A DNA stretch of 64,000 nucleotides from an uncultured Chlorobiota bacterium. Its GTDB lineage: Bacteria; Bacteroidota; Ignavibacteria; UBA10030; UBA6906. The stretch lies in the NCBI GenBank assembly GCA_900696645.1, contig CAADGV010000024.1, forward strand, positions 62,001 through 126,000, written 5' to 3'. The notes under the pieces were generated by a model that saw only the letters and a list, made by a program, of their open reading frames with translations, made no database searches and was not told the origin of the DNA. Below, piece by piece: positions 1 to 64,000 of the stretch. The first letter of the stretch is position 1. The number at the start of each line of letters is the position of its first letter. Position numbers and translations under genes: made by a program.

Positions 1-2
1 TT

Positions 3-617
3 CAATCGGGAGAATGCGTAGCGATTGTTGGAGAAGAGGGAACCGGAAAAAGCACGCTGCTTCAGTTGATAAACGGCCTGCTGAAGCCCGATTCCGGAAC
101 CGTGTCAGTCGATGGGGATGATATTTGGGCAGACTCAAGGTGTCAACGTGAAATGCGACGGAACATTGGATTTGCGTTTCAGTTTCCCGAGCAGCAGTTC
201 TTCTGCGAAACCGTGCTTGATGAACTCATGTTTACTTCTCGCAATATCGGGCACAAAAGCGATAAGACGAGCGAAGATTGTATCACAGCTTTGCAGGAAC
301 TGGGTCTGGACGAGGGATTTCTTAGCCGCTCCCCGTTTTCTTTGAGTATGGGAGAAGCCCGCCGCGTGGCGCTTGCAAGCCTGCTTGTTCATGATCCTCA
401 GATGTTCTTGCTTGATGAGCCAACTGCAGGATTGGATGGTTTTGGGATTGACATTGTACTGTCACTGTTAGTGGGGCTGAAATCACGAGGGCGGACAATC
501 GTTTTTGCTTCACACGAGAAGGAACTGATTTCTCGGGTCGCTGCCCGAGTTGTGATGCTTGCTGAGGGCAACGTAAAAAAGGATTGTAGTGTTACTGAGT
601 TCTTGTCAGCAACATAA
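3..617 (+). CDS. ecfA: ECF/ABC transporter ATPase, 5' end outside window
   Basis: This is the ATPase subunit of an ABC importer, most likely of the energy-coupling-factor (vitamin or metal) type. The reading frame is open from base 3, so the true start lies left of the window. Walker A (GEEGTGKST) is encoded at 30-56. Next come a Q-loop (AFQFPEQ), an ABC signature in the variant form LSMGE, Walker B (MFLLDEPTAGLD) and the switch His (ASHEKE). The ATG at 66 lies after Walker A and cannot be the start. The tail overlaps the convergent ecfT gene by 26 bases, which supports the ECF assignment. The substrate is unknown because no S-component is visible. Confidence 0.82.
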   Translation, partial: QSGECVAIVGEEGTGKSTLLQLINGLLKPDSGTVSVDGDDIWADSRCQREMRRNIGFAFQFPEQQFFCETVLDELMFTSRNIGHKSDKTSEDCITALQELGLDEGFLSRSPFSLSMGEARRVALASLLVHDPQMFLLDEPTAGLDGFGIDIVLSLLVGLKSRGRTIVFASHEKELISRVAARVVMLAEGNVKKDCSVTEFLSAT

Positions 618-1353
618 CCAGAAGCGGAAGACTTACGAGAAACAGAAGAGTCATCCAATCCGCAACACCCATCTTCCGTACACGAATCGGCGTGCGCCGC
701 GCAACCGGGCTGTAGCAACGCGCATCCATTGCATCTGCAAGATGTTGTGATGACCGGAAGGCTGAAACAAACAAAGGTAACGCTGCCTGGGATGCAAATC
801 GTACTTGCCCGATGAACGATGAATCAATATCCGACCCTCGCGCACGCTGGGCCGCCTTGATTCTTTGCGCCGATTGAATGAGCAGCGGCACGAAGTTCAG
901 CGTCAACCCAAAAACGGACATGAAAGAACCCAGCCTGCTGCGAAATGGTGAGAGAACCTCTTCGATGCTGTCAACGATATCGGCTACTCGCGTCGTGCGT
1001 GCAAAGACGAACGAAAACAGCAGCACCATCCCGAGCCGTGCCGAGAGTGTCAGGCCATCTAATACTCCCTCCTTTGTGACATACACTCCCATGAATTCGA
1101 ACAGAACAACGCCGCTTACTGTTGCCGCGTTGATGAAGGTTATGAACAAGGCAAACCAGAGAATTCTTCTGAGCTGTTTTGTTGCTGTACGAAAAGAGAT
1201 GGGTGACAATCCAAAAGCCAGAAATGCTATGCATCCGTATGCCACAAGCACAGGGTAGTCCATCGTAAACAGAATTTGTACGCTGAGCAAAAACAACGCA
1301 AGCAGTTTTGTCCTCGGATCGAGGTCTTCAAGAAATGTCCGGTGAAATCGCAC
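592..1353 (-). CDS. ecfT: ECF transporter transmembrane subunit EcfT (CbiQ family)
   Basis: This is the integral membrane coupling subunit of an energy-coupling-factor importer. The 253-residue protein has about five hydrophobic segments. It carries the two Ala-Arg-type coupling motifs of the family, AQRARG near residue 168 and AMDARCY near 208, which dock onto the two ATPases. The start is a GTG (bases 1353-1351 on this strand) preceded by a GAGGGA purine stretch. It is convergent with the neighbouring ATPase gene and their 3' ends overlap, whereas these genes usually lie in one operon. The transported substrate cannot be told from sequence. Confidence 0.85.
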   Translation of the reverse strand: MRFHRTFLEDLDPRTKLLALFLLSVQILFTMDYPVLVAYGCIAFLAFGLSPISFRTATKQLRRILWFALFITFINAATVSGVVLFEFMGVYVTKEGVLDGLTLSARLGMVLLFSFVFARTTRVADIVDSIEEVLSPFRSRLGSFMSVFGLTLNFVPLLIQSAQRIKAAQRARGSDIDSSFIGQVRFASQAALPLFVSAFRSSQHLADAMDARCYSPVARRTPIRVRKMGVADWMTLLFLVSLPLLVMLLTRTQ

Positions 1354-1560
1354 AGTTGGTGTTCCCTCTCGTTGAAGGAAGGTAGAGAAAAAATCCCTGA
1401 AGTCAATCAGAAAAAAGACGATTTCAAGAAGCAGTTCCTTTTTGGCAGAACGATGCGTGGGTGACGCCTAACACACGGACGCAGATTCGTTTTTGCTATC
1501 ATGAAACCGCACCCATCTTCCTCCCCTTCAGCAAACAAAATTCTCGGAGGCTCTTATTTA

Positions 1561-2217
1561 ATGCATCTGCCCGAAGCAAGCACGACAGTATTTGTCGACA
1601 ATCCATATCACAAAGCAAAAATAGAACACTATCTCGAGCGAGCGGAAGATTTCTTTCGGATGGCACGGTACAAGCAAGCACAGAAATTGCTCGGCTCGGT
1701 GTTTGCGCTTGATCCGGAAGATCGCTCAGGACTGGCTCTGCAAAAGGCGATTTCTGTGGCCTTGTCGAATCTTCATTCGATCTCGCACATCTCGCATCAC
1801 AACAATGGGCATACGAAGCAATTCCGGCGCGGAGAGGTTGTGCTGGTTGTCGATCAGGACGAACGTGTCTTGACATCGCTTGCCGGCACGCTGCACAAGT
1901 ACGGTTTTGGGGCGGTTGGTGCCGGCGGCCTTGAAGAGGCAATCGACGCTCTCTCAACGTTCAAACCGAGCCTGATCATTTCCGAAGTGAATTTCGAAAA
2001 CGGATCGATCGGGTATGACTTGTATCTGTGGATAAGACACAATGAGGAACTCAGCACAACGCCGTTCTTGTATCTGGCAACTCGTGTTACGCGTGAAATG
2101 CTTATCGCCGGAAGACGAATGGGGGTTGATGAGTTCATCGTCAAGCCGCTTGACGAGGAGGTTGTGATGGCGTCAATCCTGCACTGTCTCTCCCGACGGA
2201 AAAAGAAGGTAGCGTAA
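1561..2217 (+). CDS. Receiver-domain protein with Glu at the phosphoacceptor site
   Basis: The 218-residue protein has an N-terminal helical part (about 15-75, TPR-like 'ARYKQAQKLL ... DPEDRSGLALQ') and a CheY-like receiver domain (about 92-213). The acidic pair (Asp98, Asp100), the switch Thr174 and the invariant Lys195 (FIVKPLD) are present. The phosphoacceptor position in 'LIISEVNFENG' is Glu142 instead of Asp, so aspartyl phosphorylation is not expected. It has no output domain and no kinase beside it. I chose the ATG at 1561 over one at 1501 because GGAGG (1546-1550) sits 10 bases upstream. A terminator follows. Its partner is unknown. Confidence 0.8.
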   Translation: MHLPEASTTVFVDNPYHKAKIEHYLERAEDFFRMARYKQAQKLLGSVFALDPEDRSGLALQKAISVALSNLHSISHISHHNNGHTKQFRRGEVVLVVDQDERVLTSLAGTLHKYGFGAVGAGGLEEAIDALSTFKPSLIISEVNFENGSIGYDLYLWIRHNEELSTTPFLYLATRVTREMLIAGRRMGVDEFIVKPLDEEVVMASILHCLSRRKKKVA

Positions 2218-2243
2218 CACCTCCCGACGAAAATTTCGGTCCC

Positions 2244-2282
2244 GAAAGCCGGTGGAACTGTCCATCGGCTTTCTTGCTTTTC
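2244..2282 (+). terminator. Rho-independent terminator after the receiver gene
   Basis: An imperfect inverted repeat, GAAAGCCGGTGG with its complement CCATCGGCTTTC (one G-T pair), is followed by TTGCTTTT. It lies just after the receiver gene stop and separates that gene from queE. Confidence 0.75.
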
Positions 2283-2328
2283 CCTGCACGTCTTCGTACC
2301 TTTTTCAAGGATTTATCCCAATTTTTCC

Positions 2329-2973
2329 ATGTCTGAACTCACCGTAAACGAGATTTTCTTCAGCATTCAGGGCGAATCCGGCTTCGCCGGAATGCCGTGC
2401 GTGTTTGTACGCCTGACGGGCTGCAATTTGCGCTGCGTGTGGTGCGACACAGAGTATGCCTTCTACGAAGGTCGACGGATGTCAATCGGGGAGATACTTG
2501 GGAAAGTCGAAGCATATAGCTGCAAGCTTGTTGAGGTGACCGGTGGCGAGCCGCTGGCTCAGGAAGGCGTTTATGACTTGATGACGATTCTATGCGATCG
2601 GGGTTTTAAAGTGTTGCTGGAAACAAGCGGGAGCATCAGCATTGTCAACGTAGATAGTCGTGTAAGACGGATTGTCGATATCAAATGTCCCGGCAGCGGA
2701 ATGGTGAAGGAAAATCTGTGGGAGAACATAGGATTCCTCACACCGCGAGACGAAGTGAAGTTCGTTGTTGGTAGCAAGGAGGATTTCGACTGGGCTGTTG
2801 ATGTTATACGACGCCGTGAGTTAGAGAAGAAATGTCCGATTCTCATGTTGCCTGTGTTCGGCGACGTTCAACCGGTTGAATTGGCGGATTGGATTTTGCA
2901 AAGCAGAATTCCGGTTCGATTTCAGTTGCAGATGCACAAGTACATCTGGGAGCCGGAGGCGAGAGGCGTATGA
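2329..2973 (+). CDS. queE: 7-carboxy-7-deazaguanine synthase
   Basis: QueE is a radical SAM enzyme that converts 6-carboxy-5,6,7,8-tetrahydropterin to 7-carboxy-7-deazaguanine in preQ0/queuosine synthesis. The 214-residue protein starts with a typical 'NEIFFSIQGESGFAG' segment. It has the 4Fe-4S/SAM cysteine motif CNLRCVWC (C-x3-C-x2-C) and the 'EVTGGEPL' SAM-binding segment. It overlaps queC by four bases (ATGA), so the two are translationally coupled. queD and queF are not in the window. Confidence comes from the motifs and the queC neighbour. Confidence 0.95.
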   Translation: MSELTVNEIFFSIQGESGFAGMPCVFVRLTGCNLRCVWCDTEYAFYEGRRMSIGEILGKVEAYSCKLVEVTGGEPLAQEGVYDLMTILCDRGFKVLLETSGSISIVNVDSRVRRIVDIKCPGSGMVKENLWENIGFLTPRDEVKFVVGSKEDFDWAVDVIRRRELEKKCPILMLPVFGDVQPVELADWILQSRIPVRFQLQMHKYIWEPEARGV

Positions 2974-3659
2974 GCAAGCGACCCTTGGCTGTAATTCTTG
3001 CAAGCGGGGGAATGGACAGTTGTGTCACGGCGGCAATTGCTTCGCAGGAATTTGACCTTGCGTTCCTCCACCTGAACTACGGGCAACGAACGGAAGGCCG
3101 GGAGATGCGGGCATTCAATGCGGCCGCCGATCATTTTCGTGCCGCACACAGACTTGTGGTTTCGATGGATCATCTCTCCAAAATCGGGGGGTCGAGCCTT
3201 ACGGATGCTGCCTTTCCTGTGACGAAGGCGGTTCTGCACAACACGTCAGTCCCGACATCGTACGTGCCGTTCCGGAATGCCAATATGCTGGCCGTTGCCG
3301 TAAGTTGGGCCGAAGTGCTGGAGGCTGCTTCGATTTTCGTAGGAGCCGTACAGGAGGATTCCTCCGGATATCCTGATTGCCGGCGGGAGTTCTATGATGC
3401 CTTCGAAAAAGTCATTGATGTCGGGACAAAGCCTTCTACTAACATAAAGATCAGCACGCCGATTATTCATCTCACAAAAATGGAGATCGTGCTGCGGGGA
3501 GTTGCATTAGGCGCTCCGCTGCATCTGACATGGTCGTGTTATCAAAACGAAGAGGTTGCCTGCGGGGTGTGCGACAGTTGCGCGTTGCGGCTACGGGGCT
3601 TTCAACTTGCCGGAGTTCCCGACCCGATTCCGTACGCACACCGTCCGGTATATGCCTGA
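2970..3659 (+). CDS. queC: 7-cyano-7-deazaguanine synthase
   Basis: QueC uses ATP and ammonia to turn 7-carboxy-7-deazaguanine into preQ0, the precursor of queuosine in tRNA. The 229-residue protein has the PP-loop ATP motif SGGMDS near residues 12-17. Its C-terminal zinc site contains the cysteines of 'CYQNEEVACGVCDSC'. The start is the ATG at 2970, which overlaps the queE stop. An in-frame ATG at 2889 lies inside queE and would put an unrelated peptide in front of the family N-terminus. Confidence 0.95.
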   Translation: MSKRPLAVILASGGMDSCVTAAIASQEFDLAFLHLNYGQRTEGREMRAFNAAADHFRAAHRLVVSMDHLSKIGGSSLTDAAFPVTKAVLHNTSVPTSYVPFRNANMLAVAVSWAEVLEAASIFVGAVQEDSSGYPDCRREFYDAFEKVIDVGTKPSTNIKISTPIIHLTKMEIVLRGVALGAPLHLTWSCYQNEEVACGVCDSCALRLRGFQLAGVPDPIPYAHRPVYA

Positions 3660-3706
3660 CAAATTCTCATTCTCTTTCCAATCCAACAAGACAGACAAGG
3701 TGAATT

Positions 3707-5230
3707 ATGGAACAGTTCAAGGATAACATCTACAAACTCATTGTTGAGACATCCACCAACCTGCCGCCGGATGTACGCAGAGCTTTGGCCCGGACTATAG
3801 AAACGGAAAAACCGGACTCGCAATCGGGACTTGCGTTGCAGACCATCGCCATCAACGTTGACATGGCATGTGATACTCTTGCCCCGATTTGTCAGGATAC
3901 CGGCATGTTGACCTTTGAAATTCATTGCCCGGTCGGCGCAAATCAAATTATCATGAAACGGAAGATTTTAGAAGCAATAGCCGACGCAACGAAAAACGGC
4001 AAACTCCGCCCAAATTCTGTCAATTCTCTGACAGGAAAAAACAGCGGCAACAATCTCGGCGAAGGGACTCCTGTCGTTCACTTCGAGCAGTGGGAGAGGG
4101 ATGAAGTTGATGTTCGTCTGCTGCTCAAAGGGGGCGGGTGCGAGAACAAGAACATCCAGTATTCGCTTCCCGCTGAGTTGCCGAATCTCGGCCGGGCCGA
4201 TCGAAGTCTCGAAGGAGTTCGTAAAGCCATCATGCACGCCGTGTTTCAGGCACAAGGTCAGGGTTGCAGTGTTGGCGCAATCGGTGTTGGTATCGGAGGC
4301 GATAGAACATCAGGCTATACGTTGGCGAAGAGACAACTCTTCCGGTCGTTGGATGATGTGAATTCGAATCCTGACCTGGCGAAGCTTGAGGCGAGAATTC
4401 TTGAAGATGCCAACAAGCTCGGCATCGGAACGATGGGCTTCGGCGGGCGAGCAACGCTGATTGGCTGTAAGATCGGCGCCTACAACCGCCTGCCCGCCAG
4501 TTTCTTCGTCAGCGTTGCGTATGACTGCTGGGCGTTTCGCAGGCTCGGTGTTGTTCTTGATGCAAGCACGGGTGCCATCAAGCGTTGGCTGTACAAAGAC
4601 GAAACGCCGACAGTCAAGATGGCGAAGAGTGGAGGGCTGCCCATTACCGGACGGGAGGTTTCATTGACAACACCCCTCTCCGAAGCGCAAGTCCGTTCAC
4701 TCAAAGTCGGTGATGTTGTGCTGCTGAACGGCGAGATGCACATGGGCCGCGACATGATTCATCATCACTTGATGACGCATGACTCTCCCGTTGATCTCAA
4801 CGGAGCAGCATTGTACCATTGCGGTCCGGTGGCGCTGAAAGAAAACGCCAAATGGGTGATGGGAGCGGCCGGACCCACAACAAGTATTCGCGAAGAGCCG
4901 TATCAAGGCGATATCATCAAGAAATTCGGCATCCGTGCGGTTATCGGAAAGGGAGGAATGGGGGCGAAAACGCTCGCGGCACTGAAAGATTTTGGTGCCG
5001 TGTATCTGAACGCAATCGGCGGAGCGGCGCAATTCTATACAAAGTGTATCACAGAAGTAACAGGCGTTGACTTTCTCGAAGAGTTCGGTGTTCCCGAAGC
5101 AATGTGGCATATTACCGTGAAGGATTTCCCTGCAATCGTTACGATGGACGCTCACGGCAACAGCCTGCACGCGGATGTGGAAAAAGCATCGGCCGCGGAG
5201 TTGAAGAAATTTGCTGAAGTGCCGGCATAG
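3707..5230 (+). CDS. fumA: Class I (iron-sulfur) fumarate hydratase
   Basis: This enzyme interconverts fumarate and malate in the TCA cycle. The 507-residue protein is the one-chain form, with the alpha part (about 1-290) joined to the beta part (about 300-505). Candidate 4Fe-4S ligands are Cys62 (ICQDTG), Cys145 (GGGCENKN) and Cys187 (GCSVGAIGVG). The beta part contains 'GPTTSIR' and 'GKGGMG'. AAGGTG lies a few bases before the ATG. No terminator separates it from queC, 47 bases upstream. L(+)-tartrate dehydratase is a related family, but the length and fused layout favour fumarase. Confidence 0.92.
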   Translation: MEQFKDNIYKLIVETSTNLPPDVRRALARTIETEKPDSQSGLALQTIAINVDMACDTLAPICQDTGMLTFEIHCPVGANQIIMKRKILEAIADATKNGKLRPNSVNSLTGKNSGNNLGEGTPVVHFEQWERDEVDVRLLLKGGGCENKNIQYSLPAELPNLGRADRSLEGVRKAIMHAVFQAQGQGCSVGAIGVGIGGDRTSGYTLAKRQLFRSLDDVNSNPDLAKLEARILEDANKLGIGTMGFGGRATLIGCKIGAYNRLPASFFVSVAYDCWAFRRLGVVLDASTGAIKRWLYKDETPTVKMAKSGGLPITGREVSLTTPLSEAQVRSLKVGDVVLLNGEMHMGRDMIHHHLMTHDSPVDLNGAALYHCGPVALKENAKWVMGAAGPTTSIREEPYQGDIIKKFGIRAVIGKGGMGAKTLAALKDFGAVYLNAIGGAAQFYTKCITEVTGVDFLEEFGVPEAMWHITVKDFPAIVTMDAHGNSLHADVEKASAAELKKFAEVPA

Positions 5231-5308
5231 CATCAGCACGTGACTTTGCACATTTAATAGCTGTTCATTGACAATTCACATCATCAAACTAACATCAGGA
5301 GAAGCACT

Positions 5309-5803
5309 ATGCTCAGCAAAACAATCCTCAATGCGTTCGACACACAGATCAAGAATGAGCTTGAGGCTGCATACTTGTATCTATCGATGTCCTCGTATTG
5401 CAATGCGTTGAATTTCCCCGGCTTCAGCAAGTGGCTTCGCACTCAAGCGCAGGAAGAGTTGGGACACGGGATGAAGCTGTTCGACTACGTTCATCACCGG
5501 GGAAGCAACGCAACATTACAGGCAATCGCAGAACCGAAGGCCTCATTCAAGGATATTGTCGAGGTGTTTGATGTTGTTTACGAGCATGAGAAAAAAGTCA
5601 CCGCGCTGATTCACAAGCTCTACGAAGCGGCTCTAAAGGAGAACGACTATGCCAGCCAAATCGAGCTGCAATGGTTCATTACGGAACAGGTGGAAGAGGA
5701 ACAAACCGCCTCGATGATTGTCGAACAACTGAAGATGATCGGAGACAACAAGGCAATGCTACTGATGATGGATCGGCAGATGGGTACCCGCGGCGTTGCA
5801 TGA
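5309..5803 (+). CDS. ftnA: Non-heme ferritin
   Basis: This is a cytoplasmic iron-storage cage subunit that oxidises Fe(II) at a diiron site and stores Fe(III). At 164 residues it has normal bacterial FtnA length. Ferroxidase ligands are visible as Glu18 (NELEAAYLYL), Glu50/His54 (QEELGHGMKL) and the Glu-rich helix 'WFITEQVEEEQ'. AGGAGA lies 8 bases before the ATG. A strong terminator follows at once, so it is probably monocistronic or the last gene of its unit. I found no convincing Fur box. Confidence 0.95.
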   Translation: MLSKTILNAFDTQIKNELEAAYLYLSMSSYCNALNFPGFSKWLRTQAQEELGHGMKLFDYVHHRGSNATLQAIAEPKASFKDIVEVFDVVYEHEKKVTALIHKLYEAALKENDYASQIELQWFITEQVEEEQTASMIVEQLKMIGDNKAMLLMMDRQMGTRGVA

Positions 5804-5830
5804 CCGGGTTACTGCCTTGATGAGAATGGT

Positions 5831-5863
5831 AGAGACGTTCAGAATGAACGTCTCTTTTTTTTT
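5831..5863 (+). terminator. Strong Rho-independent terminator after ferritin
   Basis: A perfect 10-bp stem (AGAGACGTTC / GAACGTCTCT) with loop AGAAT runs straight into a T tract. The sequence also lies between the convergent ferritin and mqnD genes. Confidence 0.93.
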
Positions 5864-5885
5864 AGGGGGGGTATTGTTAAGTAAC

Positions 5886-6722
5886 CTAATACAACACAAG
5901 CTCAGGCGAGTTCGGAATCAATCCCTTCTCAAATCCTCTCTTGAACAACAACTCAAGGGCTTGCTTCCCCTTCTCGCCCATATCAATCGTCAAGTCGCTT
6001 ACATACATCTTCACAAACTTCTCGCCGAGCGTGTAGTCAATTCCTCGTCCCCATTGCATAGCGTAGGGAATCGATTCGTCCTGGTGATTGTAGCCGTATG
6101 CAATACTTGCCTTCAAGCCTTCAGAAAGTTTCCTTGCCATCGCTTCGCCTAAATCCTTCCGTGCAACATCAAGTCCGAGGGGAAGAGGCAGCCCGTTGGT
6201 TTCTTTCTCCCAGAATTCGCCAAAGTCGAGAATCTTGTTATAGCCCAGTGATTGGTATGTGATCTGCCCCTCATGAATGAGCAGGCCGGCGTCAACATCG
6301 CCGCTATCGACTGCTTCCATGATCTTGTCGAACGGCATGTCGATATTGTTGATGCCTTCGGTGAATGTTTTGAAGAGCAGTGTTGCCGTTGTAAGCGGGC
6401 CGGGCGTGCCAACTGTCTTTCCCTTCAAGTCATTCAGGGACTTGTATTTGCGGGAGATGATCACCGGGCCGTATCCTTCCCCCATGCTTGCGCCGGTTTT
6501 CATGATCCAGTATTTGTCGGCAACGTAAGGAAACGCATGAGCGGAAATCGCCGTCACTTCAAGTTCTGCTTTCATTGCGCGTTCGTTCAATGACTGAATA
6601 TCTTCAAGAAGATGTTCGATGACGATGCCGTCAAGCTTCACTTTGCCGCTGGCAAGTCCGTAGAACATGAATGCATCGTCGGGGTCGGGACTGTGTCCGA
6701 CTTTGATTATTCTCTCTGCCAT
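5886..6722 (-). CDS. mqnD: 1,4-dihydroxy-6-naphthoate synthase (futalosine pathway)
   Basis: MqnD turns cyclic dehypoxanthine futalosine into 1,4-dihydroxy-6-naphthoate in the alternative menaquinone pathway. It has a periplasmic-binding-like fold. The 278-residue protein begins 'MAERIIKVGHSPDPDDAFMF', typical of MqnD. It also contains 'AISAHAFPYV' and 'TPGPLTTATLL', and 'LLIHEGQITY' holds the catalytic-type His. I chose the ATG at 6722 because the longer frame to 6797 would overlap the upstream ubiE stop and add an unrelated peptide. It lies 43 bases downstream of ubiE on the same strand. Confidence 0.93.
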   Translation of the reverse strand: MAERIIKVGHSPDPDDAFMFYGLASGKVKLDGIVIEHLLEDIQSLNERAMKAELEVTAISAHAFPYVADKYWIMKTGASMGEGYGPVIISRKYKSLNDLKGKTVGTPGPLTTATLLFKTFTEGINNIDMPFDKIMEAVDSGDVDAGLLIHEGQITYQSLGYNKILDFGEFWEKETNGLPLPLGLDVARKDLGEAMARKLSEGLKASIAYGYNHQDESIPYAMQWGRGIDYTLGEKFVKMYVSDLTIDMGEKGKQALELLFKRGFEKGLIPNSPELVLY

Positions 6723-6765
6723 AAGTCTTGTTGATGGTTGAAGGAAATTGTCGAACTGATAGATG

Positions 6766-7458
6766 TTATTTCTTCGCGCCGCAATAAATCGTAACAATGC
6801 CGAATGTCAATCTCTCCTCTTTCAACTCCGCAAATCCTACCTTCCGCAGGATGTTGAGAAAGTCATTTCCTTCGGGGAACTTCATCACTGTGTCCGGGAG
6901 ATATGTGTAGGCTTCCTTGTGTCGGGAAACGATTCTGCCGACAAGCGGAAGAACCGACTTGAAATAGAAAAAATACAGTTGATTGAACGGAAACGTTCCC
7001 GGTCGTGAAAACTCCAGCACAACAATTTTCCCTCCCGGACGGAGGATGCGGTTCATCTCCGCCAGGCCCTGCTCGAGATGCTCGAAGTTGCGAGCACCGA
7101 ACGCAACAATCGCCGCGTCAAAGGAACCCGTCTCGAACCCGAGATGTTCGGCCTCGCCGGTTTGCAACGTAATCGTCGAGTCAAGCCCGCGCTTCTGCAG
7201 TTTCGCCCTGCCGATCTTCAGCATCTCTTCGGCAATATCAACCCCGATCACTTCCTGAGGGTTCAGCCGAAGCGTGGCGATGGCAAAATCTGCCGTTCCT
7301 GTTGCAACGTCGAGAATTCTTCTTGGCCGAATGTCCTTGAGATACTGCACCGCCCTGCGCCGCCAATAGAAATCAATTCCTCCGCTTAACAGGTGGTTGA
7401 GAAGATCGTAGCGATACGCGATAGAATCAAAAAGAGAACGGACGTACTGTTTTTCCAA
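6766..7458 (-). CDS. ubiE: Demethylmenaquinone methyltransferase
   Basis: This SAM-dependent C-methyltransferase (MenG/UbiE) makes menaquinone from demethylmenaquinone. The 230-residue protein has the family N-terminus 'VRSLFDSIAYRYDLLNHLLS', SAM motif I 'LDVATGTADFA', 'GVDIAEEML', and the UbiE signatures 'AFGARNFEHLEQGL' and 'RILRPGGKIVVLEFS'. It is the first gene of a ubiE-mqnD unit, which places the last step of menaquinone synthesis beside an earlier futalosine step. A promoter candidate lies at 7490-7517. Confidence 0.95.
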   Translation of the reverse strand: MEKQYVRSLFDSIAYRYDLLNHLLSGGIDFYWRRRAVQYLKDIRPRRILDVATGTADFAIATLRLNPQEVIGVDIAEEMLKIGRAKLQKRGLDSTITLQTGEAEHLGFETGSFDAAIVAFGARNFEHLEQGLAEMNRILRPGGKIVVLEFSRPGTFPFNQLYFFYFKSVLPLVGRIVSRHKEAYTYLPDTVMKFPEGNDFLNILRKVGFAELKEERLTFGIVTIYCGAKK

Positions 7459-7489
7459 TGAAGGGCAAATCCAGATTGTTGAATGGCAA

Positions 7490-7517
7490 AAGATACGGAA
7501 GTTTCAGATTCGTTCAA
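7490..7517 (-). promoter_or_regulatory. Candidate promoter for ubiE-mqnD
   Basis: Read on the minus strand, TTGAAC (complement of 7512-7517) is followed after 16 bp by TATCTT (complement of 7490-7495), about 30 bases before the ubiE start. It is weaker than the eight plus-strand promoters in this window because the spacer is 16 rather than 17. Confidence 0.5.
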
Positions 7518-7588
7518 ACTTCTTCACCTGAGTTTTCTATTTTGCTTCCCGTTGGATATATTGACAAACAGAACATCAAGATATCTGC

Positions 7589-8689
7589 ATGTCAAAGATT
7601 ACAGTTCATCTTGCGCAAACTGTCGACCGTTCGTACCGGATTGAAGTGAAGCCGGGGGCGCTTGATAGCCTCGCTGCGTTCATTCTACGCCAACGTCGCG
7701 GGTCGAAAGTCTTTATCATAACTGACTCCAACGTTGAGATGTTGGTGGGAAGAAAGATTCAGAGAAAGATGTATGAAGCGGGTCTCGAGACGCTGCTGCT
7801 GAGTTTTCCTGCAGGCGAGAAGTCAAAGAACCAGCGTATTGTTCATGCTCTGCATACGCAACTCCTTGCCGGTGATATTCGCCGGGATAGCCTCATTGTC
7901 GCCCTTGGTGGCGGCGTTGTGGGGGATGTTGCAGGTTACGTTGCCGCGACAATCTCGAGGGGAGTCGCCTTCATTCAAGTGCCGACAACGCTGCTCTCGC
8001 AAGTCGACAGCAGCGTCGGCGGCAAGGTTGGCATCAATCATCCTCGCGGAAAGAACCTGATCGGAGCATTTCATCAGCCGATGGCGGTATTTGTTGACCC
8101 CGATGTGTTGAGAACCCTGCCGCAACGCGAATTCTGCAGCGGCCTTGCTGAAGTGGTAAAGATTGCCGCCGCTCTTGACAGACGATTGTTTCAGTTTCTT
8201 GAACGAAATGCCCATCGTGTGTCGAAATCAAATCCGAAACTTCTGACAGAGATCATTTCGCGATGTGTTGCGCTCAAGGCGGCTGTTGTCGAGGCGGATG
8301 AGTTCGAATCAGGATTGCGAAGGTCGCTCAATCTCGGCCACACAATCGGCCACGCCATTGAATCGTCAACGAACTATTCCATCAATCACGGGGAAGCTGT
8401 GGCTATCGGCCTTGTTACGGAATCGACGGTTGCTCATCGGATGGGATTGCTTTCTTCACGTGAACTTGACAGACTCATCTCGCTTCTGAAAAAGCTGGGC
8501 CTGCCGACAGGTATGCCGCAGCTTCGCAACACAACGAAGTTTTTCTCTTCATTGTCTGCGGACAAGAAATCCGTCGGGGGGCGTGCAAAGTACGTGTTGC
8601 TCTCCGCAATCGGAAGCTGTGTTATAGGTGTCGACGTGTCGACGACTCTTGTTCAGAACGTGGTGATGGAAAGCAGGCGAGTTCGCTGA
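7589..8689 (+). CDS. aroB: 3-dehydroquinate synthase
   Basis: This NAD- and metal-dependent cyclase is the second step of the shikimate pathway. The 366-residue protein carries the glycine-rich 'ALGGGVVGDVAGYVAAT', 'QVPTTLLSQVDSSVGGKVGIN', 'GLAEVVKIAA', and the metal-binding segment 'LNLGHTIGHAIE'. It is the first gene of a five-gene unit. Its TGA shares a base with the next ATG (TGATG at 8687-8691). The start at 7589 gives the usual family length. The upstream region is shared with the divergent ubiE. Confidence 0.95.
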   Translation: MSKITVHLAQTVDRSYRIEVKPGALDSLAAFILRQRRGSKVFIITDSNVEMLVGRKIQRKMYEAGLETLLLSFPAGEKSKNQRIVHALHTQLLAGDIRRDSLIVALGGGVVGDVAGYVAATISRGVAFIQVPTTLLSQVDSSVGGKVGINHPRGKNLIGAFHQPMAVFVDPDVLRTLPQREFCSGLAEVVKIAAALDRRLFQFLERNAHRVSKSNPKLLTEIISRCVALKAAVVEADEFESGLRRSLNLGHTIGHAIESSTNYSINHGEAVAIGLVTESTVAHRMGLLSSRELDRLISLLKKLGLPTGMPQLRNTTKFFSSLSADKKSVGGRAKYVLLSAIGSCVIGVDVSTTLVQNVVMESRRVR

Positions 8690-10143
8690 TGATTATTGTG
8701 TCGATAACGGGACCCGGAATGAAGGATGCGCTTGGACAGATTGCCGCCTCATCTCAATATGCGGACATGTTCGAATTGCGTCTTGATATGATTCAGGAGC
8801 CGCCTCTCGGCATGCTGATGGCGGCAACCGGCAAGCCGATTATTGCCACATGTCGACCTGATTGGGAGGGCGGTGAATTTCGTGAAACGGAATCAGAACG
8901 GGCCGAAATTCTTCATGCAGCAGCGGAACTCGGCGCAGCGTACGTTGATATTGAACTGAATGCAGATGCAGGAATTATACGCAGACTTCACGGCGACGGG
9001 CGTCGTCTCATTCTCTCCTATCATCACAACGGGAAAGGCAAGCTTGATATAGCAAGAATGTACAGGCGCATGAAATCGCCTCACGCACATGTATTGAAGC
9101 TTGCATACACTGCGGAAGATTGTGCTGATATAAAGTACGCATTCGAGTTTCTCCAACTTGCCAAACAGGACAAGCAAAGAGCTATAGCTATTGCCATGGG
9201 AGAATTCGGCGAGCCGACGAGAATTCTCTACAAGAAATTCGGAGGATGGGCAACGTACGCATCGGCGGGTATTGGCCTAAGTGCCGCTGCCGGACAAATT
9301 CCCGCTGCCGAATTGAGAGAACTGTATCGATCTGAAAGAATCTCCGGCAAGACAAAGGTCTTCGGAGTGGTCGGTAATCCGTTGAAGCAAAGTAAAGGTA
9401 TTTACCTGCACAATCCGCTTTATCAGAAAGCTAAGAAGGATGCCGTGTATTGCAGATTTCAAGTGAGGGATCTGAATTCGTACATGAAGCGTGTGGCGCC
9501 GGTGTTGAACGGTTTCAGTGTTACAATTCCTCACAAGCAATCGATCATCAAGTATCTGGATCGAATTGATCCGACAGCTAAAGCCATCGGTGCCGTGAAT
9601 ACAGTTATGCGCAAAGCGGGCAGGTTGTATGGAACAAACACGGACGCTCCGGGCGCTCTTGATGCCATAGAAAACGTACTGAAGGTCAAAGGAAAGAGCA
9701 TGCTGATTGCCGGGGCCGGCGGAGCGGCTCGTGCAATTGCATATGAAGCAAAACAACGCGGAGCAAAGATTTTCTTGACTAACAGAACCGAATCAACAGG
9801 ACGGAAACTTGCTACGGAATTCAACGTGGATTTTGTTTCAAAGACCGAGCTTCTTCGTGCCGCACGAAAGGGTGTACGATATGATATTATTGTCAACGCC
9901 ACATCAGTAGGTATGACGCCGCATGTGAATGCATCACCTCTTCCCAAATCTATTCTCAAAAAGGCAATCGTGTTCGATGCAGTGTACAATCCTCCTATGA
10001 CGAAATTGTTACGGGATGCAAAGAATGCAGGCGCTATGATTGTTCAAGGGACAGAGATGTATTTCAATCAGGCGGCGCTGCAGTTTGAATTGTACGCGGG
10101 CGTGAAGCCCGGAATCTCAACAATGAGGAAAATCCTTTCATAA
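8689..10143 (+). CDS. aroDE: Bifunctional 3-dehydroquinate dehydratase / shikimate dehydrogenase
   Basis: One chain holds two consecutive shikimate-pathway enzymes. Residues about 1-210 are a type I dehydroquinase: 'FELRLDMIQEP', the catalytic His of 'LILSYHHNG', and the Schiff-base Lys probably in 'HVLKLAYTAED'. Residues about 220-484 are an AroE dehydrogenase: 'FGVVGNPLKQSKG', 'SVTIPHKQ' with its catalytic Lys, 'GAVNTVMR', 'TNTDAPG', a nucleotide-binding 'IAGAGGAARAI', and 'NATSVGMTP'. This D-E order is known from plants and chlamydiae; most bacteria have separate genes. It overlaps aroB by one base. Confidence 0.95.
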   Translation: MIIVSITGPGMKDALGQIAASSQYADMFELRLDMIQEPPLGMLMAATGKPIIATCRPDWEGGEFRETESERAEILHAAAELGAAYVDIELNADAGIIRRLHGDGRRLILSYHHNGKGKLDIARMYRRMKSPHAHVLKLAYTAEDCADIKYAFEFLQLAKQDKQRAIAIAMGEFGEPTRILYKKFGGWATYASAGIGLSAAAGQIPAAELRELYRSERISGKTKVFGVVGNPLKQSKGIYLHNPLYQKAKKDAVYCRFQVRDLNSYMKRVAPVLNGFSVTIPHKQSIIKYLDRIDPTAKAIGAVNTVMRKAGRLYGTNTDAPGALDAIENVLKVKGKSMLIAGAGGAARAIAYEAKQRGAKIFLTNRTESTGRKLATEFNVDFVSKTELLRAARKGVRYDIIVNATSVGMTPHVNASPLPKSILKKAIVFDAVYNPPMTKLLRDAKNAGAMIVQGTEMYFNQAALQFELYAGVKPGISTMRKILS

Positions 10144-10151
10144 GGCGGGAA

Positions 10152-10454
10152 ATGCTGAAACACATTGTCATGTGGAAGTTCAAGGAAACGGCGGAAAGGA
10201 CAAGCAAAGAGGAGAATCTGCGGAAGGCAAAAGAGCTTCTTGACTTGCTGCCGTCGCAGATTCCTGCCATCGGCGGCTTTGAAGTCGGGATTGATATACT
10301 GCATTCCGACTCGTCTTACGATTTGGTATTGAATTCGTCTTTCAAAAACAGAGACGATCTTGTCGCATATCAGACGCATCCGTCGCATGTGAAAGTGGTC
10401 GAGTTTCTTCGCAAAGTGCAAATTGGGAAAGCCGTCGTTGATTACGTCGTGTAG
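10152..10454 (+). CDS. Dabb (stress-responsive A/B barrel) domain protein
   Basis: This 100-residue single-domain protein has the Dabb signature: 'MLKHIVMWKFKETAE' at the N-terminus, a middle strand 'YDLVLNSSFKNRDDL', and 'YQTHPSHVKVVEFLRKV' near the end. Members are small dimeric ferredoxin-like barrels whose function is mostly unknown; a few are cyclases or stress proteins. It lies 8 bases after aroDE (GGCGGG ribosome site) and ends directly against the aroA start, so it is expressed with the shikimate genes. A role in the pathway is only suggested by position. Confidence 0.88.
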   Translation: MLKHIVMWKFKETAERTSKEENLRKAKELLDLLPSQIPAIGGFEVGIDILHSDSSYDLVLNSSFKNRDDLVAYQTHPSHVKVVEFLRKVQIGKAVVDYVV

Positions 10455-11717
10455 ATGATTCGAGAAATCCATCCATTGAGGAGGCCGGTCAATGCCGGTA
10501 TTCACGTGCCCGGCTCGAAAAGCCTGACAAACAGGGCACTCATCTGCGCAGCTTTGGCGAAAGGCGAATCTACGCTCAACAATGCATCGGACAGCGACGA
10601 TACATCGCTGATGCGAAACGGGCTGAATCAGCTTGGCGTACTCGTTCGAAAGAAGGATGATACACTCATTGTCGAAGGCACGGGCGGGAAAGTGTACGCG
10701 CCCAAATTCCCCATTCCCGTCGGTAACGCGGGAACGACACTACGGTTTCTGCTCTCGTTAGCCGCGCTTGCCCCAGGTAAGACAGTTCTCGACGGGAGTG
10801 AGCGGATGGCTGCGCGTCCAATTGATGATTTGACGAGTTCCCTTGCGGCACTCGGCACGGAGGTCGGGTTCTCGCCTCATCAAGCACGCTACGTCGTAAA
10901 TGGCGGCTCGTTCGTCGGTGGCAAAACTAAACTTGATGCCTCAAGAAGTTCTCAGTTTCTGTCGTCGCTGTTGATGGTGGCACCGTATGCAACCGAGGAC
11001 GTACAAATCGAAGTGGCGGGAGAGATTTCTTCTGCTCCGTATGTTCAGCTCACGTTGCAGGTTATGCGTGAGTTCGGGGTGAATGTGGAGCATTTAGCAG
11101 GCGACTGCTTTGTGGTCAGGGCAGGCCAGAGATATATCCCGACATCATTTGCAGTAGAGGCGGATGCATCGAGCGCGACGTACTTCCTTGCGGCAGCGGC
11201 ACTGTGTAGCGGAGACATCCTTGTAGAGGGTGTCAGACGTGATACGTTGCAAGCGGATGCAAACTTTGTCAACATATTGCATCAGATGGGATGTAGGATC
11301 GAGCATGAGGAAAGGGGCGTTAGACTCAATAGCAACGGACGGCTTCAGGGTGTTGATGTTAGCATGAATTCCATGCCCGATGCCGTGCCAACGCTTGTTG
11401 TAACAGCATTGTTCGCCGAAGGGACGACGCGTATCAGAAACATTTCCCATCTTCGTCATAAGGAATCTGACAGGCTTCATGCAATGGAGACTGAACTGAA
11501 AAAACTCGGCGCTGAAATCAGTGTGTATGATGATCGGGTAGATATCAATCCCTCGATATTGTCGGGTGGTGTTCTGGATACGTACGATGATCATCGTTTG
11601 GCGATGGCCTTCGCGCTAATCGGTTTGAAGGTAGATGGCGTAAAGATAGATAATCCGGCTTGCGTGAGGAAATCTTTTCCGCAATTCTGGACGGAATTCG
11701 ACAAGCTATACTGTTAA
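10455..11717 (+). CDS. aroA: 5-enolpyruvylshikimate-3-phosphate synthase
   Basis: AroA transfers enolpyruvate from PEP to shikimate-3-phosphate, the sixth shikimate step. The 420-residue protein shows 'PGSKSLTNRALICAALA', the PEP-site 'GNAGTTLRFLLSLAAL', 'DGSERMAARPI', 'SSQFLSSLLM', 'RHKESDRLHAMETEL' and 'YDDHRLAMAFAL'. It has Gly-Asn-Ala-Gly-Thr-Thr at the PEP site. Its ATG follows the stop of the Dabb gene with no gap. It ends 6 bases before aroC. No shikimate kinase (aroK) is in this cluster. Confidence 0.96.
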   Translation: MIREIHPLRRPVNAGIHVPGSKSLTNRALICAALAKGESTLNNASDSDDTSLMRNGLNQLGVLVRKKDDTLIVEGTGGKVYAPKFPIPVGNAGTTLRFLLSLAALAPGKTVLDGSERMAARPIDDLTSSLAALGTEVGFSPHQARYVVNGGSFVGGKTKLDASRSSQFLSSLLMVAPYATEDVQIEVAGEISSAPYVQLTLQVMREFGVNVEHLAGDCFVVRAGQRYIPTSFAVEADASSATYFLAAAALCSGDILVEGVRRDTLQADANFVNILHQMGCRIEHEERGVRLNSNGRLQGVDVSMNSMPDAVPTLVVTALFAEGTTRIRNISHLRHKESDRLHAMETELKKLGAEISVYDDRVDINPSILSGGVLDTYDDHRLAMAFALIGLKVDGVKIDNPACVRKSFPQFWTEFDKLYC

Positions 11718-11723
11718 AAAGAC

Positions 11724-13079
11724 ATGGCTGGAAACACATACGGAACACAATTCAGAATCACAACGTTTGGCGAAAGCCACGGCCGTGCAATCGGCGTTGT
11801 TATGGATGGCGTACGGCCCGGACTGCCGATTGATACGGATTTCATTCAGAAGGAACTCGATCGTCGCCGCCCCGGACAAAGCAAGGTCACAACTGCGCGC
11901 AATGAGTCTGATGCAGTTGAAATTCTCAGCGGGGTATTTGAAGGAAAAACTACCGGCACGCCGATCTGCATGATCATCTGGAACAAAGACCAGCAGTCAA
12001 AGCCGTATGAAAAGATCAAGGAGTTGTTTCGTCCCGGTCATGCCGGATACACGTATCTCGCCAAGTACGGAGTAAGCGATTATCGGGGCGGCGGACGTTC
12101 ATCAGGCAGGGAAACAGCATCGCGGGTTGCCGCGGGAGCTGTTGCCAAATCTCTCCTCGCGAAGCGGGGCATTCATATTCTTGCGTACACAAAAGAAGTC
12201 GCGGGCATCGGAGGTCGAAGGATCAATCCCGACTTCATCGAGAAGAATCCACTTCGCGCCGCCGATCCTGAAGCAGCAAGAAAAATGGAGCGCAAAATCT
12301 TACAAGCGAAAACAGACGGCGACTCGGTCGGCGGAATTGTTGAAATAATTGTGAAGAATGTTCCCGTCGGGCTCGGCGAGCCGGTGTTCGACAAGCTCGA
12401 AGCAGATCTCGCGAAAGCGCTTATGTCGATCGGGGCGATCAAGGGATTTGAAGTAGGGAATGGCTTTGAGGCTGCGCGCCTAAACGGGAGTGAGAACAAC
12501 GACTCGATGTATTTCGATAAGAAATCCCGTCGTGTACGCACAAGAACAAACAATGCCGGCGGTATTTCCGGTGGCATTTCCAACGGCGAAGACATTGTTC
12601 TGCGAATCGCCGTTAAACCTCCATCATCCATCCTCAAGAAACAGCGAACAGTCACGGTGAAAGGAAGGGCAGCGACAATTTCCGTTGAAGGCCGCCACGA
12701 TCCGTGCATCTGTCCCCGCGTAGTGCCCGTTGCCGAATCAATGGTAGCCCTCACGCTACTCGACCATCTTACCCGCCAACAAATCTTGAGAAGCAAAACG
12801 ACCTTGCAGGCGTTGAGGGATGATATCGATCTGCTTGACCATAACATCCTTTTGTTGATTGCCGAGCGGCAGAGATTTGTCGAGCAGGTTGGAATTCTGA
12901 AAAAGAAAAAAGGCAGGAACATTCACGATGCAGGGCGTGAGAAACAGATTCTTGCAAAACAGCTTGCTGCAGGCACCGCACTCGGGCTGGACCAAGAATT
13001 CGTGAGAGAAATTTGTTCGGCTATCTTCAATCTTGCAAAATCGACACAGCGAAAGCTCAACGCCGGCTTGTTGAAGTAA
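11724..13079 (+). CDS. aroC: Chorismate synthase fused to chorismate mutase
   Basis: Residues about 1-355 are chorismate synthase (FMN-dependent): 'TFGESHGRAIGVVMDGV', 'RPGHAGYTYLAKYGVSDYR', 'GGGRSSGRETASRVAAG' and 'NNAGGISGGISNGEDI'. Residues about 359-451 are an AroQ-type chorismate mutase: 'ALRDDIDLLDHNILLLIAER' gives the first two active-site Arg, followed by Lys in 'VGILKKKKG' and Arg in 'HDAGREKQI'. The joint 'LTRQQILRSKTTLQ' is in frame with no stop or start between, so this is one polypeptide. It would pass chorismate towards prephenate (Phe/Tyr). It is the last gene of the aro unit. Confidence 0.93.
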   Translation: MAGNTYGTQFRITTFGESHGRAIGVVMDGVRPGLPIDTDFIQKELDRRRPGQSKVTTARNESDAVEILSGVFEGKTTGTPICMIIWNKDQQSKPYEKIKELFRPGHAGYTYLAKYGVSDYRGGGRSSGRETASRVAAGAVAKSLLAKRGIHILAYTKEVAGIGGRRINPDFIEKNPLRAADPEAARKMERKILQAKTDGDSVGGIVEIIVKNVPVGLGEPVFDKLEADLAKALMSIGAIKGFEVGNGFEAARLNGSENNDSMYFDKKSRRVRTRTNNAGGISGGISNGEDIVLRIAVKPPSSILKKQRTVTVKGRAATISVEGRHDPCICPRVVPVAESMVALTLLDHLTRQQILRSKTTLQALRDDIDLLDHNILLLIAERQRFVEQVGILKKKKGRNIHDAGREKQILAKQLAAGTALGLDQEFVREICSAIFNLAKSTQRKLNAGLLK

Positions 13080-13287
13080 GGGAGAGCAGGAAAGTATTAC
13101 GGCACACTATTCGCCACCTGTAAGTCGGCGGCGTTTGTTTTTTCGGGATTTCGCTACGGAATTTCACACGATTACGCAAATGTGTCGGTTGCAACGTGTA
13201 ATACCCGGAAGAAAGTCTCGAATTTCCACCCGCTGCAAGATGTAATTTCTACAAATTTCCATACAGAGAGTTGGCACGCGAGTATCT

Positions 13288-13992
13288 ATGGCGATGATCG
13301 AGATTCAACACATCACGAAGAAGTTCGGGTCCTTCACGGCAGTCAATAATCTGAGCTTGAGCATCGAATCCGGACAACTGTTCGGATTTCTCGGTCCCAA
13401 CGGGGCGGGAAAAACCACTACCATCAAGATGCTCACAGGCTTGTACGAGCCGACGTCGGGTCATTGTTTCATCAACGGTCATGATGTTCACTGGACTCCG
13501 CTCGAGGCGAAGCGAAGTTTCGGATATGTGCCGGATCAGCCGTTCCTGTATGACAAGCTCTCGGGGAGGGAGTTCCTGCACTTCGTCGGTGGGTTGTTCG
13601 GGATGCCGTACGAATCGGTGAAAGCGAAGGTTGATGAAGTGAAAGACTACTTTGAGATCGGCTCGTTCATGGACAAGCGGGCTGAAGAATACTCGCAGGG
13701 AATGAAACAACGCATTGTGCTTTCGGCGGCGCTGATGCACAATCCGCCTGTTCTGATTATCGACGAACCGATTGTAGGGCTGGATCCGCGCAGCGCCCGA
13801 CTGGTAAAGGATGTGTTGAAGCAGAAAACAAAAGAGGGATTGACGGTTTTCATGTCAACCCATCTGCTTGAGGTGGTGGAAGAATTGTGTGACCGCATTG
13901 CGATAATCAAGAATGGCAGGATTATCTACGAGGACGTACCTGCGCAGCGAAACGGCGACCTCGAAGAAATGTTCCTTGAGTTGACGAAATAA
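13288..13992 (+). CDS. ABC exporter ATP-binding protein
   Basis: This 234-residue ATPase of an ABC-2-type exporter has Walker A 'GPNGAGKTTT' near residue 37, Q-loop, signature 'YSQGMKQRI', Walker B 'VLIIDEPIVGLD' and H-loop 'MSTHLLE'. It lies 2 bases before the permease gene, so the two form one transporter. The 208 bases before it hold a weak GC hairpin followed by TTTGTTTTTT (about 13111-13138) that may end the aro operon. I see no clear promoter there. Substrate unknown. Confidence 0.9.
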   Translation: MAMIEIQHITKKFGSFTAVNNLSLSIESGQLFGFLGPNGAGKTTTIKMLTGLYEPTSGHCFINGHDVHWTPLEAKRSFGYVPDQPFLYDKLSGREFLHFVGGLFGMPYESVKAKVDEVKDYFEIGSFMDKRAEEYSQGMKQRIVLSAALMHNPPVLIIDEPIVGLDPRSARLVKDVLKQKTKEGLTVFMSTHLLEVVEELCDRIAIIKNGRIIYEDVPAQRNGDLEEMFLELTK

Positions 13993-13994
13993 CT

Positions 13995-15683
13995 ATGCGG
14001 GAACTTCTTGTTGTTCTGAATACCCGGGCGCAGAGTTTCCTGAAGCATGCATTTGAGTTCCGGTGGCAGAGTCTTGTGCAAAACCTGTCGTCACTTCTCA
14101 TCTTCGGCGGATTCACTATCGCCGTGTTCTTCATATCACGGAGCGTAACCGACTACGCAATGTCGCAAGCACATATCGGTCTGTTTCTCTTTCACCGGTT
14201 TCTTTCGATGCTGCTGTATGTTTTCTTCGTGACCGTTAATGTCGGAAACATGATTGTCTCGTTCGGCACACTGTACCGCTCGCAAGAAGTCGGATTCCTG
14301 ATGTCATTGCCAATCTCTCATGCCAAAATCTTTCTCATCAAATTCGTTGATAATTTCTTCTACAGCTCAAGCACGCTGACACTGATCGGGCTTGCCGTGC
14401 TGTTGGGCTACGGCTCGTATTTCGACATGCCGTGGTATTTCTACTTTGTTGTAATTTTTCTTGTGATGCTCCCCTTCATGTTGATATCGGGAATTCTGGC
14501 TGTCACAGCATTGATGCTTTTGATACGAATCGGAGCCCGCATCGGGTTTCGACTGCTGCTCATGCTTCTTGTTGGTGCGTATGGGGCTTCCGTGTATGCG
14601 TATTTTCGTATCACCAACCCGATGGCGTTGGTGGAAGATGTGATGAAGCTATGGCCTAACGTCAACGACTATCTCGGTTATCTCGATCCGCAGTTTGTGA
14701 AGTTTCTGCCGAATCACTGGGTTGCGGAGTTTCTGTATTGGTCGATCAACGGTGATCCTGCACGTGCCGTACCGTACCTTGCGCTTCTTGTGTTAACGAT
14801 GCTGGGTTTGATTGCCGTCGCAGGACTAATGGCAAGAAAGTTCTACTACGAAAGCTGGCTTGCAGTTTCGAATTTGCAGGCGGCAAAAAACAATTCCGCT
14901 TCAAAGCCGCCAGGCCTGTTCAGACTTGACGGCAAGAACCTGTTTTCTCCAAAGCTTGACGCTTTGATGCGGAGGGACTTCTGGCTGTTCTTTCGGGAGC
15001 CGAGTCAATGGCTGCATCTTGTGCTGATGTTTGTTCTGCTTCTGATGTTCGTCGTGTCCGTTGCGACGATGAATATCCGGTTTGACAGTCCCGGGATGGA
15101 GACGAACGCATTTCTCATTGTCTTTCTGTTCAACGGATTTCTGGTAGCTTCGATCTGTCTCAGGTTCATTTTTCCTTTAGTGAGTTTGGAGGGAGATGCT
15201 TTCTGGGTAATCCGATCGGCTCCGATCGTGATGAACAGACTCTATTGGTACAAAGTTCTTGGATCGATGGGCGTTGTGCTGGCACTTGCGGAAACACTGA
15301 CGATTAGTTCAGTTTTCTTGTTCTCGCAAAGCGTCTATCTTACCACTATCGCTGCAATCATGATGTTTTTTGTTGTCTTGACGCTCGTAGGGACCAACGT
15401 TGCTGCGGGTGGGTACTTCGCTGTGTTCAAAGAGAAGAATCCCATGCGCATCGCGTCGTCACAGGGTGCATCGCTTACGTTTCTTGGCAGTATGGTGTAC
15501 CTTACGTTCGTGTCGACATTGCTCGTGATTCCCTTCAACCGGTATTTTCAGCAATCGGAGTTTGCCGGCATGGCAACCCCGCATTGGATGCACTGGTCCT
15601 TCATCCTGATCGGACTGATTTCGATGGCGATTTTTTTTCTTTCGTCGTTCATCGGGGTGAAGGCATTGCGGCGCAGCGGATAA
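13995..15683 (+). CDS. ABC-2-type exporter permease
   Basis: The 562-residue integral membrane protein has roughly twelve hydrophobic segments in two halves, separated by a soluble stretch near 290-325 ('NLQAAKNNSASKPPG'). This layout fits the 'putative ABC exporter' permease family rather than the short six-helix ABC-2 permeases. It starts 2 bases after its ATPase partner and so is translationally coupled to it. Nothing nearby indicates the cargo. After it lie about 250 bases without a convincing gene. Confidence 0.8.
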   Translation: MRELLVVLNTRAQSFLKHAFEFRWQSLVQNLSSLLIFGGFTIAVFFISRSVTDYAMSQAHIGLFLFHRFLSMLLYVFFVTVNVGNMIVSFGTLYRSQEVGFLMSLPISHAKIFLIKFVDNFFYSSSTLTLIGLAVLLGYGSYFDMPWYFYFVVIFLVMLPFMLISGILAVTALMLLIRIGARIGFRLLLMLLVGAYGASVYAYFRITNPMALVEDVMKLWPNVNDYLGYLDPQFVKFLPNHWVAEFLYWSINGDPARAVPYLALLVLTMLGLIAVAGLMARKFYYESWLAVSNLQAAKNNSASKPPGLFRLDGKNLFSPKLDALMRRDFWLFFREPSQWLHLVLMFVLLLMFVVSVATMNIRFDSPGMETNAFLIVFLFNGFLVASICLRFIFPLVSLEGDAFWVIRSAPIVMNRLYWYKVLGSMGVVLALAETLTISSVFLFSQSVYLTTIAAIMMFFVVLTLVGTNVAAGGYFAVFKEKNPMRIASSQGASLTFLGSMVYLTFVSTLLVIPFNRYFQQSEFAGMATPHWMHWSFILIGLISMAIFFLSSFIGVKALRRSG

Positions 15684-15937
15684 ATCATCGGCCTTTGCGT
15701 CCGTTTCCGTTTGAATTCAAATCCTTTTTTGTGTTACTTCATTCGGTGAGCAGGTTTCATCATCACATCTTGCATCATCGGTCGGCGACGAGTCAACGAA
15801 ACTGTGCGTTCGCCGATTCATCCGGGCCAACTCGAACAATATTGCAAGGCTGCGTTGCGGGCCGCCAAGCGCCTGAGGCCGACATCCCGTCAATAATCGC
15901 AAGAATCACACCGGGTCATCCGAAAAACGTTAATCGC

Positions 15938-17953
15938 ATGATTTTTGTTCTACACCACTTGAACTTCCTTCGACGCAGAATTCCGGGAATAGTTCTTCTG
16001 CTCATTGTGCTGTTTACCTCCGCCGAAAGTCAGCAAACGGTTGAGCGCTCGCAAGAGGTAGAGCAACTGTTCAAGAATGCGCTTTCGCTCTACACGAGCG
16101 GGAATTTTGCTGAAGCATCTACTGCATTTAATCGGCTCGCCGAGCGTTCGCCTCTGCATCATCGTACCACCGCAGCAATTGTGATGAAGGCAAAAGCTGA
16201 CCTGTATGGCGGGCGATACAGTGACGCTGAAACTGCGCTGCAGAAACTCTTCACACAATTTCCGTCGAGTTCCTATAAGGGTGATGCCGAATACACCTTG
16301 GGACTTGTGCAACTGAAAAAGCAATCATATTCCGATGCGCTACGGGAGTTCGTCAAGTGTTGGCGAACAATTGCCAACCGCCCGAATCACCTTCAGTTGT
16401 ACAGATTATTGATGGCAACGATTGATTCAACAATTGATGAATATGTTTCTCTGCAAGACTTGGAGCAAGTTATTGCCGAAACACCCGGCGGCAGCGAGCG
16501 AGAGTTTCTGTTGTTGGGATTGGCGAGAAGACAGTTTGATGAACGCAGATACGCGGAAGCAACCGCAACACTGATTCAGATAGAAAAATCCGGCCAAGCT
16601 CTTGTGTTCCCTGCGCGCCTGAAGGAACTTCAGCAAGTCCTTGCGGCGCCCAGGGAAGTCCGAATCGGCGTTCTTCTCCCGCTTATGAAAAGAAGCACTC
16701 AACCAACCCGGGAGAAGGAAGTGGGAACCGGATTGCTGGACGGCATTTCATTTGCAATGCAAGAATACTCACGGGGACATCATGCACGAAAGGTGACGCT
16801 GGATGTTCGCGACACGGAAGGTGACCCTGCGACCGCCGCGGCAATGTTCAAAGAACTGGCCTCCGACGGCTCTCTGCTTAGCGTGATCGGGCCGGCATTT
16901 TCTTCGGAAGCCATTGCAGTGAGAAGATTAGCCAACGAATTCCGGATTCCCACCATTACTCCAACAGCAAATGCCAACGGCATTGCCGAGTCCGGTTTTT
17001 TCGTTTTTCAAGCAAATCCGGATTTTGATACGCGGGCCAAAGCAATGGCATCGTATGCAGTGAAAACGCTGCAGTTCAAACGACTTGCGGTATTGGCGCC
17101 GAAGGAACAAACAAGCAAGAATCTGGCGGAAGCATTTGCCCGCGACGCGCAACAGTTGGGTGCCACTGTTATTACAACGGAATGGTACGACAGAGGCGCT
17201 GCCGACCTGACGCAGCAATTGATCAGTGTTCGGAGGAAGGCGAACACGTTTGCGCAGGAACCGTATCTGAATTTTGAGAAACTCACACAGAAGGATATTG
17301 GCAAGCTGAGCAAACTCGGTGTCTCCGCAAAAGTAATGGATAGCTTGATAGTACGCCGCAGCGTTGCCAATGCTATTTCTCTGCTCGGGTCCGAAGCCCG
17401 GTCGGTCTTGACCGAGAACGAAATTCAATATGTCCTGAGCGATCCCAGAATTGACAGCTTGCAGCGGATCGTTACGACGGTGGAGGGCTTATACTGTCCG
17501 ATCAGTTCACCGGTGGAAATCGGCGTGATCTCTTCCCAGCTTGCATATTTCGGAATTGAAACGACACTGCTGGGTTCCGGCGAGTGGAACAGCATTGCCG
17601 AACTCAATGCAAACAAACGGTACGTGAGAAGTGTGCTGTTCGAGTCCGATTCATATATCGATACAAAAGATATGCGTGTTCGGGACTTCACGTACAAATT
17701 CTCAAATATGTTTGGCAGAATGCCGGGTAGGAATGACTTCTACGGCTATGATGTGACTCGACTTGTGCTCTCGGCGCTCGACCAAGGTTTGTCAACGCGG
17801 GAAGAGTTGCGCGATGCACTTGCGCAAGTCAGATCATTCCCCACTCTTCACGCAAAAATATCGCTTGCCCAGCGGCGAGTGAATTCCTGGCTGCATGTTC
17901 TGCAGTATGCAAATGAAACAATTCAACGGGTTGCCGAACTCGAAGTCGAATGA
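15938..17953 (+). CDS. TPR plus periplasmic-binding-fold protein, LpoA-like architecture
   Basis: The 671-residue exported protein has a signal peptide ('FLRRRIPGIVLLLIVLFTSAES'). A helical TPR region (about 30-235; 'NALSLYTSGNFAEASTAFNR', 'GRYSDAETALQKLF') leads into a type I periplasmic-binding fold (about 240-665) beginning 'VRIGVLLPLMKR'. The order TPR then binding fold matches LpoA, the activator of penicillin-binding protein 1A, and also amino-acid-binding receptors. No transporter genes lie beside it; radC follows after 6 bases. I chose the ATG at 15938 because it gives the signal peptide; the open frame extends to 15584 inside the previous gene. Confidence 0.75.
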   Translation: MIFVLHHLNFLRRRIPGIVLLLIVLFTSAESQQTVERSQEVEQLFKNALSLYTSGNFAEASTAFNRLAERSPLHHRTTAAIVMKAKADLYGGRYSDAETALQKLFTQFPSSSYKGDAEYTLGLVQLKKQSYSDALREFVKCWRTIANRPNHLQLYRLLMATIDSTIDEYVSLQDLEQVIAETPGGSEREFLLLGLARRQFDERRYAEATATLIQIEKSGQALVFPARLKELQQVLAAPREVRIGVLLPLMKRSTQPTREKEVGTGLLDGISFAMQEYSRGHHARKVTLDVRDTEGDPATAAAMFKELASDGSLLSVIGPAFSSEAIAVRRLANEFRIPTITPTANANGIAESGFFVFQANPDFDTRAKAMASYAVKTLQFKRLAVLAPKEQTSKNLAEAFARDAQQLGATVITTEWYDRGAADLTQQLISVRRKANTFAQEPYLNFEKLTQKDIGKLSKLGVSAKVMDSLIVRRSVANAISLLGSEARSVLTENEIQYVLSDPRIDSLQRIVTTVEGLYCPISSPVEIGVISSQLAYFGIETTLLGSGEWNSIAELNANKRYVRSVLFESDSYIDTKDMRVRDFTYKFSNMFGRMPGRNDFYGYDVTRLVLSALDQGLSTREELRDALAQVRSFPTLHAKISLAQRRVNSWLHVLQYANETIQRVAELEVE

Positions 17954-17959
17954 CAGTAT

Positions 17960-18661
17960 ATGGTCCACGAACCCTCTCCTCACCACACAAAAATCAAAGA
18001 CTGGCCTGAAGCCGAACGGCCGCGCGAGAAACTCCTGCAACGCGGAGCACATGCGTTAAGTGATGCGGAACTGCTGGCCATTCTGATTCGTGTCGGTTCA
18101 GGGAAAGCGACGGCAGTAGATCTTGCCCGATCCATCCTCGTTCAGGAAAAGAACCTGCATGCTATTGCAGGGAAAACACCGCAAGAGCTGATGCGAGTGA
18201 AGGGAATCGGCGAAGCGAAAGCTGTGGAACTGCTTGCCGCATTTGAGATTGGGAGGAGGGTGCAGGGAATGAACGGAGCGGAACGTATCATCGTTCATTC
18301 ACCCGAGGATGTTGCCCGGTTCATGATTCCCCGACTCAGGGACAGGAAGTACGAGTCATTCTGGGTGTTGCTTCTGGATTCGAAGAACGGATTGATGCAT
18401 GACAAGGAACTGACCGTGGGAACGCTGAACGCAAGCCTTGTTCATCCTCGTGAAGTGTTCAAGTTGGCGATTGATTGGGTGGCCGCGGCCGTCATCGTGG
18501 TGCACAATCATCCAAGCGGGAACCGTGAACCAAGCTCGGAGGATTTGAGCATCACCCGGCAATTGGTGGAGGCAGGGAAGATTGTCGGCATTCCTCTTCA
18601 CGATCATGTAATTGTCGCGGGTGATGCATATACAAGTTTTGCAGAACGAGCCCTCTTGTAG
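17960..18661 (+). CDS. radC: RadC-family JAB/MPN domain protein
   Basis: The 233-residue protein has an N-terminal helix-hairpin-helix region ('LMRVKGIGEAKAVELLAAFE', about 70-95). Its C-terminal MPN/JAB metalloprotease-like domain has the JAMM residues 'VVHNHPSGNREPSSED' (His-x-His ... Asp). The family was once linked to repair but its true role is unsettled. The start at 17960 gives the usual 'KIKDWPEAERPREKLL' N-terminus. It follows the LpoA-like gene by 6 bases. Confidence 0.92.
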   Translation: MVHEPSPHHTKIKDWPEAERPREKLLQRGAHALSDAELLAILIRVGSGKATAVDLARSILVQEKNLHAIAGKTPQELMRVKGIGEAKAVELLAAFEIGRRVQGMNGAERIIVHSPEDVARFMIPRLRDRKYESFWVLLLDSKNGLMHDKELTVGTLNASLVHPREVFKLAIDWVAAAVIVVHNHPSGNREPSSEDLSITRQLVEAGKIVGIPLHDHVIVAGDAYTSFAERALL

Positions 18662-18695
18662 CGATAAAAGCCGTGATTGCCGTGCCCGAATCTTG

Positions 18696-18724
18696 TTGAC
18701 ATCGTAGGCCATTTTGATTATTAT
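18696..18724 (+). promoter_or_regulatory. Promoter for the lipoprotein-LysM pair
   Basis: TTGACA (18696-18701), 17-bp spacer, TATTAT (18719-18724). A transcript would begin near 18731, about 45 bases before the lipoprotein ATG. Confidence 0.85.
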
Positions 18725-18775
18725 TGATACGAGAATTTACTGCTGCACCCTATCCCTAATAAATGGAGGTTTATC

Positions 18776-19051
18776 ATGAAGGAAAAAAGAGTCGGTCTTT
18801 CTGCTCTGTTGGTGGCTTTCCTTTTTGCCTCCTCATTGTTTGTCGCCGGCTGTTCAGGTAAAGCCGATGCCGAACAGATGAGGCAACTGAACAGTCTGAA
18901 AGAAGAGTATGCTGCTCTGCAACGTGAAGTGGCATCCAAGGAGCAGGCGAAATCCAATCTCCAGCGCGAGATTGCCGATGCCAATGCAAAACTGAAGAAA
19001 TGCAGCGACGATCAAGAGATCGTCAAGCAACGTCTCGCGAACTGGAAATAA
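18776..19051 (+). CDS. Small coiled-coil lipoprotein
   Basis: This 91-residue predicted lipoprotein has a signal peptide ending in the lipobox 'FVAGC' (Cys26). A single long charged helix with heptad character follows ('RQLNSLKEEYAALQREVASK' and on). A good GGAGG lies 8 bases before the ATG. Size and layout recall Lpp-type or spacer lipoproteins that link the outer membrane to other envelope parts, but I see no sequence family. It is co-transcribed with the LysM protein 12 bases downstream from a clear promoter. Confidence 0.8.
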   Translation: MKEKRVGLSALLVAFLFASSLFVAGCSGKADAEQMRQLNSLKEEYAALQREVASKEQAKSNLQREIADANAKLKKCSDDQEIVKQRLANWK

Positions 19052-19063
19052 GGAGAACTGAAC

Positions 19064-19789
19064 ATGAAAACCATTAGAATGTATGCAATCCTTGTTCTCG
19101 TTGTCGTCTTCGCAGGCGTTTCGTTTGCACAGGAAATGTCAAAGAGTGAATGGGAACAGGAAGTCAACCGGTACACGCAATTGCGTAACGAACTACAGAC
19201 AAAACTCCAGCAACTGAACAACGAGATCTCCGGTATGCAGGGTCAAGTAACGACTCTGAATGGTGATATTAACAAGTGTATGGACGCGTTGTATGCGCTT
19301 GTCGGTTCGGACGCGACGCAGGCTGCCGCCTATCGTGCAGAGATTGAAGCGGCTGAACAAAAAGCTGCCGAATTGATGCGCCTCTCGGATGCGGATCTGT
19401 TTGCCCGAAAAAGCGAAGTAGATGCCCTTGCCGCGAAGGCGAAGCAATTTCGTACCAATAAGCTTTCGCTGATTCCCGAATTTTCCGATAAGCTCGATGG
19501 ACTGGATCAGTCAATCGCAAGTCTGCAACGCACGATTGCAGGTTATGGACGCGGTGAATATACTGTTGTCAGGAATGATAATCTGTGGAACATCGCGAAG
19601 AAGCGTGATATCTATAACAACGCATGGTTGTGGCCGAAAATCTGGCAGGCCAATACCGATAAGATCAAGAATCCAGATCTGATCTATCCGAACCAGCGAT
19701 TCTCGGTTCCGGGTGGCAGCGCCCTTGATGCAAACGAAAAGGCTGCGGCAAACCGGTACTATGCGAAGAAACGGCAAGAGGGAGCTTAA
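19064..19789 (+). CDS. Secreted coiled-coil LysM-domain protein
   Basis: The 241-residue exported protein has a signal peptide ('ILVLVVVFAGVSFAQ'). A coiled-coil region (about 26-75, 'YTQLRNELQTKLQQLNNEIS') and a second helical region (about 90-155) follow. A C-terminal LysM domain (about 165-212, 'YTVVRNDNLWNIAKKRDIY' then 'NPDLIYPNQRFSVP') is expected to bind peptidoglycan. It shares a promoter and terminator with the lipoprotein before it. Inference: the two coiled-coil proteins may pair to connect outer membrane and cell wall. Ribosome site AGGAG is present. Confidence 0.85.
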   Translation: MKTIRMYAILVLVVVFAGVSFAQEMSKSEWEQEVNRYTQLRNELQTKLQQLNNEISGMQGQVTTLNGDINKCMDALYALVGSDATQAAAYRAEIEAAEQKAAELMRLSDADLFARKSEVDALAAKAKQFRTNKLSLIPEFSDKLDGLDQSIASLQRTIAGYGRGEYTVVRNDNLWNIAKKRDIYNNAWLWPKIWQANTDKIKNPDLIYPNQRFSVPGGSALDANEKAAANRYYAKKRQEGA

Positions 19790-19817
19790 GAATATTCTTG
19801 CTTGAGGATGTACACAC

Positions 19818-19856
19818 AACCCTCTTTCCCTCGTCAAGCGGGGAAGGGGGTTTTGT
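19818..19856 (+). terminator. Terminator after the LysM gene
   Basis: An inverted repeat AACCCTCTTTCCC / GGGGAAGGGGGTT (two G-T pairs, loop about 9) is followed by TTTTGTATTT. Confidence 0.8.
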
Positions 19857-19901
19857 ATTTGATGAGAGTAACATGAAGTTGAACACTGTCAAGGGAGTAG
19901 T

Positions 19902-20888
19902 TTGGTAGAAAAGAAAATACGTCTTGAAGGTGTCGATACACTGGGCCTGCTTGGCCTTCATGATGCAAATCTTCGAATTCTGGAGAACAAGTTCGACGCG
20001 ACAATTCATATACGCGGGGAAGCGGTGACTGTACGTGGAAGCCAAGAGGAAGTAGAGCAAGTGGAGAAGGTGTTCAAGGAATTGATCTTCCTGCTGAACA
20101 GAAACAGCACGCTTTCTACAAACGATGTTGAGACGGTCGTGGATCTTGTCACTGCGAATGGAGAGCCCGCACTGCCCAAGAACATTGCATCGACCTTCAG
20201 CCGGGAAGAGCTTGATTCCGTCGTTCTCTACACAAAGAATCAGATCATCCGCGCGAAAACGCCGGGCCAGCGTGACTATCTCAAATCAATGCGGAAGAAT
20301 GATATTGTTTTTGCGGTAGGGCCGGCCGGTACAGGTAAAACCTACCTTGGGGTGGCGCTCGCGGTGGCAAGCCTCAAGAACAATGAAATCACCAAGATTG
20401 TTTTGACGAGACCGGCGGTCGAGGCCGGTGAAAGTCTTGGTTTTCTCCCGGGCGATCTTAAGGAGAAAATTGATCCGTACCTGCGCCCGTTGTACGATGC
20501 GCTTGACGATATGATTCCCGGGGAGAAACTGAGGACGTATCTTGAGAAGCGAGTCATTGAAATTGCGCCGCTTGCGTACATGCGGGGCAGGACGCTCAAC
20601 AATGCGTTTGTTATTCTCGACGAAGCGCAAAACGCCTCGGCAATGCAAATGAAAATGTTCCTGACGCGTCTCGGACCGAATTCACGCGCCATCATTACCG
20701 GTGATGTGACGCAGATAGACCTTCCGACAAAGTCCGCATCCGGTCTTGTGCAAATTCAGGAGGTGCTGCGGGGGGTTGAGGGAATCGGCTTCGTGTACTT
20801 CGACAGAAATGATGTCGTGCGCCACCGTCTCGTCAAGGACATTATTGATGCGTACGACAAGTATCAGAATGGAGAAAAGCAGGTGTAA
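19902..20888 (+). CDS. phoH: PhoH-family ATPase
   Basis: This 328-residue cytoplasmic ATPase of the PhoH family is thought to act in RNA handling with YbeY. The N-terminal part (about 1-100) is a KH-like region. Walker A 'GPAGTGKT' lies at 140-147, Walker B 'AFVILDEAQNA' near 230, and 'IITGDVTQIDLP' near 265. The start is a TTG at 19902 after GGGAG; no ATG or GTG lies at a fitting place. In many bacteria phoH adjoins ybeY; here ybeY is 42 kb away. It is convergent with mazG with only 3 bases between them. Confidence 0.93.
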   Translation: MVEKKIRLEGVDTLGLLGLHDANLRILENKFDATIHIRGEAVTVRGSQEEVEQVEKVFKELIFLLNRNSTLSTNDVETVVDLVTANGEPALPKNIASTFSREELDSVVLYTKNQIIRAKTPGQRDYLKSMRKNDIVFAVGPAGTGKTYLGVALAVASLKNNEITKIVLTRPAVEAGESLGFLPGDLKEKIDPYLRPLYDALDDMIPGEKLRTYLEKRVIEIAPLAYMRGRTLNNAFVILDEAQNASAMQMKMFLTRLGPNSRAIITGDVTQIDLPTKSASGLVQIQEVLRGVEGIGFVYFDRNDVVRHRLVKDIIDAYDKYQNGEKQV

Positions 20889-20891
20889 GCC

Positions 20892-21770
20892 TTAGCGGGT
20901 TTTTCGAGTCGGAGTTCGCTTCGCGAGTTTCTTCTTTTTTGCTTCATTCCAAAGGCCATCCATCTCCTCCAGAGTCGAGTTGTGGATGTCTTTCTTCATG
21001 CGCTTCAACTCGCGCTCGATATATTGAAAGCGTCTCGTGAACTTCTCAACCGTGAGACGCAACGCTGTCTCCGGCTCAATGCCGATGAAGCGGGCGTAGT
21101 TGACGAGAGCGAAAAGGTAGTCCCCAAACTCTTCTTCCTGCTTCTTGCGTTTTCGACTCTTCAGCGCTTGATGCAGTTCTTCCCCCTCTTCCCGTACCTT
21201 TGACCATACATCGTGTTCGTTCTTCCAATCAAACCCTATTTTGGCAGCCCTTTCCTGCACACGAAGTGCCCGTTGCAGTGCAGGAAGCCTTCTGGGAACA
21301 CCATCAAGCATTGATGATCTTCCCTCATCCATTTTCAACCGTTCCCAGTTTCGTTTCACTTCGTGGGTGTTGAGTACCTGTTTTGTTCCAAATACATGAG
21401 GGTGTCGGCGAACGAGCTTGTCGCTGATCTCCTTAAGCACGTCTTTGAATGAAAATTCCTTCGCCTGCTCGGCAATGGTCGCATGCATAACAATGTGCAG
21501 CAACAAATCACCCAATTCGACCTTCAACTCGTCCAGATTGTTCTCATCCAGTGCTTCGATCACTTCATATGTCTCTTCAATCAGGCTGTGCCGGATTGAT
21601 TGATGAGTCTGTTGTCTGTCCCAGGGACATTCATCACGCAGTCGCCGCACAATAGCAACAAACTGTGCGATCTCACGCACAGGCACAGGTGGATAGCTCG
21701 TTCTTTTCACGTGATGGGAACTCCTTCGTTGGGATTTTGCGAATGTTGGACTCCAACTTAGAGATTTCAT
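20892..21770 (-). CDS. mazG: Nucleoside triphosphate pyrophosphohydrolase MazG
   Basis: MazG hydrolyses (d)NTPs to NMP and pyrophosphate, and in E. coli modulates ppGpp. The 292-residue frame shows the two-domain MazG pattern. The first repeat has 'RLRDECPWDRQQTHQSI', 'EETYEVIEAL' and 'EELGDLLLHIV'-like 'ELGDLLLHIVMHA' (acidic metal site). The second has 'KIGFDWKNEHDVWSKVREE' and 'EFGDYLFALVNYARF'. The ATG at 21770 gives about 20 extra residues; a GTG at 21710 would give the standard N-terminus, so the start is uncertain. The C-terminus is Lys/Arg-rich. Confidence 0.92.
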   Translation of the reverse strand: MKSLSWSPTFAKSQRRSSHHVKRTSYPPVPVREIAQFVAIVRRLRDECPWDRQQTHQSIRHSLIEETYEVIEALDENNLDELKVELGDLLLHIVMHATIAEQAKEFSFKDVLKEISDKLVRRHPHVFGTKQVLNTHEVKRNWERLKMDEGRSSMLDGVPRRLPALQRALRVQERAAKIGFDWKNEHDVWSKVREEGEELHQALKSRKRKKQEEEFGDYLFALVNYARFIGIEPETALRLTVEKFTRRFQYIERELKRMKKDIHNSTLEEMDGLWNEAKKKKLAKRTPTRKTR

Positions 21771-21895
21771 ATCTGAGTTGCAATGCAGAAGTCCATTCTC
21801 TATATTTCTTTCGCTTCAAAGATCATGCGTTCCCCGCGGCATCGTTCATTTCGGTTCGCAGGCGAGTTGACCACAAGTACAATCAAGTTTTTCTC

Positions 21896-23587
21896 ATGAA
21901 AGCTCGAATCATTGTTTCACTCGGCATTCTTCTGTTCGTTCTTGTCTTTATTGCCTACTACATGAGCGTATCATCAACAGCGACACTCATTCTCGTAAAC
22001 GGGGTCGTGTACACCGTCAATGACAAGCAGCCGACAGCACAGGCGATTGCTATCAGCGGCGACAGGATTCTTGCAGTGGGGGCGAACGAGGATATTACGT
22101 CGCGATACACGGCATCGAAGACAATTGATCTTCAGGGGAGTGCCGTGTACCCCGGCTTCACCGATGCACACGCACATCTTGAGGGCTTGGGCGCTTTACT
22201 GCTGAATATCAATCTTAGCGGCACCAAATCAGTTGAGGAAATTCAGGCGCTTGTCGCCGAGCGCGTGACAACTGTTCCACCGGGAGGATGGATACGGGGA
22301 CGTTCGTGGGATCAGAACAAATGGGCAGGCAAGTCATTCCCCACTCATCAAATGCTTGATCAGGTTGCGAAACAGAACCCTGTCTATCTCACGCGGGTTG
22401 ACGGACACGCAGTGTGGGTGAACAAGATAGCCCTTGATATGGCGGGAATTACAAACTCAACCCCCGATCCCGAAGGCGGGAAGATTCTTCGGGACGGGGA
22501 CGGGAACCCGACCGGTGTTCTGATTGACAATGCCATTGCACTAATCGATTCTGTGATGCCTGAGCCGTCGGAGTCGGAACGAACTGAAGCAATAGGTCTC
22601 GCGGTTGAAGCGTGTCTCGGCGTCGGCTTGACAGGCGTGCACGACATGGGAGCCGATCTTCAACTAATCGGCATCTACAAGAAGTTGATTGAACAGAAGA
22701 GGTTCCCTTTTCGGGTCTATGTTGCTATTGATGGTATCGGGAAGACGTGGGAACATTATCTGAACGCCGGACCCGAAACCGACGGATATGACAACCGGCT
22801 CACCGTTCGTGCGTTGAAATTGTATGCCGACGGCGCTTTGGGCTCACGCGGCGCGGCGCTTATCGAACCCTACTCCGACGACCCGACAAACCGCGGTTTA
22901 ACGTTGACTCCGACAGATGCTCTGAAGCAGGCTTCGCTGGAAGCATTGCACAAAGGCTTTCAAGTCTGTACCCATGCTATCGGCGACCGCGCGAACCACA
23001 TTGTACTAAATATGTATGAAGAAGTGCTGGCAAGCGACACAAGACGCGCAGGTAATGCCCGTTTCAGGGTTGAACATGCCCAGATTGTTGAGCCGAACGA
23101 TATTCCGCGATTTCACGCGTTGGGCGTTCTGCCCTCTATGCAACCAACTCACTGTACATCGGATATGTATTGGGCCGGGGACCGGGTTGGCTCGCACAGG
23201 CTGAAAGGCGCTTACGCATGGCGTTCGTTCATTGAGTCGGGCTCCATTATTCCCGGCGGCTCGGATTTTCCGGTCGAAAGCCCGAATCCGCTGTACGGAT
23301 TTTTTGCAGCAATCATGCGTGAGGATCATGATGGCTGGCCCGCCGGGGGCTGGATTCCCGAACAGCGAATGACAAGGGAAGAGGCTCTGAAAGCCTTTAC
23401 CATCTGGGCCGCATATGCAGCATTCGAGGAGTCGAAACGCGGATCGATTGAAAAGGGAAAACTGGCAGATATTGTTGTGCTTTCAAACGACATCATGAAG
23501 TGTGAAGCTCGTGAGATTCTGAATACTCGCGTGCTCTTTACGATAGTCGGGGGAGAGATAGCGTATTCTTCTGTTCCAACACCGTAA
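21896..23587 (+). CDS. YtcJ-like metal-dependent amidohydrolase, membrane-anchored or exported
   Basis: The 563-residue protein belongs to the amidohydrolase 3 (YtcJ/NfdA) family. Residues about 5-24 are a hydrophobic signal or anchor ('IIVSLGILLFVLVFIAYYM'). The metal-binding 'GFTDAHAHLEGLG' is near 85. Downstream are 'VDGHAVWVN', the conserved Lys context 'ALKLYADGALGSRGAAL', 'CTHAIGDRAN', and 'GSDFPVESPNPLYGF' with the catalytic-type Asp. The start at 21896 gives the signal sequence; the frame extends upstream without support. The substrate is unknown (N-substituted formamides or amides in known members). The MFS gene is 14 bases downstream. Confidence 0.88.
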   Translation: MKARIIVSLGILLFVLVFIAYYMSVSSTATLILVNGVVYTVNDKQPTAQAIAISGDRILAVGANEDITSRYTASKTIDLQGSAVYPGFTDAHAHLEGLGALLLNINLSGTKSVEEIQALVAERVTTVPPGGWIRGRSWDQNKWAGKSFPTHQMLDQVAKQNPVYLTRVDGHAVWVNKIALDMAGITNSTPDPEGGKILRDGDGNPTGVLIDNAIALIDSVMPEPSESERTEAIGLAVEACLGVGLTGVHDMGADLQLIGIYKKLIEQKRFPFRVYVAIDGIGKTWEHYLNAGPETDGYDNRLTVRALKLYADGALGSRGAALIEPYSDDPTNRGLTLTPTDALKQASLEALHKGFQVCTHAIGDRANHIVLNMYEEVLASDTRRAGNARFRVEHAQIVEPNDIPRFHALGVLPSMQPTHCTSDMYWAGDRVGSHRLKGAYAWRSFIESGSIIPGGSDFPVESPNPLYGFFAAIMREDHDGWPAGGWIPEQRMTREEALKAFTIWAAYAAFEESKRGSIEKGKLADIVVLSNDIMKCEAREILNTRVLFTIVGGEIAYSSVPTP

Positions 23588-23601
23588 CGCTTGAGCTATC
23601 G

Positions 23602-24873
23602 TTGGAACAGAGTGTTGACCGGCAGGGGGTCGAGCGCAAGAATTTCGTTCTCAACTTTGTAGAAGGTGCGTTTTTTTCGGCTTCCGGCTCGTTGATGTCG
23701 CCACAGACTGTGTTGCCCGTGATCGTGGCGATGCTTGGTGGCGGCAACATCGCCATCGGTGCATTGAGTGTTATTGTCTGGGTGGGATTGTTTCTTCCGC
23801 AGATTTTTGCGGCACGCTATGTCGAAACTCTCCCATGGAAAAAACCGTGGGCAATCAAGTTCGGCATAGCGCAACGGGTGACTGTGCTCTGCATCGGATT
23901 GGGATTGTTGCTCTTCGGCGCCGGGCAGCCGACATTCGCGTTGGTGTTGTTTTTTGTTTTCTATTCATTGTGTCAGATTCTGCTGGGAGTAACAACGCCC
24001 GGCTGGTTTGACATGTTTGCGAAGATGGTTCCGACGCGTAAGCGCGGCCGTCTTGTTGGTATCCGAAGTTCATTGGGGGGAATCGGGGCCTTCTGTTGCG
24101 GCCTCATTTTGACCTGGCTGCTCGCCCGTTTTTCATTCCCCCTTGGATTTGCGTTTGCGTTCTTTCTTGCGTTCGGCTTGCAGTCTGCATCCATTGTTGT
24201 TCAGATGGCGTTGATTGAAACCGAGCCGAGTCCGACGTCTGAGCGCCAACCGCTTGCGGCATACTTGCGGGATCTTCCGCGTGTGCTTCGCGAGAATGCG
24301 GCTTTCAAGCACTTTCTCGTTGCATCAATGTTTCAGATTGTTGCCGCGATGCCGGTCGGCTTTTATGCCGTGTATGCAATGTCCAGGTTCAACCTAAGCA
24401 ATGCTGCTGTCGGCACATTCACGTTGGCTATTGTTGGTGTGCAGGTGGCGACTTCACTTCTTATCGGATATCTGGCCGACAAGAAGGGAAACAAACTTAC
24501 ATTGATGATTGCCGCGGTAGCGTTGTTGTGCGCAAATGTTCTGGCGCTGTTTGCTCCGTCGGCGGAATGGTTCTTTGCAGTATTCCTGTTGCTCGGAATC
24601 AATCTCGGAACTGAACTGCTTGCGCGCTACAATATAGCGGTGGAATACAGTCCGTTGCACCAGCGCTCACGATATGTCGGGTTAATGAACACCATCTTGG
24701 CTCCCTTCTACATTGTCGGGTTGCTGGGAGGAACGATAAGTGAAGTTTTCGGTTACTCCGCATTGTTTGCTGTAGGGACTGTTGCTTCGGTTGCCGGAGT
24801 CGCTATGACGATGTTTCGCGTACAGGATCCGAGAAGATTGTTTCCAGAATCACAGACAGGCGAAGGCATATAA
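23602..24873 (+). CDS. MFS transporter
   Basis: The 423-residue membrane protein has about twelve hydrophobic segments. The loop 'MVPTRKRGRLVGIRSSLGG' near residue 150 resembles the MFS loop 'R-x-G-R-x-x-G', and 'YLADKKGNKLTL' near 290 matches loop 8-9. Only a TTG start (23602) is available near the expected N-terminus, with no strong ribosome site. It is probably co-transcribed with the amidohydrolase upstream, possibly carrying that enzyme's substrate or product. Substrate not predictable. Confidence 0.85.
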   Translation: MEQSVDRQGVERKNFVLNFVEGAFFSASGSLMSPQTVLPVIVAMLGGGNIAIGALSVIVWVGLFLPQIFAARYVETLPWKKPWAIKFGIAQRVTVLCIGLGLLLFGAGQPTFALVLFFVFYSLCQILLGVTTPGWFDMFAKMVPTRKRGRLVGIRSSLGGIGAFCCGLILTWLLARFSFPLGFAFAFFLAFGLQSASIVVQMALIETEPSPTSERQPLAAYLRDLPRVLRENAAFKHFLVASMFQIVAAMPVGFYAVYAMSRFNLSNAAVGTFTLAIVGVQVATSLLIGYLADKKGNKLTLMIAAVALLCANVLALFAPSAEWFFAVFLLLGINLGTELLARYNIAVEYSPLHQRSRYVGLMNTILAPFYIVGLLGGTISEVFGYSALFAVGTVASVAGVAMTMFRVQDPRRLFPESQTGEGI

Positions 24874-24917
24874 AAATTCATCATCAGAAGTAATCACGCA
24901 CACATAAGGGGGTATGT

Positions 24918-25382
24918 ATGCAGGAAAATGAAAAAGTTGTTCACGTTCGTTTCGCGCCGAGCCGCGGCAGCCTCGAAGCGGGGTCGGGGCACAGAATACG
25001 CACGCTCACTGAACGGGAGATTTGCGAATGGCTGACCGAAAGGGGGGTAGCGCATAAACACGCAAGCGACGTATTCATTATCAAGTCCGCATCAAACGGA
25101 TCGCCTTCGTTGTTTGTACCGGATATCGTGTTATCGAAGAAGAAGAGTCGCGACGGAAAAACGATTATCATCGAAACGCTGCACAGCTTCTCACCGAAAC
25201 GGGGTGGATTAAGAACGTTCACGACCTTCTGTAAGCAATATCGGGATGAGTATTTCTCCATTCTCGTTGCAAGGAAATCCACACTCGAATCCATACCGAA
25301 AGGAGTATGTAATGCCCGGGTGGAACTGGAGAACCTGGCCATCCTGACAAAGAAGTTCGGCATAGGCTCGGATCATCCCTGA
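24918..25382 (+). CDS. Uncharacterised protein, possible degenerate PD-(D/E)XK fold
   Basis: I do not recognise this 154-residue protein. A helical N-terminal part ('LTEREICEWLTERGVAHKH') is followed by alternating strands with 'LFVPDIVLSKKKS' and 'KTIIIETLHSF'. This resembles the PD...(D/E)-x-K order of a nuclease fold, except that the final Lys is Leu (E-T-L). It has no signal peptide or membrane segment. GGGGG lies 8 bases before the ATG. It sits between an MFS gene and prmC, and prmC has its own promoter. Fold similarity is a guess from pattern only. Confidence 0.7.
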   Translation: MQENEKVVHVRFAPSRGSLEAGSGHRIRTLTEREICEWLTERGVAHKHASDVFIIKSASNGSPSLFVPDIVLSKKKSRDGKTIIIETLHSFSPKRGGLRTFTTFCKQYRDEYFSILVARKSTLESIPKGVCNARVELENLAILTKKFGIGSDHP

Positions 25383-25409
25383 TTCGGTGTTACGAATTAC
25401 ATGTAGTCG

Positions 25410-25438
25410 TTGCATCTCAAGGCTCACGGATTTATATT
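25410..25438 (+). promoter_or_regulatory. Promoter immediately before prmC
   Basis: TTGCAT (25410-25415), 17-bp spacer, TATATT (25433-25438). The expected transcript start (about 25445) is only about 6 bases before the prmC ATG, so the mRNA would be nearly leaderless. Confidence 0.78.
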
Positions 25439-25450
25439 TAAGTTCACGAC

Positions 25451-26344
25451 ATGCACCATACTGCTCCCACATCTCCGCCAACCGATCAGCGTTGGACTGT
25501 TCTTTCGCTTGTTGAATGGTCAACGAACTATCTTATCGAGCATGGATTCGATGAAGCCCGATTGCATGCTGAACTGCTGCTTGCTCATGTGCTTCAATGT
25601 ACCCGCCTTCAGTTGTACATGAATTTCGATCGCCCGCTCACAGCGGACGAACTTTCCGCGTACCGCTCACTTTTCAAACGCCGCCTTACACACGAACCGC
25701 TGCAGTACATCATCGGCGAAACGGAATTTATGGGCCTGCCGATCTCTATCAATCTCGAAGTACTCATCCCCCGTCCTGAAACGGAGCAACTCGTTGAACA
25801 TGCCATCAGTATCATTCGTGCAGTGGAAAAAGAGTCTGTTGATGTGTTGGATATCGGAACCGGTTCAGGCAATATTGCAATTGCTATCGCAAAGCTCGCT
25901 CCCAAAACGCTGGTTACTTCCCTTGAGGTAAGCACTGCAGCACTAAACCTGGCGCAACAGAATGTCGAACGTAATGCGGTCAAAAACGTCTCGCTGGTAA
26001 GGGGAGATGTGTTCGAGGCATTCCTGCCCGATCGGGTGTTCGATGTCATTATTTCAAATCCTCCATACATATCGATTGAGGAGCATAGTACGCTCGAACC
26101 CGAAGTACGGGATTTTGAGCCGCATCTTGCTGTAACTGACGGGGCCGACGGATATCGTTTCATCCGTCGAATCTGTGATGTTGCGTTTCACAAACTGCGT
26201 GAGGGGGGATCATTGCTCATGGAGATTGCGTACAACCAATCTGATCAGACGATAGCAATTGCGGAATCAGCGGGACTTGCCGAAGTACGGGTTCTTGCCG
26301 ACTTTTCAGGCAATCCCCGGATTCTTGTTGCTGAGAAGAAATGA
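25451..26344 (+). CDS. prmC: Peptide chain release factor glutamine methyltransferase
   Basis: PrmC (HemK) methylates the Gln of the GGQ motif in release factors. The 297-residue protein has an N-terminal helical domain ('LHAELLLAHVLQC'), 'EPLQYIIGETEFMG', 'VLIPRPETEQLVE', SAM motif 'VLDIGTGSGNIAIAIAK' and the catalytic 'ISNPPYI'. No Shine-Dalgarno is present before the ATG at 25451, matching the nearly leaderless transcript predicted from the promoter. Its last bases overlap dtd (ATGA). Confidence 0.95.
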   Translation: MHHTAPTSPPTDQRWTVLSLVEWSTNYLIEHGFDEARLHAELLLAHVLQCTRLQLYMNFDRPLTADELSAYRSLFKRRLTHEPLQYIIGETEFMGLPISINLEVLIPRPETEQLVEHAISIIRAVEKESVDVLDIGTGSGNIAIAIAKLAPKTLVTSLEVSTAALNLAQQNVERNAVKNVSLVRGDVFEAFLPDRVFDVIISNPPYISIEEHSTLEPEVRDFEPHLAVTDGADGYRFIRRICDVAFHKLREGGSLLMEIAYNQSDQTIAIAESAGLAEVRVLADFSGNPRILVAEKK

Positions 26345-26787
26345 GAGCAGTCATTCAACGGGTGAGCGAAGCGTGCGTGATGATTGATGGAACAATCCAC
26401 GCAAGCATCGAAAAGGGTTGCGTGATACTGCTCGGAATTCGGACAGGCGACACGAGGGATGCCGCTCTCTTTCTTGCCGACAAATGTTCATCGCTTCGTG
26501 TGTTTGACGATGCAAACGGAAAGATGAATCTCGGCCTGAACGATGTCGGCGGAAGCGTCATCGTCGTTTCCCAATTTACGTTGTACGGCGATGCACAAAA
26601 AGGGAACCGTCCCAGTTTCATCGAAGCTGCCCGTCCTGAAGAGGCAGAGCCGCTGTATGATATTTTTGTCGGGAGGATGAAATCGCTGCTCGGCAGCGAT
26701 CGAGTGGCTACAGGGATATTCCGCACAATGATGAAAGTGAAGATTGTGAATGATGGTCCGGTAACCATTCTGATTGAAAGCAAGTAG
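26341..26787 (+). CDS. dtd: D-aminoacyl-tRNA deacylase
   Basis: DTD hydrolyses D-amino acids wrongly attached to tRNA. The 148-residue protein has normal length and the family motifs: N-terminus 'MRAVIQRVSEACVMIDG', the active-site 'VVSQFTLYGDAQKGNRPSF', and the 'NDGPVTILIE' C-terminus carrying the Gly-Pro cross-subunit motif. It starts within the prmC stop (ATGA) and ends 3 bases before the next gene, giving a prmC-dtd-metalloenzyme unit. Confidence 0.96.
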   Translation: MRAVIQRVSEACVMIDGTIHASIEKGCVILLGIRTGDTRDAALFLADKCSSLRVFDDANGKMNLGLNDVGGSVIVVSQFTLYGDAQKGNRPSFIEAARPEEAEPLYDIFVGRMKSLLGSDRVATGIFRTMMKVKIVNDGPVTILIESK

Positions 26788-26790
26788 GTC

Positions 26791-27708
26791 ATGGGCGTTC
26801 TCATGCTCTTTCTCGATGGGGTGGGGATTGGTACAGCGGATGCCTCGGTCAATCCTTTCTTTCAAGCAGAGCTTCCTTCGTTTCGCTCGTTGCTCGGCGG
26901 TGAACTGCCCGGCTTGAATCTTCCGTTTCTGCAAAACGGCACCGCCTCACTCATCCCTCTTGATCCCAACCTTGGAATTGAAGGACTTCCGCAAAGCGGA
27001 ACAGGACAAACCGCCCTTTTCACGGGAGTCAACGCCCCGCAGTTGATAGGAAAACATTTCGGCCCGTATCCCTACTCAACATTGCGTCCGGTTGTGCGGG
27101 AGAGGAACATCTTTCGCCAACTGATTGATGCCGGCAAGAGGGTGTATTTCGCCAACGCCTATCCGCAACGCTTCTTCGATTACTTCAAGGACAAGCAAAC
27201 ACGTCTCACCGTCACAACGCTATCGTGCAGCTATTGTGACATGCCGCTTCATCAGGCTACAGAGCTTGAAAAGGGCGTCGCCATTTCAGCCGACATTACG
27301 AACGCGGGGTGGCCGCGCATGGGATATTCTCACATTCTTCGCATAGAACCTGCCGAGGCCGGACGAAGACTCGTGCGCCTTTGCGCTGAATATGATTTCG
27401 TCCTGTTTGAGTATTGGAGAACTGACAAGGCGGGACATTCGGAAAAAATGAGTGAGGCCGTTGAGTCGCTTGAAGCCTTCGACGGAATGTTATGTGGCAT
27501 TCTTGAATCAATTGATACAGCAAGAACACTGCTGCTCATCACGAGTGACCACGGCAATATCGAGGACATGTCGACAAAGGTACATACGCGTAATCCTGTT
27601 CCTGTAATGTTGTTCGGCTGCCGTCATAACGAGGTTGCAAAGGCGTTGCAAGAGAAACCCGATCTTACGAGCGTTACGCCGGCGCTCATGCAGTATTTCG
27701 TTACTTAA
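26791..27708 (+). CDS. Alkaline-phosphatase-superfamily metalloenzyme (phosphoglycerate-mutase-like)
   Basis: The 305-residue protein has the metalloenzyme-superfamily pattern seen in cofactor-independent phosphoglycerate mutase and phosphopentomutase. An N-terminal metal Asp lies in 'FLDGVGIGTAD' and a nucleophile-like Ser/Thr in 'PQSGTGQTALFTGVNA'. The C-terminal metal ligands are 'LITSDHGNIEDM' and 'VHTRNPVPVMLFG'. It is much shorter than iPGM (about 510) and lacks an obvious cap domain match, so I do not assign a reaction. It has no signal peptide and is transcribed with prmC and dtd. Confidence 0.82.
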   Translation: MGVLMLFLDGVGIGTADASVNPFFQAELPSFRSLLGGELPGLNLPFLQNGTASLIPLDPNLGIEGLPQSGTGQTALFTGVNAPQLIGKHFGPYPYSTLRPVVRERNIFRQLIDAGKRVYFANAYPQRFFDYFKDKQTRLTVTTLSCSYCDMPLHQATELEKGVAISADITNAGWPRMGYSHILRIEPAEAGRRLVRLCAEYDFVLFEYWRTDKAGHSEKMSEAVESLEAFDGMLCGILESIDTARTLLLITSDHGNIEDMSTKVHTRNPVPVMLFGCRHNEVAKALQEKPDLTSVTPALMQYFVT

Positions 27709-27751
27709 GGGGGAAGAATAGCTTGTAAATAGTTCCACCTGTTCTTGTCCA

Positions 27752-30187
27752 ATGAAGAAGCGGACGATTCGTACAATTCCTGCTCTCATCGTTGCATTAC
27801 TCTTCGCAATCGGCATTCTTCTCGGTAAAGCCAGCGGATTACCGTTCGAATTTCTATTTGTACTCTCCCTGTTTTTCCTCAACGCTGCGTTCTTTCTCTC
27901 TTTCAGAATGAAGAACGAATCCTTCCTCTTTTCGATTACACTGGGATTGCTTGTTGTTTGCGCGGGTGCCGCAAAAATTCAGTTCGATGTCCAATCCACG
28001 CCACCACCCATCCAATCAAACAGAGTGATTGCGGTTCTGGGAAGAATCATCGAACCTCCCATACAACATGAGAACAAAACCCGATTCACTTTCGATGCGA
28101 TATCGTATGCCGATTCGTCGGGTACACATTCCATCGATTCACGGATTCTCGTTACGGTTGTGCGGCGCAGGAAGGATACGCTTGATGTTCCGTTCCTGTA
28201 CGCCGCCACGATGGCACTGAAGGGGCAACTCGCCCGCCCCTCACCTCAACGGAATCCCGGAGAATTCGATGCCAGAAAATACTATGACGCTCAGGGTATT
28301 GCCTTCGTGATGAGAGTTCGCGGATATGAAAACGTTGCGATTCTTGACTCGTCATCAATACGGAATGCATTTGAGTGGCTGATGCTGAATGCAGTCATTC
28401 CCGTTCGTCACTACATAGTCAGGCTCTTTGATAATATCGTCGGAGGCGAAGAGGCCGAGCTATTGAAAGGAATTTTTGTCGGAGACCGGAGTGGAATTTC
28501 CTATTCAACCCGCAACGCGTTTGCAAACTCCGGCATCTCACATCTTCTGGCTGTCTCGGGGGCGCACGTAGTTATTGTGTGGGGAGTCGTCACGATGGTG
28601 TTGACGCTGGTTCGTCTTCCGAGGCAGATGGTGATTGTCGGAGCGCTGCTCGCGGTTACGTTCTACATGCTGCTTACAGGCAGCAACCCGCCGATTGTTC
28701 GGGCGACAATAATGGGCGGAATCTTTCAAACGGCGAGACTATTGGGAGTGAAATCGGACGGACTCAATTCGCTGGGCTTTGCCGCATTGCTCATTCTGGG
28801 ATACGATGCGCGCCAAATTTACGACGTGGGATTTCAGCTTTCCTTTGCAGCCGTGTTTTCACTCGTATATCTCTTTCCGATTGCCAGGAATCTCCTTCCG
28901 ACAATCAAGCCGTCAGTGTGGTGGGGGAAGCTTGTTACTCGATCAATCGAGTTGTCGATGGTAACATTCGTTGCGACAGTCGGCACATTTCCCTTGATGG
29001 CCTTGTACTTTGGCAAAGTGTCGGTTGTCGGACTTCTGACGAACATTGTTGTTGTACCGGCAGTTGCCGGAAGCATTACGCTGGGATTTCTGTCGGCACT
29101 ATTCGGGTGGCTCAGTCCGTTTGTTGCAGAGACATTTGCGCAGCCGAATATTTTGCTCTTGCGCTTCACGTTGTGGATGGCCGAATTCTCCGGCAGTTTG
29201 CCGTGGGCGTACATCGACACGCTGCAGTTCAGGCCAATTCACACACTGCCGTTCTACGCAGCGCTTGGCGTTCTTTTCCATCTGCACATAACAGGCTACG
29301 CGAAGAAATTCGTGATTGGCTTCGTAGCATCGCTCAACATGCTGCTGATAGTTCCCGTCTCATCATTCGACAGGCCGCTCGAAGAACATCTCCGCGTAAG
29401 CTTCATCGATGTCGGGCAAGGTGATGCGGCGCTGATCGAGTTCCCTGACGGCCAAACGATGTTGATTGATGCAGGCCCGAAGAGTGAGGAGTATGATGCG
29501 GGCGAGCGTATTGTTGCACCGTTTCTGAGGCGAAGAGGTATTTCATCGATTGACTACCTTGTTGCGTCGCATCCTCATGCCGATCATATCGGGGGATTCA
29601 AGTACATCTTCGACCGTTTCGAGGTAAGGGAAGTAATCGAAAGCGGCCAACCTGCACGAGATCCGATCTACATTGAATTTGCTGAAGCTGTCCGGAAAGA
29701 GCAAAGCAAAGTAAGCGTTGCACGGTCGCTCGATTCATCTATTCATATCGGAAAGGCAAAGTTGTACCTACTGTATCCGACAACGACATTCATCGATACC
29801 GACACGTCGCGCCGTCATCCCAATCTTAACAACACATCGGTTGTTTTCAAGTTGTGTTTTGGTGAGATATCGTTCCTGTTCACCGGCGACGCGGAAATGG
29901 ATGCTGAACGCGAGATGGCGGGCATTCATGGAGAATTCTTACAATCCACATTACTCAAAGCAGGACATCATGGCAGCAAAACCAGCAGCACGCAGGAATT
30001 TCTCGACTATGTGAAACCGAGGTATGCCGTGATTTCTGCGGGTGTGAACAACAAGTTCAATCATCCTTCGGAGGATGTTGTTCGGCGGCTGCGAGAAATG
30101 AATGTTGAAATACTCCGCACCGACGAGGACGGGGCAATCCTGTTCGAGACGAACGGAAAAGAACTGCATCGCGTCGATTGGCGCTGA
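27752..30187 (+). CDS. comEC: ComEC/Rec2-type DNA uptake channel
   Basis: The 811-residue inner-membrane protein of natural transformation is predicted to pass single-stranded DNA into the cell. Hydrophobic segments at the N-terminus and an OB-like extracytoplasmic domain (about 80-190) precede the competence core (about 220-520, 'FANSGISHLLAVSGAHVVIV', 'NPPIVRATIMGG'). A C-terminal metallo-beta-lactamase domain follows (about 545-800, 'DVGQGDAALIEF', 'SHPHADHIGG', 'LKAGHHGS'). Full length and intact, with no frameshift. No other competence genes lie nearby. Confidence 0.94.
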   Translation: MKKRTIRTIPALIVALLFAIGILLGKASGLPFEFLFVLSLFFLNAAFFLSFRMKNESFLFSITLGLLVVCAGAAKIQFDVQSTPPPIQSNRVIAVLGRIIEPPIQHENKTRFTFDAISYADSSGTHSIDSRILVTVVRRRKDTLDVPFLYAATMALKGQLARPSPQRNPGEFDARKYYDAQGIAFVMRVRGYENVAILDSSSIRNAFEWLMLNAVIPVRHYIVRLFDNIVGGEEAELLKGIFVGDRSGISYSTRNAFANSGISHLLAVSGAHVVIVWGVVTMVLTLVRLPRQMVIVGALLAVTFYMLLTGSNPPIVRATIMGGIFQTARLLGVKSDGLNSLGFAALLILGYDARQIYDVGFQLSFAAVFSLVYLFPIARNLLPTIKPSVWWGKLVTRSIELSMVTFVATVGTFPLMALYFGKVSVVGLLTNIVVVPAVAGSITLGFLSALFGWLSPFVAETFAQPNILLLRFTLWMAEFSGSLPWAYIDTLQFRPIHTLPFYAALGVLFHLHITGYAKKFVIGFVASLNMLLIVPVSSFDRPLEEHLRVSFIDVGQGDAALIEFPDGQTMLIDAGPKSEEYDAGERIVAPFLRRRGISSIDYLVASHPHADHIGGFKYIFDRFEVREVIESGQPARDPIYIEFAEAVRKEQSKVSVARSLDSSIHIGKAKLYLLYPTTTFIDTDTSRRHPNLNNTSVVFKLCFGEISFLFTGDAEMDAEREMAGIHGEFLQSTLLKAGHHGSKTSSTQEFLDYVKPRYAVISAGVNNKFNHPSEDVVRRLREMNVEILRTDEDGAILFETNGKELHRVDWR

Positions 30188-30229
30188 TGCATGCTTGTAT
30201 AACGCCGATCACGCGAAGAACCCCGTTGC

Positions 30230-30258
30230 TTGCATCTCCTCATTGTCTTGGTTATTAT
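30230..30258 (+). promoter_or_regulatory. Promoter for the methylmalonyl-CoA mutase gene
   Basis: TTGCAT (30230-30235), 17-bp spacer, TATTAT (30253-30258). The predicted transcript start near 30265 lies 28 bases before the ATG at 30293. Confidence 0.8.
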
Positions 30259-30292
30259 TTTCTACATCCCATTCATCAGCTCTGGAAAAATT

Positions 30293-31936
30293 ATGCCTTC
30301 ATCATTAGAAAATAAGAAACGCGCGTGGAACGAGAAGCGAGTTAAGCCCGTTCTTGACAGGTTCGGCGAACGGCGAACGCATTTTGCGACAGATTCAGGA
30401 ATTCCGATTGACCGGCTGTACATCCCTCCGGCGGAAGATCACTATGACACGATAGGTTTTCCCGGAGAATATCCGTTCACACGAGGCGTCTACCCGACAA
30501 TGTATCGGGGGAAATTCTGGACGATGCGCCAGTATGCCGGATTTGGTACGCCGGAGGAATCCAACAAACGTTATCGCTTCTTGCTCAGTCAGGGAACAAC
30601 AGGTCTCTCCGTTGCATTTGATTTGCCCACGCAAATCGGGTACGACTCCGACCACAAGCTTGCGGAAGGCGAAGTAGGGAAAGTCGGCGTTGCCATTGAT
30701 ACCCTCGCGGATATGGAAGTAGCGTTCGACGGAATCCCTCTGGACAAGGTTACCACTTCCATGACGATCAATGCAACAGCGGGCGTTTTGTTGTGCATGT
30801 ACGTTGCACTGGCGAAGAAGCAAGGCGTGGACCTTAAGAAGATTTCCGGTACGATCCAGAATGATATTCTGAAGGAATACATTTCACGCGGCACGTACAT
30901 CTATCCGCCCGTTCCGTCGATGCGTCTTGTGACGGATATTTTTCAGTGGTGCAGCCAACATGTGCCGAAGTGGAACACGATCTCCATCAGCGGATATCAT
31001 ATCCGTGAGGCAGGGGCGACAGCCGTTCAAGAAGTGGCGTTCACGCTTGCGAACGGCATCGCCTACGTTCAGGCTGCCGTGGATGCCGGACTCGACATCG
31101 ATACATTCGGCTCAAAGTTGTCGTTCTTTTTTAACGCTCACAATAATTTCTTTGAGGAGATTGCCAAGTTTCGTGCAGCACGCAGGCTCTGGGCCCGTAT
31201 CATGAAGGAACGATTCGGAGCAAAAAACGACGAGACTCTCAAACTCCGCTTTCATGCACAAACGGGCGGCGCAACGCTTACTGCCCAGCAAATCGACAAC
31301 AATGTTGTGAGAGTAACGATGCAGGCTCTTGCCGCCGTGCTTGGCGGTTGCCAGTCGTTGCACACCAATGGGAGGGACGAGGCTCTGGCGCTTCCGACCC
31401 AACAATCAGCGGCGCTTGCATTGCGAACACAGCAGATAATAGCCCACGAATCCGGCGTTGCAGATACCATTGATCCCATCGGAGGATCCTATTTTGTCGA
31501 ATCACTCACAGATGACATTGAAGTGAAGGCACAGGAACTTATTGACAAGATCGATACGCTTGGCGGAGCGGTGTCGGCGATCGAGCAGAAATTCTTTCAG
31601 CAGGCGATTGCAGAAAGTGCATACCGGTATCAGCTGGCAATTGAGCGGAAGGAAAAGATCATCGTTGGTGTGAATGAATTTCTTTCCGACGATGTCAGTG
31701 ATGTTGACATTCTGAGAATAGGAGATTCCGCGTCGAAACGTCAACTCGAACGGCTTCAGGCGGTTCGTTCCCGGAGAAACAATGACGACGTTCGGCGTGA
31801 GCTGAATGCCTTGCGAGTTGCAGCAGACAGTACGGAAAATCTCATTCCGCATATTCTCTCTTGTGTCGAAGTGTATGCCTCGATAGGCGAAATATCGGAT
31901 GTTCTCAGACAAACGTGGGGCGAGTACGCTGAATGA
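30293..31936 (+). CDS. Methylmalonyl-CoA mutase family, catalytic subunit only
   Basis: The 547-residue protein is the substrate-binding barrel of a B12-dependent acyl-CoA mutase: '[20 protein letters not shown]', '[18 protein letters not shown]', '[11 protein letters not shown]', '[17 protein letters not shown]' with the catalytic His, and '[15 protein letters not shown]'. The Tyr in 'PTMY' matches methylmalonyl-CoA mutase rather than isobutyryl-CoA mutase. The chain ends after the barrel and lacks the C-terminal cobalamin-binding domain (DxHxxG), so a separate small subunit must exist elsewhere. The ATG at 30293 follows the promoter; the frame extends to 30230, which is inside the promoter. 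Confidence 0.9.
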
Positions 31937-31980
31937 CGGGGGCGGCCATTCAAACCAATTCTCACAATGGAGGTGAGAAG

Positions 31981-32772
31981 ATGACATTGACCAGGGCAAA
32001 AATCAAATCGTTGAAACATCTTGCCGACAAGAAACATCGCGACAACGAAAGGAAGTTTCTTGTGGAAGGCATCAGGTTCGTGCAGGAAGCGGCAAGTTCT
32101 GATTTTCACATCATCGAAGCGTTCTATACAGAAGAAGTCGAGAAGGATGCCGGTGGCAAGATCGCGCTTGAGGCATTGAGGAAGAAATGCCATGATCTTC
32201 ACAAAGTGGCGGCGAGAGAGCTTGACGCTATATCGGATACGGTGAACGCACAGGGCATTGTAGCGGTTCTGCAGCAACGGGAATTTTCTGCCGAGTCGTT
32301 ACTGCATTGCCCGGATGGCCAGTGTACCATTGTTGCATTCGACGGCGTATCCGATCCGGGGAACGTCGGTTCAATGGTGAGAACGTGCGATTGGTTTGGA
32401 GTAGATGGAATTTTGATCGGGCGGAATTCCGTCGAGCTCTATAATCCGAAAGTCCTGCGCGCAACAATGGGCGGCGTCTTCCATCTGCCTATTGTTGAAG
32501 AGGTGGATTTACTCTCAGTTATTTCGCAGGCCAAAGAACTGGGGTACCGCATCTATGTTACCGACCCGAACGGTGAAACACATTTCGATCATGTCACCTA
32601 CGAAAGCAAGTCGATCATCGTATTCGGCAACGAAGCATGGGGTGTTTCCGATCAGGTGAGGCACTTAGCCGATGCCCGGCTCGTTATTCGCAGATACGGG
32701 GCCGGCGAATCACTCAATGTCAGTGTGGCGTGCGGAATCGTCCTTTCGGCCCTGCATCGCTTGTATGACTGA
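31981..32772 (+). CDS. TrmH/SpoU-family RNA 2'-O-methyltransferase
   Basis: The 263-residue protein has an N-terminal substrate-binding domain ('KHRDNERKFLVEGIRFVQEA', about 15-90) and a SPOUT methylase domain (about 110-263). The SPOUT motifs are 'FDGVSDPGNVGSMVRTCDWFG' (shown across the first motif), 'ATMGGVFHLPIV', 'IIVFGNEAWGVSD' and 'GAGESLNVSVACGIVLSAL'. It may act on 23S rRNA or tRNA; the exact site is unknown. A strong GGAGGTGAG (31969-31977) fixes the ATG at 31981 instead of one at 31933 that would overlap the mutase gene. Confidence 0.92.
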   Translation: MTLTRAKIKSLKHLADKKHRDNERKFLVEGIRFVQEAASSDFHIIEAFYTEEVEKDAGGKIALEALRKKCHDLHKVAARELDAISDTVNAQGIVAVLQQREFSAESLLHCPDGQCTIVAFDGVSDPGNVGSMVRTCDWFGVDGILIGRNSVELYNPKVLRATMGGVFHLPIVEEVDLLSVISQAKELGYRIYVTDPNGETHFDHVTYESKSIIVFGNEAWGVSDQVRHLADARLVIRRYGAGESLNVSVACGIVLSALHRLYD

Positions 32773-32795
32773 CAGTTTCTGATATCCGAATCGTT

Positions 32796-32824
32796 GATTC
32801 GGAAACCCGGTGCTTTCCGGAATC
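32796..32824 (+). other. Hairpin after the TrmH-family gene, possible weak terminator
   Basis: GATTC-GGAAA pairs with TTTCCGGAATC with a one-base bulge. A second, overlapping hairpin (CCGAATC GTT GATTCGG, 32786-32802) uses the same GATTCGG, so the two cannot form together. The following tract GGACTTTCTTCTC is T-rich but not a clean terminator tail. Confidence 0.4.
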
Positions 32825-32904
32825 GGACTTTCTTCTCAGTTGATTCGTTTTAGAGTTTCTTCGCGTGATGTTCAGCAACCCTGATTCAAGCGGACATCTT
32901 TTCG

Positions 32905-32933
32905 TTGCTAATCAGGCGCGCTTTCTGTAAATT
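32905..32933 (+). promoter_or_regulatory. Promoter for the PfkB-kinase gene
   Basis: TTGCTA (32905-32910), 17-bp spacer, TAAATT (32928-32933). It overlaps the upstream in-frame ATG at 32905, which therefore cannot be the translation start. Confidence 0.72.
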
Positions 32934-32976
32934 TGTTCGGTTTTTTACTTCCTCAAAGTCAAATCGGAGAGATCAA

Positions 32977-33891
32977 TTGGGTGTACTCGTTGTTGGTTCT
33001 GTTGCGTTGGATTCAATAGAAACGCCGTTCGGCTCTGCAAAAAATGCTCTCGGTGGCTCTGCTACATATATTGCTGCCGCGGCAAGTTACTTCACTGCGC
33101 CCATCCGGCTTGTGGGAGTGGTTGGGGGAGATTTCCCCAAATCGGGAATGGAGTTCCTCGAATCACGTGGCATTGATCTGGACGGCCTCGAAGTAGTGAA
33201 AGAAGGGAAGACATTTCATTGGGCCGGAAAATATCACTACGACCTCAACAATCGTGACACGCTTGCGACACATTTGAATGTGTTCGAAAAGTTCAATCCG
33301 AAAATCCCGGAGAAGTACAAGAAGAGCAGGTATGTCTGCCTGGGGAATATCGATCCCGTGTTGCAGCGGCGTGTGCTTGAGCAGATTGACAAGCCGCGTC
33401 TTGTCATTTGCGACACGATGAACTTCTGGATTGAGGGGAAGAATGCCGAGTTGAAGAAAACTCTCGAACTGATCGATGTGATTGTGCTGAACGATTCGGA
33501 GGCGCGCCTGCTTTCGCGAGAACCCAATCTGATCAAGGCGGCACGCGTCATACGGGCAATGGGTCCGAACATCGTGATCATCAAAAAAGGTGAACATGGC
33601 GCAATGCTGATAACCGAGCAAACGATCTTCACAGCGCCGGCCTATCCGATGGAAAATATCTTTGATCCGACGGGAGCAGGCGATACATTCGCGGGAGGAT
33701 TTGTCGGGTGGCTGGGCAAGACAGATGATTTTTCGGAAGAGAATTTGAAACGCGCCGTCATTTACGGCAGCGCAATGGCATCATTCTGTGTTGAGAAGTT
33801 CAGTGTAGAAGGGCTGGCAGATCTCACATACCTTCAGGTTCAGGATCGGTTCCGGGCATTTCGAGAACTCTCCCGTTTCGACGGCGACTGA
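32977..33891 (+). CDS. PfkB-family carbohydrate/nucleoside kinase
   Basis: The 304-residue ribokinase-fold kinase has the N-terminal signature 'NALGGSATYIAAAASYF' (GG switch), 'LVGVVGGDFP', and the C-terminal 'FDPTGAGDTFAGGFVGWL' with the catalytic Asp and anion hole. Substrate not clear; sugar or nucleoside kinases share the pattern. The start is TTG at 32977, five bases after GGAGAG. The longer frame from 32905 would begin inside the promoter and add a basic peptide. mtnA follows after 24 bases, so it may phosphorylate a methylthioribose-like sugar, but this is only positional inference. Confidence 0.86.
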   Translation: MGVLVVGSVALDSIETPFGSAKNALGGSATYIAAAASYFTAPIRLVGVVGGDFPKSGMEFLESRGIDLDGLEVVKEGKTFHWAGKYHYDLNNRDTLATHLNVFEKFNPKIPEKYKKSRYVCLGNIDPVLQRRVLEQIDKPRLVICDTMNFWIEGKNAELKKTLELIDVIVLNDSEARLLSREPNLIKAARVIRAMGPNIVIIKKGEHGAMLITEQTIFTAPAYPMENIFDPTGAGDTFAGGFVGWLGKTDDFSEENLKRAVIYGSAMASFCVEKFSVEGLADLTYLQVQDRFRAFRELSRFDGD

Positions 33892-33915
33892 CACATCTTA
33901 TTCGGAGACCACACG

Positions 33916-35001
33916 ATGGTATCGGTTGAGTGGCGCAACGGCGTTGTTCGCTTCATCGATCAGACAAAACTCCCTCACGAAGAAGTATACGTTGAAACAT
34001 CGGACTATCGCGTAGTAGGGGAGGCGATCCGCAAGCTTCAGATTCGAGGGGCGCCTGCCATCGGGGTTGCTGCTGCATACGGACTGGTTCTCGTGGCGCA
34101 TGCAAGTTCCGTAACGACGATGCAGGAGTTGTCCGAAGAATTCTACTCTGCCATTAACTACTTCTCTCAAACTCGTCCCACAGCGGTCAATCTTTTCGGT
34201 GCCCTTGAGCGAGTCCGCCGGACATTCGATCTGAATGCTCGAGCGGAAATACCCGACATACGGCGATATCTGCTCAATGAAGCAAAGATGATGCAGGAAG
34301 AAGATGCTGATGCCTGCAGGAAGATAGGAGAATTCGGCGCAGGCCTGATCCAGATTCCCTCTTCAATACTCACACATTGTAACACCGGCGCGCTTGCAAC
34401 CACCGGCAGCGGCACGGCGCAAAGCGTGATTACGACTGCGGCAAAGCAGGGCAACGTCCTCCGTGTGTTTGCTGATGAGACACGCCCGCTTTTCCAGGGT
34501 TCCCGGTTGACGGCGTGGGAATTGCTTCGTGCAGGCATTGACGTTACCGTGATAACAGACGGTACGGCAGGACTGCTGATGCAAAACCGTGAAGTTGATT
34601 TGGTGATTGTCGGCGCCGACCGGATTGCTGCGAACGGAGACACAGCCAACAAGATCGGGACCTACGTTCTTGCCGTTCTTGCACGCCAACACGGAGTTCC
34701 ATTTTATGTTGCTGCCCCGACAACAACCATTGACTTCAAATCACGCAACGGCAGGAACATACCGATTGAGGAGCGCGACCCAAGAGATGTGACGCACATA
34801 GGCAATCTGCGAATTGCTGCCGAAGGTGTGGGGGTCTTTGCGCCTGCCTTTGATGTTACCCCGAACGAATTCATTCATGGGATTGTTACAGAAGTAGGCG
34901 TGCTGCGGCCTCCGTTTGTCAAATCCATTGCAGCGCTGCGAACAGATGGCGGAGCACCCGATGGGAACCAGCCCGCCGTACCGAGAGGGCAACGAGCATA
35001 G
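33916..35001 (+). CDS. mtnA: S-methyl-5-thioribose-1-phosphate isomerase
   Basis: MtnA isomerises methylthioribose-1-phosphate in the methionine salvage pathway. The 361-residue protein shows 'KLQIRGAPAIGVAAAYGLV', 'ILTHCNTGALAT' with the catalytic Cys, 'VFADETRPLFQGSRLTAWEL', 'VIVGADRIAANGDTANKIGTY' with the catalytic Asp, and 'PIEERDPRDVTHI'. Closely related eIF2B-like isomerases act on ribose-1,5-bisphosphate, but these motifs fit MtnA. No other salvage genes (mtnP, mtnB) are present. The stop is 4 bases before recO. Confidence 0.94.
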   Translation: MVSVEWRNGVVRFIDQTKLPHEEVYVETSDYRVVGEAIRKLQIRGAPAIGVAAAYGLVLVAHASSVTTMQELSEEFYSAINYFSQTRPTAVNLFGALERVRRTFDLNARAEIPDIRRYLLNEAKMMQEEDADACRKIGEFGAGLIQIPSSILTHCNTGALATTGSGTAQSVITTAAKQGNVLRVFADETRPLFQGSRLTAWELLRAGIDVTVITDGTAGLLMQNREVDLVIVGADRIAANGDTANKIGTYVLAVLARQHGVPFYVAAPTTTIDFKSRNGRNIPIEERDPRDVTHIGNLRIAAEGVGVFAPAFDVTPNEFIHGIVTEVGVLRPPFVKSIAALRTDGGAPDGNQPAVPRGQRA

Positions 35002-35005
35002 CGAC

Positions 35006-35770
35006 ATGATTGTCAAGACAGAAGGTATTGTTCTTTCCAAAATGAAATACCGGGATACGAGCAAGATCCTTCGCTTGTACACTCGTGAGTTTGGCAAAGT
35101 ATCCGTCATTGCAAAAGGGGCTCGTGAAACGAAAAGCAAATTCAGGGCTGCCCTTGAGCCGATGAACCATGTTGCATGCGTTATTTACAGGAAAGACAAC
35201 CGGGACTTGCAGCTGCTGTCGCAATGTGATGTCATAACCCCGTTTCGCCATCTGTCGGAAGATATGGGGAAAATGCGGGTAGGCCTTTCCGTCGTTGAGC
35301 TGGTGGATATTGCAAGCCATGCAGAGGAGGGGAATGAGATTTTGTTTTCATTGCTTGTTGATGTTCTGCAGACAGTCAACTCTGCAACAAAAAACCCCGT
35401 TTCTGCGTTATATTACTTTGAAATGAAGTTGTCAGGCATTATGGGGTTCAATCCTCAACTCGAACGTTGCGTGCACTGCAATGCCGGAATTCCGAATGGT
35501 TTGGAGGAAACCGGAAGATGTGTCATCACGCATGACGGGATTCTTTGCAATAATTGCTCGGACAATACCGGGCGCAAAGGTATTTCGGCCTCCGCGGTAC
35601 GCTCGCTGCAACAGATGCAACGCGCTACAACTTCAGAGTCAGTGTTGCATATGAACCTGTCACCGTTAGTGAATGAAGAAGTGCAATGTTCGTTGCTTCG
35701 TCACTTGCAGCATCATATTGAAGGATTTCGAGGACTTCGTTCCGAGGAGGTGTTTGCAACACTTTTGTAA
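35006..35770 (+). CDS. recO: DNA repair protein RecO
   Basis: RecO helps load RecA and anneals single strands in recombination repair. The 254-residue protein has the N-terminal OB fold ('IVKTEGIVLSKMKYRDTSKI' and 'KVSVIAKGARE'). A helical C-terminal domain carries the four-Cys zinc motif, C-x2-C in 'ERCVHCNAG' and C-x2-C in 'ILCNNCSDN'. I chose the ATG at 35006, just after the mtnA stop; an ATG at 34916 lies inside mtnA and gives a non-family N-terminus. Confidence 0.93.
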   Translation: MIVKTEGIVLSKMKYRDTSKILRLYTREFGKVSVIAKGARETKSKFRAALEPMNHVACVIYRKDNRDLQLLSQCDVITPFRHLSEDMGKMRVGLSVVELVDIASHAEEGNEILFSLLVDVLQTVNSATKNPVSALYYFEMKLSGIMGFNPQLERCVHCNAGIPNGLEETGRCVITHDGILCNNCSDNTGRKGISASAVRSLQQMQRATTSESVLHMNLSPLVNEEVQCSLLRHLQHHIEGFRGLRSEEVFATLL

Positions 35771-35829
35771 CCGCTGTTGTGCGCAGTTGATTGTGTGAAA
35801 TGTCTATTAACAATATGTAGGGAGAAGAA

Positions 35830-37356
35830 ATGACGAAGAAATCAGTTTTTGTATCGCTGTTCCTGATTACCATCGGGATCATCTTCGGTGCGTTACTTGT
35901 GTCGAATTCCGGCTTGGGTGTTGGTCCGGGCGTTGCAGGCAGCAAGGACGACATCAAGCTTGGTGCGGCGGCTCCGCCCGTGGTGAACAATGTGGATCTT
36001 AAGGCCGCGAGCAACAACTTTACTGCTGTCTCAAAGGCAGTGACGCCGACCGTTGTGTCCATCACCGTAACGACAACAGCCCGCGGTGACCGCGGTGGTA
36101 TGCCGCAGGACTTCTGGCATTTTTACGGCCCGGAGCGACGTGAATCTCCGCGATCACAAGGGGCGGGATCGGGAGTTATTGTCACCGCTGACGGTTATAT
36201 CGTGACCAACAACCATGTGGTCGAGAATGCCGATCCGAACGGCATTAAGGTTCTGCTTGATAATCAGAAGGCAACATATGATGCAAAGTTGATCGGTACC
36301 GATCCGACAACTGATCTTGCCGTCATCAAGATTGAAGGCAAGGACTTTCCGGTTGCAGCCCTCGGCAACTCCGAGAATGTGCAGGTTGGTGAATGGGTAC
36401 TTGCTATTGGCAATCCTTTGGGCTTGACCTCCACCGTTACGGCCGGAATTGTCAGCGCGTTGGGCCGCAACATTCGCATCATCAATGACCAGTACGGTAT
36501 CGAAAACTTCATTCAAACCGATGCTGCCATCAATCCGGGCAACAGCGGTGGCGCCCTGGTAAACATGAACGGCGAAGTTATTGGCATCAACACTGCCATC
36601 GCCACGACGAATATGCGATATCAGGGATACGGCTTTGCTGTTCCGATCAATATCGTCAAAACCGTTGCTATGGATCTGATTCAGGACGGAAAGATCCGCC
36701 GAGGATATATCGGCGTTACGATTCGTGCGGTAGATCAGACAATGGCGAACGCTATCGGGTTGGATAGGGCGCGGGGAGTCTTGGTGAATGAACTGCGCAA
36801 AGGCGGCGCAGCCGAAACTGCCGGCATTAAGCCGGGCGATGTCATTCTCTCCATCGACGACAAGGAAGTGAATGAGCCGAATGAATTGCAGAGCTATATC
36901 GCAACTAAGCGTGCAGGCGTTGTTGTCGCCCTGAAGATTTTCCGGGACGGCAAGAACATCGAACGAAAAGTCACGCTGAAAGAACTTGAGGAGGAGAAGA
37001 CAACAGTCAAAGCATCCGACAAAAAGGAAGAAGCCGACAGGGGGAGTGAACGAAAGCCATCGGTTGTCACATTCGACAAGTTGGGGATGACGGTTCGCCC
37101 GATGACCCAGGAAGAGAAGAAGGTAAGCGAAACGGAAAACGGCGTTATCGTGTCGGAAGTAACCCGCTTCAGTGAGGCGTCGAACCAGGGTATTGCAGAA
37201 AATGATATCATCATCGAAGCTGATAGGAAGAGCATCAGTAGTCCGTCCGAGTTTCAAAAATTGGTGGATGCAAAGAAACCCGGCGATGCATTACTTCTGC
37301 GAGTAAAGAAGCAGCAAGGCGTATCAATGTATATTGCAGTTCAGATTCCCAGATAG
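35830..37356 (+). CDS. degP: DegP/HtrA-type periplasmic serine protease
   Basis: This is an envelope quality-control protease and chaperone. The 508-residue protein has an N-terminal signal or anchor ('VFVSLFLITIGIIFGALLV'). The trypsin-like domain has catalytic His129 (TNNHVVE), Asp162 (TTDLAVIK) and Ser239 (NPGNSGGAL). Two PDZ domains lie at about 290-380 ('GYIGVTIR ... GIKPGDVI') and 425-505. A charged linker near 390-415 ('KKEEADRGSERK') joins them. A GGGAGAAG ribosome site is present and a strong terminator follows. Confidence 0.94.
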   Translation: MTKKSVFVSLFLITIGIIFGALLVSNSGLGVGPGVAGSKDDIKLGAAAPPVVNNVDLKAASNNFTAVSKAVTPTVVSITVTTTARGDRGGMPQDFWHFYGPERRESPRSQGAGSGVIVTADGYIVTNNHVVENADPNGIKVLLDNQKATYDAKLIGTDPTTDLAVIKIEGKDFPVAALGNSENVQVGEWVLAIGNPLGLTSTVTAGIVSALGRNIRIINDQYGIENFIQTDAAINPGNSGGALVNMNGEVIGINTAIATTNMRYQGYGFAVPINIVKTVAMDLIQDGKIRRGYIGVTIRAVDQTMANAIGLDRARGVLVNELRKGGAAETAGIKPGDVILSIDDKEVNEPNELQSYIATKRAGVVVALKIFRDGKNIERKVTLKELEEEKTTVKASDKKEEADRGSERKPSVVTFDKLGMTVRPMTQEEKKVSETENGVIVSEVTRFSEASNQGIAENDIIIEADRKSISSPSEFQKLVDAKKPGDALLLRVKKQQGVSMYIAVQIPR

Positions 37357-37377
37357 CTCAACATCCCTGCATTCTGA

Positions 37378-37414
37378 CGAAAGCCCCGGCGGTAACGCCG
37401 GGGCTTTTCGTTTG
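37378..37414 (+). terminator. Strong terminator after degP
   Basis: A perfect GC-rich stem (AAGCCCCGGCG / CGCCGGGGCTT) with loop GTAA is followed by TTCGTTTG. Confidence 0.92.
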
Positions 37415-37454
37415 TGGTACACGAAAGAGGCTTGCAGCTTAAACCTCATGTTGC

Positions 37455-37483
37455 TTGACAATCCTTCCCTTTAGTGCTATATT
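37455..37483 (+). promoter_or_regulatory. Promoter for the HNH endonuclease gene
   Basis: TTGACA (37455-37460), 17-bp spacer, TATATT (37478-37483). The predicted leader is about 95 bases, long for this window. It holds a GGAGG at 37532-37536 that has no start codon at a normal distance. Confidence 0.88.
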
Positions 37484-37584
37484 TTTCCAGATAATAGTTC
37501 ACGGCGATCGATTAACTAATTGCGACAGCAAGGAGGTAGGTCAACTTCAGCGCATACGCGGCACAGCGGACGGCTCTTGGTAAG

Positions 37585-38088
37585 ATGAACGCAAAAGTTC
37601 TGATCTTAAATCAGAATTACGAGCCAATGAGTGTGATTAACGTGAAGAAGGCAATCATCCTGTTGTATCTCGGGAAAGCGGAATTGATCGAAGCGTACGA
37701 CGGACGGGCCGTACATTCCGTGTCGACCACGATGCCCTTTCCAAGCATCGTGAAGTTGTCGTTCTATGTCAAAGTCCCGTTCAAGCGAATCATTCTCTCG
37801 CGGAAAAACATCCTCCGGCGTGACGGACACAGATGCCAGTATTGCGGCCGGGGTGACCTGACGCTCACACTCGATCATGTGTGGCCGGTTTCCCGTGGAG
37901 GCGAAGACGCCTGGGAGAATCTCGTCTGCGCATGCGTGAAGTGTAACAACAAGAAGGGCGACCGGACTCCGGATGAAGCCGGCATGCCGTTGTTGCGCAA
38001 ACCCATGAGGCCGAATCACGTCTCGTTCATCAGCCACTTTGTCGGAAGGATGGATGAACGATGGAAGCCGTATCTCTTTCTCCAATAA
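37585..38088 (+). CDS. HNH endonuclease-domain protein
   Basis: This 167-residue protein belongs to a widespread stand-alone HNH family: 'VLILNQNYEPMSVINVKKAI' at the N-terminus, zinc Cys pairs 'CQYCG' and 'CVKCNNKKG', and the HNH core 'LTLDHVWPVSRGG ... WENLV'. Its biological role is unknown. Clean promoter and terminator mark it as a single-gene unit. A ribosome site just before this ATG is poor, while a strong one lies about 50 bases upstream; the family N-terminus nevertheless supports this ATG. Confidence 0.9.
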   Translation: MNAKVLILNQNYEPMSVINVKKAIILLYLGKAELIEAYDGRAVHSVSTTMPFPSIVKLSFYVKVPFKRIILSRKNILRRDGHRCQYCGRGDLTLTLDHVWPVSRGGEDAWENLVCACVKCNNKKGDRTPDEAGMPLLRKPMRPNHVSFISHFVGRMDERWKPYLFLQ

Positions 38089-38116
38089 CCCGTCTGCAAA
38101 AGACGGGTTCTTTGTT
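38087..38116 (+). terminator. Terminator after the HNH gene
   Basis: A perfect 9-bp stem (AACCCGTCT / AGACGGGTT) with loop GCAAA overlaps the HNH stop codon and is followed by CTTTGTT. Confidence 0.85.
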
Positions 38117-38151
38117 CTATTTCGTATACCGGGATTTGCAGGGAATATCTA

Positions 38152-39132
38152 TTGACTACGAAAAAAACGATTTTGAGCGGCATGCGGCCTACCGGCAAGT
38201 TGCATCTCGGCCATCTTGTGGGCGCGCTGGAAAATTGGGTTTCTCTCCAACACGAATTCAACAACTACCACCTCATTGCTGATTACCATGCTCTGACGAC
38301 AAAGCTGGATTCGTCTGAGATCTATCAGAATTCAATCGATATGTTGATTGATTGGCTTGCCGCGGGAATTGATCCTGCGAAAAGCCCGATGTTCCGCCAG
38401 TCGCAAATCAAGGAGCATACGGAGTTGCATCTCATCTTCTCAATGTTGATTACGCAGGCGCGGCTTGAGAGAAACCCTGCCGTGAAAGATCAGGTGAGAG
38501 ATCTGAATATCGAAAGCGTGAGCTACGGTCACCTTGGCTACCCCGTGCTGCAGGCGGCGGATATCCTCTTGTACAAAGGCGATTATGTTCCTGTTGGAGA
38601 AGATCAGGTTCCGCACGTTGAAATCACCCGGGAGATTGCCCGCAAGTTCAACAGCGAATACGGGCAGGTCTTTCCCGAACCCGAAGTAAAGTTGACGAAG
38701 TTCGCCCGCTTGACCGGATTGGACGGCAAGCGCATGAGCAAATCCATCGGCAACACGATTCTTCTTGCAGATTCTCCCGACGAGATACAGAAGAAGATGC
38801 AAACAGCGGTAACAGACCCGCAGAAAGTGCGGAAGAATGATCCGGGCCGGCCGGAGATTTGTCTCGTGTTTACCTACCATCAAAAATTCAATCCAACTGA
38901 AGCCCCGCAAATTGAAACTGATTGCAGGAGCGGGGCCTTGGGATGTGTCGATTGCAAAAAGCGTGCAGCAACACGAATTACCGACTGGTTGGCTCCGAAC
39001 CGCGAGAAGCGAGCCTACTACGAATCACACATGGATAAAGTACAAGCCATCCTTGCCGACGGCGAAGCAAAAGCCCGCACGCGGGCACAAGCAACGATGC
39101 ACGAAGTACGAACAGCAATGAAGTTGGGATAA
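38152..39132 (+). CDS. trpS: Tryptophanyl-tRNA synthetase
   Basis: This class I synthetase charges tRNA-Trp. The 326-residue protein has the first signature 'SGMRPTGKLHLGHLVGAL' (HLGH) and the second 'DGKRMSKSIGNTI' (KMSKS type). Between them are 'YPVLQAADILLYKGDYVPVG' and 'DQVPHVEITREIA'. The start is TTG at 38152 with GGGAATA upstream; no ATG fits the family N-terminus. Its stop overlaps the scpA start (TAATG), linking it to the scpA-scpB-rluB block. Confidence 0.95.
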   Translation: MTTKKTILSGMRPTGKLHLGHLVGALENWVSLQHEFNNYHLIADYHALTTKLDSSEIYQNSIDMLIDWLAAGIDPAKSPMFRQSQIKEHTELHLIFSMLITQARLERNPAVKDQVRDLNIESVSYGHLGYPVLQAADILLYKGDYVPVGEDQVPHVEITREIARKFNSEYGQVFPEPEVKLTKFARLTGLDGKRMSKSIGNTILLADSPDEIQKKMQTAVTDPQKVRKNDPGRPEICLVFTYHQKFNPTEAPQIETDCRSGALGCVDCKKRAATRITDWLAPNREKRAYYESHMDKVQAILADGEAKARTRAQATMHEVRTAMKLG

Positions 39133-39875
39133 TGTACCGAGTCAAACTTACAGACTTTGAAGGCCCGCTTGACTTGCTTCTTTTTTTCATCAAGAGAGAT
39201 GAGCTGGATATCTACAACATCCCCATCTCGAAGATCACGCAGGAGTTTCTCGAGTATCTTCATTTGATGGCGACTCTTGATCTGGAGATTGCAGGGGATT
39301 TCATCGTCATGGCGGCTTCGTTGATGCAAATAAAAGTGAAGATGTTACTGCCTCGTGAAATCGGCCCCGATGGTGAGGAAGAAGACCCGCGTGCCGAACT
39401 CGTTCGTCGTCTGATCGAGTACAAGCGGTACAAGGAAATGTCGTTGGAACTCTCCAAGTTTGAGGATGAGCAACGCAAAGTCTATTATCGCAGGTTTTTT
39501 CAGGCCGATCCGATTGTCTATGCTGAAGAAGAAGAGAAGGATTTTCTCAAGGAGATTACACTCTTCAATCTGATTGCGGCCTATAAGAAGGCGCTGGACA
39601 GCATGCCAAAAAAAGTGGTGCATGAGGTACAACTGTTCAACGTGACGATCGAAGAGCAGATGAGTTACACGTTGGATTACTTGCGTGTCAACAAGAATGT
39701 GACGTTGTTAAAGCTTGTCGGCCACATGACGGAGAAGATGCGAATCATTGTAACCATCATTGCTTTGCTGGAAATGACGAAGAACAAAGTCATTTCCCTT
39801 TTGCCGATGGAATCCGAAGACGATATTATCATTGCGCCAGTTACTTCGCAGAGTACCGTGCCGGAGAATGCATGA
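39132..39875 (+). CDS. scpA: Segregation and condensation protein A
   Basis: ScpA is the kleisin subunit that closes the SMC-ScpAB condensin ring for chromosome segregation. The 247-residue protein has the N-terminal family motif 'KLTDFEGPLDLLLFFIKRDELDIYN' (first part) and 'FIVMAASLMQIKVKMLLP'. The C-terminal winged-helix region ends with 'FLALLEM'-like 'IIALLEMTKNKVISLL'. It overlaps trpS by one base and scpB by four, so translation is coupled. Confidence 0.94.
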   Translation: MYRVKLTDFEGPLDLLLFFIKRDELDIYNIPISKITQEFLEYLHLMATLDLEIAGDFIVMAASLMQIKVKMLLPREIGPDGEEEDPRAELVRRLIEYKRYKEMSLELSKFEDEQRKVYYRRFFQADPIVYAEEEEKDFLKEITLFNLIAAYKKALDSMPKKVVHEVQLFNVTIEEQMSYTLDYLRVNKNVTLLKLVGHMTEKMRIIVTIIALLEMTKNKVISLLPMESEDDIIIAPVTSQSTVPENA

Positions 39876-40606
39876 CGGGGGAACAACCGACGACCATACG
39901 GCAAATCATTGAAGCGTTGCTGTTTGCAACGGATGAGCCGCTCTCTGTCAAGGAAATGATCGCGATATTCGGTGAGTTTCAATCCGGCGAACTTCCGCTC
40001 AAACGCATCACCGAACAGGTCATTCTTGATAGCATCGAACAGTTGAACAAGGAGTATGAATCCTCAGGACGCTCGATGCATATTGTGAGAGTGGCAGGCG
40101 GCTACCAGTTTGCCACGCTTCCGCTGTACGCGGAATGGCTCGGCAAGATGATGAAGGAAAAATCGAAACGAAAGCTCTCGCCGTCTGCCCTGGAGAGTCT
40201 TGCCGTAATCGCATACAAGCAGCCGGTCACCAAGCCTGAAATTGAGTCCATTCGCGGCGTCAATGCTGATTACATCATCCGTTCGCTGTTGGAGCGGAAT
40301 ATGATCACGATTGTGGGAAGAGCCGCGACTCCCGGTCGTCCGTTGTTGTATGGCACGACAGCAGAATTCCTCAAACATTTCGGACTGAATGACCTGTCGG
40401 AACTTCCCAAGCCTCGTGAGATTGACGAACTATTGGCGGAAGCGGAGTTTGAAGTCGAGAAACAACTGTTGAAGGAACAGGAAGCGAAAGCCGCGGCCAA
40501 CGAAGAGACGGACGATGACGATGATGTCCGCATTGTCGTGAGTGAAGATGGAAGATTGCGTGAAGTTGATCCCGACGAGGGTACGGAGAAATCCGACCCC
40601 CACTGA
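39872..40606 (+). CDS. scpB: Segregation and condensation protein B
   Basis: ScpB is the winged-helix kite subunit of the SMC-ScpAB complex. The 244-residue protein contains 'IIEALLFATDEPLSVKEM', 'RSMHIVRVAGGYQFAT', 'LSPSALESLAVIAYKQPVTKPEIE' and 'RGVNADYIIRSLLERNMI'. The C-terminal 60 residues are acidic, rich in Glu and Asp ('NEETDDDDDVRIVV'), a tail longer than in many ScpB. The ATG overlaps the scpA stop. Confidence 0.94.
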   Translation: MTGEQPTTIRQIIEALLFATDEPLSVKEMIAIFGEFQSGELPLKRITEQVILDSIEQLNKEYESSGRSMHIVRVAGGYQFATLPLYAEWLGKMMKEKSKRKLSPSALESLAVIAYKQPVTKPEIESIRGVNADYIIRSLLERNMITIVGRAATPGRPLLYGTTAEFLKHFGLNDLSELPKPREIDELLAEAEFEVEKQLLKEQEAKAAANEETDDDDDVRIVVSEDGRLREVDPDEGTEKSDPH

Positions 40607-40646
40607 CTGACAACGCCGTTCAGCCCGGTCCGTACGGAATCCTGCC

Positions 40647-41405
40647 ATGAAGAGAACTCTGAAACAAAGCCCTAAAGAACTCATCCGCATCAACCGCTAC
40701 ATCAGCATGTGTGGCGTGGCATCAAGACGCAAGGCGGATGACCTTGTGCTCGAAGGTAAGGTGGAAGTCAATGGCAAAGTGTTGAAAGATCTCGGCGCGA
40801 AGATCGACCCGCGCAGAGATAAAGTGTTTGTCGATGGCAAACAGGCTGCTCGAGTGCATGACTATCTCTACCTGGTCATGAACAAGCCCAAAGATGCCAT
40901 CACAACTCTCAACGACGAAAAAGGGAGAACAACGGTGATGAGTCTCGTGAAAACGAAACAGCGCGTCTATCCCATCGGCCGTCTTGATCGAAACACGACA
41001 GGCGTATTGCTGCTGACGAATGACGGCGAGTTTGCGCACCATTTGATGCATCCGAAATTCGAGATTCCGAAGTCGTATCAAGTTGCCTTGGAAACGCCGT
41101 TGACGCCGGACCATGCTGCTCAACTCAGAAAAGGGGTGAAACTTCAGGACGGCAAGACTGCGCCCGCGGAAGTGTACATCATCCCTCATGGCAAGGGGAA
41201 AGATGTCGGCGTCACTATTCATGAAGGACGCAACCGGCAGGTACGCCGTATGTTCGAATCCCTCGGTTACGAAGTGAAGAAGCTCGACCGGGTTGCGTAC
41301 GGGCCCGTTACGAAGGAAGGGCTGAGCAGAGGCGAAGTACGCAGCTTAACCCGTCCCGAAATCCGAACACTGAAACAGATGGCAGGAATGCCTGAAGAAT
41401 TCTGA
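40647..41405 (+). CDS. rluB: RsuA/RluB-family 23S rRNA pseudouridine synthase
   Basis: The 252-residue enzyme has an N-terminal S4 RNA-binding domain ('RINRYISMCGVASRRKADDL', about 13-70). A catalytic domain with 'YPIGRLDRNTTGVLLLTNDGE' follows, whose Asp is the catalytic residue. Later 'EGRNRQVRRMFESLGYEV' is the RluB/RsuA signature. Position after scpAB is the common arrangement for rluB, which modifies helix 90 of 23S rRNA. Basic N-terminus. Confidence 0.92.
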   Translation: MKRTLKQSPKELIRINRYISMCGVASRRKADDLVLEGKVEVNGKVLKDLGAKIDPRRDKVFVDGKQAARVHDYLYLVMNKPKDAITTLNDEKGRTTVMSLVKTKQRVYPIGRLDRNTTGVLLLTNDGEFAHHLMHPKFEIPKSYQVALETPLTPDHAAQLRKGVKLQDGKTAPAEVYIIPHGKGKDVGVTIHEGRNRQVRRMFESLGYEVKKLDRVAYGPVTKEGLSRGEVRSLTRPEIRTLKQMAGMPEEF

Positions 41406-41454
41406 TACATCCGCTCGTTGTACAGTTCATATTGGTTAAAGATTTGGAGAAACT

Positions 41455-42969
41455 TTGGAAGTAAAGCAGGAACATCAGGATATCAACGAACTCATACTTC
41501 GCCGTCGGGAAGAACTTGACGAACTGAAGAAGCTCGGCGTCAATCCCTATCCGTATCAGTTTCCGCGTAATGCATTCTCGAAGGAGATCATCGACTCGTT
41601 CAGGGACGATGCGCCGCAGAGAACTGTCGCTATAGCCGGTCGAATCATGTCCATCCGAAAGATGGGCAAAGCATCCTTCTGTCATATTCAAGATTCGCGG
41701 GGAAAAATTCAGATCTATCTGAAGAAGGATGATCTCGGCGCAATGTACGACGCGTTCAAGCTCTTCGACATCGGTGACATTGTTGGAGTAGAAGGTTTCG
41801 TCTTCAGAACGAAAATGGGCGAGGTTTCCGTTCATGCCCGGAAGATCGAGATGCTGGCGAAATCCCTCCGCCCGTTGCCGATAGCAAAAGAGACGAAAGA
41901 CGAGCAAGGAAACGTTGTCGTTCACGATCCGTTTTCAGACAAAGAACTACGCTACCGGCAACGCTATGTTGACCTGGTTGTCAACACGCAGGTGAGGGAT
42001 GTGTTCATCAAACGGTCGAAAATCATTTCGACCATGAGGACTTTCTTTGAGGAGAGGGGATATCTTGAAGTGGAAACCCCGATTCTTCAGCCGCAATACG
42101 GCGGAGCGTTCGCACGCCCGTTCACCACGCATCACAACACGTTGGATGTGCCGATGTATTTGCGTGTTGCAAACGAATTGTATCTGAAGCGACTGATTGT
42201 CGGCGGCTTCGACGGTGTGTTTGAGTTTGCAAAGGATTTCCGCAATGAGGGAATGGACCGGACGCACAATCCTGAATTCACGATGCTTGAAGTATACGTT
42301 GCCTACAAGGACTACGTCTGGATGATGGAAATGGTCGAGCAGGTGATCAGCCGGGTCGCGATGGCAATCAACGGCTCGATGAAAACTGTCGCGGGAAAGA
42401 GCGAAATTGACTTCACTCCACCCTGGACACGGCTGACGATGTTTGATGCAATCGAAAAGTACACCGGAAAGAAACTCAGGGGAAAAAGCGAGGAACAACT
42501 CCGCCAAATTGCGAGAGAGATGCATCTCGATATTCCGCCCGGCGACGGTTCCGGCGCGATTATCGATGAGATTTTCAGTGAAAAGGTCGAGCATCATCTC
42601 ATCCAACCGACATTCATCACCGACTATCCTCTCGAAATGTCGCCGTTGGCAAAGAAACACCGTTCGGAGGAGGGACTCGTCGAGCGATTTGAGGCAATTG
42701 TCAACGGGCAGGAAATCTGCAACGCATTCAGTGAGTTGAACGACCCGCTCGATCAGCGGGCCCGCTTTGAGGAACAGATGAAGGCTCGTGCCCGCGGACA
42801 AGAAGAAGTTCAGCCGCTCGATGAGGATTTCCTGCGGGCGCTCGAGTACGGCATGCCGCCGACAGCAGGACTCGGCATCGGCATTGATCGCCTGACGATG
42901 CTGCTTACCGGACAGGAATCCATTCGCGACGTGATTTTCTTCCCGCAGATGAAGCCGGAGAAATCATGA
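41455..42969 (+). CDS. lysS: Lysyl-tRNA synthetase, class II
   Basis: This enzyme charges tRNA-Lys. The 504-residue protein has an anticodon-binding OB fold (about 55-145) and the class II catalytic core. Motif 2 is '[18 protein letters not shown]', motif 3 ends '[15 protein letters not shown]', and '[18 protein letters not shown]' is also present. The start is TTG at 41455, six bases after GGAG. It overlaps the outer-membrane receptor gene downstream by four bases (ATGA), an unusual partner for a synthetase. Confidence 0.96.
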
Positions 42970-45479
42970 GTCGCGTTTTTTTATTCCTTGCATGTCTCTC
43001 ATTCGTCTCGCAATCATTTGCCGGCACAAACGGCATCCTCGAAGGTGTTGTGCGTGATAAGAAAACAAACGAGAAACTTCCCGGCGTTATTGTTCTGGTT
43101 GTCGGAACACAACAGGGCTCAACCAGCGATGTCGAGGGATATTTTCAGGTACAGAATATCCGGGCCGGCACGTATGATATCCGATTCAGCCACGTCGGCT
43201 ATCAAACACTGATCGTAAAGAATGTCGTCATCAATCCGGACTTGCGCACGAAGCTGAATCCCCAACTTGATGCGGCCGATGTTCAAATGAATGAGATCAT
43301 TGTTATTCAAGAAAGACCGCCGATACAACGTGACGTTACCGGAACAACATTCTCATTCAGCAGCGAAGACGTAACGCTTCTGCCCGTTACCAAAGTTGCG
43401 GATGTCGTTACCTATAAAGCGGGCGTGACGGCCGAGGGAAATATCAGGGGGGGGAAAACGACCGAAGTTGTGTATCTCGTTGACGGGCTTCCCGTGCAGG
43501 ATGTTCTTTCGGGAGGATTAAAAACCGAGTTGCCCAACAGTTCGATTTCGGGACTAAGCTTGTACACCGGCGGCTTTGAACCCGAATACGGCAATGCACT
43601 TTCCGGCGTTGTGAACATTGTCACTAAAACCGGAACAGAGGATCATCGCTTTCTGGTCAAGGGCTCGAAAGATAACTTGTTCGGCGGAAAGCAATCCAGC
43701 AAGACGAATGAGATAGAAATTGCTGCTTCAGGGCCTGTTCTGGAGGAAAAACTCTATTACTTCGCATCCGGCAGCGGCGTTCTTTCCGATACACGGTGGT
43801 GGCAGGACTTGCAGCATTTCTTCAAGAGTCCCGTCGAAAAATCTTTCAGCGGGTTCGGCAAATTGGATTACATTGTTTCGCCCAGCATGCGGTTCGGCGT
43901 TCAACTCCTGTATGCTGATCGTGATTGGCGTGATTATGAATTCAACTGGCGCTACAACCTTGCGGGATTGCCGCCGCAACACAGGACATCGTACAGATTA
44001 GCGGCTATTCTTTCTCAAACTCTTTCCGACAATTTCTTTTATACAGCAAGTCTCAGCCGGTTCTCCCTCAAATCACAAATCGGTGGAGGCTCGAAAGAGA
44101 GTATTCCTGCGGATGATCCTTACCAGTACGATTTCTATCTGCAGTACATTGTAAGTGGGCAACGGGCGTGGTGGAGCAGAACCGAGCAGGAAAATTACAC
44201 GGCGAAGTTCGACGCCACCTACAAGGTGAGCAGCGCGCATCTGCTGAAAGTGGGGGCTGAGATGAATTTCTACGACGTGAACTCCGATATTGTGAAGTAC
44301 GAGCCGCGCAAAACCTTTTTCGGAAAACCGCTTGTCAATGAGCCGCAGTTGAATTTCAGTTCTTCCTACAATTACAAACCGAGAACGGGGGCGGTGTACA
44401 TACAAGACAAGTATGATGTACCGGAAAGCGGCATACTTCTCAATTTCGGCGTTCGGTATGATTTCCTCGACCCGACGGCAAGCAGACCGGCGATTGAGGC
44501 AATTCCGTCGAGCGACACGGCATTCACGTTTGCCATTAAGCAGGATGTTCCGGCAAAGTTGAAGCAACAGTTCAGTCCGCGCATCGGCGCGGCAACACAG
44601 CTTGCGGAAAACGGCTATCTCTTTCTCAATATCGGCTGGTATTTCCAGTATCCGCTGTTCGATTATCTCTACAGCGGATTGGATCGTGTTTCGATCGCCC
44701 GCGGGCTGAGTGCCGTAACAGGTAATCCCGATCTTGAACCCGAACGAACAAAATCATACGAGATCAGCGTGAAGTATAGTTTCGACTACAATATCGTTGG
44801 TTCTATAACGTACTTCAAAAAGGAGACGACGAATCTCATCGATACAAAAACATTCGTGCCCGGCGACAGTAAACTTGCCGGCACGTACGGTTTTGCAGAG
44901 TACGTGAACACACCATTTGCGGACGCTTCGGGATTTGAAATTATCATCAGCCGTGACCGGGGGGATTGGATTACAGGCGAAGTGTCCTACACCTTCATGA
45001 CGGCCGAGGGAGTTAGCGGCAGTGCCGATGACGGATTCTACATTGCGCAATTCGGGCTTCCTCCTGCAACGCGTGTGTATCCGCTCAGTTGGGATCAGCG
45101 TCACACATTCAAGGCAACGGCCTCGCTGGCATTGCCATGGGATTTCACGTTCAATCTTTTTGCGCAATATCATTCCGGCAGACCGTACACGAATTATCCC
45201 ACCGCGACCGGATTCGAGCCTGTGAGTCAAAAGGCATTCTCGCAAAACAACAGCCGGATGCCGCGCTATTTCAACCTTGATCTTCGGGCGACGCAACGGC
45301 TAAAATTCGACTGGTGGCCGAATTCGTTGATCAGCCTGTACTTGGACGTTCGCAACGTGTTCAATGAGAACAATGTGAAATGGATCGATTCCAACGGCCG
45401 AATCGGCGGCGAGCTAAGTGATCCGGGCGGATATTACATCGGAAGAAGAACAACCTTGGGAATGCAAGTTGACTTTTAG
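42966..45479 (+). CDS. TonB-dependent outer-membrane receptor
   Basis: The 837-residue protein has a signal peptide ('[17 protein letters not shown]'). A carboxypeptidase-regulatory-like beta domain (about 22-110, '[19 protein letters not shown]', '[12 protein letters not shown]') precedes the plug (about 115-225, '[13 protein letters not shown]', '[17 protein letters not shown]') and a 22-strand-type barrel ending in an aromatic residue ('TTLGMQVDF'). It resembles Bacteroidota receptors for large nutrients, but no SusD gene follows. The ATG overlaps lysS. The next gene is a lipoprotein overlapping by 11 bases. Confidence 0.92.
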
Positions 45480-46089
45480 ACTAAGATATTTGCCGGCATT
45501 CCTGCTCGTGATGCTGGCTTTCGGAGGCTGTGATGAATCGTTGCCGCCGCGTATCGAACCTGAAAGGTTTCTCAAGGCATCAGTCTATGTCGCTCCGAAC
45601 AGCGTCGTGAATGTGTTCATCGATTCGAATGCATCGGGTTTCCCGATTACGATTAACGGCTCGTCCGGGAGTCTCGGCCTTGTTCTCAAGAGTTTCTTCA
45701 ATGAAGTCTTGGAGGATAAGCCCTTCATCAAAGGCGAGATTGATGTATGGTTGACAAGCCAGCCGACGATACGAACCTCAGTGTTACTAACGGAGATCAA
45801 TGTTGATTATCCGTACATCGAACCGGGCGGATTTCTCACACTTTTGCCGGGTGACTCGGTGTCGATGTCGAAACAATGGAACCACATCGCAGACGTCGGA
45901 AGAGGGTTTTGGAATTTTGTCCAGTTGCGGGGAAGGGTGGATGGAACCGGGCGGTTCTATTTCGAATCGGCGCCGGTACGGTTTACTGCAACTGCCTCAA
46001 TGCAGATCTATGAGAATGTTCCCGCCGAAAAAACCGCGGCGTACGAATTCGAACTCATCTATCATGTGTATGTCCGCTACCCGCCGTAG
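45469..46089 (+). CDS. Predicted lipoprotein following the TonB receptor
   Basis: I do not recognise a family for this 206-residue protein. It begins with a lipoprotein signal ('LRYLPAFLLVMLAFGGC', Cys as lipidation site) followed by 'DESLPPRIEPERFLKASVYV' and a beta-rich domain. The likely start is TTG at 45469, inside the last codons of the receptor gene. The longer frame from 45418 lies wholly within the receptor gene and would place hydrophilic residues before the signal. Overlap suggests it is a surface partner of the receptor. Confidence 0.72.
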   Translation: MTFRLRYLPAFLLVMLAFGGCDESLPPRIEPERFLKASVYVAPNSVVNVFIDSNASGFPITINGSSGSLGLVLKSFFNEVLEDKPFIKGEIDVWLTSQPTIRTSVLLTEINVDYPYIEPGGFLTLLPGDSVSMSKQWNHIADVGRGFWNFVQLRGRVDGTGRFYFESAPVRFTATASMQIYENVPAEKTAAYEFELIYHVYVRYPP

Positions 46090-46095
46090 CCTTCG

Positions 46096-49000
46096 CTAAA
46101 ACCCGTTAGGGTTTTCCTTTCCCTGTATCACGATGAGCTTCAGTGTCTTCGTCGCGCCGAATTCCGGCAACTCGATGTGGGCGATGTACACACCGCTGCC
46201 AACTTGCAGCCCGAATTCATTCTGTAAATCCCACTCAACAAACTGCGAGCCTTCTGCTCCGTCGTCCTTCACCAGCGTTCGTACAAGCTGCCCCGCAAGA
46301 TTGAAGACGCGGATCGTCGCCTTCGCAGGAAGCCGGGTGAACGTCACGCGGCGTTTCGATAATCCTGTCGGCGTAACGGCTTCTCCGTAGTAGGGATTGG
46401 GAACAACGTTGATTGCAGCAATATCAGCGCGGATTTGATTCTTATCGTTGAAAACAGGGCCTTGCGGCGTTATTTCTTTGATGTCACCGTGCCTGATTTC
46501 ATGGAATTTGATGAACTTGATCACAGTTCCTACAGGAGGAGGTAGGCCGTCGTTGTCTTTGTCGGCGATCTGAATTCCCCACAAAGCATTCCCTTGCTCA
46601 TCGGGACTTTGTGATGCTCTGAAGACTTCCGTCAGAAGGCCTGATACTCCTATCGAATCATTTCCGCCAACCGGATAGCGAATATCCGTAACGTGAATCG
46701 GCTCGAAGATCTTGAACAGCGTGTCCGTGTACAGCACGCCGTACGGCGTCACGTTCCACGTGTCGGGAGTATTACCCGAATCCCTAAACGACGCAATTAC
46801 CTGAACCGGAACATCATCCGGTCCGCGCCCGACATCCCACACCGAAAACGGAACCTTCACTGCCTTCGATTGGATATTGAGAACAATCATCCGCACAGCA
46901 TAACTTCCCACACCGTCAAACCTGATCTCATAATCCCGCTGCGTAGTGCCGACACCGTTCAACGAGCGAAGTGTTCGCCGCTGACTGAGAACCGTGTAGT
47001 TCGAATTCGGATTGTCGGGGCCGTACGCGTTGTTGCCCCGTTCATCCAGCACATAGCGCAACCCTACGGGCGGAATGCCGATTGTGACATCAAATCCCCC
47101 TTCTGCAACCTTATAAGGAACCCTGCCGCTGAGGTCGGTAATGTTGGAGTAGATGGATTTTCCGCTTGTGGCGTTGATGATGCTCCACTTGTACGATTTG
47201 CTTGATGTTGTTGTGTCGAAACGAACATGATACGAGCTACCAGTTTGCCCCCGCGGATTGTAGATAACAGGAACAACAACCGCGTCGCTGTTGCCGACGA
47301 TATTCTTGACGAGAACCGTATCTCCAACATTGTAGGGGTAGAGGGCTCCAGGCGTTTTTGATTGGGGGATGACAGTGATAATCTCAGGGGCACTTTCTAT
47401 ACTGCGGATGATGGTTGTGTTATCCGTTGTGTAGTTGTAGGCCGTTACCGCAAAATGGTACTGCTGGCCGTTGACAAGCGATCTGTTCCAGATTGCATCC
47501 TGAGTGATCAGCAGACTCCGCTGAATGCCGCTATCAGTTCCGTATTGTACAGGCCTGAAGTAGATATCGCCTGCCTGTTCATCAAACACTTCTTGAGAAA
47601 TGGTTTTGACATTATTTGCGAGATCAAACGTTACAAGTCGCTTCGCGTTCGTCAGATCCGTTGCACCATCGGGGACCTGATATATATTGTATCCCTCAAA
47701 CCTGTATCCTCCGAAGAGGAGAGGGACTTCGGTTTCGGCAATGCTCGCCGAATCCAAACTCCAATCCAGCAATACCTGCCGGTCAAGTCCGAATGCCTTG
47801 ACCTTCGGCGGGGCCGGGGCTTTCGGCTGATTGAAGCCGTTGTTGTAAGCGAGTTGCGCCGCTTTGTCGTTGTACTTCATGACTTTGATGCTGGAGATGT
47901 TGTCGGTTCCCAGCCCGCCGACAACAGCAAGCACAACCTCCTGTGTGTCGCCCAACGCCATTGTGAAGGGACCCGACGAGAGCGTAACTTCCCTGTCTCC
48001 GGGAAGCAGCGGCGATCCATCAAGCCAGCCGTAATTCAGAACCGGGTCGCCGTGAGCCCAATACTTCGAGGCTGTTTGAGTTGTCGGATTGATAAGCGGA
48101 GCAGGATCCGGCGGCCCGACAGGTGACGGCGGCAACCCGCGGAGTACCTGATACCATCCATTCGCCGCAAAATTCCCGCCTCCCGGTGGTTGATAGCGTG
48201 AACCATTTCGTACATGCCGGTCGTAATAAACGAATGATGTCATCGGGAGATTGATGTAGCCCGGACCTTTTGTTTTCAGATTGACGATGGCAAAATCCGA
48301 CGCGTCATCAATTCCATTCTTATTCCGATCCTGACCTGCAACACCGGGAACTACAGGGCCATGAATGAAATCAAAACCAACTGCCGGAGGAGGAAGGAGG
48401 AAGTTGTTGAACAAACGATCTGTTACGGCAGCGTTGTACACATAGCCAAGATTCAGCAGCGTATCGCAAGCGGCATAATCGTCGGTGGCGTCGCCGATAT
48501 CCGGGTCCGACATTTGCGCGATGTACATGCTGTCGATCCGGGCCGCGGCAGACGTTGATGACAAGCCTTTGTAAATGAGCCGGAACCGCTTGTACACGAC
48601 GTTCGCCAATGCGTCTGTACGGTTGTAGCCCCAGACTGTTCCCTGCAACTCCATACCGACGGGCTGTGAAGAGAACGGCCGCGAAGCAATCACGTCGTTA
48701 CATACATACCACAATACCATATCGGCATCGGCGTAACCGGGAGTCTCGCCATCGAGTTTGCCATTGCGGTTCAGGTCTTCGCCGGGGTCAAGCACACCGT
48801 TGCGGTTGACATCTTCGCCCCAATCAAGCACGCCATTGTTTGCGCCGACAAGCTGGCCGTTCTGATCAAGATAGCCGGTGTCATAAAACGGAGCGCCGAA
48901 TTCCCACGGCCATTCCGCCCAATCCTTTTGGTAGGCGTTCCGAAGCGCGATGATGTCGGCTGTTGTCACGTTAGTTGGGATTTTTCGGTAGGTTTCTGCC

Positions 49001-49440
49001 GCATCCTGCCGCAAATCTGTTTTACGAAAATCGCGCCGAATTCTATACATGCGAACAGTACTGTCATTAGGATTCTGCACGCTGCTTGTCCGAAGTCCGA
49101 GAATTGCTCCCTGCCGCATTCCGCTTGTGAAGTACTGTCCGTTCACGTGAAGCCGGTTGATGTTGCCGTCACGCAATCTTCCTCCCCAAATCAGTCCCGA
49201 GGCAAACACAATGTTCGATGTTCCTTTCGGGTAGAACATCCCTGCGCCGGAGAACAGGCCGCCGGGATATTCCTGATTGCCGTTTGAATTGTACCATCCG
49301 ATCATTCTGTTGATGTTCAACGGAACAATTGTCGGAGTGCCGGCAATCCCCTCAGTCCCCGTCGGCAGAAATGGTTTGTCTTGCGAGATAAGAGTGAACG
49401 GCAGGATGAACACTACAGCTACAACAAGTAATCGCTTCAT
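46096..49440 (-). CDS. Large secreted protein with C-terminal FlgD-like/type IX sorting region
   Basis: The 1114-residue protein has a signal peptide ('LLVVAVVFILPFTLISQ'). A long beta-rich region and dockerin-like calcium repeats near 210-240 ('DVNRNGVLDPGEDLNRNGKL') follow. A fibronectin-like region lies near 560-690. The C-terminal domain 'RVTFTRLPAKATIRVFNLAG' then 'GVYIAHIEL ... KTLKLIVIQ' is FlgD/Por-secretion-like. It is predicted to be exported and cell-surface bound or released by a type IX system. Function unknown. It is convergent with the receptor-lipoprotein pair, 6 bases apart with no terminator between. Confidence 0.85.
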   Translation of the reverse strand: MKRLLVVAVVFILPFTLISQDKPFLPTGTEGIAGTPTIVPLNINRMIGWYNSNGNQEYPGGLFSGAGMFYPKGTSNIVFASGLIWGGRLRDGNINRLHVNGQYFTSGMRQGAILGLRTSSVQNPNDSTVRMYRIRRDFRKTDLRQDAAETYRKIPTNVTTADIIALRNAYQKDWAEWPWEFGAPFYDTGYLDQNGQLVGANNGVLDWGEDVNRNGVLDPGEDLNRNGKLDGETPGYADADMVLWYVCNDVIASRPFSSQPVGMELQGTVWGYNRTDALANVVYKRFRLIYKGLSSTSAAARIDSMYIAQMSDPDIGDATDDYAACDTLLNLGYVYNAAVTDRLFNNFLLPPPAVGFDFIHGPVVPGVAGQDRNKNGIDDASDFAIVNLKTKGPGYINLPMTSFVYYDRHVRNGSRYQPPGGGNFAANGWYQVLRGLPPSPVGPPDPAPLINPTTQTASKYWAHGDPVLNYGWLDGSPLLPGDREVTLSSGPFTMALGDTQEVVLAVVGGLGTDNISSIKVMKYNDKAAQLAYNNGFNQPKAPAPPKVKAFGLDRQVLLDWSLDSASIAETEVPLLFGGYRFEGYNIYQVPDGATDLTNAKRLVTFDLANNVKTISQEVFDEQAGDIYFRPVQYGTDSGIQRSLLITQDAIWNRSLVNGQQYHFAVTAYNYTTDNTTIIRSIESAPEIITVIPQSKTPGALYPYNVGDTVLVKNIVGNSDAVVVPVIYNPRGQTGSSYHVRFDTTTSSKSYKWSIINATSGKSIYSNITDLSGRVPYKVAEGGFDVTIGIPPVGLRYVLDERGNNAYGPDNPNSNYTVLSQRRTLRSLNGVGTTQRDYEIRFDGVGSYAVRMIVLNIQSKAVKVPFSVWDVGRGPDDVPVQVIASFRDSGNTPDTWNVTPYGVLYTDTLFKIFEPIHVTDIRYPVGGNDSIGVSGLLTEVFRASQSPDEQGNALWGIQIADKDNDGLPPPVGTVIKFIKFHEIRHGDIKEITPQGPVFNDKNQIRADIAAINVVPNPYYGEAVTPTGLSKRRVTFTRLPAKATIRVFNLAGQLVRTLVKDDGAEGSQFVEWDLQNEFGLQVGSGVYIAHIELPEFGATKTLKLIVIQGKENPNGF

Positions 49441-49570
49441 TCGTTGATGAGTATTTGAGAATCGGGTTTTGCCGGTGATTCAATGTACGCACACAACGAA
49501 AAAGTTGCAATGAACGTGGTTGCATCTCAGATGATTCTTTTGTTGTTTTTCGGAGTCGTTTTTGTAACGA

Positions 49571-51709
49571 ATGAGACTTTCTGACAAAATGAAAACCATC
49601 AACACGGTCTTTGCGGTTCACAATCATCAACCCATCGGCAATTTTGAGAAGGTGTTTGAGGAAGCATATCAACATTCCTACAAACCATTCCTTGATGTTC
49701 TTTCAGGGCATCCAGCAATCAAGATCACGCAGCATTGGACCGGAACGCTGCTTGAATGGCTTGTTGCGAAGCATCCCGAGTTGGTTGAGAAGATGAGGGA
49801 AATGGTGAAGCGCGGGCAGTTGGAACTGCTGACCGGCTCGTACTATGAGGCGATTCTTGCCATCATTCCCGAATCTGACCGGATCGGGCAGATCAATAAA
49901 CTCTCGGACTATATCCATAAAATCTTCGATTACGAACCGCGGGGAATGTGGCTCGCCGAACGGGTCTGGGAACAGCAGCTTGTTGCTTCGTTAGCGAAAG
50001 CCGGCGTTGAGTTTGTGACTGTTGACGATACCCATTTCCGTCACGTTGGGTTGCATGATGAGGAATTGCTCGGCTACTACATCACGGAAGAGCAAGGGCA
50101 AACGCTACGTGTTCTGCCGATCGACAAAATGTTGCGCTACACGGTTCCATTTCGACCGCTCGAAGAGACATTACATTATCTCCAAAACGTCTCGTTCGAG
50201 AACGGCATGCGAGTCGTCATCAACGCCGATGATGGAGAGAAGTTCGGCGTGTGGCCCAAAACCTATGACACAGTGTACACGAACGGCTGGCTTGAATCTT
50301 TCTGCAAGATGGTTGAAGAGAATGCGTGGATCAGAATGCTGCATCTTTCCGACGTTGTCGACACATTTCCGCCGCAAGGAAGAATTTATCTTCCAACGGC
50401 TTCATACCCCGAGATGTTGAAATGGGCGCTGAACCCCACGGCATTTCTTCAGCTCGAAAATTTTGAAAGGGAGCTGAAGGAACGTCATCACGACGAAGAA
50501 CATATGATGTTCGTTCGGGGAGGATATTGGAGAAATTTTCTGGCAAAATACCCCGAATCGAATCACATGCACAAGAAAATGCTGCGCATTGCTAAACGTG
50601 CCGAGAGATTGTCCGGCAAACAGCTATTGCCGCAGGATGTTCTCGACAATATCTGGGCCGGACAGTGCAATGATCCGTACTGGCACGGCGTATTCGGCGG
50701 ATTGTACTTGCCGAACCTGCGGTTTCCCGTGTACCGGAGTCTGCTTCAAGCAGAAAGCAAACTCGATGCAATAGAGAAACTCCCTCCGATCAGAGTGGAA
50801 GAATCAGACTTTGATTGTGACGGAATGAATGAAATTCTGCTCGAATCAGATATTATGAATTTGTATTTCAAGCCTGAAGTTGGAGGGAGTCTCGTCGAAT
50901 TCGATTACAAACCTGCCGCATTCAATCTTCTCGATATTCTCAGCAGAAGGGAGGAAGGCTATCACCGCCGCCTGATGGCGCAGGGCGGCAAGTTAGAAGA
51001 CGCGGCGAATATCCATGACAGTGTGCTGGTAAAGGAGTTAGGACTCGAGAATCATCTGCACTTCGACTGGTACCGTCATGCTTCGCTGATTGATCATTTT
51101 TTCGGCCCAGATACGACACTCGAGCAATATGCACAATGCAAGTATCTTGAGTTGGGGGATTTCGTCAACCAACCGTACACGCACAAAGTTTCTGTTGGAA
51201 AAGACGGAGTCAAGATAACGATGAGACGAGACGGGGCGTTGTGGTTTGGCGAGAAACCTCACCGCATAACTGTCCAGAAAGTTGTGACGGTTAAGAAAGG
51301 AGATTCGGGATTCACAGTTGATTATACGATATCGAACCGCGAGCAGAATGCTGTTGATATCTGGTTCGGGGCAGAGTTTTGCGTCGGCATGATGGCGGGC
51401 GATGCACATGATCGCTACTACGAAATCGAAAAGCGGCCACTTGAGGATAAGCGGCTTCGGAGTACCGGCGTGGAAGAGAATGTCAAACGCTTCGGGCTGG
51501 TTGATGAATGGCTCGGCATAGAGACGACATTTGTGCTAAAGCAACCTGCCGCCTTGTGGCGTCATCCAATTGAGACAGTCTCACTCTCCGAAGCCGGATT
51601 CGAGCGGATCTACCAATGCTCGGTTGTCACGCCAACGTGGAAGACGACGCTGTTGAAGGAAGTAAAATATCAGGTCGTCCAGAAAGTGAGGTTGTTGAGT
51701 CCCGCATGA
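49571..51709 (+). CDS. GH57 4-alpha-glucanotransferase / alpha-amylase
   Basis: The 712-residue protein has a GH57 catalytic barrel (about 8-300) and a beta-rich C-terminal domain of the glucanotransferase type (about 430-710). It starts 'NTVFAVHNHQPIGNF'. The nucleophile is Glu130 in 'GMWLAERVWEQQ'; the acid/base Asp is in 'VINADDGEKFGVWP' (about 220). No signal peptide is visible, so it should be cytoplasmic, acting on glycogen or maltodextrins. The start may be ATG 49571 or ATG 49589; neither has a clear ribosome site. It overlaps the next gene (ATGA). Confidence 0.9.
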   Translation: MRLSDKMKTINTVFAVHNHQPIGNFEKVFEEAYQHSYKPFLDVLSGHPAIKITQHWTGTLLEWLVAKHPELVEKMREMVKRGQLELLTGSYYEAILAIIPESDRIGQINKLSDYIHKIFDYEPRGMWLAERVWEQQLVASLAKAGVEFVTVDDTHFRHVGLHDEELLGYYITEEQGQTLRVLPIDKMLRYTVPFRPLEETLHYLQNVSFENGMRVVINADDGEKFGVWPKTYDTVYTNGWLESFCKMVEENAWIRMLHLSDVVDTFPPQGRIYLPTASYPEMLKWALNPTAFLQLENFERELKERHHDEEHMMFVRGGYWRNFLAKYPESNHMHKKMLRIAKRAERLSGKQLLPQDVLDNIWAGQCNDPYWHGVFGGLYLPNLRFPVYRSLLQAESKLDAIEKLPPIRVEESDFDCDGMNEILLESDIMNLYFKPEVGGSLVEFDYKPAAFNLLDILSRREEGYHRRLMAQGGKLEDAANIHDSVLVKELGLENHLHFDWYRHASLIDHFFGPDTTLEQYAQCKYLELGDFVNQPYTHKVSVGKDGVKITMRRDGALWFGEKPHRITVQKVVTVKKGDSGFTVDYTISNREQNAVDIWFGAEFCVGMMAGDAHDRYYEIEKRPLEDKRLRSTGVEENVKRFGLVDEWLGIETTFVLKQPAALWRHPIETVSLSEAGFERIYQCSVVTPTWKTTLLKEVKYQVVQKVRLLSPA

Positions 51710-52356
51710 ATGCATTTTCCGGCGAGCAAAGACGGCCGCAACTCCACAACCGGGCTTTTGCCCTTGCCATCTTCACAATCATTTACAATATCATTGAGGG
51801 GCTAATCTCAACGTATCTGGGATACGAGGATGAAACGCTGGTGTTGTTCGGCTTCGGACTGGACAGTTACATTGAGGCGATTTCGGGGCTGGGAATTGCA
51901 CACATGGTACTGCGCATCAGGCAGAATCAGAATGTTGTGCGCGACGACTTTGAGCGGACAGCGTTGCGCATTACCGGCTCGGCATTCTACGGCCTTACGA
52001 TTGTTTTGGCAGCGATGGCAATCAACAACATTGTTATCGGGCACGTGCCGGCGACAACATTCTGGGGTGTTGTAATTTCGTGCATTTCCATTCTTGTGAT
52101 GATTGGATTGATGCGGGCGAAAAACACTGTGGGTCGTGAACTCGGATCGGATGCAATAATGGCCGACGCACGGTGCACGATGATCTGCATCTACATGTCC
52201 ATTGTGTTGCTCGCAGCCAGCGCGATCTACGAGCTGACCCATATTGCGTATGTTGATGCTCTCGGCACGGCGGGTCTTGCGTACTTTTCCTTTACCGAGG
52301 GGAAAGAATGTTTCGAGAAGGCGAAATCGGATGCGCTGTGCGGATGCGAGCACTGA
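51706..52356 (+). CDS. Cation-diffusion-facilitator-like membrane protein
   Basis: The 216-residue protein has about six hydrophobic segments and an acidic motif in the second ('LFGFGLDSYIEAISGLGIA'). This layout recalls the membrane half of cation diffusion facilitators but without the cytoplasmic metal-binding domain. It ends in Cys-rich 'SDALCGCEH'. The start at 51706 overlaps the GH57 stop; the longer frame from 51616 lies inside that gene. Substrate unknown; a metal is possible because of the acidic motif and terminal Cys/His. Confidence 0.75.
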   Translation: MNAFSGEQRRPQLHNRAFALAIFTIIYNIIEGLISTYLGYEDETLVLFGFGLDSYIEAISGLGIAHMVLRIRQNQNVVRDDFERTALRITGSAFYGLTIVLAAMAINNIVIGHVPATTFWGVVISCISILVMIGLMRAKNTVGRELGSDAIMADARCTMICIYMSIVLLAASAIYELTHIAYVDALGTAGLAYFSFTEGKECFEKAKSDALCGCEH

Positions 52357-52388
52357 AACTTCTTGTTCGGCTCAATCTTGACCGGGTT

Positions 52389-52417
52389 TTGTTTGTTTGG
52401 CTTTTTCGCGATATTTA
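52389..52417 (+). promoter_or_regulatory. Possible promoter for the VapB-like gene
   Basis: TTGTTT (52389-52394), 17-bp spacer, TATTTA (52412-52417), 24 bases before the antitoxin ATG. It is weaker than the other promoters here. Confidence 0.45.
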
Positions 52418-52441
52418 ATGCAGTTAGACGACTGAGGATAT

Positions 52442-52654
52442 ATGGACTCTCCCAAAATACAAGATAGATTTGACAGGTTGCCAGAATCTGCCAAGAAACA
52501 AGTATTGGAATTGATCGATTCCTTGGCGGTAGCTGCTGTGGAACGGACAAACCGTAACGGCGGCTTCTCGTTCTCATGGGAGGGCGGCCTTGCTGACTTG
52601 AAAACGAAATACACTTCAGTTGAGCTTCAGCATAAAATCAACGACTTCAGGTGA
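52442..52654 (+). CDS. VapB-type (DUF2281-like) antitoxin
   Basis: This 70-residue small protein has the DUF2281-like pattern: a helical N-terminal part ('RFDRLPESAKKQVLELIDSL') and the C-terminal 'FSFSWEGGLADLKTKYTSVE' then 'LQHKINDFR'. Relatives with 'YTSVELQHKA..WR' tails pair with PIN-domain toxins. It overlaps the PIN gene downstream, as usual for toxin-antitoxin pairs. The antitoxin itself looks complete although its toxin does not. Confidence 0.8.
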   Translation: MDSPKIQDRFDRLPESAKKQVLELIDSLAVAAVERTNRNGGFSFSWEGGLADLKTKYTSVELQHKINDFR

Positions 52655-52899
52655 TGTTTCTCGTTGATACGAACGTCTTTCTTGAAATTCTGCTTGCGCA
52701 GGACGGGAAAGAGAAATGCAAAGCCTTCCTAAAGGATCATAGCGATAGTATTCACATCTCTGACCTCTCGCTGCACTCCATTGGAATAATACTCTTTCGT
52801 GAGAAACAGGCGGCAGTATTTCACCGCTTCATCCTGATTGTTACTCTTGATGCCGATTTTAGGAGAGTCGAAAGCACAGGAGCAATGCTGTTCCTCTGA
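52651..52899 (+). pseudogene. PIN-domain (VapC-like) toxin with internal deletion
   Basis: The 82-residue frame begins like an intact PIN toxin ('FLVDTNVFLEILLAQDG', first catalytic Asp; 'ISDLSLHSIGIILFREK', second acidic position) and ends like one ('LIVTLDADFRRVES'). The family is usually about 130 residues. The middle, which holds the 'LDFDDAY'-type acidic motif, is missing, as if about 45 residues had been cut out in frame after 'FHRFI'. The nuclease is therefore probably dead. Start GTG 52651 or ATG 52654. The comparison with the family is from memory. Confidence 0.72.
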
Positions 52900-52919
52900 A
52901 TCTTGACGAAGGGCCTTCT

Positions 52920-53657
52920 CTGTACACTCAACCTCATATCAGCGTCATAATTCCCGCCCTCAACGAGGAAAAGCTTCTCGAAGGGATGTTGAAACAGTTC
53001 ACGCCTGACATCATCCGGCAATACAACATTGAACTTGTTGTCAGCGATGGCGGCAGCACCGACCGCACGCTGGACATTGCCCGGAACTATGCTCACGTGA
53101 TTGTTGAGAATACCGCGAACGTGAAACAAACTATTTCGCTCGGCAGGAACGAAGGCGCCAAACATGCCTCCGGCGAGATATTTGTGTTCCTGAATGCCGA
53201 TACGCTTGTCAAGGATGTTCCGTATTTCTTTCGCCGCATCAACGAAGAGATTCAAGCGGAACGCCTTGCTGCAATTACATGCAGCGTTGAGATTTATCCG
53301 CATGAGAGAAGGACGATCGACAAGTATTATCACGGCTTCTACAACCGGTTTTTCTATATGATGAATGTTGTGGGAATGGGCATGGGCCGGGGCGAGTGTC
53401 ATATCATGAAACGTGAGGTGTTTGAGCAGGTGAACGGCTATGCAGCCAAAATTGCGGCCGGCGAGGATTATGATATGTTTCGTCGTCTAGAGAAGATCGG
53501 TCGTATTAAGTTCCTGAAAGATGTAGTTGTATATGAATCTCCCCGCCGCTACCGCAAGTACGGCTATGCATACGTTACGGCATCCTGGTTCATGAACTTC
53601 CTTGCTGTGCAATTCCTTCGCCGATCCATTCTTGACGAGTGGAAACCGGTGCGGTAA
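52920..53657 (+). CDS. GT2-family glycosyltransferase with non-standard start
   Basis: The 245-residue GT-A fold enzyme has 'ISVIIPALNEEKLLEGML' (first strand), 'VVSDGGSTDRTLDIA', 'GRNEGAKHASGEIFVFLNAD' (metal-binding region) and 'GRGECHIMKREVFEQVNGY'. The C-terminus has a hydrophobic patch ('TASWFMNFLAVQFL'). The ATG at 52986 would delete the conserved first strand. The frame is open only from 52863 and holds no ATG, GTG or TTG before the motif. A CTG at 52920 with GAAGGG upstream is my best guess. Acceptor and donor unknown. Confidence 0.75.
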   Translation: MYTQPHISVIIPALNEEKLLEGMLKQFTPDIIRQYNIELVVSDGGSTDRTLDIARNYAHVIVENTANVKQTISLGRNEGAKHASGEIFVFLNADTLVKDVPYFFRRINEEIQAERLAAITCSVEIYPHERRTIDKYYHGFYNRFFYMMNVVGMGMGRGECHIMKREVFEQVNGYAAKIAAGEDYDMFRRLEKIGRIKFLKDVVVYESPRRYRKYGYAYVTASWFMNFLAVQFLRRSILDEWKPVR

Positions 53658-53666
53658 GCGGCAGCA

Positions 53667-53695
53667 TTGCAACTGAGCCGCGCATTCGCTATTCT
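53667..53695 (+). promoter_or_regulatory. Promoter for aceK
   Basis: TTGCAA (53667-53672), 17-bp spacer, TATTCT (53690-53695), giving a leader of about 45 bases before the ATG at 53746. Confidence 0.75.
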
Positions 53696-53745
53696 TCTTG
53701 CAACATCCCCTCACTGTACGCTTTCAGTTCTTTCCTCAATCATCT

Positions 53746-55509
53746 ATGTCAACGAACAACACAGCCGAGCTTGCCGCGCAAATAGTCTTGAAAGCATTTG
53801 AAGCCTTTGATGCCGCATTCCGCTCCATCACGCGCCGGGCAAAGCGCCGGTTCGAACAGCGCGACTGGCAGGGAGGGAGGCATGATTCAATCGAGCGGCT
53901 TGATTCGTACGAGCGTTCGCTCGATCAAGTCGTCAGGAAGCTTGATACTTCAATCGGGTCGCCGGCGCGTGAAGCGTCGTTGTGGATTGCTGCCAAGCCC
54001 AAGTTTGCTGCGCTTCTGGCACTGCGCCACGACATCGGCCGCGGAGAAACGTACTTTAATTCTGTAACGAGAAGGATGCTGCGAACAGTCGGACTGAACC
54101 GTGATGTCGAATTCTTCTACCTCCATCCGAAACCGCACGCGCCGTACGCCGAGGAGTCGGTGTACAGAAGGTACACGAAATCTGATGACACCGAAGTGTT
54201 GGTGAAAAGCATCCTTGATGATTGTTCCTTCAGTGTTGCATTCGAGAATCTTGATCGTGACGCTGGCTTGGTCGCGCAGGAAATCGACCTGCATCTCTGG
54301 CCGGTTATCGGCGTCGAGAACTCCGGCACAATCGATGTCGTGAAAGCAATCTTCTATCGGAACAAGGAAGCGTACATCGTCGGGAGGATTAGCGCTGCCG
54401 ACAAATCCTTCCCGCTTATCATTCCACTTGTCAACGGCGGGTCGGGAATTTATGTTGACACGGTTCTTTTGGAGAGCGCGGAGGCCGGTATCGTTTTCAG
54501 CTTTGCCTATTCCTATTTCTTTGTCGATATCGAACGATATGATGCGCTGATTCAATTTCTTCGTTCGATAGTACCGCAATCGCAAACGTCGGAATTGTAC
54601 ATCTCGCTCGGCTACAATCATCACGGCAAAACGGGATTCTATCGTGATCTTCACAGATACGTTCACGTCTCGAAAGAACAATTCGTGATTGCGCCCGGCT
54701 TGGAAGGAGCGGTCATGAATGTGTTCACGCTGCCGAATTACGGCTTCGTGTTCAAAGTCATTAAAGATCGTCCCTGCTTTCTTCGATCGAACAATCAAAC
54801 CTCTAAGGTCATCACACAGGAAAGAGTCCGCTACCAGTACGGATTTGTTTCACACCGCGACCCGGCAGGAAGAATGGTAAATACTCAGGAATTTGAGAAT
54901 CTGCGCTTCAGAAAGAAGCGTTTCGCAAGCCAGGTGTTGGATGAATTTCAACAGGCGGTGACAAGAAACGTGACGATTCTTGAAGACTATGTCATCATCA
55001 AGCATGTTTATGTGCAAAGAAAGGTAGTCCCTTTGCCTCTGTATTTTCGCAACGAAAGAAATCCTGAAGCTATTCGTCATGTGTTGATTGATTTCGGGTA
55101 CTTTCTGAAGGATCTGGCTGCGAGCGGTGTTTTCCCCAGCGATTTGTTCAACACGTGGAACTACGGCGTTACGCAATGGGGGCGTGTTGTTCTGTACGAT
55201 TACGACGATGTGTTGCCCATCGAACGCATCAGGTTTCGCGAGAAGCCGCAGCCCCGGGACGAATTGCAGGAAACCGAGCCTGAGGAAAACTGGATTCTTG
55301 CAACCGAAGATGATTTTTTCATGGATGAGATCGAGCGCTACTCCGGCATTCCACATCCGCTCAGAGGTGTGTTCAAGTCGGTTCACGGCGACCTCTACAA
55401 ACTCACATTCTGGAAGAATCTGACCGAGAATCTTCGCAAGGGCGTGATCTTTGACGTCATTCCATACGATAGAGTCAAGCGCTTCCGGGAGCATGAGAGA
55501 ATTATCTAA
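53746..55509 (+). CDS. aceK: Isocitrate dehydrogenase kinase/phosphatase
   Basis: AceK phosphorylates and dephosphorylates isocitrate dehydrogenase to direct isocitrate to the glyoxylate bypass. The 587-residue protein matches the family in length and motifs. The N-terminal regulatory part is followed by 'YHHGKTGFYRDLHRY'-like 'NHHGKTGFYRDLHRYVHV', 'PGLEGAVMNVFTLPNYGFVF', 'DPAGRMVNTQEFENL', 'GVFPSDLFNTWNYGVT' with the catalytic Asp, and 'GRVVLYDYDDVLP'. The ATG at 53746 replaces an upstream ATG (53698) that falls at the promoter. No aceA, aceB or icd gene lies in the window. Confidence 0.93.
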   Translation: MSTNNTAELAAQIVLKAFEAFDAAFRSITRRAKRRFEQRDWQGGRHDSIERLDSYERSLDQVVRKLDTSIGSPAREASLWIAAKPKFAALLALRHDIGRGETYFNSVTRRMLRTVGLNRDVEFFYLHPKPHAPYAEESVYRRYTKSDDTEVLVKSILDDCSFSVAFENLDRDAGLVAQEIDLHLWPVIGVENSGTIDVVKAIFYRNKEAYIVGRISAADKSFPLIIPLVNGGSGIYVDTVLLESAEAGIVFSFAYSYFFVDIERYDALIQFLRSIVPQSQTSELYISLGYNHHGKTGFYRDLHRYVHVSKEQFVIAPGLEGAVMNVFTLPNYGFVFKVIKDRPCFLRSNNQTSKVITQERVRYQYGFVSHRDPAGRMVNTQEFENLRFRKKRFASQVLDEFQQAVTRNVTILEDYVIIKHVYVQRKVVPLPLYFRNERNPEAIRHVLIDFGYFLKDLAASGVFPSDLFNTWNYGVTQWGRVVLYDYDDVLPIERIRFREKPQPRDELQETEPEENWILATEDDFFMDEIERYSGIPHPLRGVFKSVHGDLYKLTFWKNLTENLRKGVIFDVIPYDRVKRFREHERII

Positions 55510-55573
55510 CAGTCATGTGTTATTCCTTGTCCAGGGTCAAGGATACAATCTCTACTCGAAGGAGGGCATAGAC

Positions 55574-58010
55574 ATGGTTCGGAACGTTCTTTTTACTGTA
55601 TCGTTGGTTCTCTTCTTCTCGCCGCTTTCTTCCCAAGTCAGGGGGGATACTACGCTCACCTCATTTACCCGTTTTCCTCATCAGGATTCCACACGATCGG
55701 TTTCGGAAGCGTTTCCTGTTGTTCTTCCAGATCAATCCATTCTTCTCTTCTGGGCGGATTCGACGGGAATTCGATCTTCCAAAAGTTCTGACAGGGGACA
55801 GTCATGGAATACTCCCGTTCTTCTCGCCACGCCGGCCCGATTTGCAGTTGCGTTAACCGGCATCAGGACTTTTGCGGGGCGTTTCCTTGTATTCTGGAGA
55901 GACAGTCTCGGCATTCGCCTCACCCAATCTGATGACGCGCTGAACTGGTCTGTGCCCGTTTCTCTTGGCACAAGTTTCGGGGGGCTCAGTGTTTCTCAAA
56001 CGCTTGATGGGAAAATCTGGTTGTTTGTCATTCGCATTACGAGCACAGATAATGGGTTCAGTTGGTCGCCTCCTGATACGGTAATAATCAAAGGAGGGCG
56101 ACCGAGAATCGCCAGAACGTCAAACGGCACGATGGTAATGGTCTACGAAAAGCAACGGACAGATTCCATCCCTCTCTACTACAGTGCACTCGACATCTGC
56201 TACTCGACAAGCACTGATGGTGGATTTGGTTGGAGTTCTCCGGTGCAGGCCACCCGATTTGTTGGAAACGACATGTCACACAATGTGGCGATGTTGAACG
56301 ACAAACCGTTGTTTACGTTTGCATCAGATCGGGGAAGAACCGGGCCCGCGTGGGAGACCATTCAAAAGCAAATCTGGTACGGGATAATCGGCGAGTCTTT
56401 GGACGAAAGTCCTCCTCCGATTCTCCTTTCAGCTTCTTCATATCACACCTTGAGTGGATTGGAGAATTGGATTCAGGCGCTTGTCGATGATGAAGCAGGC
56501 ATAGCCTCGGTACTATGCACATACTCTATTGACGGAGTCCCGCAGCCGCCCGTATACTTGCACGACGACGGAAGGAACTTCGATGTTAGTCCGGGAGACA
56601 ATATCTGGGGTAGTCCCATTCCTCCGCTTTCCGTCGGCACCATTGAAGCCCGTTTCACCATTACTGATGTTGAAGGCATCAGGTTAAATAATGCGCTCGG
56701 TTTCACAACAGCAGTCACGGAACCATCGGCCTCGGCTCATGTAACCCAAGGAACCTCGATGAAAGTCGTGCTTGATGGAAGAGGCGTTTTTGGAAGGGCG
56801 GTATTTCCGAACAACTATGCCGGAATCGGATTGCGCTATCTGGTGAACTCGACGATCGAGCATCTGTACGGCGCGGGAATCTGGATTGGCGGGATGATTG
56901 ACACGACGTCCGGAGGAACCGGCCAGAAAATCAAGAGAGTTTCAACAGCCTACGAGGTTGGACCGGTCCGCTCTTCGAATTTTACCCCGGCACCAATCCT
57001 GCGGATTCTGTTTGGCGAGTGTTTGGCAGGAATGCGCCGAAGCCCGCCGGCTGGGATGCTTACTGGGGAAATTCTCTTCCATTTCGTGTCGTCGCGGACG
57101 AGAACTTTTTCTGCCAGTATAACGACTACACGCAGACTGTGTCAAGTCATGTGCCGATGGGGGTAAAAGTGATTCAACGTTCACTTATGTGGAATGACCC
57201 TGCGGCGGAAGGGATACAACTCCTTCAATTCCGTGTCATGAACACCACCACACGCACAATCGACAGCGCGTATCTTGGTTTTTTCATGGATGCCGATATC
57301 GGGCCAATCGAAGCGCCGGCTTCGATTGCATTCAACCGATCAGGATTTGTTGCTCTCAATACCGGATATACCGAAAACCCTGTCAGTTTCGGTGCAACTC
57401 CGGTCGGGGTTGCAGTACTGAATACGTATAAGCCGCTGGACTCGCTAAGATTCACCTTTGCATGGTATTCCGGGGCTGTGAGTCCGGCAACCGATAGTGA
57501 ACGATATGCGCTTATGAGTCTGGATACTGTTTTTGTAAATCAGCTTCAGTTATTCGATACGCGGTTTCTTCTTTCATTCGGGCCGTTGACACTTCAACCC
57601 TACACCTCGTCAAATCCGGATACGCTTGATGTCGCCTTTGCGATTCTTGCGGCGATGGATTTGAATCAACTCAAGAGTCGTGCAGCGACTGCCCGGAATA
57701 TCTACCAAACAATTACGGGTGTCAAACTGCTGGATGATTTCGCCCCTCGGGAATTTGCTTTGGAGCAGAACTTCCCCAATCCATTCAATCCAACAACAGC
57801 CATCAGATTTCACATTGCACAACCTTCTCATGCTGTGGTGGAGGTGTTCGATTTGCTCGGCAGACACGTGCAACCCTTGTGAATGAAGAGCGAACGGCGG
57901 GTTCGTATGAAACGACACTCAATGCAAGCTTACTATCGAGCGGTATTTACATTTACAGACTCAAGGCAGGCAACTATGTGAGCACAAAGAAGGCCCTACT
58001 TCTGAAATAA
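55574..58010 (+). pseudogene. Secreted protein with type IX-type C-terminus, broken by two frameshifts
   Basis: A GGAGG (55561-55565) and signal peptide ('VLFTVSLVLFFSPLSSQ') mark the start at 55574. A sialidase-like repeat region ('SDRGQSWNTPVLL', 'TSTDGGFGWSSPV') follows. The frame then shifts at about 56956: 'RVSTAYE' continues in another frame as 'GWTGPLFEFYPGTNP'. A second shift near 57871 splits 'DLLGRHV' from 'TLVNEERTAGSYETTLN', which ends 'GIYIYRLKAGNYVSTKKALL' (sorting signal) at the TAA 58008-58010. Both fit loss of one G from a short G run. The whole would be about 810 residues. It is a pseudogene or has two sequence errors. Confidence 0.82.
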
Positions 58011-58040
58011 TCTCTTGTCTAACTAGCGGGTTCATTCACC

Positions 58041-58078
58041 GAAAGCCCCACAATCTTGCGAGAAGTGGGGCTTTTCAT
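58041..58078 (+). terminator. Terminator before the CtpA-like protease gene
   Basis: A stem (GAAAGCCCCAC / GTGGGGCTTTTC) with a 13-base loop has T-rich bases at its right edge. It ends the broken secreted-protein gene, and the next promoter begins at its end (58078). Confidence 0.85.
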
Positions 58079-58106
58079 TGACTTTGTAGGCATATTTGAA
58101 TATACT
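58078..58106 (+). promoter_or_regulatory. Promoter for the CtpA-like protease
   Basis: TTGACT (58078-58083), 17-bp spacer, TATACT (58101-58106), about 90 bases before the protease ATG. Confidence 0.85.
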
Positions 58107-58195
58107 CGCTTGAGAACTCAAGCTTCGATTTGAATGTTAGAAGAAGTGTGGGCGAACAACATTCTTCAGTTTTTAGTACTCTTTTGGGGATTCTT

Positions 58196-59812
58196 ATGAG
58201 AAAGCGATTTTCGCTGTTGAGCGTGGGTTTGTTGGTGGTGATGAGTCTGGTGGCGGGAGCGTGGCTCAACCAGCTTATTTCGGGAGACAACATCTACGAA
58301 CAGATCAACAAGTTCAAGGATGTGCTGAGCATGGCCCAGAAGAGCTATGTTGAGGATGTTGATACGAAGAAGCTGACGGAATCGGCAATACGCGGAATGT
58401 TGAATGATCTTGATCCTCACTCGGTGTACATCCCCGCGTCGGAAATGCAGACAATCAAGGAACAATTCCAAGGCAGCTTTGAAGGAATCGGAATTGAGTT
58501 TGTTGTTCTCAACGATACATTGATGGTGGTTACTCCTATTGTCGGCGGACCCAGCGAAGCGCTCGGCATTGAAGCGGGCGACAAGATTGTGAAGATCAAT
58601 GACACGTCTTCGGTCGGGATTTCGCAGGATGCCGTTCCGAAAAAGCTACGCGGACCAAAGGGAACAAAGGTGAAAGTGTCCATTGCACGAACCGGCATTG
58701 CGAACCTGCTCGATTTTGAAATTACCCGCGACAAAATTCCGCTTTACACCGTCGATGCAGCCTTCATGGTGAACGAAGAAGTCGGCTACGTAAGCGTTAC
58801 ACGCTTTGCCTCGACAACACACTCCGAATTTGTAGAGGCTGTGAGCAAGTTGAAGCAGGAGGGGCTCAAGCGGCTCGTGCTCGACCTCCGTTACAACGGC
58901 GGCGGCTACCTGGATCAGGCTTTCAAAATGGTAGATGAGTTGTTGCCGAGAGGAAAGAAGGTGGTGTACACGAAAGGCCGTTTGCCGCAATTCAATGAAG
59001 AGTATCTCTCCTCCGGCTCTGCCAAGTTCGCCGATGTGTCATTAGTGGTTTTGGTGAACAACGTCTCAGCCTCGGCGAGCGAAATTGTTTCCGGTGCGGT
59101 TCAGGATTGGGATAGGGGATTGGTTGTTGGCGAAACAACGTTCGGCAAGGGGCTTGTGCAGCGGCAGTTCGACCTTTCAGACGGTTCGGGCTTCAGGCTG
59201 ACGACTGCACGATACTATACACCGAGCGGACGGTTGATCCAACGTCCCTATTCTCAAGACAAGGCGAAGTACCAGCGGGAAGCATTCGAGCAGAATGAGG
59301 AAGAGGGCGAGAACATAACGCACACGGCAGAAAAGGATACCAACCGACCGAAGTACAAAACGGCAGGGGGCAGGGTTGTGTACGGCGGCGGTGGAATTAC
59401 ACCCGATTACATTATCAAGGCCGAGCGACTTGGCGAATATGCTGTACAACTTCGCAGCCGTCAGGTGTACCTCGACTATGCCAACAAGTACATGGATGGC
59501 AAAGGGGCTGAATTGCGGAAAACCTATGGCAACGACAGCAGGAGGTTCGCCCGCAACTTTGAAGTAGGAGTTGATATGCTTGAGGGGCTGCTCAGGGTTG
59601 CAAAGGCCAAGGGTATTGAATTCAAGCAAGAATCCTACGAAAAGGATCTCCATTACATCAAGGCCTTCACGAAAGCGAACATCGCAAGGGCAATCTGGGG
59701 GAATGTTGGCTCATCGCGTGTGATGCTGCAGGAAGACAATCAGTTTGCAAAAGCCATGAGCTTGTTTCCCGAAGCCGAAAGAATCTCAAAGAATCTGACA
59801 AGCTTGAAGTAG
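58196..59812 (+). CDS. ctpA: C-terminal processing (S41) protease
   Basis: The 538-residue periplasmic protease has a signal anchor ('LLSVGLLVVMSLVAGAWL'). An N-terminal helical part ('DLDPHSVYIPASEMQTIKEQ') precedes a PDZ domain (about 80-160, 'GIGIEFVVLNDTLMVV'). The S41 core has 'YVSVTRFASTT', 'LDLRYNGGGYLDQA' and the Ser-Lys dyad: Ser in 'VNNVSASASEIVSGA' and Lys in 'GETTFGKGLVQ'. A C-terminal extension of about 140 residues is helical. I chose ATG 58196 over 58130, which would add a polar leader before the signal. Confidence 0.92.
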   Translation: MRKRFSLLSVGLLVVMSLVAGAWLNQLISGDNIYEQINKFKDVLSMAQKSYVEDVDTKKLTESAIRGMLNDLDPHSVYIPASEMQTIKEQFQGSFEGIGIEFVVLNDTLMVVTPIVGGPSEALGIEAGDKIVKINDTSSVGISQDAVPKKLRGPKGTKVKVSIARTGIANLLDFEITRDKIPLYTVDAAFMVNEEVGYVSVTRFASTTHSEFVEAVSKLKQEGLKRLVLDLRYNGGGYLDQAFKMVDELLPRGKKVVYTKGRLPQFNEEYLSSGSAKFADVSLVVLVNNVSASASEIVSGAVQDWDRGLVVGETTFGKGLVQRQFDLSDGSGFRLTTARYYTPSGRLIQRPYSQDKAKYQREAFEQNEEEGENITHTAEKDTNRPKYKTAGGRVVYGGGGITPDYIIKAERLGEYAVQLRSRQVYLDYANKYMDGKGAELRKTYGNDSRRFARNFEVGVDMLEGLLRVAKAKGIEFKQESYEKDLHYIKAFTKANIARAIWGNVGSSRVMLQEDNQFAKAMSLFPEAERISKNLTSLK

Positions 59813-59819
59813 TCTACAC

Positions 59820-60665
59820 TTGTTACAACTCCTCCAAAACAGTATCGGATGTACCGTCAACGGCCCTGCGCTTGGTCGCATTGCCGTTGTTTTATTAGTG
59901 CTCCATCTGCTCCCATCCCCCTCATCCAGCCAGCATCACTCTCCGGCATCGGAGGTTCTTGTGGAAGGCGAAGAGCTGGTTTATAATGTGAGGTATGGAA
60001 TATTCGACCTCGGCCAGGTGAGAATTAAGACCACAAAAAAGTTGAATTCGAGCGGCTCAGTTGCATACAAGGCAATAGCTTACATCGATTCATACAAGAA
60101 AGTACCTTTCGTTAAGTTGAATGCTGTTTTTGAGAGTCTGATAGACAGTGGTGTTTTTTCTCGGTTCTTCGTTGGGAAGAGCAGGGATGGCGATTACTGG
60201 AATTTTGGCCGTTATACCTATGACTACGAGAAGAAGCTCGCCTACCTCGAATCCGGAAGCAAGGATACGCTTGTTGAGAAGCGGGACACACTCGCTCTCG
60301 ACGGGAGCACGCAAGACGGCCTCTCGCTGTTCTTCTACGCACGTGATCAGTTGTATTCCGGCAAGAGGCAAGTCATTCCCGCCATAGTCAAAGAGAAGAA
60401 AGTCTATACAACAATCCAATTTCACGGCAGGTCGCGAGCTGTCGAGTACGACCTCATTGACTATCCGGTTGATGCAATTGGATTCGAGGGGACAATGGAG
60501 TTTACCGGAATTTTCGGGCTTACCGGAGATTTTGAGGGTTGGTTCAGTAATGACAGGGCCCGCGTCCCCATTGTTGCGAAAATGAAAGTCATTCTCGGAA
60601 GCGTAACGATTGAGCTAATGCAATGGAAAAGGGATGGCTGGAAGCCTCCTAAAGCGAAGAGTTGA
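59820..60665 (+). CDS. DUF3108 exported protein
   Basis: The 281-residue protein has an N-terminal hydrophobic signal ('IAVVLLVLHLLPSPSSS') and a beta-rich domain with the DUF3108 pattern ('EGEELVYNVRYGIFDLGQVR', 'DGLSLFFYARDQ', 'GFEGTMEFTGIFGL'). Its role is unknown; the family is found in the periplasm of many Gram-negatives. The start is TTG at 59820, 7 bases after the protease stop, so it is likely co-transcribed. The gamma-carbonic-anhydrase-like gene follows 3 bases later. Confidence 0.82.
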   Translation: MLQLLQNSIGCTVNGPALGRIAVVLLVLHLLPSPSSSQHHSPASEVLVEGEELVYNVRYGIFDLGQVRIKTTKKLNSSGSVAYKAIAYIDSYKKVPFVKLNAVFESLIDSGVFSRFFVGKSRDGDYWNFGRYTYDYEKKLAYLESGSKDTLVEKRDTLALDGSTQDGLSLFFYARDQLYSGKRQVIPAIVKEKKVYTTIQFHGRSRAVEYDLIDYPVDAIGFEGTMEFTGIFGLTGDFEGWFSNDRARVPIVAKMKVILGSVTIELMQWKRDGWKPPKAKS

Positions 60666-60668
60666 CGC

Positions 60669-61175
60669 ATGACCATCATTCCCTACAAAGGTATCTCACC
60701 CAAAATTGATAAGACATCATTTGTTGCCGAAGGAGTCCGGCTTATCGGAGATGTGAGGCTTTCCAAGGACTCAGGCATTTGGTTCAATTCGGTGCTCCGC
60801 GGTGACATCAATCGTGTTGAAATTGGCGAGAGAACCAACATACAGGATTGCTCAGTTCTCCATGTTACAGAAGAGTATCCCGTGATTGTCGGGAATGATG
60901 TAACGGTCGGACATCGGGCGATTATTCACGGCTGTACAGTCGGCAATTGTTGTTTGATTGGAATGGGTTCGGTAATCCTGGATAATGCAATAGTTGGGTC
61001 ACATTCGCTGGTCGCGGCCGGGGCTGTGGTGCTTCAGAATTTTGTTGTGCCAGAAGGAATGCTTGTTGCGGGAGTGCCCGCGAAAGTCATCCGTCCCTTG
61101 ACGGAAGAGGAGAAGCGGCAGATACAAGAATCGGCACTGCATTACGTGGAGTACGCAAGGGGATATCGTTCATGA
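60669..61175 (+). CDS. Gamma-carbonic-anhydrase-family hexapeptide-repeat protein
   Basis: The 168-residue left-handed beta-helix protein shows hexapeptide repeats ('IGDVRLSKDSGIWFNSVLRG', 'IGERTNIQDCSVLHV', 'VGNDVTVGHRAIIHG'). The zinc-type His are in 'SVLHV' and 'GHRAIIHG', and the last repeat is 'MLVAGVPAKVIRPL'. These are the gamma-class carbonic anhydrase/YrdA residues; catalytic activity is not certain because many homologues are inactive. It overlaps the MBL hydrolase by four bases. Confidence 0.9.
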   Translation: MTIIPYKGISPKIDKTSFVAEGVRLIGDVRLSKDSGIWFNSVLRGDINRVEIGERTNIQDCSVLHVTEEYPVIVGNDVTVGHRAIIHGCTVGNCCLIGMGSVILDNAIVGSHSLVAAGAVVLQNFVVPEGMLVAGVPAKVIRPLTEEEKRQIQESALHYVEYARGYRS

Positions 61176-62068
61176 AACTGAAATTCTGGGGGACCCGCGG
61201 TTCGATACCAACTCCCGGCAAAGATACCGTCCGATACGGCGGCAACACGCCGTGCGTTGAAGTCCGGTTGAAGAACGACAAGTTGGTTATATTCGACGCC
61301 GGCTCGGGTATTCGCAGTCTCGGCGAAGCACTGATGGCAAAAGGGGAATCGGTAAACGCATACCTGATCATTGGACATCCGCATTGGGATCATATACAGG
61401 GATTTCCGTTCTTCAAGCCTGCTTTTATTTCCGGTAACGAGCTGACGATTATGGGCGCCCAGTCGAAGGACGTAACCTTGCGGCGGATGGTTGCCGACCA
61501 GATGAACAAAATCTACTTTCCTGTTCAACTCAACGAACTGAAAGCAAAGATAAACTTCCGTCCCCTCAGGGAAGGGAAGACGCAGATCTTTGACGCCGAG
61601 CTGACATCGATCTATGTAAACCACCCTTCGTTTGCTCTCGGCTACCGTCTTGACGTAGGAGGGCGATCGCTTGTCTACATCAGCGACAACGAGCCGTTCG
61701 ATCGTGAAGTCGCACGCTCGCTCAAGAACGTCGAGAAAGTTATCACAGACAAGTACTCCGAAAGCAAGGGCGACCCAAACCAACGGATTTTTGATTTCGC
61801 CCGCGGTGCGGATATTCTGATTCATGATGCGACATACACGCCGGAAGAATACGTGAATCGTGTGGGCTGGGGACATTCACACTATCTCTTCACGCTGAAG
61901 GTTGCGGCAGAGGCTCAGGTAAAAAAACTGATCCTCTTCCATCACGATCCTTCACACAGCGACGAAAAGATTGACGAGATTGTCGAGACGTGCATGAAGG
62001 AAGTGAAGAACCGCGGCTACAAGTTCGAATGCTTCGCGGCAGAGGAGGGGATGGAGTTGCAGTGGTGA
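61172..62068 (+). CDS. Metallo-beta-lactamase-fold hydrolase
   Basis: The 298-residue protein starts 'MKLKFWGTRGSIPTPGK', typical of the MBL group related to PhnP and 3',5'-cyclic phosphodiesterases. Zinc motif 'IGHPHWDHIQGFPFF' (H-x-H-x-D-H), later 'HPSFALGYRL', 'ISDNEP' and 'HDATYTPEEY', with a C-terminal 'LFHHDPSHSD'. No signal peptide. Substrate unknown; a cyclic nucleotide or phosphodiester is likely by family. It overlaps the gene upstream (ATGA). Confidence 0.88.
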   Translation: MKLKFWGTRGSIPTPGKDTVRYGGNTPCVEVRLKNDKLVIFDAGSGIRSLGEALMAKGESVNAYLIIGHPHWDHIQGFPFFKPAFISGNELTIMGAQSKDVTLRRMVADQMNKIYFPVQLNELKAKINFRPLREGKTQIFDAELTSIYVNHPSFALGYRLDVGGRSLVYISDNEPFDREVARSLKNVEKVITDKYSESKGDPNQRIFDFARGADILIHDATYTPEEYVNRVGWGHSHYLFTLKVAAEAQVKKLILFHHDPSHSDEKIDEIVETCMKEVKNRGYKFECFAAEEGMELQW

Positions 62069-62113
62069 TGAGTACTCAGGCTTCGGGTTGCATCGGGGTT
62101 TCCGAGAAAAATC

Positions 62114-62142
62114 TTGACAATCGCTCCAATGCTGTTTATATT
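62114..62142 (+). promoter_or_regulatory. Promoter for the cold-shock gene
   Basis: TTGACA (62114-62119), 17-bp spacer, TATATT (62137-62142). The leader is about 47 bases, shorter than the long thermosensing leaders of E. coli cspA. Confidence 0.88.
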
Positions 62143-62195
62143 GCCGCAAGTTCACAACGGCACTTCGCAAACCCTCACATCATTCCGGAACGCTG

Positions 62196-62396
62196 ATGGA
62201 ACGCGGCAAAGTCAAGTGGTTCGACGAGAAAAAGGGGTATGGCTTCATCGAAAAAGAGTCGGGAGGAGATGTATTCGTGCACGTGAGCGGCCTGCAGAAC
62301 ATCGAGTTGAAGACTCTGCAACCGGGTGCCGTTGTCGAATTTGAAATCAAGACCGGTAAGAAAGGTCCCCAGGCAATGAATGTCGTTCTCGTATGA
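62196..62396 (+). CDS. Cold-shock domain protein
   Basis: This 66-residue single-stranded RNA/DNA-binding protein has one cold-shock domain: 'GKVKWFDEKKGYGFIEKES' with RNP1 (KGYGFI) and 'DVFVHVSGL' with RNP2. Normal length for the CspA family. It is a single-gene unit with a clean promoter 54 bases upstream of the start and a terminator after it. Confidence 0.96.
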   Translation: MERGKVKWFDEKKGYGFIEKESGGDVFVHVSGLQNIELKTLQPGAVVEFEIKTGKKGPQAMNVVLV

Positions 62397-62422
62397 GAAA
62401 CGTTCAGTCCCAGATTGTCATG

Positions 62423-62466
62423 AACCCCGAGTATTGATGCTGCGTCGGGGTTTTGTTGTTTTTTCG
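62423..62466 (+). terminator. Terminator after the cold-shock gene
   Basis: A stem AACCCCGA / TCGGGGTT with a 14-base loop is followed by TTGTTGTTTTTT. Confidence 0.85.
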
Positions 62467-62477
62467 ATGAGAGAACC

Positions 62478-62993
62478 ATGTCGTTTACATTTTCACCGGC
62501 CGACTTTAGAAGAATCGGCAAGTTACTGAACACGCGTCCGAAAGTGATGGGTACAAACTATCGCTATGAAGTGGGTGGAATGGACCCGCATCGAAGACTT
62601 GCCCTTGAGATTTTTCCGCACATCCGCATCGGCAATGAAAAGGGGAATCTGGTTTCCGTGTACACAGAATCGTCTCATCTGCAGTTGCATTTCTGTTCAG
62701 GCTTTGTGGTGAGCGAAATGCTCGGCGAGGTGACATTCATCGGGGAACACAACGGAAAACTCTCGGGCCTGATTATTGAAAAAGGAGGAGGCTGTTCCTT
62801 GTACGCAAACGTCGATCGTGAATTGCTGTCGGGGGATTTCACAAAACTCGGCCCCGAAGTAATGTTGTCGGGAATTGCCCTCTCCTTGACGGACAGTATT
62901 TTGGAGGGGCCTGTCACCCCACCGGCGAAATCACGATCAAACCGGACTTCTGCCCGAAACAAGAGAAGCAAGTCAGGAAAGAGCAGGGTGTGA
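62478..62993 (+). CDS. Uncharacterised cytoplasmic protein with basic tail
   Basis: I do not recognise this 171-residue protein. It has a compact alpha/beta part (about 1-140, 'TFSPADFRRIGKLL', 'LQLHFCSGFVVSEM', 'VTFIGEHNGKLSGLIIEKGG'). A Ser/Arg/Lys-rich tail (about 148-171, 'SRSNRTSARNKRSKSGK') could contact nucleic acid. No signal or membrane segment. It overlaps ybeY by four bases (GTGA), so the two are coupled, which may hint at an RNA-related role. Confidence 0.75.
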   Translation: MSFTFSPADFRRIGKLLNTRPKVMGTNYRYEVGGMDPHRRLALEIFPHIRIGNEKGNLVSVYTESSHLQLHFCSGFVVSEMLGEVTFIGEHNGKLSGLIIEKGGGCSLYANVDRELLSGDFTKLGPEVMLSGIALSLTDSILEGPVTPPAKSRSNRTSARNKRSKSGKSRV

Positions 62994-63424
62994 GTGCTGC
63001 GGTTACTGTGATTAACGCGCATCGCAGGTACCGGAATCCGAAGAAGCGGATAGCGCGGTACGTACAACGGGTTATTGGGAAGAAGAAGGCGAACATCACT
63101 GTCATTTTCATCGATTCACGCTACAGCAAGGCCATCAACAGGCGCTATCTGAACCATAATTTCACAACTGACGTTATAAGTTTTGCTCTCGAATCAACGC
63201 CTGTGTTGGAGGGCGAAATCTACGTTAATCTCGACAGGGCAAAAATGCAGGCGCGTGAATACGGCGTAAGCTTCTCCAATGAGGCTGCCCGGCTTGTTAT
63301 TCATGGCGCGCTTCACTTGATCGGGTATGATGATACGACAACGCGAAAACGGCGGGTAATGAAGAACATAGAAGATATGCACGTACAGCATTGGTTTCCT
63401 TTGCAGAAGGGAAATGCGATATGA
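62990..63424 (+). CDS. ybeY: Endoribonuclease YbeY
   Basis: YbeY is a zinc endoribonuclease for rRNA maturation and RNA quality control. The 144-residue protein contains 'NHNFTTDVISFALE', 'LEGEIYVNLDRA' and the metal site 'LVIHGALHLIGYDDTT'. The first two His are present; the third ligand of the usual H-G-x-L-H-L-x-G-Y-D-H motif is Asp, a form I recall from Bacteroidota (GYKDK type). The start is GTG at 62990 overlapping the previous stop; the next gene overlaps at ATGA. Confidence 0.9.
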   Translation: MSAAVTVINAHRRYRNPKKRIARYVQRVIGKKKANITVIFIDSRYSKAINRRYLNHNFTTDVISFALESTPVLEGEIYVNLDRAKMQAREYGVSFSNEAARLVIHGALHLIGYDDTTTRKRRVMKNIEDMHVQHWFPLQKGNAI

Positions 63425-63876
63425 AAGAACGTGTCGTGGAAATATTGGTGATTCTCATGTCGGAGATTGAAGCGAACAAACGTCTCAGCGACATCGACGT
63501 CGAGGTGTTGAAGAGGAGAGGATACACGCAAACCGAGATCAGTGCTGCATTCAGTTGGTTGTACGACAATATGCCTGTTCAAGACGGCATTGTTGTACGC
63601 GGCGCGCTTGCAGCAAAAGAATCTCACCGCATTCTGCATGAAGCGGAAAAAATGATGATGTCCACCGAAGCGCAGGGCTACTTGATGCAACTCTGCGAAG
63701 TAGGATTGCTCGACAATCGTGATTTGGAAAATGTTATCGAACGGGCAATGATGTCCGGATTGGAACAGCTTACCATGTACGAAGTGCGGGAGATTGCAGC
63801 TTCAGTGCTGTTCGCGCGTCCAAGCAAGTGGCATGAAAGCCGTTCGATTCTTGATAACAACGACACTGTTCATTAA
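63421..63876 (+). CDS. smg: Smg/DUF494 family protein
   Basis: The 151-residue protein matches the Smg (DUF494) family: 'VVEILVILMSEIEAN' at the start, 'LKRRGYTQTEISAAFSWLYD' in the middle, and 'LEQLTMYEVREIAASVLF' at the end. Function unknown; in many bacteria smg lies just before topA, and that order seems kept here. The ATG at 63421 overlaps ybeY; an earlier in-frame start (63391) lies within ybeY. Confidence 0.9.
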   Translation: MKERVVEILVILMSEIEANKRLSDIDVEVLKRRGYTQTEISAAFSWLYDNMPVQDGIVVRGALAAKESHRILHEAEKMMMSTEAQGYLMQLCEVGLLDNRDLENVIERAMMSGLEQLTMYEVREIAASVLFARPSKWHESRSILDNNDTVH

Positions 63877-64000
63877 TGGTAAAACGCAAAGCAGCAGTAC
63901 CCTCAAACGGCGAAGCGCAGGTTGAGGAGAAGAAGAAGAAAACCGTGAGGGCTCGTACAAAGAAAGCTCAGCCGGAACCCGAAGCCGGCACGTCGCTGAT
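63876..64000 (+). CDS. topA: Probable DNA topoisomerase I, N-terminal part only
   Basis: The frame starts at an ATG overlapping the smg stop (TAATG) and runs off the window after 41 codons. The visible peptide is a Lys/Glu/Ala-rich basic leader ('EEKKKKTVRARTKKAQPEPE') ending 'AGTSLI'. TopA proteins begin 'SLIIVESPAKAKTI', so the frame appears to be entering the TopA Toprim domain after a 37-residue basic extension. The smg-topA order supports this. Identity rests on few residues and synteny. Confidence 0.55.
   Translation, partial: MVKRKAAVPSNGEAQVEEKKKKTVRARTKKAQPEPEAGTSL

Follow-up and report, generated by a model that had tools for sequence, protein, structure and literature searches.

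The aroC-CM gene, at positions 11724-13079 (forward strand) of the window, i.e., the whole stretch of 64,000 nucleotides that was analysed, links, to judge from its sequence, the final reaction of the common aromatic pathway with the one that opens the branch to phenylalanine. Its product is very probably a bifunctional enzyme of the aromatic pathway and the only chorismate mutase of the cell, arisen once and decayed in those lineages where it became superfluous; both activities, the order of events and the reason for the fusion are what we infer here.

Architecture of the fused protein

The gene consists of a single open frame of 451 codons, uninterrupted up to its TAA stop. Only two Pfam domains occur on the chain, Chorismate_synt (PF01264), which covers residues 10-349 (480 bits, E 3.4e-144), and CM_2 (PF01817), which covers residues 364-442 (64 bits, E 1.4e-17) and positions 1-79 of the 80 in the profile. 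Both matches are essentially full length and lie far above the cut-off of 27 bits common to the two profiles, and no DAHP synthase or prephenate dehydratase domain was found on the chain by Pfam. The first-pass annotation, which had read a full AroC and a full chorismate mutase in one frame and had proposed a domain search as a check, was correct in this respect, and the motifs that it named are present. Both halves are predicted to be ordinary known enzymes.

The chorismate synthase (AroC) part, made of residues 1-353 (11724-12782, forward strand), matches TIGR00033 with 466 bits for a cut-off of 212, and among the solved structures it resembles the chorismate synthases of P. aeruginosa and A. 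baumannii over its entire length. With respect to NCBIfam, the aroC equivalogs match, together with many chorismate mutase models that remain below their own equivalog cut-offs. The alignment of the fused proteins (alignment A1) displays the GESHG and DYRGGGRSS motifs, and H19, located in GESHG, and H106, the catalytic histidine pair of the family, are invariant in 20 fused relatives. Enzymes of the AroC family convert EPSP to chorismate with reduced FMN and are tetrameric, whereas AroQ chorismate mutases are intertwined dimers.

The AroQ-type mutase part, residues 364-442 (12813-13049, forward strand), lies within a region (residues 357-444) that matches the E. coli mutase (PDB code 1ECM). 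The residues R11, R28, K39, D48, R51, E52 and Q88 of E. coli, which make up the AroQ active-site set, align with R365, R382, K393, D402, R405, E406 and Q442, respectively. All of these are invariant across the 20 fused proteins, apart from D402, which is nearly so, and the identity of the mutase parts to that of the window goes down to one third. In the predicted structure, a monomer model built from only 20 input sequences, with a mean pLDDT of 71 (moderate confidence overall), the mutase part forms the three AroQ helices (residues 360-396, 403-419 and 424-446) and superposes on 1ECM (chain 1ecm_A) with an rmsd of 0.9 A and a TM score of 0.95 of the target. The last AroC helix spans residues 330-355, so that the linker to helix 1 of the mutase would comprise only a few residues; the junction defined from the model and alignment A1 corresponds to residues 354-363 (12783-12812, forward strand).

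Operon context and mutase content of the genome

The aroC-CM gene is the last of a tight operon ordered aroB, aroD-aroE, Dabb, aroA and aroC-CM on the forward strand, in which neighbouring genes either share one base or are separated by gaps within 10 bases. The first gene, aroB (7589-8689; TIGR01357, 385 bits), has one base in common with an aroD-aroE fusion (8689-10143; DHquinase_I and Shikimate_dh_N), followed by a gene coding for a stress-responsive alpha/beta barrel (Dabb) protein (10152-10454; PF07876, 86 bits) and by aroA (10455-11717; TIGR01356, 428 bits), which lies 6 bases upstream of aroC-CM. The Dabb gene occupies the same place in three other genomes (G001, G007 and G018) and was not seen in most relatives. 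The region 5886-7458, divergent from the operon, harbours menaquinone genes, i.e., members of the VitK2_biosynth family (MqnA/MqnD type) and a UbiE/MenG methyltransferase; the futalosine route also begins at chorismate.

In most relatives the gene next to the fusion is tyrA, the start of which overlaps the stop of the fusion by 4 bases in nearly all genomes where the two are adjacent, and the mutase thus sits between the synthase and the dehydrogenase. In the genus of the window (G000, G001 and G002), no match to PDH_N or to family-specific TyrA profiles occurs genome-wide; tyrA has been lost there and pheA kept, G002 being devoid of prephenate dehydratase. The formation of tyrosine by phenylalanine hydroxylase was considered and rejected, since no match to PF00351 was found in this genus.

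The genome of the window, rated 100% complete, contains a single chorismate synthase and a single CM_2 match, aroC-CM itself, and no AroH-type mutase was found in it. A redundant mutase, either AroQ or AroH, is therefore rejected, and any synthesis of phenylalanine by the usual route has to proceed via aroC-CM. A stand-alone prephenate dehydratase (PDT) with an ACT domain is encoded on another contig.

Distribution, probable origin and decay of the mutase part

The full in-frame fusion was identified in 21 of 60 related genomes, including that of the window, which span three families of one order. A phylum-wide sample yielded the fusion in four of 394 genomes, all four from the order of the window, and within the phylum Calditrichota it occurs in eight of 40 genomes, one of the eight being split over two contigs. 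The first Calditrichota case (assembly L078) came from a scan of named genomes, with at least this one among the matches listed; the nearest named relatives among the matches listed are Ignavibacteria and Ignavibacteriales metagenome assemblies. No fused protein was found in the plasmid collection.

In a tree of the AroC core, the fused and stub-bearing AroCs of both phyla, together with six plain ones from the order of the window, form one group that stands apart from other Bacteroidota and Klebsiella with a support of 94/65, which is not decisive. The mutase tree, based on 93 columns, is compatible with a single origin as well as with several. The AroC tree would fit a single gain with later losses, or a single gain combined with a transfer, and the history that best accounts for the fusion is a single gain and repeated decay, in an order of events reconstructed from these comparisons. 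Neighbouring aroC and aroQ genes would have been joined once within an operon for aromatic biosynthesis, in an ancestor of the AroC clade common to Ignavibacteria and part of Calditrichota, and an aroC-aroQ-tyrA row that loses its first gene boundary would give such a fusion. A row of this type exists in G057, where separate aroC and CM genes overlap by one base (TAATG); this pair is unsupported as the direct ancestor, its CM grouping with those of DAHP synthase-CM proteins on a long branch.

In the comparison of the window with its sister species, dN/dS amounts to 0.07 for the mutase part and 0.06 for the synthase part. The mutase part thus appears to be in use, under a purifying selection as strong as that on the synthase part, and the low ratio, together with the invariant active site, leads to the rejection of a degenerate mutase domain. 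Elsewhere, the C-terminal tail of AroC is a shortened or worn mutase in several lineages, namely in G002 from the genus of the window, in two related genera of its family (g9 and g12), of which four genomes share an identical stub length of 43 residues, in families f19, f21 and f22 of its class, and in G468-G472 from Calditrichota. Loci with such worn tails were located in the two phyla (L051-L055, L065, L068-L072 and L123-L126). The stub tails exhibit dN/dS values of 0.5-0.8, with dS near saturation, versus about 0.1 for their own AroC core.

Ten of the 14 stub-bearing rows of the tree possess another mutase, mostly on DAHP synthase, three (G002, G405 and G436) are devoid of mutase, prephenate dehydratase and prephenate dehydrogenase (PDH) alike, and one (G468) contains PDT with no mutase detected. 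Another mutase, or the loss of PDT and PDH, which was scored in a subset of genomes, hence accompanies 13 of 14 stubs, versus a second mutase in four of 27 intact fusions (Fisher p 1.6e-6, in a test that counts genomes; the independent pairs on branches with good support number only three, which is insufficient for significance); these three contrasts go mostly in the expected direction. These four intact fusions occur alongside CM-PDT, which is a weak one in two genomes (G438 and G474) and not in the other two (G022 and G032). Such a pattern is as expected if the AroC-borne mutase is kept when needed and lost when not. The fusion appears to be old, and its mutase part to become dispensable in the presence of another mutase; the arrival of a second mutase, or the loss of phenylalanine and tyrosine synthesis, would let it decay to a stub.

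Several other observations were made at these loci. In Calditrichota, L125 and L145 (G468 and G470) carry a worn AroC-borne mutase with none detected elsewhere, and pheA of G468 lies beside aroA-aroC. A three-enzyme PDT-ACT-DAHP synthase-CM fusion of 704 amino acids occurs in family f19 (L073:2478-4589, reverse strand), and a CM, PDT and DAHP synthase protein of 681 amino acids in f7 (L076:5294-7339, forward strand). BLAST with the proteins of the window also revealed, at L068 and L073, an aroD-aroE-aroA fusion of 941 residues (G436) and an aroB-aroD-aroE fusion of 821 residues (G381).

Proposed function and comparison with known systems

Most likely, aroC-CM is an obligate bifunctional enzyme that would carry all flux to prephenate. 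Its N-terminal part would convert EPSP to chorismate and its C-terminal AroQ part chorismate to prephenate, which would feed phenylalanine synthesis via the stand-alone PDT-ACT enzyme and, in most relatives, also tyrosine synthesis via the overlapping tyrA. The benefit of the fusion probably resides in 1:1 co-expression and in chorismate made available close to the mutase.

The probability that an assembly or frame artefact joined two genes is negligible: nothing speaks directly for it, the overlapping genes of G057 proving just that aroC and CM also exist separately, and more than 25 genomes from two phyla, assembled independently of one another, share the identical in-frame fusion, which excludes the frame error against which the first-pass annotation had cautioned. 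The first-pass annotation had suggested that the fusion could bias flux to prephenate, to the detriment of tryptophan and folate. In a channelling enzyme, chorismate would move from the synthase to the mutase active site by virtue of the tether, favouring phenylalanine and tyrosine over tryptophan, folate and menaquinone. The consecutive steps on one chain, the short linker of the model and the conservation of the fusion where it is the sole mutase are all in line with such a channelling, which nevertheless seems unlikely: a shared tunnel has no structural support in a monomer model, where an oligomer is not visible, and the wearing away of the mutase part where another mutase is present argues against a strong advantage of the tether as such. 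In addition, the similar CM-CDT fusions gained no kinetic benefit from tethering (PMC10520331), and channelling should therefore not be assumed. It is likewise rather improbable that AroC tetramers carrying mutase dimers intercept nascent chorismate, in such a way that phenylalanine (and tyrosine) would be served first, tryptophan, folate and menaquinone would receive what escapes, and the stubs would mark lineages abandoning the scheme.

The mutase part could also serve AroC mainly as an appendage with a structural or regulatory role, for example in oligomerisation through helix 1 or in feedback by prephenate. Several lineages retain stubs of helix 1 on AroC, four genomes sharing a length of 43 residues, and the CM domains that regulate some DAHP synthases offer a known precedent (PMC12202928). 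However, the catalytic residues are invariant in the intact forms, in most stub genomes either another mutase is present or the branch is missing, and the stubs evolve nearly freely, which weakens the case for a strongly kept structural element and makes a mere appendage very unlikely.

Fusions of AroQ with PheA, TyrA, CDT or DAHP synthase are well documented (PMC1173090, PMC10520331 and PMC11237513), and both this literature and the present survey agree with the remark of the first-pass annotation that DAHP synthase and prephenate enzymes are the more frequent fusion partners of the mutase. No description of an AroC-AroQ fusion was found in the open-licence literature searched; domain databases may list the architecture, which is reported here as not found described, and not as first seen. 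In the fusions described in these sources, the partner of the mutase is a downstream enzyme or DAHP synthase, whereas here it makes the substrate of the mutase. The fusion sits at the branch point of the aromatic pathway, is the only mutase in many genera belonging to two phyla, and represents a worked example of a fused domain gained and then repeatedly decayed. Natural fused, stub-bearing and plain AroCs offer a clean test set for the effect of a branch-point tether on flux.

With respect to the known systems, aroC-CM shares its full length, motifs and histidine pair with the AroC family (PF01264, TIGR00033; PDB codes 5z9a, 4lj2 and 1um0), but the matched solved AroCs are devoid of the C-terminal mutase domain. 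It shares the three-helix fold and the Arg/Lys/Glu/Gln active-site set with the AroQ-alpha domain of the E. coli P-protein (1ECM), which is fused to prephenate dehydratase instead of AroC and possesses Ser84 at a position occupied by Ala in the mutase of the window. The DAHP synthase-CM proteins, e.g., from Bacillus, Porphyromonas and Thermus, likewise consist of an AroQ domain tethered to another enzyme of the aromatic pathway and occur in those relatives whose AroC no longer carries the mutase; they join the first step of the pathway to the mutase, whereas aroC-CM joins consecutive steps. Consecutive enzymes are also fused around the mutase in AroQ-PheA, AroQ-TyrA and the exported CM-CDT proteins (PMC10520331), but there the mutase is tied to the downstream enzyme, and in aroC-CM to the upstream one.
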